IMG/VR virus record: IMGVR_UViG_3300036985_000851
Coordinates: 1-32,978 of that record
Source of the DNA: a virus
DNA: 32,978 nt
Strand: one strand, 5' to 3'
The notes under the pieces were generated by a model that searched no databases, was not told the DNA's origin, and was given only the letters and a program-made list of their open reading frames with translations. Of this stretch, positions 1 to 32,978 are shown in pieces. A program made the translations under genes and the position numbers. Within the stretch, counting starts at the first letter, position 1. Each line of letters starts with the position of its first letter.

Positions 1-127
1 AATTTAACAAAAAGACAAGTAATAGCTTTACATATTGCATGAATTTTGACGGATATCTCATGCATAAAGTGTCATATAAGGCACAAATGATGGATTTATG
101 CGACTTATATAACACATTATTTATTGC
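1..127. repeat. Terminal direct repeat, left copy
   Basis: These 127 bases are identical to 32852-32978. The right copy joins in frame with sequence after base 127, giving one open gene across the join. An overlap of exactly 127 bp matches a common maximum assembler k-mer, so it most likely marks a circular assembly rather than a biological repeat. Unit length without the duplicate is 32,851 bp. Confidence 0.97.
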
Positions 128-140
128 AAATATGCGTTGA
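1..140 (+). CDS. C-terminal part of a 59-residue hypothetical protein spanning the circular join
   Basis: This is the 3' end of a gene whose start is at 32812 on the other side of the join. The reading frame enters at the second base of a codon and ends with TGA at 138-140. Joined, the protein is 59 residues, starting MRKPLINVINAKGK and ending LFIANMR, basic in its first half with no recognisable motif. Its start overlaps the DnaB stop as ATGA, so it is the last gene of the helicase operon. I do not recognise the family. Confidence 0.7.
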   Translation, partial: FNKKTSNSFTYCMNFDGYLMHKVSYKAQMMDLCDLYNTLFIANMR

Positions 141-214
141 ATAATAAAGGTATTCGACGCATTGTGATAATAACTTTATTTAATTTGTTAATAACTTTAT
201 TTTAGTTTTGGTTT
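141..214. promoter_or_regulatory. Gap with a 14-bp direct repeat and a -7-like box
   Basis: TAATAACTTTATTT occurs at 168-181 and again at 189-202, a centre spacing of 21 bp or two helical turns, as expected for side-by-side protein binding. A perfect Bacteroidota-type -7 box, TAGTTTTG, lies at 203-210 with an imperfect TTTA at 179-182 twenty bases upstream. Transcription from it would start about at the ATG at 215, giving a nearly leaderless transcript. This could be a regulated promoter for the following nuclease operon or chance in AT-rich DNA. Confidence 0.35.
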
Positions 215-592
215 ATGTTAGAGAAAGACTTACACAGGTTAGTTTGCGACTACATACGAAAGCTGTACCCATACGTTATATTTAGAACTGATTTCAGTAG
301 TGGAATGAGAATGTCAATAGGCATGGCTAAAAGACATAAAGCACTCCAGTATTCAAATGCTTATCCTGATTTATTCATAGCAGAACCGAAAGGAAACTAT
401 GCAGGATTCTTTATTGAACTAAAAACAATTAATAACGTAGTATTTAAAAAAGATGGTTCAATGAGAAAGAACGCCCATCACGAAGAACAGGAAACAATGA
501 TGCTTAAATTAAGAGGTAAAGGATATAAAGCAGAATTCGGACAAGGATTTGGACACACCATTAAAATAATAAACGAATATTTAAACCAATAA
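215..592 (+). CDS. VRR-NUC domain endonuclease
   Basis: This 125-residue protein matches a stand-alone VRR-NUC module of the PD-(D/E)xK nuclease superfamily, which cuts branched or nicked DNA in phages. The core is visible: YPDLFIAE with catalytic Asp52, FFIELK with Glu68 and Lys70, then HHEEQETMM carrying the conserved Gln92, and a final GYKAEFGQGF strand. Length is typical of phage single-domain members. It follows a gap with possible regulatory repeats and precedes an SSB-like gene, which fits a replication or recombination role such as resolving branched intermediates before packaging. The specific substrate cannot be read from the sequence. Confidence 0.85.
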   Translation: MLEKDLHRLVCDYIRKLYPYVIFRTDFSSGMRMSIGMAKRHKALQYSNAYPDLFIAEPKGNYAGFFIELKTINNVVFKKDGSMRKNAHHEEQETMMLKLRGKGYKAEFGQGFGHTIKIINEYLNQ

Positions 593-602
593 AAACTAAA
601 CA

Positions 603-863
603 ATGTCAGAAAAAAAACAAGCAATCAGATTAGGAAGCGGTAAAAAGATTAACGAAACTTTCCTAAGTTCAAGCCTATGTATTACAGATGCTTTAGAGCA
701 TTCTTACGAATACAATGGAAAGAAATATGTTAAAGTTAATATTAATATTTATGCAGAAGCGGACCAATATGGCAAGAATGTAAAAATAACTTTAAATGAT
801 TTTGAACCTTCAAAGAAAGCAGATGCAGTAAATATAAATACAAGCAAAGATTTACCGTTTTAA
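603..863 (+). CDS. Small SSB-like protein
   Basis: This 86-residue protein has a predicted beta-rich centre (KYVKVNINIYAEADQYG then VKITLNDFEP) compatible with an OB fold, and ends in DLPF. That end resembles the C-terminal tip of bacterial SSB proteins (DDDIPF), which docks replication and repair partners. It is shorter than a standard SSB and I see no clear family signature, so the single-strand-binding role is inferred from the tail, size and neighbours (VRR-NUC upstream, HNH downstream). The start at 603 follows the previous stop by 10 bases, and its stop overlaps the next start as TAATG. Confidence 0.45.
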   Translation: MSEKKQAIRLGSGKKINETFLSSSLCITDALEHSYEYNGKKYVKVNINIYAEADQYGKNVKITLNDFEPSKKADAVNINTSKDLPF

Positions 864-1144
864 TGAAAAAATACACTAAGGAGTATTTTAAATATTTTGG
901 ATATGGTATAGAGGATTTCGTGCCTTGTGAGGTCTGTGGTAGTAAAGCGGTTGATATCGCTCATATAGTAGCGCAATCTAAATTTGGCAGTAAAAGAAAG
1001 GATGAGCAAGACTTAATAACTAATATTGCCGCTTTATGCAGAAAGTGTCATTACGATTATGACTTTAAAAATAAATGGACTACCGAAGAAATGATTGAAA
1101 TACATTTAAATTATTTAAAACTATGGAAATCTGGAAAGACATAA
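863..1144 (+). CDS. HNH endonuclease
   Basis: This 93-residue protein has a compact HNH fold. Cys22-x2-Cys25 and Cys59-x2-Cys62 would hold the structural zinc; DIAHI gives the first catalytic His34, Asn54 lies in the LITNIAALC segment, and His63 completes the motif. Stand-alone phage HNH proteins of this size often help the terminase in head-full or cos cleavage, but here the terminase is more than 5 kb away, so a general nicking or recombination role is as likely. It overlaps the preceding gene by one base and the next gene by 22 bases. Confidence 0.85.
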   Translation: MKKYTKEYFKYFGYGIEDFVPCEVCGSKAVDIAHIVAQSKFGSKRKDEQDLITNIAALCRKCHYDYDFKNKWTTEEMIEIHLNYLKLWKSGKT

Positions 1145-1593
1145 AGGATTATGAAGGCATATATATGATATCAAATTACGGTAATATTAAAAGTAATAGA
1201 GGTATATCAAGAGGATATAAAACCGAAAAAGGATATTATAGAGCGAAGTTGTATAAAAATAATATACCTAAAAGTGAATATGTACATAGGTTAGTATCAA
1301 AAGCATTTATTGAAAATGAATTTAATAAAACTGATGTCAATCATATAGATAATAATCCTTTAAATAATAATATTTCAAATTTAGAATGGTGTACTCATAA
1401 AGAAAATATGGAACATTCTGCTAGACAAGGAAGAGCAAAAGGCGGAGATTCTAAAACAGTATTAAATCTATTAACTGGAATATATTATCGTTCTATTAAA
1501 GAAGCAGCAAATAGTATAAATATGAAAAGTAATACTTTGCAATACAAACTATTAGGTAAAAGGAAAAACAATACTAATTTTATTTATGCTTAA
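1123..1593 (+). CDS. NUMOD4/HNH homing endonuclease
   Basis: This 156-residue protein begins with the NUMOD4 signature (EIWKDIKDYEGIYMISNYG, residues 2-20). It then carries an HNH_3-type core with VHRLV around His55 and VNHIDNNPLNNNISNLEWC at residues 72-90, and ends with a NUMOD1-like DNA-binding helix region (TVLNLLTGIYYRSIKEAA and onward). This is the usual architecture of a free-standing homing endonuclease that cuts DNA lacking it and spreads by repair. It overlaps the unrelated HNH gene by 22 bases. No intron or intein is seen around it, so it is probably a free-standing selfish gene. Confidence 0.88.
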   Translation: MEIWKDIKDYEGIYMISNYGNIKSNRGISRGYKTEKGYYRAKLYKNNIPKSEYVHRLVSKAFIENEFNKTDVNHIDNNPLNNNISNLEWCTHKENMEHSARQGRAKGGDSKTVLNLLTGIYYRSIKEAANSINMKSNTLQYKLLGKRKNNTNFIYA

Positions 1594-1602
1594 AATTTAT
1601 TT

Positions 1603-1782
1603 ATGCCATTATTAGAAGAGATTAACCAAGACTTACAAAAGCGCATCGACAAAGGAATCAACACCTATGGAACTACACTAGATGACGCTAATTTAAACAG
1701 AGAAGAATTGTTAAATCATTTATACGAAGAGTTGTTGGATGCCGCATTTTATATTAAAAAATTAATCAATGATAAAAGTTAA
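1603..1782 (+). CDS. Small MazG-like phage protein
   Basis: A 59-residue ORF starts with ATG at 1603 and ends TAA at 1782, ten bases after the homing endonuclease. The sequence includes YGTTLDDANLNREELLNH followed by LYEELLDAAFYIKKL, a helical pattern common in small phage proteins related to the all-alpha MazG-type NTP pyrophosphatases (E-E-x-x-D core). It is too short for a complete known MazG enzyme, so it may be a minimal dimeric form or a binding protein. Coding status is supported by close packing with both neighbours and a family-like sequence. Confidence 0.55.
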   Translation: MPLLEEINQDLQKRIDKGINTYGTTLDDANLNREELLNHLYEELLDAAFYIKKLINDKS

Positions 1783-1787
1783 GGTAT

Positions 1788-2549
1788 ATGCAATCTCAGT
1801 TAATTAGTATCGGTAAATTAAAAAATAATAGTGGACAGATAGAAGGATTGCCTAAGAACCCAAGATTATTGAAGGATGATAAGTTTAAAAAATTAGTTAA
1901 GTCAATTAAGGATGACCCTGAAATGTTACAACTAAGGGAAGTTATTGCTTATGAATTAAATAATGAGCTAATAGTTATTGCAGGTAATATGAGATTAGGT
2001 GCTTGTAAAGAATTAGGAATAAAAGAAATACCTGTTAAAATACTTTCTGAAGATACATCAATAGAAAAATTAAAAGCCTATACAATTAAAGACAATTTAG
2101 GATATGGTGAATGGTCTTGGGATGACATTGCAAACGAATGGGATATGGAACAACTTGAAGACTGGGGAATGGATTTGCCTTTACAATCTGAAACGGAGAA
2201 ATTATCTTTAGTAGAATTTGAAAACATATATTTTGAACCTACCGAAAAACCAAACATTAATTTAATAGATTGCATTGATACTCAATTATATGATAAGAAA
2301 ATATCTGAAATCGAAAAAAGTTTATTAAGTCAAGAACAAAAGAATATATTAAAATTATTTGCACAAAGGTTTTTAAAAATTGATTTTGAGAATGTAGCTA
2401 ATTATTATTTTTTTAATGCTTCAGATGATGAACAATTAATTATCGAAAGGTTAAGATTAGTTCTTACTGATAATGGTATTAATGGATTTATTGAAGATGA
2501 TATTTTAAAAATACATAAAACCATTGATTTATGGGAACAGATTTTATAG
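1788..2549 (+). CDS. ParB/Srx-fold protein with C-terminal extension
   Basis: Residues 1-130 of this 253-residue protein form a ParB/sulfiredoxin-like N-terminal domain: NPR at 24-26, a VIAYELNNELIVIAGNMRLG strand-helix with the phosphate-binding GNMR box at 66-69, then ELGIKEIPVKIL and a tail ending EDWGMDLP. Phage members of this fold often sit beside DNA-modifying enzymes and may act on or bind DNA rather than segregate it. Residues about 150-253 resemble the C-terminal tail I recall from ParB-type DNA methyltransferases of Bacteroidota (LLSQEQKNILKLFAQRF, NYYFFNASDDEQ), but no methyltransferase motif (DPPY, FxGxG) is present. It overlaps the TAGT-like gene by 19 bases. Confidence 0.7.
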   Translation: MQSQLISIGKLKNNSGQIEGLPKNPRLLKDDKFKKLVKSIKDDPEMLQLREVIAYELNNELIVIAGNMRLGACKELGIKEIPVKILSEDTSIEKLKAYTIKDNLGYGEWSWDDIANEWDMEQLEDWGMDLPLQSETEKLSLVEFENIYFEPTEKPNINLIDCIDTQLYDKKISEIEKSLLSQEQKNILKLFAQRFLKIDFENVANYYFFNASDDEQLIIERLRLVLTDNGINGFIEDDILKIHKTIDLWEQIL

Positions 2550-3451
2550 ATATATTTATACCTTCATATCATAGACCTAACCAATTAAAAACAGTATATT
2601 TTTTTAAAAATATAGGATATGATATTAAAAAGTTGCACGTTTTTATAGATAGTGAAGCAGATGATTTATTGGAATATCAAAGTGAAAGTGAAAAAATAGG
2701 ATTTAATTTATATGTTTTTGATATGGATATAGCAAGGGAAAGATATGATTATATCCATCGACCAAGCATAAGCCGTAGAAGTGCTGGACAATCAAGGAAT
2801 ATGTTTTATGACAAAGCAAAAGAACTTGGCATTAAATTTTATATATCGCAAGATGATGACACGGTCGGATATGAGATAAAATATAAAGGAAAATACAAAG
2901 GGATGGCATCATTAGATGATATTAATAATGTATTTTTAGGAGTAAAAGACTTTATGACAAAGCAAAAAATTGGTTTATTTGGAATTTCTCAAACTGGTGA
3001 TTTTATTGGGGGGAATAATAAAAAACTTTTGAGAAATAAAGTAATGAATACGACATTTATATTAACTGATTATATTTATAGAGGTGAAAGAGGAGTGCAA
3101 GATAATGATACAAGTATGTTTGTATCTATAATGAATAATGGATTATTTACTGGAAGTTTAGGTGATGGGTTAGTTTTGAAACAAACTGCAAGCGCAAAAC
3201 AAAAAGGGGGTTTAACTGATTTATATAATGAATGTAAATTATTAAACAAAGCATTAATTTGTCCTATTCAATTTCCATCATCTATTCAAGCAGAAAAACA
3301 AGAAAAAAACGGTGGTAGGTTACACCATCATATAAAAATAAAATATCTATACCCTAAACTTATAAAAACAACTAAACGGAGTAATATTGCTTGGGATACA
3401 TACATAGAAGATTATCCTTTTACTAATGAACCTAAACGAGTAAAATTATAA
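2531..3451 (+). CDS. TAGT-like (TET-associated) GT-A glycosyltransferase
   Basis: This 306-residue protein looks like a GT-A fold transferase. It has an N-terminal IFIPSYHRPNQLKT strand, LHVFIDSEAD, an SRRSAGQSRNMF helix, and a QDDD acidic metal-binding motif at residues 107-110 after IKFYIS. A second acidic cluster GERGVQDNDTS is at 185-195, followed by a conserved-looking TASAKQKGGLTDLYNECKLL block. The pattern matches what I know of the TAGT/GREB1-related phage family, proposed to transfer sugars onto modified DNA bases. ParB-fold neighbours are known for that family. No enzyme making hydroxymethylated bases is seen here, so a DNA substrate is inference. Confidence 0.6.
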   Translation: MGTDFIDIFIPSYHRPNQLKTVYFFKNIGYDIKKLHVFIDSEADDLLEYQSESEKIGFNLYVFDMDIARERYDYIHRPSISRRSAGQSRNMFYDKAKELGIKFYISQDDDTVGYEIKYKGKYKGMASLDDINNVFLGVKDFMTKQKIGLFGISQTGDFIGGNNKKLLRNKVMNTTFILTDYIYRGERGVQDNDTSMFVSIMNNGLFTGSLGDGLVLKQTASAKQKGGLTDLYNECKLLNKALICPIQFPSSIQAEKQEKNGGRLHHHIKIKYLYPKLIKTTKRSNIAWDTYIEDYPFTNEPKRVKL

Positions 3452-3963
3452 TGAACAAGTGTAACGATATAGTGCTGGAGATATATAACCATCCCGACCT
3501 AATAAAAGCGATAAGCAAAACAAAGCCTGAATCAATACAAGACGATTTAAGGCAAGAAATAGCAGTTAGCTTATTACTTCAGCCTTGTGATAAGATAAGT
3601 GCCTTATTCGCTTCTAATAACTTATTAAGGTATGCTATTAAGATATGCTGGTTTATGGCTACATCAAAAACAAGTGAATTCTATTATAAATACAAAAAGA
3701 GTGATTTACTAAAGGCGGTTGAGTATTTCAATAGTCAATTAGATTTACCTATTATCCCCGAAAGTTTAGCAGCGGAGGCAACAAAAGCACTTACAAAGAA
3801 TAATATCAATATCGAAACCGACCACGAAATAAGAATATTTAATAAATACGTAGAACTTGGAAGCAATAGAAAGGTTGCTGAATATTACGGTATACCAGTT
3901 AACCACGTTTGCAATATTACTAACAAAGTAAAAAAAGAATTAAAATGTATATTATTACAATAG
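3451..3963 (+). CDS. Sigma-70-like transcription factor
   Basis: This 170-residue protein has the layout of a minimal sigma factor. Residues about 25-90 give a region-2-like helical block (DDLRQEIAVSLLLQ and later SEFYYKYKKSD). After a variable linker, a C-terminal helix-turn-helix (YVELGSNRKVAEYYGIPVNH then VCNITNKVKKELK) resembles region 4. Such proteins recur in phages of Bacteroidota and may direct host RNA polymerase to late promoters. Its start overlaps the TAGT stop by one base, and it sits upstream of the structural operon, which suits a middle-to-late switch. The assignment rests on layout and HTH only. Confidence 0.5.
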   Translation: MNKCNDIVLEIYNHPDLIKAISKTKPESIQDDLRQEIAVSLLLQPCDKISALFASNNLLRYAIKICWFMATSKTSEFYYKYKKSDLLKAVEYFNSQLDLPIIPESLAAEATKALTKNNINIETDHEIRIFNKYVELGSNRKVAEYYGIPVNHVCNITNKVKKELKCILLQ

Positions 3964-4184
3964 CAGCCTTTACGTTTGCTTATTACTTCATTAACGTATT
4001 TAATGGGCATATCATACTAAAGCGGATATTTAAGATTCCTTTAGTAAAAAGATTACGACCTTTCGATTGTATTCAATGCCTTACTGTATGGAGTGCTTTA
4101 GCATTCTCTTTCTTACCTATTCATTTAGTTGAAACAATAGCAGTAATATTTGCAGCAGGGTTTATATCAATTAAGATAAAATGA
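3945..4184 (+). CDS. Small membrane protein with a CxxC motif
   Basis: This 79-residue protein has an N-terminal hydrophobic segment (IITIAAFTFAYYFINVF), a basic loop (RIFKIPLVKRLRPF), then DCIQCLTVWSALAFSF and a last hydrophobic stretch ending KIK. It would span the inner membrane about three times, with the CxxC pair at the start of the second segment. I recall related short proteins with a PFDCxxCLT pattern in Bacteroidota phages but no function. It lies between the sigma-like gene (19-base overlap) and an unknown gene (ATGA overlap). It could be an exclusion or glycan-related membrane factor. Confidence 0.6.
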   Translation: MYIITIAAFTFAYYFINVFNGHIILKRIFKIPLVKRLRPFDCIQCLTVWSALAFSFLPIHLVETIAVIFAAGFISIKIK

Positions 4185-4411
4185 CAAAAGCACTAATTAT
4201 GAATAACATGAAAAGACAAAAAACAAAATTAACTAATAGGGAACATATTTTAATAAATATGCTTTCTTTATGGATTAAGTCAGGAAAAGACCCTTCTGAA
4301 ATTAAATTGTTATGGATGGAAGAAGCTAATAATAAACAAGAAAAATATAGAAGCAAATTGCTATTTGATAGGTGTTATCAGTATTTGACAAAAGTAGATA
4401 CAAAAGCATGA
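4181..4411 (+). CDS. Hypothetical protein, 76 residues
   Basis: I do not recognise this family. The protein is short, charged and predicted mostly helical, with basic KRQKTKLTNREHILIN near the N-terminus and EIKLLWMEEANNKQEKYRSK further on. The start at 4181 forms an ATGA overlap with the previous stop; internal ATGs at 4199 and 4208 are weaker alternatives. The end overlaps the next start as ATGA at 4408-4411, which supports it being a translated link of the cassette. Confidence 0.55.
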   Translation: MTKALIMNNMKRQKTKLTNREHILINMLSLWIKSGKDPSEIKLLWMEEANNKQEKYRSKLLFDRCYQYLTKVDTKA

Positions 4412-5397
4412 ACATAATAGGATTAACACATAAGGAAAGCGGATGCGGTTATCATAGAATAATGTTACCATTAGGATATATGGATAACATAAAGGGCTAT
4501 GTAACTAATTATATAACTGAAGATAAGACCGATGGATGGGATATATTACTTTATAATAGAATGTGCGGATATGATGTAGATTGGAAAAAAACTAAGGAAC
4601 TACTTGGATGTAAGGTAGTTATGGACATTGACGATTATTGGGCGTTACCGTATAATCATATTAATTACGATACCTATGAACAAGCAGGGGAAAGAATAGA
4701 AAGAAATTTAATGCAGGCAGATTTAGTAAGTGTAACAAATCAAGCATTATATGATAAGGTTAAACAGTTCACCGACAAAGCGGTTATACTTCCCAATGCG
4801 TTACCTTATGGAATAAATCAATTTCACGATGCAAAAGTTACATCTAATAAAGTAAGGTTATTTTGGTGCGGTGGTGTAAGCCACGAGAACGACATTAAAA
4901 TATTAAGAGAACCACTAAAAAGATTAACTGGTAATATCCAAATGGTAATGGGTGGTTATAATGATACCGACCCTTTGACTAAATCAATTTGGGATAGGAT
5001 ATTTAGTATGTTTGTTGGCAAGAATCCATATTTAAAATTACATTCAACAAGTCCGAACGAATATATGGATATGTACAACTATGCTGATATTGTTTTGATA
5101 CCCTTAGAAGATAGTGGATGGCACGCGTGCAAAAGCAATTTAAAAATACTTGAAGCAGCGGCAAAGAAATTACCTGTTATATGTTCAAACGTAGCACCTT
5201 ACAATGTAGATATAGATGCACCTGTATTATGGGTCAACAATCAAAAAGACTGGTTTAGGTATATTAATTTATTAATCAATAATCCCAGCCTAAGGGAACA
5301 ATTAGGCAATGAACTTTATGCGTGGGCGACCAAGAAATACAACTTTAAAGAAATTAATCAAAGAAGATACGATGCTTACGAAAGCATACTCAAATGA
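4408..5397 (+). CDS. GT-B fold glycosyltransferase, GT4-like
   Basis: This 329-residue protein has a two-Rossmann-domain layout. The N-terminal half contains GCGYHRIMLPLGYM, WDILLYNR and VVMDIDDYWALP (residues 71-81). The C-terminal half has PNALPYGI, LFWCGGVSHENDIKIL, an ADIVLIPL strand and KSNLKILEAAAKKLPVICS, with Glu249 in the position of the nucleotide-sugar-binding E-x7-E region of GT4 enzymes. The ATG at 4408 is chosen because it overlaps the previous stop as ATGA and starts directly at the first strand (MNIIGLTH). The acceptor is unknown; phage glycans, virion proteins and modified DNA are all possible. It is one of three glycosyltransferases in 3.7 kb. Confidence 0.8.
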   Translation: MNIIGLTHKESGCGYHRIMLPLGYMDNIKGYVTNYITEDKTDGWDILLYNRMCGYDVDWKKTKELLGCKVVMDIDDYWALPYNHINYDTYEQAGERIERNLMQADLVSVTNQALYDKVKQFTDKAVILPNALPYGINQFHDAKVTSNKVRLFWCGGVSHENDIKILREPLKRLTGNIQMVMGGYNDTDPLTKSIWDRIFSMFVGKNPYLKLHSTSPNEYMDMYNYADIVLIPLEDSGWHACKSNLKILEAAAKKLPVICSNVAPYNVDIDAPVLWVNNQKDWFRYINLLINNPSLREQLGNELYAWATKKYNFKEINQRRYDAYESILK

Positions 5398-5602
5398 AAT
5401 ATTTGATAAGCACAGGCACTTTTACGATTTCTACCATAAGACAGATACAATAGTAAACTTTAACCACGATATTCAAAAAGAGTTACTAGATGAATACCGT
5501 AGGGTAAAGGATGAGTATTATCATTATAATACTAACTGCACTATTTGTGTAGTGGATTTTTTAAATTTAATCTATCGATGGTATGACAACCTTCAAGCAT
5601 AG
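5372..5602 (+). CDS. Hypothetical protein, 76 residues
   Basis: The start at 5372 (MLTKAYSNEIFDKH) is preferred to the upstream 5309 ATG because the latter would overlap the glycosyltransferase by 89 bases; 5372 cuts this to 26. The protein is helical, with HRHFYDFYHKTDTIVNF and a C-terminal NTNCTICVVDFLNLIYRWYD segment containing a CxxC. I recall similar short proteins beside glycosyltransferases in Bacteroidota phages, but no function. It overlaps the next gene by 20 bases. Confidence 0.55.
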   Translation: MLTKAYSNEIFDKHRHFYDFYHKTDTIVNFNHDIQKELLDEYRRVKDEYYHYNTNCTICVVDFLNLIYRWYDNLQA

Positions 5603-6248
5603 CGGAGCAACTGGAGATATAATATTTAGTTTACCTACAATTAAAAAGATGGGTGGCGGTACTTTGTATATTTCACCCTATAACTTACAAAGGGCTGAAA
5701 GCATAGCGCCATTAATTAAATTGCAGGATTATATCGATGATGTTATCATAGCAGATAATATGCCTTTGGTAGATGTTGACTTAGATAAGTTCAGAGTATA
5801 TGCAGGGCATCACTCAAATTTGATTGAGGCGCATTTAAAGGCGCAAGGATTAGAAGATAATAGCTGGAGGGATGGATGGTTAAGGATAGAAGATAAGAAT
5901 CCTATAATCGACTACACGTATTCGGTAATTAATACAGGCGCAAACTATAAAGACCCGAACTTTGATTGGGGTAAAGAGATTAAATATTTACTAACGTTAA
6001 GCGATAGGGTATTTTATTTGGGTTATAGGGGTGAATTTGATTTATTAAATACTACTGAAGCAGAATTTTTTGAATGTGATTTTTTAACTGCCGCTGAAAT
6101 GATATATCACGCCAGAATGTTTACAGGTGGATATTCAGCCTTATCAACGATAGCAATGGGGTTAGGTATTAATTATAGGATGGTTCAAGCACCCGACCAT
6201 ACTTGCAGCAGTCTATTAATGGAAAGAGAAAAAATAATAAATATATGA
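5583..6248 (+). CDS. GT9-like (heptosyltransferase-fold) glycosyltransferase
   Basis: This 221-residue protein opens with FKHSGATGDIIFSLPTIKKM, the glycine-Asp-leader strand-helix seen in heptosyltransferase-type GT-B enzymes. It later shows VFYLGYRGE and a MFTGGYSALSTIAMGLG block (residues 179-195), equivalent to the donor-site S/T-G-x-x-A-L-A region of that family. It is shorter than bacterial WaaF/WaaC proteins (about 320-350 residues), so a lobe is reduced. The stop overlaps the terminase small-subunit start as ATGA, so it is co-translated with packaging genes. The substrate cannot be told from sequence. Confidence 0.6.
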   Translation: MTTFKHSGATGDIIFSLPTIKKMGGGTLYISPYNLQRAESIAPLIKLQDYIDDVIIADNMPLVDVDLDKFRVYAGHHSNLIEAHLKAQGLEDNSWRDGWLRIEDKNPIIDYTYSVINTGANYKDPNFDWGKEIKYLLTLSDRVFYLGYRGEFDLLNTTEAEFFECDFLTAAEMIYHARMFTGGYSALSTIAMGLGINYRMVQAPDHTCSSLLMEREKIINI

Positions 6249-6628
6249 GTTTAGAAAAACAAGCACATGGAGGGTTTTTAAATCGATACGAGAAAGGAGC
6301 AGCATGGAAGGGAAACCGTAATGGCAGACCTAGAAAGTATATAACTGAATTAGCGCCAATGGGTTATAAGAACGCACAGGTAATGGATTGCATTCAGGTA
6401 TTAATGGCAATGACTACAAAAGAACTGCAAGAGGTTTTAAAAAATGAAGATAGCACAGTACTTGAAAGGACTTTAGCTAATGCCCTATTAAAATCATTAA
6501 GTAAAGGTTCATTGTATTCCGTAGATACTTTATTGAGCAGGGTATACGGTAAGCCAAAAGAAACTACGGCAGTAATACAAGATAGTAAAATAGAAGTGGT
6601 TTTTGTTAAGGGTAAAACTATTTTATGA
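6245..6628 (+). CDS. Terminase small subunit (TerS) candidate
   Basis: This 127-residue protein begins MSLEKQAHGGFLNRYEKG at 6245, with an ATGA overlap to the previous gene; the upstream in-frame ATG at 6203 would overlap needlessly. The N-terminal KGNRNGRPRKYITELAP resembles the basic DNA-binding lead of DUF5681-like TerS proteins, and the middle is helical (VLMAMTTKELQEVLKN, LERTLANALLKSL), suited to oligomer formation. It directly precedes TerL with an ATGA overlap, the usual TerS place. TerS would recognise the pac or cos site and feed DNA to TerL. Confidence 0.7.
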   Translation: MSLEKQAHGGFLNRYEKGAAWKGNRNGRPRKYITELAPMGYKNAQVMDCIQVLMAMTTKELQEVLKNEDSTVLERTLANALLKSLSKGSLYSVDTLLSRVYGKPKETTAVIQDSKIEVVFVKGKTIL

Positions 6629-7779
6629 TTTTAGAGTTACCAGAAGCGCATACAAATCAATTAAAAATCTTACAATCAAAAGCAAGGTTTAGAGTTGTTA
6701 TGTGCGGGAGAAGGTTTGGAAAGTCTGAATTAAGTCAGGTTGAAATAATAAGTAATGCAATTCAAGGGATGAACGTTGCGTATATTACACCGACCTATAA
6801 ATTAGCAAAAACATTCTTTGAGAAATTAACACAAAGTTTACCATTTGAAAACAACAAAAGCGATTTAACTATTCATTTTCCCAATTTGGGAACTGTTGAA
6901 TTTTTTACAGGTGAAAGGCTGGATAATTTAAGAGGTAGAAAATTTCATTTAGTAGTAATAGATGAAGCAAGTTTTATCCCTGACCTTGAAGATGGCTGGT
7001 TAAATTCAATCCGACCAACGTTAACCGATTATCAAGGTCGGGCATTGTTCCTATCTACACCACGAGGTAAGAACTATTTTTATTCACTTTACATGAAGGG
7101 AGGGCAAAAAGATTGGGATAGTTTTAAATTTACTACTTATGACAATCCTTATATTTTAACTTCAGAGATTAACGATGCAAAAGCACAGTTACCCAATGCA
7201 GTATTTGAGCAGGAATATATGGCTAACCCAATGGAAAACGCAGCAAACCCTTTTGGTAGTGAACATATTAATAAATGTGTAAAGTTCATAAGTACCAATG
7301 AACCAATGTATTACGGAATAGATTTAGCAAAGTCTTTTGATTGGACTGTTATTATTGGATTAGATTCTAACGGTGATGTTTGCCATTATGAAAGATTTCA
7401 AAAAGATTGGCTTCAGACAAAGGAAACAATTAAAAACATACGAAAGCATAAACATATTTTTATTGATAGTACTGGAGTAGGTGATGCAATAGTTGAAGAT
7501 TTGCAAAAGTATTTTAATGACATGACAGGGTTTAAATATACATCAACCAGCAAGCAACAGTTAATGGAAAGCCTTGCATCATCTATCCATAAAGCAGAGA
7601 TAGGATATCCGATTGGTGCAATCAAAGACGAGTTAGAAATATTTGAATACCTATTTACTTCAACTGGTGTACGGTATTCTGCGCCATCAGGCTTTCACGA
7701 TGACTGTGTAAATGCTTTAGCTTTAGCCAATAAATGCCGCATAGAAAACAAGGGCAGCGGACAATATCATTACATTTAA
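6625..7779 (+). CDS. Terminase large subunit (TerL)
   Basis: This 384-residue packaging motor shows all expected parts. The ATPase has Walker A CGRRFGKS (27-34), Walker B LVVIDEAS with Asp113 and Glu114, and the coupling motif FLSTPRG (142-148). The RNase H-like nuclease domain has YYGIDLAKS with Asp233, HIFIDSTGVGD with Asp281, and FHDDCVNALALA with Asp359/Asp360. It drives DNA into the prohead and cuts concatemers. It is a compact TerL, near the short end of the family. The next gene begins 31 bases later, and unusually it is a tail gene rather than the portal. Confidence 0.95.
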   Translation: MILELPEAHTNQLKILQSKARFRVVMCGRRFGKSELSQVEIISNAIQGMNVAYITPTYKLAKTFFEKLTQSLPFENNKSDLTIHFPNLGTVEFFTGERLDNLRGRKFHLVVIDEASFIPDLEDGWLNSIRPTLTDYQGRALFLSTPRGKNYFYSLYMKGGQKDWDSFKFTTYDNPYILTSEINDAKAQLPNAVFEQEYMANPMENAANPFGSEHINKCVKFISTNEPMYYGIDLAKSFDWTVIIGLDSNGDVCHYERFQKDWLQTKETIKNIRKHKHIFIDSTGVGDAIVEDLQKYFNDMTGFKYTSTSKQQLMESLASSIHKAEIGYPIGAIKDELEIFEYLFTSTGVRYSAPSGFHDDCVNALALANKCRIENKGSGQYHYI

Positions 7780-7810
7780 TTACATTTTACAAAAACTTAT
7801 ATAATAGATT

Positions 7811-8458
7811 ATGACAATAAAGCAATTTCAAGAGTTGTACTATGTGGCTACTTCTACCGATATCGATTTAGATAAGTCGATTAAAATGGTAGGAATAGTA
7901 ACAAATAAAACACCCGAACAAGTAGAAACAATGTCAATGATTAGGTTTAATTTATTGTGCGCAAAGGTTCACAATGAGTTTAAAATATTTGAAAGGGATT
8001 TATTAAAAAGTAAACCAAGAAAAATAGTAAGGGTAGGAAAGCACTTTTATAGAATTAATTATGATGTAACTAAAGCAAAGGCGTCAACCTACGTTGAAGT
8101 GGCAACCTTTAGCGCTGATATTATTCAGAACCTACATAAGGTAATGGCTTCAATAGTTACACCGATTAAATTTAGATGGGGTAAATGGGTGGAGATAGAC
8201 CACGAAAATATGTCAAAGGAAATGGAATCAATGGATTTTGAAGCTGCTTACCATGCAGCGGTTTTTTTTTACACTCTATTCAACGTGTCAATGAAAGTTA
8301 TCCAGCCTTATTTAGTAAGCGAGATGATAAAGAAGGGAGTAACAAAGGAGAAAGCGATGGAGGTGCTGACGAATTCGCAAAGCATTTTGGATGGCTTTAT
8401 AATGCCAAGATGGTCGCAGACTTCGAAGGGATACCTTTACAATCGGTTTGGGATTTAA
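7811..8458 (+). CDS. Tail assembly chaperone, frame-0 (G-like) product
   Basis: This 215-residue helical protein lies between TerL and gp10-like/tail genes. Support comes mainly from the overlapping -1 frame, which encodes a typical T-like domain. Internal HAAVFFYTLFNVSMKVIQ fits the helical C-terminal part of G-type chaperones. Such proteins bind the tape measure during tail assembly, with a minor frameshifted form providing the contact to the tail tube. A run of nine T at 8262-8270 in codons GTT TTT TTT TAC forms a perfect slippery heptamer. Function is inferred from context; I know no clear motif for frame 0 alone. Confidence 0.55.
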   Translation: MTIKQFQELYYVATSTDIDLDKSIKMVGIVTNKTPEQVETMSMIRFNLLCAKVHNEFKIFERDLLKSKPRKIVRVGKHFYRINYDVTKAKASTYVEVATFSADIIQNLHKVMASIVTPIKFRWGKWVEIDHENMSKEMESMDFEAAYHAAVFFYTLFNVSMKVIQPYLVSEMIKKGVTKEKAMEVLTNSQSILDGFIMPRWSQTSKGYLYNRFGI

Positions 8459-8541
8459 AAGTAATACATTTTTTAAATGATTTACTTTATTTAAAATTAA
8501 AGCAGGATAAGGAAAATGAGCATAGCAAAAAGTCAACTTAA
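8263..8541 (+). CDS. -1 frame extension of the tail assembly chaperone (T-like domain)
   Basis: In the -1 frame the region from 8242 to 8541 is open and has no ATG, GTG or TTG before 8410. It encodes DGGADEFAKHFGWLYNAKM, then VWDLKVIHFLNDLLYLKLK, a pattern (FGW, W-x-L, hydrophobic helix) typical of T-extensions of siphovirus tail chaperones. Entry by -1 slippage on T TTT TTT at 8263-8269 would give a fusion of about 243 residues. The stop at 8539-8541 overlaps the next gene, as in other G/GT systems. The slip site lies 62 codons before the frame-0 stop, farther than in lambda, so the exact site is uncertain; transcriptional slippage on the T run is an alternative. Confidence 0.6.
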   Translation, partial: FFLHSIQRVNESYPALFSKRDDKEGSNKGESDGGADEFAKHFGWLYNAKMVADFEGIPLQSVWDLKVIHFLNDLLYLKLKQDKENEHSKKST

Positions 8542-9148
8542 TAATTTTTCTAAAATAGATGAATCAGATTATACTATTGAAGATACAAACGTACCAGATT
8601 TAAGCAATCCAACATTAGCTTTTTTTGAAGAGTATGCTAAAAAATTCCTTGAAGAAATACAAAAAGAATTAAAAGATAAAAAAGTTAAAAGAGCAAGCGG
8701 TAATTTAGATAAATATACAAAAGCGGTAGCAAATGAAGATGGTAGTGGTATAAAGATATCAATGATTGATTACTATGATTTTGTAAATAAAGGGGTAAAG
8801 GGTGTAAGAAGTTCAACAAATGCACCAAGTAGCCCTTATCAATACAAAACATACGGAATGCCAAAAAGTGCAAGGGAGGGATTAAAGAAATATATTGAAA
8901 GTGGTAAAGCAAGATTAAGATTAGAGCAACCTAAAAAAACAATAATAGGCGCACAAAAAAAGACTCCTTCAATTAATTCACAGGTTCAAACAATGGTTTA
9001 TTTAATTAAGAAATGGGGTATAAAAACAACCAACTTTTTTGATAACGCAACGGAAAGGGTAACAAAAGACTTGGGTGAAGATTTAATGTATCTAATCGGT
9101 AAAACAATAACTGTTCAAATAGGGAAACCTAAAAAGAAAAAGAAATGA
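8516..9148 (+). CDS. HK97 gp10-like virion protein candidate
   Basis: This 210-residue basic protein has MIDYYDFVNKGVKGVRSS, followed by SPYQYKTYGMPKS and later IKKWGIKTTNFFDNATERV, an order seen in gp10-like neck or tail-completion proteins (a 'Y-x-F-V-x-x-G' strand, then a 'T-x-F-F-D-x-A' helix). It would sit at the head-tail joint or tail terminator. The C-terminus is strongly basic (KPKKKKK). It overlaps the chaperone extension upstream by 26 bases and the next gene by an ATGA. The family assignment is from pattern memory only. Confidence 0.5.
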   Translation: MSIAKSQLNNFSKIDESDYTIEDTNVPDLSNPTLAFFEEYAKKFLEEIQKELKDKKVKRASGNLDKYTKAVANEDGSGIKISMIDYYDFVNKGVKGVRSSTNAPSSPYQYKTYGMPKSAREGLKKYIESGKARLRLEQPKKTIIGAQKKTPSINSQVQTMVYLIKKWGIKTTNFFDNATERVTKDLGEDLMYLIGKTITVQIGKPKKKKK

Positions 9149-10293
9149 GTATAACAATCAATACCAATCCTGCAAGCGGTTCAACTGCACAGGATGACCT
9201 TTGGCACGTAGCAACGAGTTCAGTATCTGGAAGTACAGATATGAAGTATATCTTTGAAATATATGTAGCAGGATTACAAAAAATATCAGTAAGGCAATTC
9301 CCAGAGCCATCCAATGGAAAGTCTTATTTTAATGCTGGTGCTACGGTGCGTAATAGTATGACATTCAATTGGTTTGAGCCAGTAGTTACGGCATACGGTC
9401 AACAACCAAATGTAAGTGGTGAAATAGCTTTAACCTATAATTTAAGGGTAGGTGAAGAAGTGAGCGGGATAGCTTCCTTTAATTTAGCTTCTGGTAATAC
9501 AATTGCTTATAATTACAATGCTCCGTTATTTAAAAGAAAGGTTGCTACATTGTCAGATAGATTAAATAAATGGTATACCAATAGACCACTATATGCAAAT
9601 ACTGCTTTAGGTGAAAATTTATATATTCCTTTTTATACCAATACAACATTAAATTTAAAGTGTTCAACTTTTGACAATTCTAATAATTTAATTGCAACAG
9701 GAATTGGGGCAACAAAAACAATTACAAATGGATTTATCCAAATGAATATCGGAACGTCTGCGCTTGCTACCGAACTTGGGTTGGTCTTTAATGATAGCGT
9801 AAAGTATTATGATGTTTGGTTTAATAGTTTAGATAAGATAAGGGTTTACGTTGTTTGCAATCCTAAATATAATCCTATTAATATTCACTTTCTTAATGCT
9901 TGGTCAATGTGGGACAGCCAAAGATTTGATTTAGTTAGTAAATTAAATATGGCAGTTGAACGTAAAGCATTTGAGCAGCGAGATTACAGATTTAATGGTA
10001 ATGCTGTTGACTACAAAAGCGCATCAAATAGATATTACGAAGGGGCAACAAATTATAATAACAAATCAACCTTTACTTATAAGGTAACTGCCGATGCTTT
10101 AACGGATGAAGAATATACTTGGATGGCTGACCTTATAGCTTCACCACAAATATTGATGGAAATAGATGGTTATTTTTATCCAGTTACATTGCAGGAATCT
10201 AATTATGAATTTAGCGAAACTGTATTTAATAAATTAAAGGCACTGGAACTTACATTTAATATGAACCAAACAAGATATTCCCAATTACGATGA
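9145..10293 (+). CDS. Tail structural protein, 382 residues
   Basis: The protein is beta-rich, low in charge, and rich in Asn, Thr and Tyr, as usual for tail proteins. Its start MSITINTNPASGS and the DLWHVATSS stretch resemble a beta-sandwich start; FNAGATVRNSMTFNWFEP and HFLNAWSMWDSQRFDLVSK are distinctive but unassigned. It is followed with an ATGA overlap by the 683-residue tail protein, and both precede the tape measure, so a distal-tail or baseplate role is likely. No enzymatic motif is seen. Confidence 0.55.
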   Translation: MSITINTNPASGSTAQDDLWHVATSSVSGSTDMKYIFEIYVAGLQKISVRQFPEPSNGKSYFNAGATVRNSMTFNWFEPVVTAYGQQPNVSGEIALTYNLRVGEEVSGIASFNLASGNTIAYNYNAPLFKRKVATLSDRLNKWYTNRPLYANTALGENLYIPFYTNTTLNLKCSTFDNSNNLIATGIGATKTITNGFIQMNIGTSALATELGLVFNDSVKYYDVWFNSLDKIRVYVVCNPKYNPINIHFLNAWSMWDSQRFDLVSKLNMAVERKAFEQRDYRFNGNAVDYKSASNRYYEGATNYNNKSTFTYKVTADALTDEEYTWMADLIASPQILMEIDGYFYPVTLQESNYEFSETVFNKLKALELTFNMNQTRYSQLR

Positions 10294-12341
10294 CAAGAAT
10301 ATTAATAGAGAATTACGATTTAGATGTTGACAAAAGATTAAGTAATCAAATTACTTATTCAGTTAATGACCTAAAAAATATTGATACCAAAACTACTTCA
10401 TTCACAAAGACTATTATATTGCCAGGAACTGCAAATAATAACGCTTTGTTGGGTAATATATTTGAGTTTAATAATGCCAACTTTACCAATGATGATACTG
10501 CAAATATTGGATATAATTTCAATGCAAGCAAGACGGCTAAATGTAGTATTTTAATTGAAGGAATGGTAGTTATTAAAGGGGTTTTTAAATTATTAGAAAT
10601 AGTTATTGATGGTAAGAATGTAGAATATGAATGTAGTATCGTTGGGGAGTTAGGAGGGTTTTCAATGAAACTTGCTGGTAACACACTGGAGCAATTAGAT
10701 TTTAGCGCATATAACCATACTTATAGTATAGCAAATATTACAGCAAGTTGGAACAATGACAATGCTGGTGCAGGTTATTATTATCCTTTAATTGATTATG
10801 GCAATTATTCAACCGCTGCTTTATTTAGTACGAATGCTAAAAAGTACTGGCAATTTAAAACATTTAGACCTGCTTTATTTGTAAAAGAATATTTAGATAA
10901 AATATTTGCAGCCGCTGGATATACTTATGATTGTGCTTTATTTAGTACTGATAGATTTAAGCGTTTAATTATACCACATAATCAAAAATTGCTAACAACG
11001 TTATCTACTCTACAATTAAAACTAAATGGTAAAGTAGCAACTTACACTGGCGCATCGAATTGGAAGTGGGATGTTATTACCGCTGGAAGTTTTACTGGTG
11101 ATATAAATGGGGAGGTTTGGACATACAACGGTGCTGCACCAATTACAGTTAATATAAATGTTTCGTTAAGTGGGCAAGTAATATCGCAAACAATTGCTGG
11201 AACATTTGCATTTGAATTAATTAAAAATAGTACGGTTATTGGTTCGGTATCTGTAACAACTCCAATAGTTCCGCCATCTTTTACATTTAGTGCAAAAAAA
11301 ATAAATGCCACATCTATTACTCTAACAACTGGCAATTCAATATACGTAAGATATCCAGTTGGGCAAATAACATCATTACGACAAATAAGTTCATCGCTTC
11401 AGATAGATAGTATTTATCCTAATTTAGTTCCTATAAATTTAAGTGATAATGTTACCATTAATGATTCAATACCTAAGAACATACTGCAAAAAGATTTCTT
11501 TGCTTCTATTCTTAAACTATTTAATCTTTATGTAGATGAAAATAGGTTTTCAGAAAAGCATTTAATAATTAAGCCATACGTAGATTATTACGATGGTAGT
11601 GTAGAAGATTGGAGTGATAAAATTGATAAAGGTAAACAGATAAGAATTAAACCAATGTCAGAAATGAATAGTAGATACTATTTATTTCAATATAAAGATG
11701 ATGCAGATTATTACAATGACCTTTACAAAAAAAGATATAATATAAGCTATGGCAGTAGAAAGTTCGATAGTCTATATGAGTTTTCTAAAGATACCGAAAC
11801 AGTAGATTTGGTATTTTCACCTACTCCATTGGTTGGGTATGCTGGAGAGCAAAAAATATATAGTACAATATTAAAGCAGACAAATGACCTTGAAGAACAA
11901 ATCGATAGTAATATTAGAATATTAATTGCGCAAAAAGTTCCTTCTGTTACAAGTTATAATATTTATAACGGCGCTTCATTATTAACAAGCCAAACTGCTT
12001 ACGGATATGCAGGACATTTTAATAATCCTGATGCAGTAGCAAACGATTTAAACTTTGGTGCAACCGAGCAATTATTCTTTACATTAGTTAGTGGCGCATT
12101 GAATGTAAATCAATTCAATGTTTATTATAGCCCCTATATGGCAGAAATAACCGATAAGGATAGCAGGTTATTAACTTGTAATGTAAAGTTAACTGATGTG
12201 GATATATTCAATCTAAACTTTGCTAAATTTAAATACATTGATGGTGGATTATACAGGCTAATTAAATTAATTGATTATACACCAGAAGCAAACGAAACAA
12301 CAAAAGCAGAATTTCTAAGAGTAATAAATAAAGAATATTAA
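10290..12341 (+). CDS. Tail tip or baseplate protein, 683 residues
   Basis: The protein begins TRILIENYDLDVDKRLSNQI, then has a segment around TKTTSFTKTIILPGTANN that I associate with a common structural protein of Bacteroidota siphoviruses. A later segment FFASILKLFNLYVDENRFSE resembles the hub fold lead of tail-tip proteins. It contains only beta-rich, Asn/Tyr-rich sequence without hydrolase motifs. Position between the 382-residue tail protein and the tape measure supports a tail-tip hub. Function is inferred from context. Confidence 0.55.
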   Translation: MTRILIENYDLDVDKRLSNQITYSVNDLKNIDTKTTSFTKTIILPGTANNNALLGNIFEFNNANFTNDDTANIGYNFNASKTAKCSILIEGMVVIKGVFKLLEIVIDGKNVEYECSIVGELGGFSMKLAGNTLEQLDFSAYNHTYSIANITASWNNDNAGAGYYYPLIDYGNYSTAALFSTNAKKYWQFKTFRPALFVKEYLDKIFAAAGYTYDCALFSTDRFKRLIIPHNQKLLTTLSTLQLKLNGKVATYTGASNWKWDVITAGSFTGDINGEVWTYNGAAPITVNINVSLSGQVISQTIAGTFAFELIKNSTVIGSVSVTTPIVPPSFTFSAKKINATSITLTTGNSIYVRYPVGQITSLRQISSSLQIDSIYPNLVPINLSDNVTINDSIPKNILQKDFFASILKLFNLYVDENRFSEKHLIIKPYVDYYDGSVEDWSDKIDKGKQIRIKPMSEMNSRYYLFQYKDDADYYNDLYKKRYNISYGSRKFDSLYEFSKDTETVDLVFSPTPLVGYAGEQKIYSTILKQTNDLEEQIDSNIRILIAQKVPSVTSYNIYNGASLLTSQTAYGYAGHFNNPDAVANDLNFGATEQLFFTLVSGALNVNQFNVYYSPYMAEITDKDSRLLTCNVKLTDVDIFNLNFAKFKYIDGGLYRLIKLIDYTPEANETTKAEFLRVINKEY

Positions 12342-12343
12342 CT

Positions 12344-14116
12344 ATGGCAACGGAAAAACAAATATTAGCATACGAGGTTACACTCGAATCCGCAAAGGCA
12401 GAAGGTTCAGTAGGTAAATTTAAAACGGAATTAAGGGAAGCTAATAACGCATTGCAATATATGACCGCCCAATTTGGGGAAGCATCCGTAGAAGCGCAAA
12501 TAGCAGCAAAGAAAGTAGCAGGATTAAAAGATGCTATCGGGGATGCAAAAGCATTAGCAGAAACATTTAACCCCGATAAAAAGTTTGTAGCATTAGGTGG
12601 TGCTTTACAAGGTGCAGTAGCTGGATTTAGTGCCTTACAAGGGGCGATGGGTTTATTAGGTAGTGAAAGCAAAGATGTTGAAAAAATGCTCCTTAAAGTT
12701 CAAAGCGCAATGGCTTTGCAGCAAGGAATAAGCGGAATATTTGATTCGATAGATAGCTTTAAATTATTGGGTAATCAATTGATGCAATTTAGTATTATTC
12801 AAAAAATTGTAACGGCTGGTCAAAGATTATTTAATGCTGTTATGTCTGCAAATCCTATTGGGTTATTAATAGCGGCAATTACTGCATTAATTGCCGCTGG
12901 TACGGCATTGTTTATATTTTTTAAAAATAGTGCTGCCGCTGCGAAAGAAAATGAAGATGCAGTTAAAGCGCATACAAAAGCATTAGATGACCATATAACT
13001 GCAAGGGAAAAAGCAAGTAAACAATTAAAAGTATCGAATGAGCAGGAAATTGCAATGGCAAAAGCTACTGGTCAAACTACAAAAGCAATTAGAGCATTAG
13101 AATTACAATTAGCACAAAAGTCATTAGAGGATATAGTAGGTGCAAGAAATGCCGCATTACATACGGTTGAATTAGAAAAACAATTATTAGCATCATTAAA
13201 ATTAAAAGACGCAAGTGAAGAAGTTATAAAAGCACAATTAACAACTACAAACAAAGCTATTGCAGATTATACTAAATTAAATGAAGGAGTACAAACTGCT
13301 TTAGATGAAAGAACAAAAATAAGAAATGCCGAAACAGTAGCAATTGCAACTGAAAAAACTGCGGAAATTAATAAACAAAAAGAATTAGCAAAAAAAGTAA
13401 AAGGAATACTTCAGCAAGATATAATAGATAAAGAAAAGGCTTCCATTGAAGGTGCTGGTATAGATATAAAAGCACAAGAAGAAAAAAATAAACAAGATGA
13501 ATTATTAGCAAAATCAAAAGTTACTATTGATAATAAGGCTGCAAATGCCGTAATGGAGCAAACAAAATTATCAGCATTACAAGAAAGTGATTTAAAGAAA
13601 AAATATAAAGATATTGACGATGCCGATACAAAAGCATTGTTACAAGCAAAAATAAAAGCAACGGCTGACTCTTTAAGTATTATCGGTGATATAATGGGGC
13701 AAGAAAGTGCAGCAGGAAAAGCAGTTGCAATTAGTTCCGCATTAATAAATACCTATCAAGGGATTACAGCGGCATTGGCAGCACCTTTCCCTGCATCAAT
13801 ACCAGCGGTGATAGCAGCGGCAGCAACTGGATTTAAGGCAGTTAAAAGTATTATAGCAACTAAAGTACCTGGAGGTGGAGGCGGAAGCGCAAGCATTCCA
13901 TCAATGGGAAGTATGGAAGCACCTATTAAACCACAAGCACAAACTACAACATTATCAACATCATCAATAAACCAAATAGGTGTGGCAAGTTCAAGAGCAT
14001 TTGTATTGGAAAGCGATGTAACAAATAATCAAGAAAGAATACAAAGATTAAATAGAGCAGCACGTATAAATACTATATTGATTTTAGTTATGTCTTTTAT
14101 TACAAGTATAAATTAA
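12344..14116 (+). CDS. Tape measure protein
   Basis: This 590-residue protein is helical and Ala/Lys/Gln-rich. It has an N-terminal coiled-coil lead (SVGKFKTELREANNALQYM), Gly/Ala-rich LGGALQGAVAGFSALQGAMG, and a hydrophobic hairpin IGLLIAAITALIAAGTALF near residues 172-191. A long coiled-coil region from about 200 to 450 and a hydrophobic C-terminus (ILILVMSFITSI) follow. This is the normal make-up of a tape measure, which fixes tail length and enters the cell envelope during DNA entry. At about 0.15 nm per residue it predicts a tail near 90 nm. It precedes the head genes, an unusual position. Confidence 0.85.
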   Translation: MATEKQILAYEVTLESAKAEGSVGKFKTELREANNALQYMTAQFGEASVEAQIAAKKVAGLKDAIGDAKALAETFNPDKKFVALGGALQGAVAGFSALQGAMGLLGSESKDVEKMLLKVQSAMALQQGISGIFDSIDSFKLLGNQLMQFSIIQKIVTAGQRLFNAVMSANPIGLLIAAITALIAAGTALFIFFKNSAAAAKENEDAVKAHTKALDDHITAREKASKQLKVSNEQEIAMAKATGQTTKAIRALELQLAQKSLEDIVGARNAALHTVELEKQLLASLKLKDASEEVIKAQLTTTNKAIADYTKLNEGVQTALDERTKIRNAETVAIATEKTAEINKQKELAKKVKGILQQDIIDKEKASIEGAGIDIKAQEEKNKQDELLAKSKVTIDNKAANAVMEQTKLSALQESDLKKKYKDIDDADTKALLQAKIKATADSLSIIGDIMGQESAAGKAVAISSALINTYQGITAALAAPFPASIPAVIAAAATGFKAVKSIIATKVPGGGGGSASIPSMGSMEAPIKPQAQTTTLSTSSINQIGVASSRAFVLESDVTNNQERIQRLNRAARINTILILVMSFITSIN

Positions 14117-14146
14117 ACAACTATTTTTAAATTATATAATATAAAT

Positions 14147-14737
14147 ATGAAATTGCCTATTTACGATTTAATAATTAATAACGATGAGAACAACGATGCA
14201 GAGGTTTCATTCGTGGCTTTGGTTGACGCACCTGCAATTAAAAAGGAATTTCTTGCATTTAGCGAAGATGCTGAAGTAATTAAATTTGCTATTCAATCTG
14301 AAAGCGAACATATTATTACAGGACCGTTAATGATTCCGCAACAATTAATCTATCGTAATTCAGAGCAGTTCGGAGAACATTATGTAAAGTTTTCAGTTGA
14401 TACTATTAAACAAATTGCAATTAAGTTCAGCAAGAAGGGATATCAAAAGAATGTAAACCTTATGCACGAAGCAGATATGCAAGTGGAAGGAGTAACAATG
14501 TTTGAAAGTTTTATAAGCGATTCTAAAAGAGGTATTAAACCAATGGAAGCATTTAAAGACTTACCAGATGGCACATGGTTTGGTAGTTTTTATGTAGAGA
14601 ATATGAAAGTTTGGGAATTGGTAAAGTCAGGGGAAGTGAAAGGGTTTAGTGTTGAGGGAATGTTTGATTACGAAGAACCTATGTCAGAAGACCAAAAACA
14701 ATTAGCAGAATTAAGAGAAATTTTAAACAGTTTTTAA
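14147..14737 (+). CDS. XkdF-type prohead serine protease
   Basis: This 196-residue protein follows the XkdF phage protease pattern. It has SFVALVDAPAIKKEFLAFS near the N-terminus, GPLMIPQQLIYRNSEQFGEH, YVKFSVDTIKQIAIKF, VNLMHE with candidate catalytic His107, VEGVTMFESFI with candidate Ser121, and GEVKGFSVEGMF near the end. It would process scaffold and capsid proteins during prohead maturation. It is followed by the scaffold-like gene and the major capsid gene, exactly the expected trio. The 30-base gap before it is AT-only and shows no clear promoter. Confidence 0.85.
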   Translation: MKLPIYDLIINNDENNDAEVSFVALVDAPAIKKEFLAFSEDAEVIKFAIQSESEHIITGPLMIPQQLIYRNSEQFGEHYVKFSVDTIKQIAIKFSKKGYQKNVNLMHEADMQVEGVTMFESFISDSKRGIKPMEAFKDLPDGTWFGSFYVENMKVWELVKSGEVKGFSVEGMFDYEEPMSEDQKQLAELREILNSF

Positions 14738-14756
14738 AAATCAATATAATAGTAAT

Positions 14757-15326
14757 ATGGAAGCAAAAGAAATTTTACAAAAAGTAAAGCAATATTTTAA
14801 CGAATTAGCTGCACCTGAAGTTATGGCTGCCCCACCAATTGAACCTACCGAATACGAACTAAAAGATGGCGGTAAGGTTATGATTGATGTTCTTGAAGTT
14901 GGCGGTATCGTAATGATTGACGGTAGTGCTGCACTTGCTGGAGAAGCCGAATTAGTAGACGGTACAAAAATGACTATCGGTGATAATGGAGTTATTACTG
15001 CAATTGAATTAGGTACAGGAATAGAACCAGCCGAACCAATGGTAGAACCAGTTGTCGAAGATATGGGAACTAAGTTCGCAGCATTTGAAACATTGACGTC
15101 TGAAAAATTTGCTAATTATGAGATTAAGTTTTCTGCATACGAACAACGTTTTGCTGATTACGAAGTTAAAATGAAGAAAGCAAATAAAGTAATTGATGAA
15201 CTTTTGAAATTATCAACTTTACTTGTGGAAGCACCAGTACAAGCACCTGATAGTTCTGTAAGAACTTCAAACACTTTTAAAGAAGTAGAAGTAGAAAAAA
15301 AGAATCTTAATATTTTATTTAACTAA
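14757..15326 (+). CDS. Scaffold-like head protein
   Basis: This 189-residue acidic protein has a helical N-terminus (EAKEILQKVKQYFNEL), a beta-repeat part with YELKDGGKVMIDVLEVGG then GEAELVDGTKMTIGDNGVI, and a coiled-coil-like stretch with repeated 'F-x-x-Y-E' units (EKFANYEIKFSAYEQRFADY). It lies between the protease and the capsid gene, the usual scaffold place, and its composition fits a prohead scaffold removed by proteolysis. I know the beta part from other Bacteroidota phage scaffold-type proteins, without a named family. Confidence 0.65.
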   Translation: MEAKEILQKVKQYFNELAAPEVMAAPPIEPTEYELKDGGKVMIDVLEVGGIVMIDGSAALAGEAELVDGTKMTIGDNGVITAIELGTGIEPAEPMVEPVVEDMGTKFAAFETLTSEKFANYEIKFSAYEQRFADYEVKMKKANKVIDELLKLSTLLVEAPVQAPDSSVRTSNTFKEVEVEKKNLNILFN

Positions 15327-15340
15327 ACAATTATAAAAAA

Positions 15341-16306
15341 ATGGCATTAGCTTTTAGCGGATTATCCGCATACACAAAACAACTTGTTAAACCACTACTT
15401 ACCAGTGCTGTATTTGACGCAAAAACTCAACAGTTAATTCTTGCTTCTGGTATCGTTATACCAAATGTAAAAAGTTCGGCTGCTATTCCTTTGATGGAAA
15501 CAGATGCAGTATTTGCTGCACAGTCTTGCTCTTTTGACGCAAGCGGTACAACTACTTTTTCTCAACGTACAATTACAGTTGGTAAAATTAAAGTTGAAGA
15601 GAAAATTTGCCCGAAAGATTTAGAGGCGTATTTTACCCAAGAGGCACTCAAAGCAGGCAGTACATACGAAGACTTTGGTAATGCTGATTTCCAAAAAGCA
15701 TACTTCGATAAAAAGAATGCAAGAATCGCTGCTCAACTTGAAACTGCAATTTGGCAGGGAGATGCGACTGGTGCGACTGCTAACACAAATAAATTTGATG
15801 GTCTTCAAAAATTGATTGCTGCTGGTTCTCCAGTACTTGCAAACGTTTCTGGATACACTGGTGTAAGTGGTTCCCCAATTGTAACTGTTAATGCTTCAAA
15901 TGTTATTGCTTCAACTGAAGGTATCTACAAAGCAATCCCTGTTGCAGTATTGAGCAAAGGAGATGTTAAGATATTCGTTGGTAACGATTGGTATCGTTTG
16001 TTAATTCTTGCTTACAGAGAGAAAAATATGTTCTCTTACAATCCACAAGATTCCCAAGCAAGTTCATTTATCCTTCCTGCAACTAACGTTGAAGTTGTAA
16101 GCGTAAACGGTTTAAATGGAACTGGAGACGCTTATGCAATTTCTTTGGGAAATATAGCAATGGCAGTTGATTTGGTCGACGAAGAAGGTTCTTATAAAAT
16201 GTGGTATAGCGAAGACAATAACGATGTACGTTATCGTGTAGAATTTAAGATGGGAGTAAACGTTGCCTTCACTAACGAAGTAACTTCTTTCATCGCTGCA
16301 ATTTAA
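15341..16306 (+). CDS. Major capsid protein
   Basis: This 321-residue protein stands directly after the protease and scaffold genes and is followed by a strong hairpin terminator. Features typical of HK97-fold capsids include ITVGKIKVEEKICPKDLEAY (about residues 85-104), an ARIAAQLETAIWQGD helix, VAVLSKGDVKIFVGNDWY, and an end in VAFTNEVTSFIAA. Its codon use differs from the neighbours: four of six Arg codons are CGT, while most other genes use AGA, a sign of selection for high expression. RBS is an A-rich leader without Shine-Dalgarno. Confidence 0.87.
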   Translation: MALAFSGLSAYTKQLVKPLLTSAVFDAKTQQLILASGIVIPNVKSSAAIPLMETDAVFAAQSCSFDASGTTTFSQRTITVGKIKVEEKICPKDLEAYFTQEALKAGSTYEDFGNADFQKAYFDKKNARIAAQLETAIWQGDATGATANTNKFDGLQKLIAAGSPVLANVSGYTGVSGSPIVTVNASNVIASTEGIYKAIPVAVLSKGDVKIFVGNDWYRLLILAYREKNMFSYNPQDSQASSFILPATNVEVVSVNGLNGTGDAYAISLGNIAMAVDLVDEEGSYKMWYSEDNNDVRYRVEFKMGVNVAFTNEVTSFIAAI

Positions 16307-16315
16307 TTTTTCAAT

Positions 16316-16349
16316 ATAGTAGAGAGGTGGTTCGCTATCTCTCTACTAT
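16316..16349 (+). terminator. Terminator-like hairpin with a TTCG tetraloop after the capsid gene
   Basis: Bases 16316-16330 pair with 16335-16349 around the tetraloop TTCG. The outer eleven pairs are perfect (ATAGTAGAGAG with CTCTCTACTAT), and the inner four include two G-T wobbles. It is followed by TTTAATATTTAT rather than a clean T run, so it may act as a partial terminator or as an mRNA 3'-end stabiliser for the capsid transcript. Confidence 0.8.
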
Positions 16350-16365
16350 TTAATATTTATATACT

Positions 16366-16881
16366 ATGGCTTGTGCAATCGTAAGCGGATATACAATAGA
16401 CTGTCGGGATTCCGTTGGGGGAATAGATGCAGTATTTTTTGCAGAATTTGGAAACGTTACTTCTATGGTCGACGTTAGTGGTGTAGTAACTGCAATTACT
16501 AAAGTAGCAGGAAAGAAATTTTATAAATTTGAAATCCCAAGCAAATCAAGTGCTATTGCTTCAAGCAATCCAATGGGTTCAATAGAAAATGGAACATTGT
16601 TTTTTGAGCAAACTTTGGATTTCCCTATTAATAAAAGAGATGCAACTACAAGAAATATAATTACTACTTTAGCCAAAAACAAATTAATAGTGGTTACCCT
16701 TGATAAGGATGGCACTTATAGGATGTACGGTAAAACAGTTGGTATGTATTTAGCTGGTTCAACTGGCACAAGTGGTGCTGCCGCTGGAGATGCACAGGGT
16801 TATGTGTTGAAATTTGAAGGAGTCGAAAAAGAAGATTTTTTTGAAGTAACAAGCGCAGTTGGTTCAGCACTTACCACCTAA
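16366..16881 (+). CDS. Major tail (tube) protein candidate
   Basis: This 171-residue protein is beta-rich with KFYKFEIPSKSSAIAS, NGTLFFEQTLDFPINK, a helix KRDATTRNIITTLAKNK, then VVTLDKDGTYRMYGKTVGMY and GYVLKFEGVEKEDFF. The order of strand, helix, D-x-D-G-x-Y-x-x-G, then GYxLKFEGxE is typical for siphovirus tail tube proteins. It lies between two hairpin terminators right after the capsid gene, which suggests a separately controlled, high-yield transcript. A head decoration or other capsid accessory protein is the alternative. Confidence 0.6.
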   Translation: MACAIVSGYTIDCRDSVGGIDAVFFAEFGNVTSMVDVSGVVTAITKVAGKKFYKFEIPSKSSAIASSNPMGSIENGTLFFEQTLDFPINKRDATTRNIITTLAKNKLIVVTLDKDGTYRMYGKTVGMYLAGSTGTSGAAAGDAQGYVLKFEGVEKEDFFEVTSAVGSALTT

Positions 16882-16904
16882 ACAATTCTTAAATTTTAAT
16901 TTAG

Positions 16905-16932
16905 CCCCGACCGATGAAAGTCGGGGTTTTTT
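16905..16932 (+). terminator. Intrinsic terminator after the tail tube gene
   Basis: CCCCGAC at 16905-16911 pairs with GTCGGGG at 16920-16926 around an eight-base loop and is followed by six T (16927-16932). It is a classic Rho-independent terminator, GC-rich in an AT-rich genome. The next start codon is at 16936, so the T tract occupies the leader of the next gene; read-through transcripts must unfold it for translation. Confidence 0.9.
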
Positions 16933-16935
16933 ATT

Positions 16936-17304
16936 ATGATAAATATAACAAAAGGAAATACCGAAACGATTTACTTTACTGGTACTGAAAAAGCCACCAT
17001 TGACAATCCTTTTTTTTTATTTGTATTTATCCACAGAGTTACTTTAGATGTTGTTAAGTTAATGGCTACAAATCAAAGTATTACTGGTAGATACGATAGC
17101 TTTGCGTTTACTGTAAATAATTATTTTGATTTAAAAGATGATGGATTTTGGAGTTATTCAATTTATCAAAAAGTATTGGTAACTGATTTAACGGTTGCTG
17201 GATTAATAGTTGAAGATGGATTTATGTATTTAAATGCTGCAACTAAATTTGAACCAACTAAATACGAAGAACAAAATAATAATTTCGTTACTTATGGAGA
17301 ATAA
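16936..17304 (+). CDS. Hypothetical structural protein, 122 residues
   Basis: The protein starts MINITKGNTETIYFTGTEKA and is predicted beta-rich (NPFFLFVFIHRV, YSIYQKVLVTDL, GLIVEDGFMYLN), a pattern I recall from short proteins beside portal or tail genes in Bacteroidota phages. The fold could be an immunoglobulin-like or beta-sandwich module of the virion. It starts four bases after a terminator T tract and overlaps the portal start by 11 bases. Function unknown. Confidence 0.6.
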   Translation: MINITKGNTETIYFTGTEKATIDNPFFLFVFIHRVTLDVVKLMATNQSITGRYDSFAFTVNNYFDLKDDGFWSYSIYQKVLVTDLTVAGLIVEDGFMYLNAATKFEPTKYEEQNNNFVTYGE

Positions 17305-19273
17305 CTATAAAAATATTATTACGGTTAAATTCGCACAAGCGGAACAACCTAAATTTGAGGAAAGAAAAGGTAAAGGATATATAGAATTTGGTATTAATAA
17401 TAACTATCCCGATTATCTTATAGGCTTATACAATGAAAGTCCTAAGCATGGTGCTATAATCAAAAGTAAAACTAATTACATTTTCGGTCAGGGTTGGGAT
17501 GGTATTGAGCAGAAGGCAAATGTTAAGGGAGAAAGCTGGAATCAAATTACAAAAAAATGTATTTTAGATGATGAACTTTTCGGAGGTTATTATTTACAAG
17601 TTATTTATAATTTATTGGGCGAGATAAAGGATGTATACCACCTTGAATATCATAAAGTTAGAACGAATAAAGAACAAAACGAATTTCAAGTAAAAAATGA
17701 TTGGCAGGATAATAAAGAAAAGCCGAGGTATTACCCAGCGTTTAATATTAACGACCCCATAGCAAGTCAAATATTATTCGTAAAACAATATAATCCTAAA
17801 TCTGATATCTACCCACTGCCTAATTATTATCAAGGATTAAATTACATTGAAAGCGATGTACAAGTAAGTAGGCATATTTTAGGAAATGCAAAAGATGGTT
17901 TTGTTGCTTCAACTTTAATAAATCTTAATGGTGGTGAACCAGCAGAGGAAGCGAAGGAAGCGGTTGAAAGAGGAATAAAAAAGAAGTTTACAGGTAGCGA
18001 GGGTGATAGAGTTGTTATTATGTTTAACAAATCAAAAGATAATAGTGCTGAAATACTGCCGCTATCTTCAACGATGTTAACCAAAGAAGATTTTACTAAT
18101 GTAAATAATTTAATTCAGCAAGAAATTTTCGCCTGTCATCAAGTTACATCGCCGAGTTTATTCGGAATTAAGACAGAGGGGCAGTTGGGCGGTTCAACAG
18201 AAATAAGAGATGCCTACACTATTTTTTCCAATACTTATGTAAACGAAAGGCAGCAAGCAATCGAAGAGGTATTTAATCAGTTATTTAATTATGTAGGTAT
18301 TAATGGAGAATATGAATTGATACCAGTTGAGCCATTAAGTTTTGAATTTAGCGAAAGTGTTATGGCTGCTAATATGACAAGGGATGAGATAAGAGAAAAG
18401 TTAGGTTTGGCTTCTGAGGTTATTACACCATCAACTAATCCAACTTTAAATCCTACTGACCAACCTATTGCAGCATCAAATGATAGCATTAAAAATTTAA
18501 CAGGAAGACAATATCAAAATGTAATGCGAATTGTTAGGCAGTTTACTGGTGGAAAACTAACTAAAGAACAGGCTGCATTAATGCTAAAGAATGGATTTGC
18601 TTTTACTGATTCCGATGTTAATACTTTTTTAGGATTAGATGCCGACCCAACTACATTTAGTGCAGTTGATAAAGAAACTGAATTGCTTGAAATGTTTGAA
18701 AAGTTTAGCGAAAGTTTAGACGATTATGATTTAATTACAGAAAAATCACCTAAAGGATTCAATCACTTTGCTGAAGATGTTGCTTTAAGTCAATTAGAAG
18801 CCGAAATAGTCAATCTAATTAACAAGGATAAGAGAATCACCAGCGAAACAATTGCAAGCGTTCTAAAGCAGGATATAGCGGTCGTAGAGGCATCTTTAAA
18901 AAGCCTACTTGATAACAATGTAATAACTGCAAAAGAAGTAAAGGTTGGTAAAGATGTTATTATTGAAAGGAAAAGAACAGATGTAAAATTAGATAAGCCT
19001 AAAACAATATCATTGTCTATTGCTTACACTTATGCTTTGCGTTCTGAATTAGCAGGAGAGAAAATTTTAATTGATGGGTCGAGACCCTTTTGTAGAAAAA
19101 TGGTTGAATTAGCAAAAACAAGATTATGGAGTAGTGCTAACATTCAACAAATGAGTGTTGTGCTTGGGTATTCAGTATTTGACAGGGTTGGTGGTTTTTG
19201 GAATAATGGGGGAACTATTGAAACACAATGCAGACATCAATGGAAGCCAGTCATCGTTAAAAATAAAAAATAA
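17294..19273 (+). CDS. Portal protein with fused C-terminal minor-head-like domain
   Basis: The ATG at 17294 (MENNYKNIITVKFAQAEQ) is chosen over 17234 because the latter overlaps the previous gene by 71 bases. Of 659 residues, about 30-390 form the portal: NNNYPDYLIGLYNESPKHGA, SKTNYIFGQGW, IFACHQVTSPSLFGI, and QEIFACHQV before a TEIRDAY helix. Residues about 500-565 look like a winged-helix (EIVNLINKDKRITSETIASV). The last 65 residues carry SRPFCRKMVELAKTRLW, VGGFWNNGG and CRHQWKPV, which recall the CxxxM / CRHxW end of Mu gpF/SPP1 gp7 minor-head proteins. This portal would form the vertex ring and perhaps also deliver the minor-head function. Confidence 0.82.
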   Translation: MENNYKNIITVKFAQAEQPKFEERKGKGYIEFGINNNYPDYLIGLYNESPKHGAIIKSKTNYIFGQGWDGIEQKANVKGESWNQITKKCILDDELFGGYYLQVIYNLLGEIKDVYHLEYHKVRTNKEQNEFQVKNDWQDNKEKPRYYPAFNINDPIASQILFVKQYNPKSDIYPLPNYYQGLNYIESDVQVSRHILGNAKDGFVASTLINLNGGEPAEEAKEAVERGIKKKFTGSEGDRVVIMFNKSKDNSAEILPLSSTMLTKEDFTNVNNLIQQEIFACHQVTSPSLFGIKTEGQLGGSTEIRDAYTIFSNTYVNERQQAIEEVFNQLFNYVGINGEYELIPVEPLSFEFSESVMAANMTRDEIREKLGLASEVITPSTNPTLNPTDQPIAASNDSIKNLTGRQYQNVMRIVRQFTGGKLTKEQAALMLKNGFAFTDSDVNTFLGLDADPTTFSAVDKETELLEMFEKFSESLDDYDLITEKSPKGFNHFAEDVALSQLEAEIVNLINKDKRITSETIASVLKQDIAVVEASLKSLLDNNVITAKEVKVGKDVIIERKRTDVKLDKPKTISLSIAYTYALRSELAGEKILIDGSRPFCRKMVELAKTRLWSSANIQQMSVVLGYSVFDRVGGFWNNGGTIETQCRHQWKPVIVKNKK

Positions 19274-20065
19274 ATGAGCGCAAATATATTATTCATATCG
19301 GAAAATTTAATTAAAAGCAGAACAGGGATAAGCGATGCAATTGACGGCAAACAATTAAAGCCGCATATTAAGGTAGCACAAGATATTTATTTGCAGCCTG
19401 CATTGGGTTCTACATTATACTTACGCCTTCAGGCTGGAATTGAGGCGGATAATCTTTCTAATGTTGAAACAACTTTATTAGATAATTATATAACTGACTG
19501 CTTATTATGGTTTACGATGTCTTTGCTTCCATTTGGATTGGGATATCAATTTTTCAGTAAGGGTATTTTACAAAAGACAAGTGAAGAAAGCAATGCACCA
19601 AGTAGGGCAGATTTAGAATTGATTGGAAATGAATATAAAAAAACTGCGGAATTCTATAAACAAAGATTAATTAATTATTTAAGACAGAATTTTCAATTGT
19701 TTTCAGAGTATTATAATTTGGGTACTGGGTTAGATATTATTTTTCCCGAATTAAAAGCATATACAAGTCCAATTTATTTAGGTACACCATCGATTAATGA
19801 TAGCATTCGTTCTTATTCAAATAATAATAATCTTGGTAATTCAGAAACAATATATTATACACCTTTAGCAGGCTTAAATACTTTTGGAATTGCTGCATTA
19901 TCAAATAGAGTTGTATTAATTGCAACAAGAAGCGGATTGGTAAAGGGGATTACTTCTTTACCTACAACAAATGCAATGTACTTGCAAATAAATAATGCTA
20001 CGGTAACGTTACCTATTAATGATATTACACAAGTCGGGGAAATATTTTCATTCACAATAAGATAA
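19274..20065 (+). CDS. DUF6712-like head-tail connector
   Basis: Residues 1-150 of this 263-residue protein fit the DUF6712-like pattern as I recall it: NILFISENLIKSRTGISDAI, then LKPHIKVAQDIYLQPALGST, and a helical middle with SRADLELIGNEYKKTAEFYK. It lies right behind the portal, the place of gp6-type connectors. Residues about 190-263 form a separate beta-rich domain (VVLIATRSGLVKGI, MYLQINNATVTLPIND, IFSFTIR), perhaps an added surface or tail contact module. It starts immediately after the portal stop. Confidence 0.6.
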   Translation: MSANILFISENLIKSRTGISDAIDGKQLKPHIKVAQDIYLQPALGSTLYLRLQAGIEADNLSNVETTLLDNYITDCLLWFTMSLLPFGLGYQFFSKGILQKTSEESNAPSRADLELIGNEYKKTAEFYKQRLINYLRQNFQLFSEYYNLGTGLDIIFPELKAYTSPIYLGTPSINDSIRSYSNNNNLGNSETIYYTPLAGLNTFGIAALSNRVVLIATRSGLVKGITSLPTTNAMYLQINNATVTLPINDITQVGEIFSFTIR

Positions 20066-20109
20066 AATTATGGCTTATAAAAAAGCATTAATTCAAAAAG
20101 TATTATTTC

Positions 20110-20544
20110 ATGACCTACAACCAATTAATAACAACAATAACAAATCTATTGCAAAGCCACGCAATGATAAAAACGGCAAAGTTTGCAACACCAAGAGAAT
20201 GGCTACTAAGGGATGAGCAACCAGTTTACCCAATAGCTTGTTTTTCTATTAATTCGGGAAGCGTAAACATAGGCAGAGAGCAAGTTTTTAATGTTCAATT
20301 TTTCTTTTTAGATAAGTCAGGTAAAGAGGCTGAATTTGAAAATGATGTGATAAGCGACCAGATACAAATATCATCCGATATTTTAAGCCTTATGAGAACT
20401 GGAAGAAAAGATTATTCAATAGATGATAATATTTCCTTCAATGCGATTTCGGATAAGTATGAAGATTATTTAGCTGGAATAGAATTTACAATTAATATAT
20501 CAACTCAAAACGAATTTACAGGATGCGACGTACCTACATTATAA
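20110..20544 (+). CDS. Neck or tail-completion protein candidate
   Basis: This 144-residue protein has an N-terminal helix (YNQLITTITNLLQSHAM), then beta strands QPVYPIACFSINSGSVNI and QVFNVQFFFLDKSG, and the ending AGIEFTINISTQNEF. This alternation is common in neck and tail-terminator proteins following connector genes. A second ATG frame at 20070 is largely overlapped by it and is judged spurious. Its stop overlaps the fibre start by 22 bases. The assignment depends on position. Confidence 0.5.
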   Translation: MTYNQLITTITNLLQSHAMIKTAKFATPREWLLRDEQPVYPIACFSINSGSVNIGREQVFNVQFFFLDKSGKEAEFENDVISDQIQISSDILSLMRTGRKDYSIDDNISFNAISDKYEDYLAGIEFTINISTQNEFTGCDVPTL

Positions 20545-23500
20545 TAATATTAATACTTTTATCTTTTGTTGTAAAAGCGCAAGTTTATCAATCTATGCCA
20601 CAAGCTGGATATGGACCTGTAAAAAGGTTTTTAATTGATAGCGTTTTGACTATTCCAACTGGGATAAGTTCATTACGAAATATAAGTGGTGGCAGAGATA
20701 CTGGACAAATTAGATATAATAAAAGTGATAGCACTACATATGTGTATAGTGGTACGCAATGGAATAAAGTTGGTTCGCTAATTGATACTGTTTCACTAAG
20801 CAATCGAATTAATGGCAAATTAAATATTTCCGATACTGGTTCAATGCTTTCTCCATATTTACGCAAAAAAGATACCGTTTCTTTAAGTAATAGAATAAAT
20901 TTAAAATTAAATATTAGTGATACATCATCGATGCTATCTAATTATAGAACTGCTATAAATGGGCGTGTAAAATATACCGATACTGCTTCAATGTTAGCAC
21001 CCTATTTAAAGAGTGCGGTTACAAGTGTGGGGTTATCAATGCCAGTTGCTTTTAGTGTAGCTAATACGCCCGTAACAAGCACAGGAACGCTTGCGGTAAC
21101 GGCGGTAGGTACTGCTGCTCAATATATTCGTGGAGATGGTCAATTAGCTACTTTGCCATCAGGCGCGAGTGGTGGAAGTTCGGTTGATTATTATTTTAAT
21201 GGCGGTACAAGTCAAGGTACTATCGGAGGAAGTACTTATTACGAAATGAGTAAAAATGCGGTAATTGGTACTAGTGTAGATTTTTCAAGAACCAACGCAG
21301 AGGGTAACGGATTGATATCTCAATTTATTACAGATGCTAATGACCCTAACAGAACCGAAATACCAGCGGGTGCTTGGAATTTTGAATTATTTTTTAACGC
21401 TTCAAGTTCGGGTGGTTCACCTTCTTATTATGTAGAGTTATTGAAATACGATGGTAGCACTTTTACATCGATTGCTTCAGGTTCAGCTATTCCAGAATTA
21501 ATAACAAGCGGCACATCTATTGATTTGTATTTAACTTCTTTAGCAGTACCCTATACAACATTATTAATTACAGATAGATTAGTAATTAGAATTTATGTTG
21601 TTACTTCGGGTAGAACAATTACTTTACATACCCAAAATGGGCATCTTTGTTTGGTTACAACAACCTTTGCGGGTGGTGTAAGTTCTTTAAATGGGTTAAC
21701 TGCAAACACTCAATATTTATCAGTTGGCACGGCTGGTACTGACTTTGCAATTAATAGCTTGACCGATACACATACATTTAATTTACCTACGGCTTCTGCA
21801 ACAAATCGTGGTGCTTTGTCAAGCGCAAACTGGACAACTTTTAATAATAAATTATCTACTACAACTGCTGCATCTACTTATGTTCCATATACAGGGGCAA
21901 CAACGGCAGTAAATTTAGGTTCTCAAACATTAAGTAGTGGGGCTATAACAAGTACAGGGGCTAGTTCTTTCGGTAGTGGAACTGCAATTAATACAGGCAC
22001 ATCTGGAATAACGTTACCATTAGCTACACAAGCATATGGTACTATTGCGTTTGGCAATAATTCTTCGGGTACTGCTGCGCCCACCATTTCATCTAAAAGT
22101 AATGACAATACAGGATTGAGTATTATAGCACAAGCGAATGATGTTAATACTTATGATATGTCTTTTACGGCAGCACAAAATGATTATACTGATTTTTCAA
22201 CTTTAACAAATACGGCATTTCTTTTTTCGAGATATACAACACCTTTATTGTCAATATTGCGAAATGGTGTTACTACATTTAGCAACTTATCGGGGTCAGG
22301 CAATAGGATGGTTATAGCTGGTTCAAGCGGTACACTTTCTACTCAAGCAATTCCATCTGGAACGGTTACATCGGTAGCTGCATTAACATTGGGTACAACT
22401 GGAACTGATTTAAGTTCTACGGTTGCAAATGGCACAACAACTCCAGTAATTACTTTAAATGTACCCACTGCATCGGCTACAAATAGGGGTGTTTTAAGTT
22501 CTGCAAACTGGTCAACTTTTAATGGTAAAATGAATTTTAGCGATACTGCTTTAATGCTTAGTAATTACCAAACTGCTATAAATCAAAGATTAAAGATTAG
22601 TGATACAGCTTCTATGTTAAGCGGATATCAAACTGCTATAAATTTAAAGTTAAAAGTAGCAGATACGGCATCTATGCTTAGTAATTATCAAACCGCTATT
22701 AATCAAAGATTAAAAATTTCAGATACGGCATCGATGCTAAGCGGAAGGTTTGCAAAAGATACAGTTTCATTGTCAAATAGAATTAATTTAAAAGTTACGA
22801 GCGTATCTGGAACTTCGCCAATTGTTTCAAGCGGAGGTACAACACCTGCGATATCTATTCCTGCTGCAACCACTTCAGTAAATGGATATTTAACTTCAAC
22901 TGATTGGACAACGTTTAACAATAAAGCCGCTGCATTAAGTGGAACAATAAATACAATCCCCAAATTTAACACTATAAGCACAATAGGAAATAGTAATATT
23001 ACTGATAATGGTTCTTTAGTTAGTTTAAATTCTATAACCAACGTAAATTCAAGTTTGGGGATTCTTGCTAATCAGCCCGCAGGCGGACCAATTTTAACGC
23101 TATCAATAGGAAATGGCGGTAGTGGGTATGTTGATGGAAGTTATACGGTAACTTTTCCGCCAAGTACGTCATTGTATGGGTCTGCTACACTCGTTGTAAG
23201 TGGTGGAATAGTAACAACTGCAACATTAATTTATGGTGGAGCTAATTATTATGCAGGGGAAACTAAAAGTATACCGAATACAAGTTTAGGTGGTACAGGT
23301 AGTGGATGTGTTATAACAATAGCAACTGTTGATGATTCAAATTTAAGGATTCAAAATGCATTTGGTACAAGTACGGCAAGTAGTGATATATCTTTATACC
23401 ATTTCAATGCTTCAACCCTTGCAAATGAAGGGTTAGGATTTCTTAAATGGGAAACTAATGACGCATCAACAGGAGCAGCAGGTATTCAAGCTAAATTTGG

Positions 23501-24299
23501 GGCATATAGTGCAGGTGGGATAGGTAATGCATATTTTACTTTTGAAACAAAAGAAGCAGGTGGAGCAGTTACTGAAAGAACAAGAATAGGTTCAGATGGA
23601 GCAATTGGAATTGGTGCTACATCATTAACAGGATACAGTTTAAGGGCATCAAAAAATATATCGGGAGCAACAACGTCTTACGGATTTATGAATGATGGGG
23701 TTGTTCAAACAGGTGTTACTGTAAACGCAATTGGATATTCTACTAACTTGTCAACTGTTGCATCAGCTTTTACTAATGCAAATTTAACTCATTACCAAGC
23801 ATCACAGTCAACAATAGGAGCAACGAGTATAGTGACAAATCAATTTGGATTTTCTGCAAATGCAAATTTAATTGGCGCAACTAATAACTATGGATTTTAT
23901 GGTAATATTCCAACGGCTGCAAATAGATGGAATTTATATATGTCGGGAACTGCATCCAATTATTTAGCAGGGAATTTATTAATTGGAAATTCAACCGATA
24001 ATGGCAGCGGTTCAAAATTACAAGTAACTGGAAATGTATCATTGACAACGGCTGGGAATAAATTATTAATTGCAACAGGAACTAATGCAACCGCTGGAAC
24101 TGCAACGCTGGTGAGTGGAACGGTAACGGTAGCAACATCGGCAGTAACTGCAAATAGTATAATTCTAATAACAGTACAAGAATCAGGAGTAATAACAGGA
24201 GTTACAAGGGTATCTGCAAGAACTACTGGGACTTCTTTTGTGATTACTTCAAGTGTATTAACTGATACGGCTTCAGTAGGATGGCTAATTATTAACTAA
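20523..24299 (+). CDS. Large tail fibre / receptor-binding protein with signal peptide
   Basis: This is the largest gene, 1258 residues. It starts with a clear signal sequence (MRRTYIIIILILLSFVVKA, cut before QVYQ). Residues about 88-165 and 674-758 carry seven copies of an 'SDTASMLS'-like unit and three 'DTVSLSNRIN' units; three ASATNRGALSSANWTTFNNK-type linker units lie between and after. A GNGGSGYVDGSYTVTF module and the C-terminal block ending ASVGWLIIN (with GTATLVSGTVTVATSAV) are familiar from Bacteroidota phage fibres. It probably binds the host surface. A start at 20595 (MPQAGYGP) would remove the signal; the A|Q cut, also in the next gene, favours 20523. Confidence 0.75.
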   Translation: MRRTYIIIILILLSFVVKAQVYQSMPQAGYGPVKRFLIDSVLTIPTGISSLRNISGGRDTGQIRYNKSDSTTYVYSGTQWNKVGSLIDTVSLSNRINGKLNISDTGSMLSPYLRKKDTVSLSNRINLKLNISDTSSMLSNYRTAINGRVKYTDTASMLAPYLKSAVTSVGLSMPVAFSVANTPVTSTGTLAVTAVGTAAQYIRGDGQLATLPSGASGGSSVDYYFNGGTSQGTIGGSTYYEMSKNAVIGTSVDFSRTNAEGNGLISQFITDANDPNRTEIPAGAWNFELFFNASSSGGSPSYYVELLKYDGSTFTSIASGSAIPELITSGTSIDLYLTSLAVPYTTLLITDRLVIRIYVVTSGRTITLHTQNGHLCLVTTTFAGGVSSLNGLTANTQYLSVGTAGTDFAINSLTDTHTFNLPTASATNRGALSSANWTTFNNKLSTTTAASTYVPYTGATTAVNLGSQTLSSGAITSTGASSFGSGTAINTGTSGITLPLATQAYGTIAFGNNSSGTAAPTISSKSNDNTGLSIIAQANDVNTYDMSFTAAQNDYTDFSTLTNTAFLFSRYTTPLLSILRNGVTTFSNLSGSGNRMVIAGSSGTLSTQAIPSGTVTSVAALTLGTTGTDLSSTVANGTTTPVITLNVPTASATNRGVLSSANWSTFNGKMNFSDTALMLSNYQTAINQRLKISDTASMLSGYQTAINLKLKVADTASMLSNYQTAINQRLKISDTASMLSGRFAKDTVSLSNRINLKVTSVSGTSPIVSSGGTTPAISIPAATTSVNGYLTSTDWTTFNNKAAALSGTINTIPKFNTISTIGNSNITDNGSLVSLNSITNVNSSLGILANQPAGGPILTLSIGNGGSGYVDGSYTVTFPPSTSLYGSATLVVSGGIVTTATLIYGGANYYAGETKSIPNTSLGGTGSGCVITIATVDDSNLRIQNAFGTSTASSDISLYHFNASTLANEGLGFLKWETNDASTGAAGIQAKFGAYSAGGIGNAYFTFETKEAGGAVTERTRIGSDGAIGIGATSLTGYSLRASKNISGATTSYGFMNDGVVQTGVTVNAIGYSTNLSTVASAFTNANLTHYQASQSTIGATSIVTNQFGFSANANLIGATNNYGFYGNIPTAANRWNLYMSGTASNYLAGNLLIGNSTDNGSGSKLQVTGNVSLTTAGNKLLIATGTNATAGTATLVSGTVTVATSAVTANSIILITVQESGVITGVTRVSARTTGTSFVITSSVLTDTASVGWLIIN
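20784..21011 (+). repeat. Fibre repeat cluster 1 (in-frame, DTVSLSNRIN / SDTxSMLS units)
   Basis: Inside the fibre gene this block encodes two DTVSLSNRIN units and three (I/Y)(S/T)DT(G/S/A)SML units, with spacings of about 15-25 residues. Nucleotides have diverged more than residues, so the copies are old and kept by selection, as in trimeric fibre shafts. Confidence 0.8.
22542..22795 (+). repeat. Fibre repeat cluster 2 (SDTASMLS-x-YQTAIN units)
   Basis: This block encodes four more DTA(S/L)MLS units, three of them followed by YQTAIN(Q/L)(R/K)LK, and a last DTVSLSNRIN. Copies here are closer to one another at DNA level than those of cluster 1, suggesting a later tandem expansion. They probably form a coiled or beta-helical shaft segment between the linker units. 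Confidence 0.8.
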
Positions 24300-24309
24300 A
24301 ATAAATAAA

Positions 24310-24663
24310 ATGAAAAAAGTACTATTATCAATTTTAATTTTTGCAAGTTTGTCAACAAAAGCACAAGATAGTACCGTAGTTGCGGATACTGTAATTTACT
24401 CAAAGGGTGCAATTCACATTGAGCCAATAATTGTTAATGCACAAGGGGATAGTGCTTATTCAATTGTTTGGTCTGCTTTTGGATTAAGCAGTAACGGAGA
24501 AGGGTGCAATACTTATGTAACATTAAGAAGTAAAATAAATGAAAAGTTAGCAGATTTTAATTGCGCTATTCCATCGTACATAGTTGATATATGGGGTATA
24601 GATAACACAATCATTGATAATTATATCTTATCACAATATCCACGATTTAAAAAACAAGATTGA
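24310..24663 (+). CDS. Secreted hypothetical protein, 117 residues
   Basis: The protein has a standard signal peptide (MKKVLLSILIFASLSTKA, cut before QDST). The mature part has one Cys pair (GCNTY and FNCAI), beta strands and a helical end IDNTIIDNYILSQYPRFKKQD. I do not recognise it. It lies between the fibre, which also has a signal peptide, and the lysis genes, starting 10 bases after the fibre stop. It might help fibre export or folding in the periplasm, act in superinfection exclusion, or assist lysis; no motif decides. Confidence 0.6.
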   Translation: MKKVLLSILIFASLSTKAQDSTVVADTVIYSKGAIHIEPIIVNAQGDSAYSIVWSAFGLSSNGEGCNTYVTLRSKINEKLADFNCAIPSYIVDIWGIDNTIIDNYILSQYPRFKKQD

Positions 24664-24821
24664 TGAATTTTCACGATTACAAAATATATGTATTAAATGC
24701 AATTGCGCTTTCGGTATCTCTAACAAATGTAGAAACTTATTTACGCATTTCATTATTGGTGCTTTCGATAGCATACACAATTTTTAAACTTTTAAAAAAT
24801 GATAAAAATGAAAAATCTTAA
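24663..24821 (+). CDS. Small membrane protein, 52 residues (holin-related candidate)
   Basis: ATG at 24663 overlaps the preceding TGA, and the frame ends TAA at 24821. It encodes MNFHDYKIYVLNAIALSVSL, a polar break, and a second hydrophobic stretch ISLLVLSIAYTIFKLL ending in KNDKNEKS. Two membrane spans and a charged C-terminus are common in holins and antiholins. It lies directly before another holin-like gene, with which it overlaps, so the two may form a holin/antiholin pair. Confidence 0.5.
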   Translation: MNFHDYKIYVLNAIALSVSLTNVETYLRISLLVLSIAYTIFKLLKNDKNEKS

Positions 24822-24990
24822 AACAAGTTTGGCAGGATTAATCGCTGGTGTACCATTTATTATTCAATCTTTGATGGAGGCTTATAATACTGGTGCCTTT
24901 ACTAACAAAAGTGGATTGCAATTAGTTGCAGCAATTGGGGTAGTATTACTTGGATTGTATTCTAAAGACCACGATGTTAAGGGTATTTAG
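24808..24990 (+). CDS. Holin candidate
   Basis: This 60-residue protein (start 24808, MKNLKTSLAGLIAGVPFII; an ATG at 24799 is an equal alternative giving 63 residues) has two hydrophobic segments, TSLAGLIAGVPFIIQSLM and LVAAIGVVLLGLY, a short loop with SGLQ, and a charged end SKDHDVKGI. The sequence matches a small holin type I recall from Bacteroidota phages with the same K-D-H-D end. Position before spanin and endolysin genes supports it. It would permeabilise the inner membrane so the leaderless endolysin reaches peptidoglycan. Confidence 0.6.
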   Translation: MKNLKTSLAGLIAGVPFIIQSLMEAYNTGAFTNKSGLQLVAAIGVVLLGLYSKDHDVKGI

Positions 24991-25471
24991 TTGGTTGGTA
25001 GCAGTTTCCTTATTAGGAGGCTGTTACACCCAATTAAAGGCAACCAAACAAGTTAGTAAGGCATTGGCTAACTATCCCCAGATAGTGGCTAAAATAGCCT
25101 TGGATTCATTCCCTTGCGATGTTATACGTATTGATACGATTATAACTGTAAGGGATACGATTGTAGAAAGTTATCCAATTGAAACTACTTTAGTAGATAC
25201 GTTTGTTATAACAAAAAAATTGTACGTTAAATTGCCGTACAAAACAGTTTACATAAGCAAAGTGGTTGAATCAACGGCAAAGCTGATAATAATAAAAGCG
25301 AGTTTGGATTCAGCTAATAATGCAATTTGCGAACTGCAAAAGTCAAAGGATGAATTGACTGGCAAAGTAGCTAGAAAAAACAAGATTATCTACTGGCTAA
25401 TAGCGTTTATTTTCGCTATGTCAATACCTTACGTTATCCGCATTTTAAATATGTTGACAATTAAAATATAA
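24974..25471 (+). CDS. Unimolecular spanin (u-spanin) candidate
   Basis: The start at 24974 (MLRVFSWLVAVSLLGGC) is preferred to 24950 because it begins the lipoprotein signal with lipobox LGGC, Cys17. The 165-residue protein then has beta strands (IRIDTIITVRDTIVESYPI, VDTFVITKKLYVKLPYK), a helical part (IIIKASLDSANNAICELQ), and a C-terminal membrane segment IIYWLIAFIFAMSIPYVI. An outer-membrane lipoprotein anchor at one end and an inner-membrane span at the other is the layout of u-spanins such as T1 gp11, which fuse the two membranes at lysis. It lies between the holin candidate and the endolysin. Confidence 0.65.
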   Translation: MLRVFSWLVAVSLLGGCYTQLKATKQVSKALANYPQIVAKIALDSFPCDVIRIDTIITVRDTIVESYPIETTLVDTFVITKKLYVKLPYKTVYISKVVESTAKLIIIKASLDSANNAICELQKSKDELTGKVARKNKIIYWLIAFIFAMSIPYVIRILNMLTIKI

Positions 25472-25479
25472 ATTTACAT

Positions 25480-25932
25480 ATGATTAAGCCTTCAGATGAA
25501 TTTTACCGATTACTAAAATTATTTGAAGGATGCAAGTTGCAGGCTTACCGATGCCCTGCAAATGTTATAACAATAGGATGGGGTAGTGTTTTGGATAGTA
25601 AAGGCAACCCATTTTATATGGGTGATAAAATTACTCAACAAGATGCTGATTTACTTTTGAAAAATGAAGTAACAAGAAAGACAAAGTTTTTAAATGGAGA
25701 ATTAGGAAAGACAGTAGTTAATCAAAACCAATTCGATGCGCTTTTATTGTTTCAATACAACTGCGGAAATGCAGCATTAAGCGGAAGTACTTTATTCAGG
25801 AAGGTAAAAGCAAACCCAAATGATATAACTATTATATCTGAATTTGCACGTTGGGATAAGGTAGCAGGAAAACCATTAAAAGGATTAACGATAAGGAGAG
25901 CAGCAGAATCAAAACTTTATTTCACTAAATAA
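25480..25932 (+). CDS. GH24 endolysin (phage lysozyme)
   Basis: This 150-residue muramidase cleaves the glycan strands of peptidoglycan. The T4-type catalytic triad is visible in spacing E-x8-C-x5-T: Glu16 (LKLFEGCKL), Cys25 (AYRCPA) and Thr31 (VITIGWG); Cys in place of Asp is also found in the P21-type endolysins. QNQFDALLLFQYNCG and SEFARWDKVAGKPLKGLTIRR are further family blocks. The N-terminus has no signal or SAR segment, so it depends on a holin. It sits eight bases after the spanin candidate. Confidence 0.93.
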   Translation: MIKPSDEFYRLLKLFEGCKLQAYRCPANVITIGWGSVLDSKGNPFYMGDKITQQDADLLLKNEVTRKTKFLNGELGKTVVNQNQFDALLLFQYNCGNAALSGSTLFRKVKANPNDITIISEFARWDKVAGKPLKGLTIRRAAESKLYFTK

Positions 25933-25937
25933 AAACT

Positions 25938-26771
25938 ATGCGCCCAAGATTTAACGAAATTCAAACTAACTGGTGGCAACAAAAACAATTATTCGATAAG
26001 CAACTTTACAAGGTATTAATTTTCTCCGACTGTCATGGATGGCTGGCAGACCTTTCGGCACTTCGATGTATTAATAAAGTGCTTCAACATAATAAATTTG
26101 ATGAGGTTATTATTAACGGAGATATAACCGATATGCCTTTTATATCAAAGCATAGCCAAAGATTATATTCTGAAGGTATATTAAAGGGTTATACTGAAGT
26201 AGGAGAAATAGAATATACAAAAGAGCAGATACTTAAACCATTAAGATTAAGTACTGAAGCCAAAATTAGAATAAGATTAGGTAACCACGATGAACGAATA
26301 ACAAACCCATTTAATTTAGGGGATAAGCAATTGGCGAGATTAGCGGTATTGTATAAAAATTATAATAGTACTAAATACAATGAAATGCTTGACCTAAAGG
26401 AAAGCGATAATTTCATTTATGACGAAAGCGATGTTTATAACCTATTTAATATTTTTGATGTTACACATGGATTAAGTTTAAATAAGACGGCAGCAGAGAA
26501 AAATATCTTTGAATATATGGGTAGCGGTTCTACTGGTCATACACATCGATTAAATTCAAAGTACTTAACGAATAGAAAGAATCCTTACGTATGGTTAGAA
26601 AGCGGATGCACCAGATTAACTAAAGAAGTAGAATTTTTCCCTACTGGAAAGACTGCCGATTGGCAGCAAGGGTTTATTGAAGTTGTGTTTACAAAAGATA
26701 GTTTCTTTGCCCAGCCTACTTTAATATTAAATGGGCAGTGTTATTATAACGGTATAATATACAAGGGATGA
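25938..26771 (+). CDS. Calcineurin-like metallophosphoesterase
   Basis: This 277-residue protein has the full two-metal motif set: FSDCHGW with Asp31 and His33, INGDITD with Asp62, LGNHDER (115-120), THGLS with His177, and GHTHR at 200-204. It is a member of the phosphoesterase superfamily found in many phages, acting on nucleic acids, nucleotides or phosphoproteins; the substrate cannot be inferred. It follows the endolysin by five bases and overlaps the peptidase start by an ATGA, so it is expressed with the lysis block. Confidence 0.88.
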   Translation: MRPRFNEIQTNWWQQKQLFDKQLYKVLIFSDCHGWLADLSALRCINKVLQHNKFDEVIINGDITDMPFISKHSQRLYSEGILKGYTEVGEIEYTKEQILKPLRLSTEAKIRIRLGNHDERITNPFNLGDKQLARLAVLYKNYNSTKYNEMLDLKESDNFIYDESDVYNLFNIFDVTHGLSLNKTAAEKNIFEYMGSGSTGHTHRLNSKYLTNRKNPYVWLESGCTRLTKEVEFFPTGKTADWQQGFIEVVFTKDSFFAQPTLILNGQCYYNGIIYKG

Positions 26772-27076
26772 ACGGAAGCATATTAATACCCGAAAGTTTT
26801 AAATTAGGAGGCAAAAAAATAATTAACATTATAGATAACGAGTATTGTAATGATAACAATTGTTTAGGTGAAGCGGATTTCACTTTGAAAATAATTACGT
26901 TATGCGATACCTATGCTGGTAAGAAATTAACAAAGCGAAGTAAAGAGCAGATATATTATCATGAATTAATACACCAGATATTGCATACAATGAAATTAGA
27001 AAGATTAAAGTATAATGAGTTATTTGTAGATGCTTTTGCTGATTGCTTAATTGAGTATGAACGCACAAAAAGATAG
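26768..27076 (+). CDS. Zinc metallopeptidase-like protein (HExxH)
   Basis: This 102-residue protein shows YYHELIHQILH with HELIH at 65-69, the zinc ligands and catalytic Glu of gluzincin-type proteases; Glu83 in YNELFVDAFADCL may be the third ligand. Similar short phage metallopeptidases resemble the ImmA/IrrE or SprT-like core without other domains. It is the last gene before a terminator. A host-repressor- or virion-cleaving role is possible, but no target is visible. Confidence 0.7.
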   Translation: MNGSILIPESFKLGGKKIINIIDNEYCNDNNCLGEADFTLKIITLCDTYAGKKLTKRSKEQIYYHELIHQILHTMKLERLKYNELFVDAFADCLIEYERTKR

Positions 27077-27097
27077 TTTGTTTTTTAGTTTTTGGTT

Positions 27098-27127
27098 AAT
27101 CCTGCCGTTTTTACGGTGGGATTTTTT
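27098..27127 (+). terminator. Intrinsic terminator after the late operon
   Basis: AATCCTGCCGT at 27098-27108 pairs with ACGGTGGGATT at 27113-27123 around TTTT, eleven pairs including two G-T wobbles, followed by TTTT and then ATTTATTTT. It closes the late/lysis transcript right before the long gap that holds the early promoter region. Confidence 0.88.
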
Positions 27128-27273
27128 ATTTATTTTACAGGCTGAAACCCAATGCTAGTATACTTATTATAAATAATTTATATACTATTTAAAATAAATT
27201 TTCAAATAAATTTGGTGGTTTGGAATATTCGTTTTATCTTTTATTTATCAAATAACAATTAAAACTAAAAATC
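27128..27273 (+). promoter_or_regulatory. Early promoter region with inverted repeat
   Basis: This gene-free stretch is the longest in the window together with the terminator before it (27077-27273). TTTG at 27211-27214, a 20-base spacer and TATCTTTT at 27235-27242 match the Bacteroidota promoter pattern (TTTG, 19-21 bases, TAnnTTTG) at all but one base. Upstream, TAGTATA at 27156-27162 is inverted as TATACTA at 27181-27187, a possible operator. It would drive the early genes from 27274. Second TTTG at 27219 is too close to be the -33 box. Confidence 0.55.
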
Positions 27274-27639
27274 ATGGAAAATTTCACTCTTAAATTTGGT
27301 AAGCACAAAGGAATGCAATTTTTATCTACACCTAAATCTTATCAGCAATGGCTACTTGCTCAAGATTGGTTTAAAGTTCCTACGGTTGTTACCGAGTTAC
27401 AACAGGCTCAAAAAAATATTAGTCAATTAAGTAATCAAATTCGTGGATGGGATGGATATAGTTCAAGAGGTGCTGCAATATATGATGCTATGTTTGATGC
27501 AGAACAAGCAATGGATTCTGCGGTTGAAAACGATAGAAAATATTTTGGTATGAATGAAGAAACTAAACAAGCGGAAATGGATTGGGAATGTGCTGAAATT
27601 GCTGCTTGTAATATGATATACGAATTTTATAATGATTAA
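27274..27639 (+). CDS. DUF3820/ExoX-C-like domain protein
   Basis: The first 35 residues of this 121-residue protein, FTLKFGKHKGMQFLSTPKSY followed by QQWLLAQDWFKVP, match the small 'GKHKGxxxxxxPxxYxxWLL' module known as DUF3820 or the ExoX C-terminal domain, present in some exonucleases and phage proteins. The rest is helical and acidic (MDWECAEIAACNMIYEFY) and unassigned. It is the first gene after the early promoter, so it may be a takeover protein. No nuclease catalytic motif is present. Confidence 0.6.
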   Translation: MENFTLKFGKHKGMQFLSTPKSYQQWLLAQDWFKVPTVVTELQQAQKNISQLSNQIRGWDGYSSRGAAIYDAMFDAEQAMDSAVENDRKYFGMNEETKQAEMDWECAEIAACNMIYEFYND

Positions 27640-27691
27640 TAAAAAAGGGGTGCAGCATCCTATCAACTGCAATAACCAAACACCAAAAAAA

Positions 27692-27874
27692 ATGAAACCA
27701 AGCCAACTAAAAATGCTCGAAGATTTGTACAACTTTTTGGGCGCAAACGAAACTTTACTAAAAGCAGAGTTTAAAAAAATCAAAAAAATAATTCCTAAAG
27801 ATAAAAATTTTAACTTCCAGCAATTTTGCGTAACCACTTATTCAAATTTAAATGAAACAAGTAAAAGTAAGTAA
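27692..27874 (+). CDS. Hypothetical protein, 60 residues
   Basis: Start 27692 (MKPSQLKMLEDLYNFLG) is preferred; an in-frame ATG at 27632 would add 20 residues rich in Asn, Gln and Pro that look like leader DNA. The protein is basic and helical (NETLLKAEFKKIKKIIPKD). It overlaps the next small gene by 23 bases. I do not recognise the family. Confidence 0.5.
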   Translation: MKPSQLKMLEDLYNFLGANETLLKAEFKKIKKIIPKDKNFNFQQFCVTTYSNLNETSKSK

Positions 27875-28013
27875 AACAGTATTACCACCAAAGCAGCCCA
27901 GCTTAATTAAATGGATGCAGGATTTCAAAGTAGGTGTAAGAATCGAAATGAAGTCAAATAATAGAGCAGAAAACATGAACCAATTTTATAACATTCAAAA
28001 AATCAAATTATGA
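27852..28013 (+). CDS. Hypothetical protein, 53 residues
   Basis: ATG at 27852 opens a frame ending TGA at 28013: a basic peptide (MKQVKVSKTVLPPKQP, then IKWMQDFKVGVRIEMKS). It overlaps both neighbours slightly, including an ATGA overlap with the 29-residue gene, which supports translation. Short basic early proteins are often host-takeover factors, but no motif is seen. Confidence 0.5.
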   Translation: MKQVKVSKTVLPPKQPSLIKWMQDFKVGVRIEMKSNNRAENMNQFYNIQKIKL

Positions 28014-28099
28014 GTACCAAAGAAATTAGAGATGCGATAATAATTAGCATCATTATTCTGGCAGCATTATTTGCCGATAACATTTTAAACTTTTTTTAA
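28010..28099 (+). CDS. 29-residue single-span membrane peptide
   Basis: ATG at 28010 overlaps the previous TGA; the frame ends TAA at 28099 and the next gene starts at 28101. It encodes MSTKEIRDAIIISIIILAAL plus FADNILNFF, one membrane span with a charged N-terminus. Tight spacing on both sides argues for a real small protein. Confidence 0.5.
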   Translation: MSTKEIRDAIIISIIILAALFADNILNFF

Positions 28100-28100
28100 C

Positions 28101-28373
28101 ATGAAAATTTCAAACTTCACAAACAGTAAAGGAAACAAAGTAGCAAATCAATTTATTATTAATGATTCTGAATTTACTTTATTTCAAAGTTACGATTCAG
28201 TAATAATTAAAACTACATTTGAAGATGGTAAAAGGGTAGTATATTTGGATTCCAATTATTGGGATTATTCAAAAACCACAGGTAAATATAGAAATTTGTT
28301 TTTAGGAGAAAATAAAAAAGCAAATGAATTAAAAATAAAAAATAATATTTACAAACTTACAAACCTAAACTAA
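28101..28373 (+). CDS. Hypothetical protein, 90 residues, family common in Bacteroidota phages
   Basis: The start MKISNFTNSKGNKVANQFII and the FQSYDSVI and VYLDSNYWDYSKTTGKYRN blocks are a pattern I recall from many Bacteroidota phage early regions, of unknown function. It is beta-rich and carries no Cys or obvious catalytic residue. It follows the small membrane peptide by one base and precedes the next gene by one base. Confidence 0.65.
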   Translation: MKISNFTNSKGNKVANQFIINDSEFTLFQSYDSVIIKTTFEDGKRVVYLDSNYWDYSKTTGKYRNLFLGENKKANELKIKNNIYKLTNLN

Positions 28374-28374
28374 C

Positions 28375-28644
28375 ATGAAATACAAATTTAAAACTGAAGT
28401 TGAACACGAAGTTAACATTGAATTACCTTATTATTTTAAAATAGAAAATTCACATATTGCAGATTCTTATTTTGCAATAATATCGGAAAATTTAGCTATT
28501 TGCAATTGGAAAATAAATGATATTACATCATTGAATTGTCCCCAAGTAATAACAAATTATATCGAAAAAGGTAAAGAAATTACTGCCGCAGAATTTAAAA
28601 CTGCAATAACCCAATCTTGTAACCATTTAATAAATCTAATATGA
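28375..28644 (+). CDS. Hypothetical protein, 89 residues
   Basis: The protein starts MKYKFKTEVEHEVNIELPYY and alternates strands and helices (ADSYFAIISENLAICNWK, GKEITAAEFKTAITQSC). I do not recognise it. Its stop overlaps the next start as ATGA, so it is part of the same early operon leading to the recombination genes. Confidence 0.6.
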   Translation: MKYKFKTEVEHEVNIELPYYFKIENSHIADSYFAIISENLAICNWKINDITSLNCPQVITNYIEKGKEITAAEFKTAITQSCNHLINLI

Positions 28645-28859
28645 AAGACAGTATAGAGTTATACATTCAACATCCTACCGATTGGCAGTTATCCGAGTAT
28701 GTTATAGTTGATTATTATATTGGATTTAATGGCAAAGAAATGGATGATTTAGATATTGAAAATTGGCATCCTGCTGATTATGCCGAATGGATTACGGAAG
28801 AAATAGTATTTAACGAATTATTAAACCAAATAAACAAACAAAATGAGCAATCTAATTAA
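28641..28859 (+). CDS. Hypothetical acidic protein, 72 residues
   Basis: This acidic protein has DWQLSEYVIVDYYIGFNG and ENWHPADYAEWITEEIVFNE, with many Trp, Asp and Glu residues and a polar end. Strong negative charge and early position resemble phage DNA-mimic or inhibitor proteins, but that is only composition. It overlaps the ERF gene by 17 bases. Confidence 0.6.
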   Translation: MKDSIELYIQHPTDWQLSEYVIVDYYIGFNGKEMDDLDIENWHPADYAEWITEEIVFNELLNQINKQNEQSN

Positions 28860-29376
28860 AATTCAAAGCGAATTAAAAGCACCCAAAAACCAAACTAATG
28901 CGTTTGGAAAGTACAAGTACCGAAGCTGCGAAGATATCCTCGAAGCAGTCAAGCCATTACTTTTAAAATACGATTGCTTACTTGTAATAAGTGATGCAAT
29001 TAAAGAAGCTGGAGGAATTATTTATTGCGAAAGTAGAGTTATATTTAAAGATAAAGATGGAGATATAACAATTACCTCCTGCGCTGGAATAGAGCCAAAC
29101 AGAAAGGGAATGGATATAGCGCAAAGTTTTGGAGCATCAAGCAGTTACTCACGAAAATATGCGCTTAATGGTTTATTCCTTATCGATGATACCAAAGACG
29201 CTGACGCAACAAATGACCATAAACCTAAAGAAGATGCAAAACCATTTATGACCGATGAAAAAATGATTAGTTTAGTTGCTCGGTATAATGATGGAGAAAG
29301 CGATATATTTGAGAAAGCAAAAGCGCATCTAATATTAAGGGACAAAGATTTACTAACAATAAAAGCATTAAAATGA
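28843..29376 (+). CDS. erf: ERF-family single-strand annealing protein
   Basis: This 177-residue protein begins LIKIQSELKAPKNQTNAFGK and YKYRSCEDILEAVKPLL, then ESRVIFKDKDG and the hallmark GASSSYSRKYALNGLFLI with DDTKDADATND after it. ERF proteins anneal complementary single strands in phage recombination, forming rings, and work with a 5'-3' exonuclease. Here the exonuclease gene follows with an ATGA overlap. The C-terminal tail (KMISLVARYNDGESDIFE) is a small helical domain common in such proteins. Confidence 0.9.
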   Translation: MSNLIKIQSELKAPKNQTNAFGKYKYRSCEDILEAVKPLLLKYDCLLVISDAIKEAGGIIYCESRVIFKDKDGDITITSCAGIEPNRKGMDIAQSFGASSSYSRKYALNGLFLIDDTKDADATNDHKPKEDAKPFMTDEKMISLVARYNDGESDIFEKAKAHLILRDKDLLTIKALK

Positions 29377-30014
29377 TAGAACAATATTCAAGCGAATGGT
29401 TTGCCCAAAGGATGGGTAAACTTACTTCATCAACTATTTACAATTTGATGACCGAACCAAAGTTGAAATCTGAAGCAGGTCAATTATCCGCAACAACAAA
29501 AGAATATCTAACAAGTAAACTTGCTGAAAGATTAACAGGGGTGCAAAGGGAATTTACATCTAACGCAACCAATCACGGATTAGAATTAGAAAACGAAGCA
29601 ATAAGATTCTATGAAGGAAAGACAGGCAATAAGGTTTTGCCTTCAGGTTATATCGAAAGCATATCGGGATTATATGGAGGCACTCCAGATGGATTAATTG
29701 AAGGTGGGGGAATTATCCAAATAAAATGCCCTTACCAATATTCAAATCATATTAACAATGGTATTATAGACAGTCAAGAATACTTTAAAAAGAATTACAA
29801 ACAGTATTACTGGCAATGCCAAAGTGATATGATTGTAACGGAAAGCGAGTTTTGCGATTATGTTTCATATTGCCCACAGATTGCAGATAACTTAAAAATG
29901 TTTATCTTTAGGCTTGAAGCAAATATTGAAGATATGGAATTGCTTTTGCAAAAAATTCAAATGGCTGGGGAATATATTAATAACCTATTTAATAAAATTT
30001 CAAATGAAGGATAA
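29373..30014 (+). CDS. YqaJ-type (lambda-exo-like) recombination exonuclease
   Basis: This 213-residue protein has the YqaJ layout: SSEWFAQRMGKLTSSTI at the start, NHGLELENEA with Glu73/Glu75 (68-76), GLYGGTPDGLIEGGG with Asp106, and IIQIKCPYQYSNHI. The usual motif is E-x-K; here it reads Gln116-Ile-Lys118. If the alignment is right, one metal-binding Glu is replaced by Gln, which may alter or reduce cleavage. Its partner ERF lies immediately upstream. It would resect dsDNA ends 5' to 3' for annealing. Confidence 0.88.
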   Translation: MIEQYSSEWFAQRMGKLTSSTIYNLMTEPKLKSEAGQLSATTKEYLTSKLAERLTGVQREFTSNATNHGLELENEAIRFYEGKTGNKVLPSGYIESISGLYGGTPDGLIEGGGIIQIKCPYQYSNHINNGIIDSQEYFKKNYKQYYWQCQSDMIVTESEFCDYVSYCPQIADNLKMFIFRLEANIEDMELLLQKIQMAGEYINNLFNKISNEG

Positions 30015-30393
30015 CTTAAAAACAATTTTAAAGTACATTCAAGTTTATACTGATTGCGATAATTATGCTTTAGGTAAGATTGCTTTGTTATTTGACGAAT
30101 ACCCTTTAGAAACTACATTAGTTCAAGTAGTTGAAAAGGTAGTTGAAGTACAAGCAAAATCATTTGTACTAAATAAAGCAGACATTGAGGAATGGACAAA
30201 GAAGTATCTCATAACAAATAATATTACCTATGAGCAATTAACTGCTAATAACAGAAAATATGAAACAGTATTGCAAAGAGTTAATTTTTCAAAAGCAGCA
30301 CGAGAACATGGATTTTATTTAAGCGAGATTGGAAGGAAATTAAAAATGCATCATTCCAGTATCATCCACCTTGTAAACAATTTTCAACAATAA
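30004..30393 (+). CDS. DnaA domain IV-like DNA-binding protein
   Basis: The start at 30004 (MKDNLKTILKYIQVYTDC) overlaps the exonuclease by 11 bases; the ATG at 29914 would overlap it by 101. Residues about 88-126 of the 129 resemble the DnaA C-terminal HTH: VNFSKAAREHGFYLSEIGRK then LKMHHSSIIHLVNNF, similar to the DHSTVLHAV signature that contacts the DnaA box. No AAA+ ATPase region is present. It may bind phage origin boxes or compete with host DnaA. Confidence 0.65.
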   Translation: MKDNLKTILKYIQVYTDCDNYALGKIALLFDEYPLETTLVQVVEKVVEVQAKSFVLNKADIEEWTKKYLITNNITYEQLTANNRKYETVLQRVNFSKAAREHGFYLSEIGRKLKMHHSSIIHLVNNFQQ

Positions 30394-30405
30394 AAAACAA
30401 CAATT

Positions 30406-30657
30406 ATGACAGCACCAACAAATCAAAATGCAGAAGTATTAAATTTACTTCTAACCGAAAAACAAACATCATTAAACTTAGTGATGAACGGAATCCTTAA
30501 CCCAACCGCAAGGATAACAAACCTTCGAGCAATGGGAGTAAATGTTCTTTGTGAATTTATTTCACATACCAATAAATTTGGTAGAGCAATTCGTTATGGT
30601 CAATTTTCAGTATTGAATAAAAAAGATTCAAGGAAAATTTACAAAGAAATTAATTAA
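30406..30657 (+). CDS. HTH_39-type DNA-binding protein
   Basis: Most of this 83-residue protein is a small helix-turn-helix: EVLNLLLTEKQTSLNLVM then NGILNPTARITNLRAMG and VLCEF, the arrangement of phage 'helix-turn-helix domain' proteins with ARI-x-x-LR-x-x-G. The tail is basic (SVLNKKDSRKIYKEIN). It is followed by a hairpin that could limit transcription into the initiator genes. It may regulate the early promoter or bind the origin. Confidence 0.65.
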   Translation: MTAPTNQNAEVLNLLLTEKQTSLNLVMNGILNPTARITNLRAMGVNVLCEFISHTNKFGRAIRYGQFSVLNKKDSRKIYKEIN

Positions 30658-30663
30658 TTAATT

Positions 30664-30685
30664 AGGGGTGGTTAATTCCACCCCT
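30664..30685 (+). terminator. Hairpin after the HTH gene, possible attenuator
   Basis: AGGGGTGG at 30664-30671 pairs with CCACCCCT at 30678-30685, eight perfect pairs around TTAATT. It is GC-rich against an AT background. The following TAAATTTAC is T-poor, so strong termination is unlikely; it may attenuate transcription or protect mRNA ends. The next start codon is 13 bases downstream. Confidence 0.7.
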
Positions 30686-30697
30686 TAAATTTACATC

Positions 30698-30928
30698 ATG
30701 ATTAGTATTAACTCAAATATATTCGATTTTAAAATAAATAATTCAGCTAAACTTTTTTACGTTTATCTTCAGCATACAAAAGCATTTGAAAAATCTAATG
30801 CCTATTATGCCGATTGCTTCGAAGTATCAACAATGACAATTACAAATTGGCTTAAAGAACTGGTAGACAAGAAGTTAATAAACATTACATACAATTTAAA
30901 CAAACGTAAAATAAAAATCAATGAATAA
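30698..30928 (+). CDS. Winged-helix-like protein, 76 residues
   Basis: The protein has FKINNSAKLFYVYLQHTKAF followed by FEVSTMTITNWLKELVDKKL and INITYNLNKRKIKI, a compact helix-helix-wing order as in the N-terminal domains of phage replication organisers. It directly precedes the DUF4373 gene with an 8-base overlap, so the two may work as a pair at the origin. Confidence 0.6.
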   Translation: MISINSNIFDFKINNSAKLFYVYLQHTKAFEKSNAYYADCFEVSTMTITNWLKELVDKKLINITYNLNKRKIKINE

Positions 30929-31355
30929 ATCTTATTACTTTAGCCATGATTACGCAGCTTCAAATGATGTAAAGATTCTATTTTTACGTCAACAATTAGG
31001 GATGGAAGGTTATGGCATCTATTGGTTTTTAGTTGAAAATTTGGCACAAGCTGGCGGTATTTTACCAATGAATATAACACCAGTTTTGGCAATGCAGATG
31101 CAGACAAACGAGGTAAAAGTAAAGGCAGTAATTGAGGAATTTAATTTGTTTACAATTGCAGAAAATGGCTTTTTTTCTAATCGATTAAATGACCATTTGA
31201 AAATTAGGTTGTCAATGCAAGAAAAGGGTAAAATTAATGCAGAAAAAAGATGGAAAAATGGGCACCCCATTGGGGCACCCATTGGGCACCCCAATGCAAA
31301 GAAAGAAAGTAAAGAAATAAATAAAGGGGATTTTTTAACAAAAATTGTTCTTTAA
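30921..31355 (+). CDS. DUF4373 (Lin1244/Lin1753-like) replication initiator
   Basis: Residues 1-95 of this 144-residue protein match the Lin1244/Lin1753-like N-terminal domain: YYFSHDYAASNDVKILFLR, GMEGYGIYWFLVENLA, and FFSNRLNDHLKIR. Residues 113-125 (HPIGAPIGHPNA) come from three 12-bp repeats inside the gene. The tail is short and charged, and no DnaC-like helicase-loading domain is found. Many phage initiators carry their origin repeats inside their own gene; DnaB lies 128 bases downstream. Confidence 0.75.
   Translation: MNKSYYFSHDYAASNDVKILFLRQQLGMEGYGIYWFLVENLAQAGGILPMNITPVLAMQMQTNEVKVKAVIEEFNLFTIAENGFFSNRLNDHLKIRLSMQEKGKINAEKRWKNGHPIGAPIGHPNAKKESKEINKGDFLTKIVL
31260..31295 (+). repeat. 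Three tandem 12-bp repeats, candidate origin iterons
   Basis: GGGCACCCCATT (31260-31271), GGGGCACCCATT (31272-31283) and GGGCACCCCAAT (31284-31295) are in tandem. They are GC-rich in an AT-rich genome and are followed by a strongly A-rich stretch (about 31296-31390), the usual layout of iterons next to an unwinding element. The middle unit can also fold as a hairpin with its neighbour (ATTGGGG at 31270 region with CCCCAAT at 31289-31295). Confidence 0.6.
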
Positions 31356-31483
31356 TACATTCTTAATCATCAAAACAGTATAAATGCTATTTAAACGCAT
31401 TTTAAGGTATCAAGGATTGATTTTAAATTACTTTTGATAGAATCTATCACTAACCAATTAAATAACCAAAAAACAGGCTTAAA
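31356..31483 (+). promoter_or_regulatory. Gap before dnaB with -7 box and palindrome
   Basis: No gene is seen in this AT-rich gap. TACTTTTG at 31429-31436 is a perfect TAnnTTTG -7 box, without a good TTTG at the -33 place. Overlapping its end, TGATAGA at 31435-31441 and TCTATCA at 31443-31449 form a perfect 15-bp palindrome with one centre base. A repressor bound there would cover the start of transcription. It could control the dnaB transcript. Confidence 0.5.
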
Positions 31484-32815
31484 ATGGCTAAAACAACAAA
31501 AGCACCACCAAACAATAAAGAGGTAGAGGATAGGATATTGGGAGTATTATTGATCGAGCAAAATTCCGTACATACCTACATCGCAAAAATTACATCTGAA
31601 TTTTTTTATCAAACTAAAAACCAATTAATATTTAAATCTATTCAGGCACTTTATGATAAAATGAGTGCGATTGATATAGTAACTGTATGCCAATACTTGA
31701 CAACAAACGAGCAAATGGAAACTGTCGGAGGTGCTTTTGAAGTGGTTAAACTTACAAATAATGTTACTGGAAGTTCATCAATGAATGATTGGATATTGAT
31801 TTTACAACAAAATTACTTACAAAGAAAAGGAATTGTGATAGGTCAGGAACTTGTTAACGATTCTTATAATGGTGAAATTGAAAACCATTTAAATGCTGCA
31901 AGTAATAAGATATTAAACGCACAAGAAAGCATTTATAAGAATAGTGAAAAGGGAATGGCTCATTACATTATGTCATTAGCAAAGGAAAGAGATGCAGTAT
32001 TAGAAAATGGACAGATAGGAATTGATACAGGCTGGGAAAGTTTAAACAAATATATTAGTGGATGGGTTAATCCTGATTTAATTATTCTAGCAGCAAGACC
32101 AGCACAAGGGAAAACCGCTTTTATGCTCAATGCAATACTAAACGTTTTAAGACAAAATAAACCAGTAGGGATATTTAGTTTAGAAATGTCGGGGGAGCAG
32201 TTAGTTAACCGATTAATTAGTTTGGATAGTGGTATAGCGCATCATTATTTGAGAACTAATAATTTAAACGAAGCACAAAAGTTTATGTTGATGGCAAGCG
32301 AGGAAAGATTACAAAAAGCTAAATTATACATTGATGATACACCAAGTTTAAATATCAGAGACTTACGAAGCAAAAGCGCAATCCTAAAAAGAAAATATAA
32401 TATAGAATTTCTTTGCATTGATTACCTTCAGCTAATGTCAGGAGTAGATAGGAAGGGAAATAGGGAAAGCGAGATAGCAGAAATAAGTAGAGGTTGTAAA
32501 ATAATAGCAAAGGAATTAAATATACCAGTAATGGCTTTATCACAATTAAGCAGAGCAGTTGAAAGCAGAGCGGATAAGATGCCACAATTAAGCGACCTTC
32601 GGGAAAGTGGAGGGATTGAGCAGGATGCGGATTCAGTTATATTTTTGATGCGACCTGAAACATACGGGATTCGTGAAATAGAAGTTGATGGAATGACGCA
32701 TAGCGCAGAGGGTAAATGTATAGTTAAGTTAGCAAAGAATAGGCATGGTAATTTAAAAAATATTCCTTTTCAGTTTATAGGAGAAAGAATGGAATTTAAA
32801 GAAATGAAATTATGA
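31484..32815 (+). CDS. dnaB: Replicative DNA helicase, DnaB family
   Basis: This 443-residue protein is a hexameric 5'-3' helicase. The N-terminal all-helical domain is at about residues 12-105 (NNKEVEDRILGVLLIEQNSV). The RecA-like core has Walker A ARPAQGKT at 204-211 (usually RPSMGKT; here Ala-Gln), GIFSLEMS at 229-236, FLCIDYLQLMSG with Asp313, IPVMALSQLSRAVESR, and SDLRESGGIEQDADSVIF, followed by KLAKNRHGNL near the end. Length and motif order are normal for the family. It follows the initiator gene and has its own candidate promoter, and its stop overlaps the next small gene as ATGA. Confidence 0.96.
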   Translation: MAKTTKAPPNNKEVEDRILGVLLIEQNSVHTYIAKITSEFFYQTKNQLIFKSIQALYDKMSAIDIVTVCQYLTTNEQMETVGGAFEVVKLTNNVTGSSSMNDWILILQQNYLQRKGIVIGQELVNDSYNGEIENHLNAASNKILNAQESIYKNSEKGMAHYIMSLAKERDAVLENGQIGIDTGWESLNKYISGWVNPDLIILAARPAQGKTAFMLNAILNVLRQNKPVGIFSLEMSGEQLVNRLISLDSGIAHHYLRTNNLNEAQKFMLMASEERLQKAKLYIDDTPSLNIRDLRSKSAILKRKYNIEFLCIDYLQLMSGVDRKGNRESEIAEISRGCKIIAKELNIPVMALSQLSRAVESRADKMPQLSDLRESGGIEQDADSVIFLMRPETYGIREIEVDGMTHSAEGKCIVKLAKNRHGNLKNIPFQFIGERMEFKEMKL

Positions 32816-32978
32816 GAAAACCATTAATAAATGTAATAAATGCAAAAGGCAAATTTAACAAAAAGACAAGTAATAGCTTTACATATTGCATGAATTTTGA
32901 CGGATATCTCATGCATAAAGTGTCATATAAGGCACAAATGATGGATTTATGCGACTTATATAACACATTATTTATTGC
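32812..32978 (+). CDS. N-terminal part of the 59-residue protein spanning the circular join
   Basis: ATG at 32812 overlaps the dnaB stop as ATGA. The frame runs MRKPLINVINAKGK through to the window end and continues at base 128 of the left end after the shared 127 bases, stopping at 138-140. Because it is open across the join, it supports circular closure. Function unknown. Confidence 0.7.
   Translation, partial: MRKPLINVINAKGKFNKKTSNSFTYCMNFDGYLMHKVSYKAQMMDLCDLYNTLFI
32852..32978. repeat. Terminal direct repeat, right copy
   Basis: It is identical base for base to 1-127. The copy begins at base 32852, inside the 59-residue gene. See the left copy for the reading as an assembly overlap of a circular or permuted genome. 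Confidence 0.97.

Follow-up and report, generated by a model that had tools for sequence, protein, structure and literature searches.

An exchangeable slot beside phage terminase genes pairs a ParB-fold protein with a candidate DNA glycosyltransferase

Exchangeable phage methylases, ParB proteins next to modification enzymes and the ParB-like protein DpdB have all been described (PMC7468147, PMC12783734, PMC12839542). Phage ParBc proteins stand beside DNA-modifying enzymes in the CmoX/CmoY phages and are fused to them in ParB-methyltransferase proteins, and their role has been stated to be unknown (PMC12783734). In the Dpd system, a ParB-like ATPase, DpdB, works with the base-modifying enzyme DpdA (PMC12839542). 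In phages with flexible modules, islands encoding orphan DNA methyltransferases are exchanged while the core genome stays stable, and a ParB gene is marked on the genome map of one such phage (PMC7468147). As to glycosyltransferases, PF20691 enzymes of T-even phages act on DNA sugars, and solitary TAGTs of unknown activity have been counted in 288 of 753 phage genomes (PMC13216743). Two puzzles, the ParB proteins found beside modifiers (PMC12783734) and the solitary TAGTs left without a job (PMC13216743), meet in the locus described here.

This locus belongs to a phage contig that we refer to as the window: the whole stretch of 32,978 nucleotides analysed (positions 1-32,978 of IMG/VR record IMGVR_UViG_3300036985_000851), which is linear and possibly incomplete. 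The window and its sister phages share with the CmoX/CmoY phages and the ParB-methyltransferase fusions a ParB N-domain protein beside or fused to a DNA-modifying enzyme; unlike in those systems, enzymes of several unrelated chemistries share one N-domain at one exchangeable slot, and the protein's tail differs from enzyme to enzyme. The window TAGT resembles the T2/T6-like and TET-type TAGTs in belonging to a GT-A family over the Pfam cut-off and in its acidic DDD motif, but no alpha/beta-GT, hydroxymethylase or TET was found alongside it, and its partner is a ParB protein adjoining the terminase. The likeness to the Dpd system, compared by description, lies in the pairing of a ParB-like protein with a modifier; DpdA and preQ0 genes fill the slot of one sister locus (L048), whereas the window is without DpdA. 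Compared with the flexible modules, exchange here crosses enzyme chemistries and breaks inside ParB at a domain border. No description of this slot was found in the open-access papers searched. Within that literature, what is new is that enzymes of unrelated chemistry replace one another behind a common N-domain, that chimaeras break at the domain border and have a tail matched to the partner, and that the association of solitary TAGTs with ParB holds in bacteria as well as in an archaeal virus.

Genes of the locus and their predicted folds

A first-pass annotation of the DNA had reported overlapping genes between a homing endonuclease and the small terminase subunit, and these are real plus-strand ORFs at the positions given there (Table 1). 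Their order is conserved across 19 sister loci, far beyond chance. The 59-aa gene on the left flank of the slot matches PHROGs without assigned function. The homing endonuclease next to it is missing from sister phages or has just 39-45% similarity there.

Table 1. Features of the locus, in window coordinates
Feature	Position	Strand	Basis or remark
NUMOD4/HNH homing endonuclease	1123-1593		beside slot
59-aa conserved phage gene	1603-1782	+	left flank of slot; 73-90% identity among sister loci
ParB gene, whole	1788-2549	+	
ParB/Srx N-domain, proposed constant adapter part	1788-2180	+	ParB/Srx fold; sister allele identity 91-94%
ParB C-terminal tail, TAGT-partner-specific	2181-2549	+	identity pattern; motif conserved in TAGT phages
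TAGT, GT-A glycosyltransferase, PF20691	2531-3451	+	Pfam; DDD motif, residues 108-110
SIG, small protein, C-terminal HTH weakly sigma-4-like	3451-3963	+	right border of slot
Membrane protein, 79 aa, CIQC motif, two hydrophobic stretches	3945-4184	+	
76-aa ORF	4181-4411	+	no sister counterpart
GT4-like GT-B glycosyltransferase	4408-5397	+	phrog_7162; alternative upstream GTG start at 4372
97-aa conserved ORF, no assigned function	5309-5602	+	homologous ORF at same place in sisters
GT9-like GT-B glycosyltransferase, second exchangeable position	5583-6248	+	WaaC fold match
Terminase small subunit (TerS)	6245-6628	+	position and conservation; family matches not strong
Terminase large subunit (TerL)	6625-7779	+	Terminase_6N E 1e-10

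The ParB fold proposed for the first gene is borne out by a match to PHROG 17622 (E 6e-42) and by a Foldseek match of the predicted model to ParB CTPases (E 8e-6). The N-domain matches both ParB CTPases and sulfiredoxin and has the N-domain fold of partition proteins; because the pTM of the model is low (0.46), we rely on this fold alone and not on the arrangement of the domains. The TAGT assignment is equally sound, the protein reaching 44.4 bits against the curated PF20691 cut-off of 27.5. Its acidic metal-binding motif, D108-D109-D110-T111, is invariant among 15 homologues, and a profile search of the PDB returned no convincing sequence match. TET-linked and solitary TAGTs were not separated in a tree with long branches, so that we draw no conclusion from it.

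The first-pass annotation had also claimed a sigma-like factor, a membrane protein with a CxxC motif and two further glycosyltransferases. For the sigma-like factor, what stands is a weak match of the C-terminal HTH to SigW or sigma70-ECF (E 0.04-0.1), of sigma-4 type; the curated sigma-70 profile was not reached (12.1 versus 42.9 bits). The membrane protein is present, with CIQC as its motif. The GT4-like enzyme is well supported by phrog_7162, a glycosyltransferase family (E 1e-62), with a Pfam score just under the curated cut-off (24.8 versus 27 bits). For the GT9-like protein, Pfam, PHROG and NCBIfam gave no family and a PDB profile search no convincing match by sequence, and its assignment stands by predicted fold: its AlphaFold2 model (pLDDT 83) aligns with the GT9 heptosyltransferase WaaC over 205 residues (Z 14.7, rmsd 3.5), GT9 heptosyltransferases score well above the other structures, and Foldseek gives E 2e-5. 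All three glycosyltransferases have the folds ascribed to them, GT-A, GT4-like GT-B and GT9-like GT-B. Since the 76-aa ORF lacks a counterpart in the sisters, we treat it as a putative gene; in its place, between the membrane protein gene and GT4, L016 and L029 have a 119-aa ORF.

Exchange at the slot and inside the ParB gene

Scanning IMG/VR with the GT9, GT4 and TAGT proteins returned phages that fall into two sets. Contigs of the first, the close sisters, carry SIG (95-99% identity), the membrane protein, GT4 and the terminase at 76-99% protein identity, and none of them has the TAGT of the window. In the other set, identity is 41-64% for ParB and 59-79% for TAGT, and SIG, GT4 and GT9 have no match. 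Phage records searched by blastn with the cassette yielded no matches, and a scan of genome contigs gave three loci only. When 19 non-identical sister loci that extend across the region were aligned, the stretches on the VRR-NUC side and those of SIG, the membrane protein, GT4 and the terminase aligned in all 19, at a median nucleotide identity of 80-87%. The ParB N-domain aligned in 12 of the 19 and GT9 in 11; the ParB tail and the TAGT aligned in none. Constant DNA thus gives way to exchanged DNA within the ParB gene, and ParB and TAGT (1788-3451) occupy an exchangeable slot.

What fills this slot elsewhere was named from one representative of each family, the remaining members being assigned by BLAST similarity or reading. 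The contents comprise an N6_N4 methylase fused to the ParB N-domain (L006, L011, L015, L041, L043, L046, L049, L056), a D12 adenine methylase (L013, L021), a C5 methylase (L050), Mom (L016, L034), other TAGTs (L007, L012, L029, L044), a TAGT-like enzyme with a Tet_JBP oxygenase (L040, L047, L057; the L040 transferase has a weak TAGT PHROG match, E 6e-5, and no Pfam match), an ABC-ATPase/GNAT fusion with GP88 (L008, L014), and a DpdA-like transglycosylase with QueC, PTPS, a QueE-like radical SAM protein and FolE (L048). Four loci have no modifier in the slot (L009, L010, L018, L045). The first-pass annotation was right to place ParB and TAGT in a DNA-modification locus. A complete-looking preQ0 set (DpdA-like, QueC, PTPS/QueD, QueE-like, FolE) is present at L048:2790-6340 and also in L051; these sets belong to a phage group of ~34 kb in which two subgroups carry them at different sites, both times behind this ParB domain.

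Exchange is also visible at the level of domains. The N-domain of the window has 91-94% identity with sister alleles that are joined to other effectors; its tail has 25-32% identity to the tails of sisters sharing that N-domain allele and 51-63% to the ParB tails of unrelated TAGT phages. Between L029 and L012, the TAGT is 94% and the tail 89% identical, but the N-domain only 61%; L046 and L041 have methylase parts that are 95% identical and N-domains that are 63% identical; L029 and L056 share an N-domain at 98%, with unrelated tails (32%). From these chimaeras and the identities in the window, it follows that tail and enzyme travel together and become joined to the resident N-domain. A motif in the tail is conserved, along with the TAGT, in proteins from E. 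coli, Lactobacillus and a haloarchaeal virus.

The first-pass annotation had treated the eight genes as one cassette that adds two or three sugars in succession. The comparison does not support this claim: every close sister has SIG, the membrane protein and GT4 at 76-99% protein identity, including those with a methylase, Mom, DpdA or nothing in the slot. Roughly half of them retain GT9. At a second exchangeable position, between GT4 and TerS (5583-6248 in the window; also L009, L029 and L051-L053), the phages carry either GT9 or a class I SAM methyltransferase, or the two together, or else a GT2 accompanied by a hexapeptide acyltransferase. In distant relatives the ParB unit and the GT4 unit come in different orders, the latter lying on the other side of the former. 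The two are separate units. Because SIG, the membrane protein and GT4, with GT9 or its alternatives, are kept whatever fills the slot, they are probably not steps of a DNA pathway.

ParB-TAGT-terminase is found in Porphyromonas phage005, in E. coli prophage-like phages, in Lactobacillus phages jlb1 and c5 and in the haloarchaeal virus HHTV-2; metagenomic phages likewise have terminase genes downstream of the pair. Among phages of Lactobacillus delbrueckii, c5 and PMBT4 possess an intact TAGT, and in their relatives Ld25A, LL-Ku, Ld17 and phiLdb the match to it is partial or broken into pieces. In Bacteroides BS-TP3, ParB occurs with a methyltransferase and in Leptospira LE3 with a GNAT protein. 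Outside this phage group, a scan with the N-domain of ParB yielded 80 loci, of which 76 have distinct proteins and 74 are assessable (two are cut by contig ends). Recognised enzyme types occur at 67 of the 74, often just ahead of the terminase, with ABC-GNAT and PAPS-reductase-like partners taken as DNA modifiers by analogy only. Among the 76 there are 36 methylase fusions, 11 loci with Mom, seven with ABC-GNAT, five with a TAGT, two each with Tet_JBP, DpdA, a PAPS-reductase-like protein and a C5 methylase, one other fusion, one in which ParB is followed by a GT4-like enzyme (L149), five without a recognised partner and the two that are cut. The PAPS-reductase/DUF3440 protein follows ParB at L179:4001-6374 and L214:3980-6562, an arrangement that in our view resembles the IbrA/IbrB pair of E. 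coli; a sulfur-based DNA modification is possible. Of 5426 complete E. coli genomes, 885 have the ParB-TAGT pair at a query coverage of 80% or more. K-12 retains short remnants only, annotated ynaK and ydaY; these Rac prophage genes (L143, 1425377-1425980) look like deletion remnants of the pair that is intact in many E. coli.

Proposed roles of the two units

We favour, with moderate confidence, a reading in which the locus consists of two units: ParB and TAGT would form an exchangeable module that glycosylates DNA and blocks restriction, and a conserved second unit would act on a surface or virion glycan. From neighbourhood, exchange and fold we infer that ParB is a recruiting factor. Its constant N-domain, probably binding nucleotide and DNA, would serve as the adapter; the C-terminal tail would pick the enzyme partner, and ParB would bring this enzyme to the DNA of the phage, either ahead of packaging or while it proceeds. 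There, by analogy with the chemistry of its family (PMC13216743), the TAGT may put a sugar on bases of replicated or packaging DNA, most likely blocking host restriction. Swapping tail and enzyme as one block would allow the phage group to change the chemistry of its DNA mark. The second unit (3451-6248: SIG, the membrane protein, GT4 and GT9 or its alternatives) probably has a surface or virion glycan as its likelier target.

TAGTs add a sugar to an existing base hydroxyl or to a base-linked sugar, and here this chemistry appears without its usual partner, as no hydroxyl-making enzyme was found. The searches covered the Tet_JBP and thymidylate-synthase families. Tet_JBP is absent from the window and from the TAGT-only metagenomic contigs searched, the same search having recovered the domain in four sister records whose slot contains it; nor was a thymidylate-synthase-family hydroxymethylase found in the window or these contigs, and a Pfam scan of the 33 other window proteins detected neither family. 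The records of Lactobacillus jlb1 and c5, LE3 and HHTV-2 have neither Tet_JBP nor a thymidylate-synthase-type enzyme, in a search partly without positive control. The acceptor of solitary TAGTs would therefore be host-supplied, an unmodified base or a target other than DNA. This last option would be realised if the TAGT glycosylated a protein (terminase, capsid or host factor), ParB taking it to the packaging complex. The missing hydroxylase in the records searched speaks for such a target, as do the constant proximity of ParB-TAGT to the terminase and the name given by NCBI to the E. coli homologue, "GREB1-related protein"; GREB1 has been reported to glycosylate a protein. We nevertheless consider it rather unlikely, since the slot is common to at least six unmistakable DNA-modifying enzyme families, a TAGT occurs with Tet_JBP in the same slot, and the T-even PF20691 enzymes act on DNA sugars (PMC13216743).

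Still less probable is that the three glycosyltransferases serially build a di- or trisaccharide on DNA. Their genes are adjacent, phage DLP3 has been reported with consecutive genes for a GT4-like enzyme, ParBc and terminase (PMC7326821), and given L149, where ParB is followed by a GT4-like enzyme, GT4 may be linked to the ParB unit. Serial addition is hard to reconcile, however, with sisters that keep GT4 and SIG while their slot makes no DNA sugar or lacks a modifier, with the variable order of the units among distant relatives, or with the independent exchange of GT9 for a SAM methyltransferase. The ParB/Srx fold, family annotations and the interpretation adopted in some phage papers (PMC7326821) would allow ParB to be a plasmid-type partition protein of a plasmid-like lysogen, standing beside the TAGT by coincidence; yet Pfam detects no ParB helix-turn-helix family in the protein, ParA was absent from the scan of 33 window proteins, and at 67 of 74 loci a DNA-modifying enzyme adjoins the N-domain or is fused with it, which makes this explanation highly improbable.

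To return to the DNA-glycosylating module, one could go further and suppose, as a speculation to which we give a low probability, that ParB/Srx N-domains are a general adapter for methylases, Mom, DpdA and TAGTs, selected by the tail, and that solitary ParB-linked TAGTs attach sugar to an unmodified base (at an exocyclic amine, for example) with no need of a hydroxylase. The proposal for ParB and TAGT is directly testable, because the pair is present in so many E. coli genomes and in cultured dairy phages. If it is true, a phage population could acquire a different DNA mark in a single recombination, by exchanging the enzyme behind the adapter. The slot suggests a common adapter for the marking of viral DNA, and a testable job for TAGTs that lack a known target.
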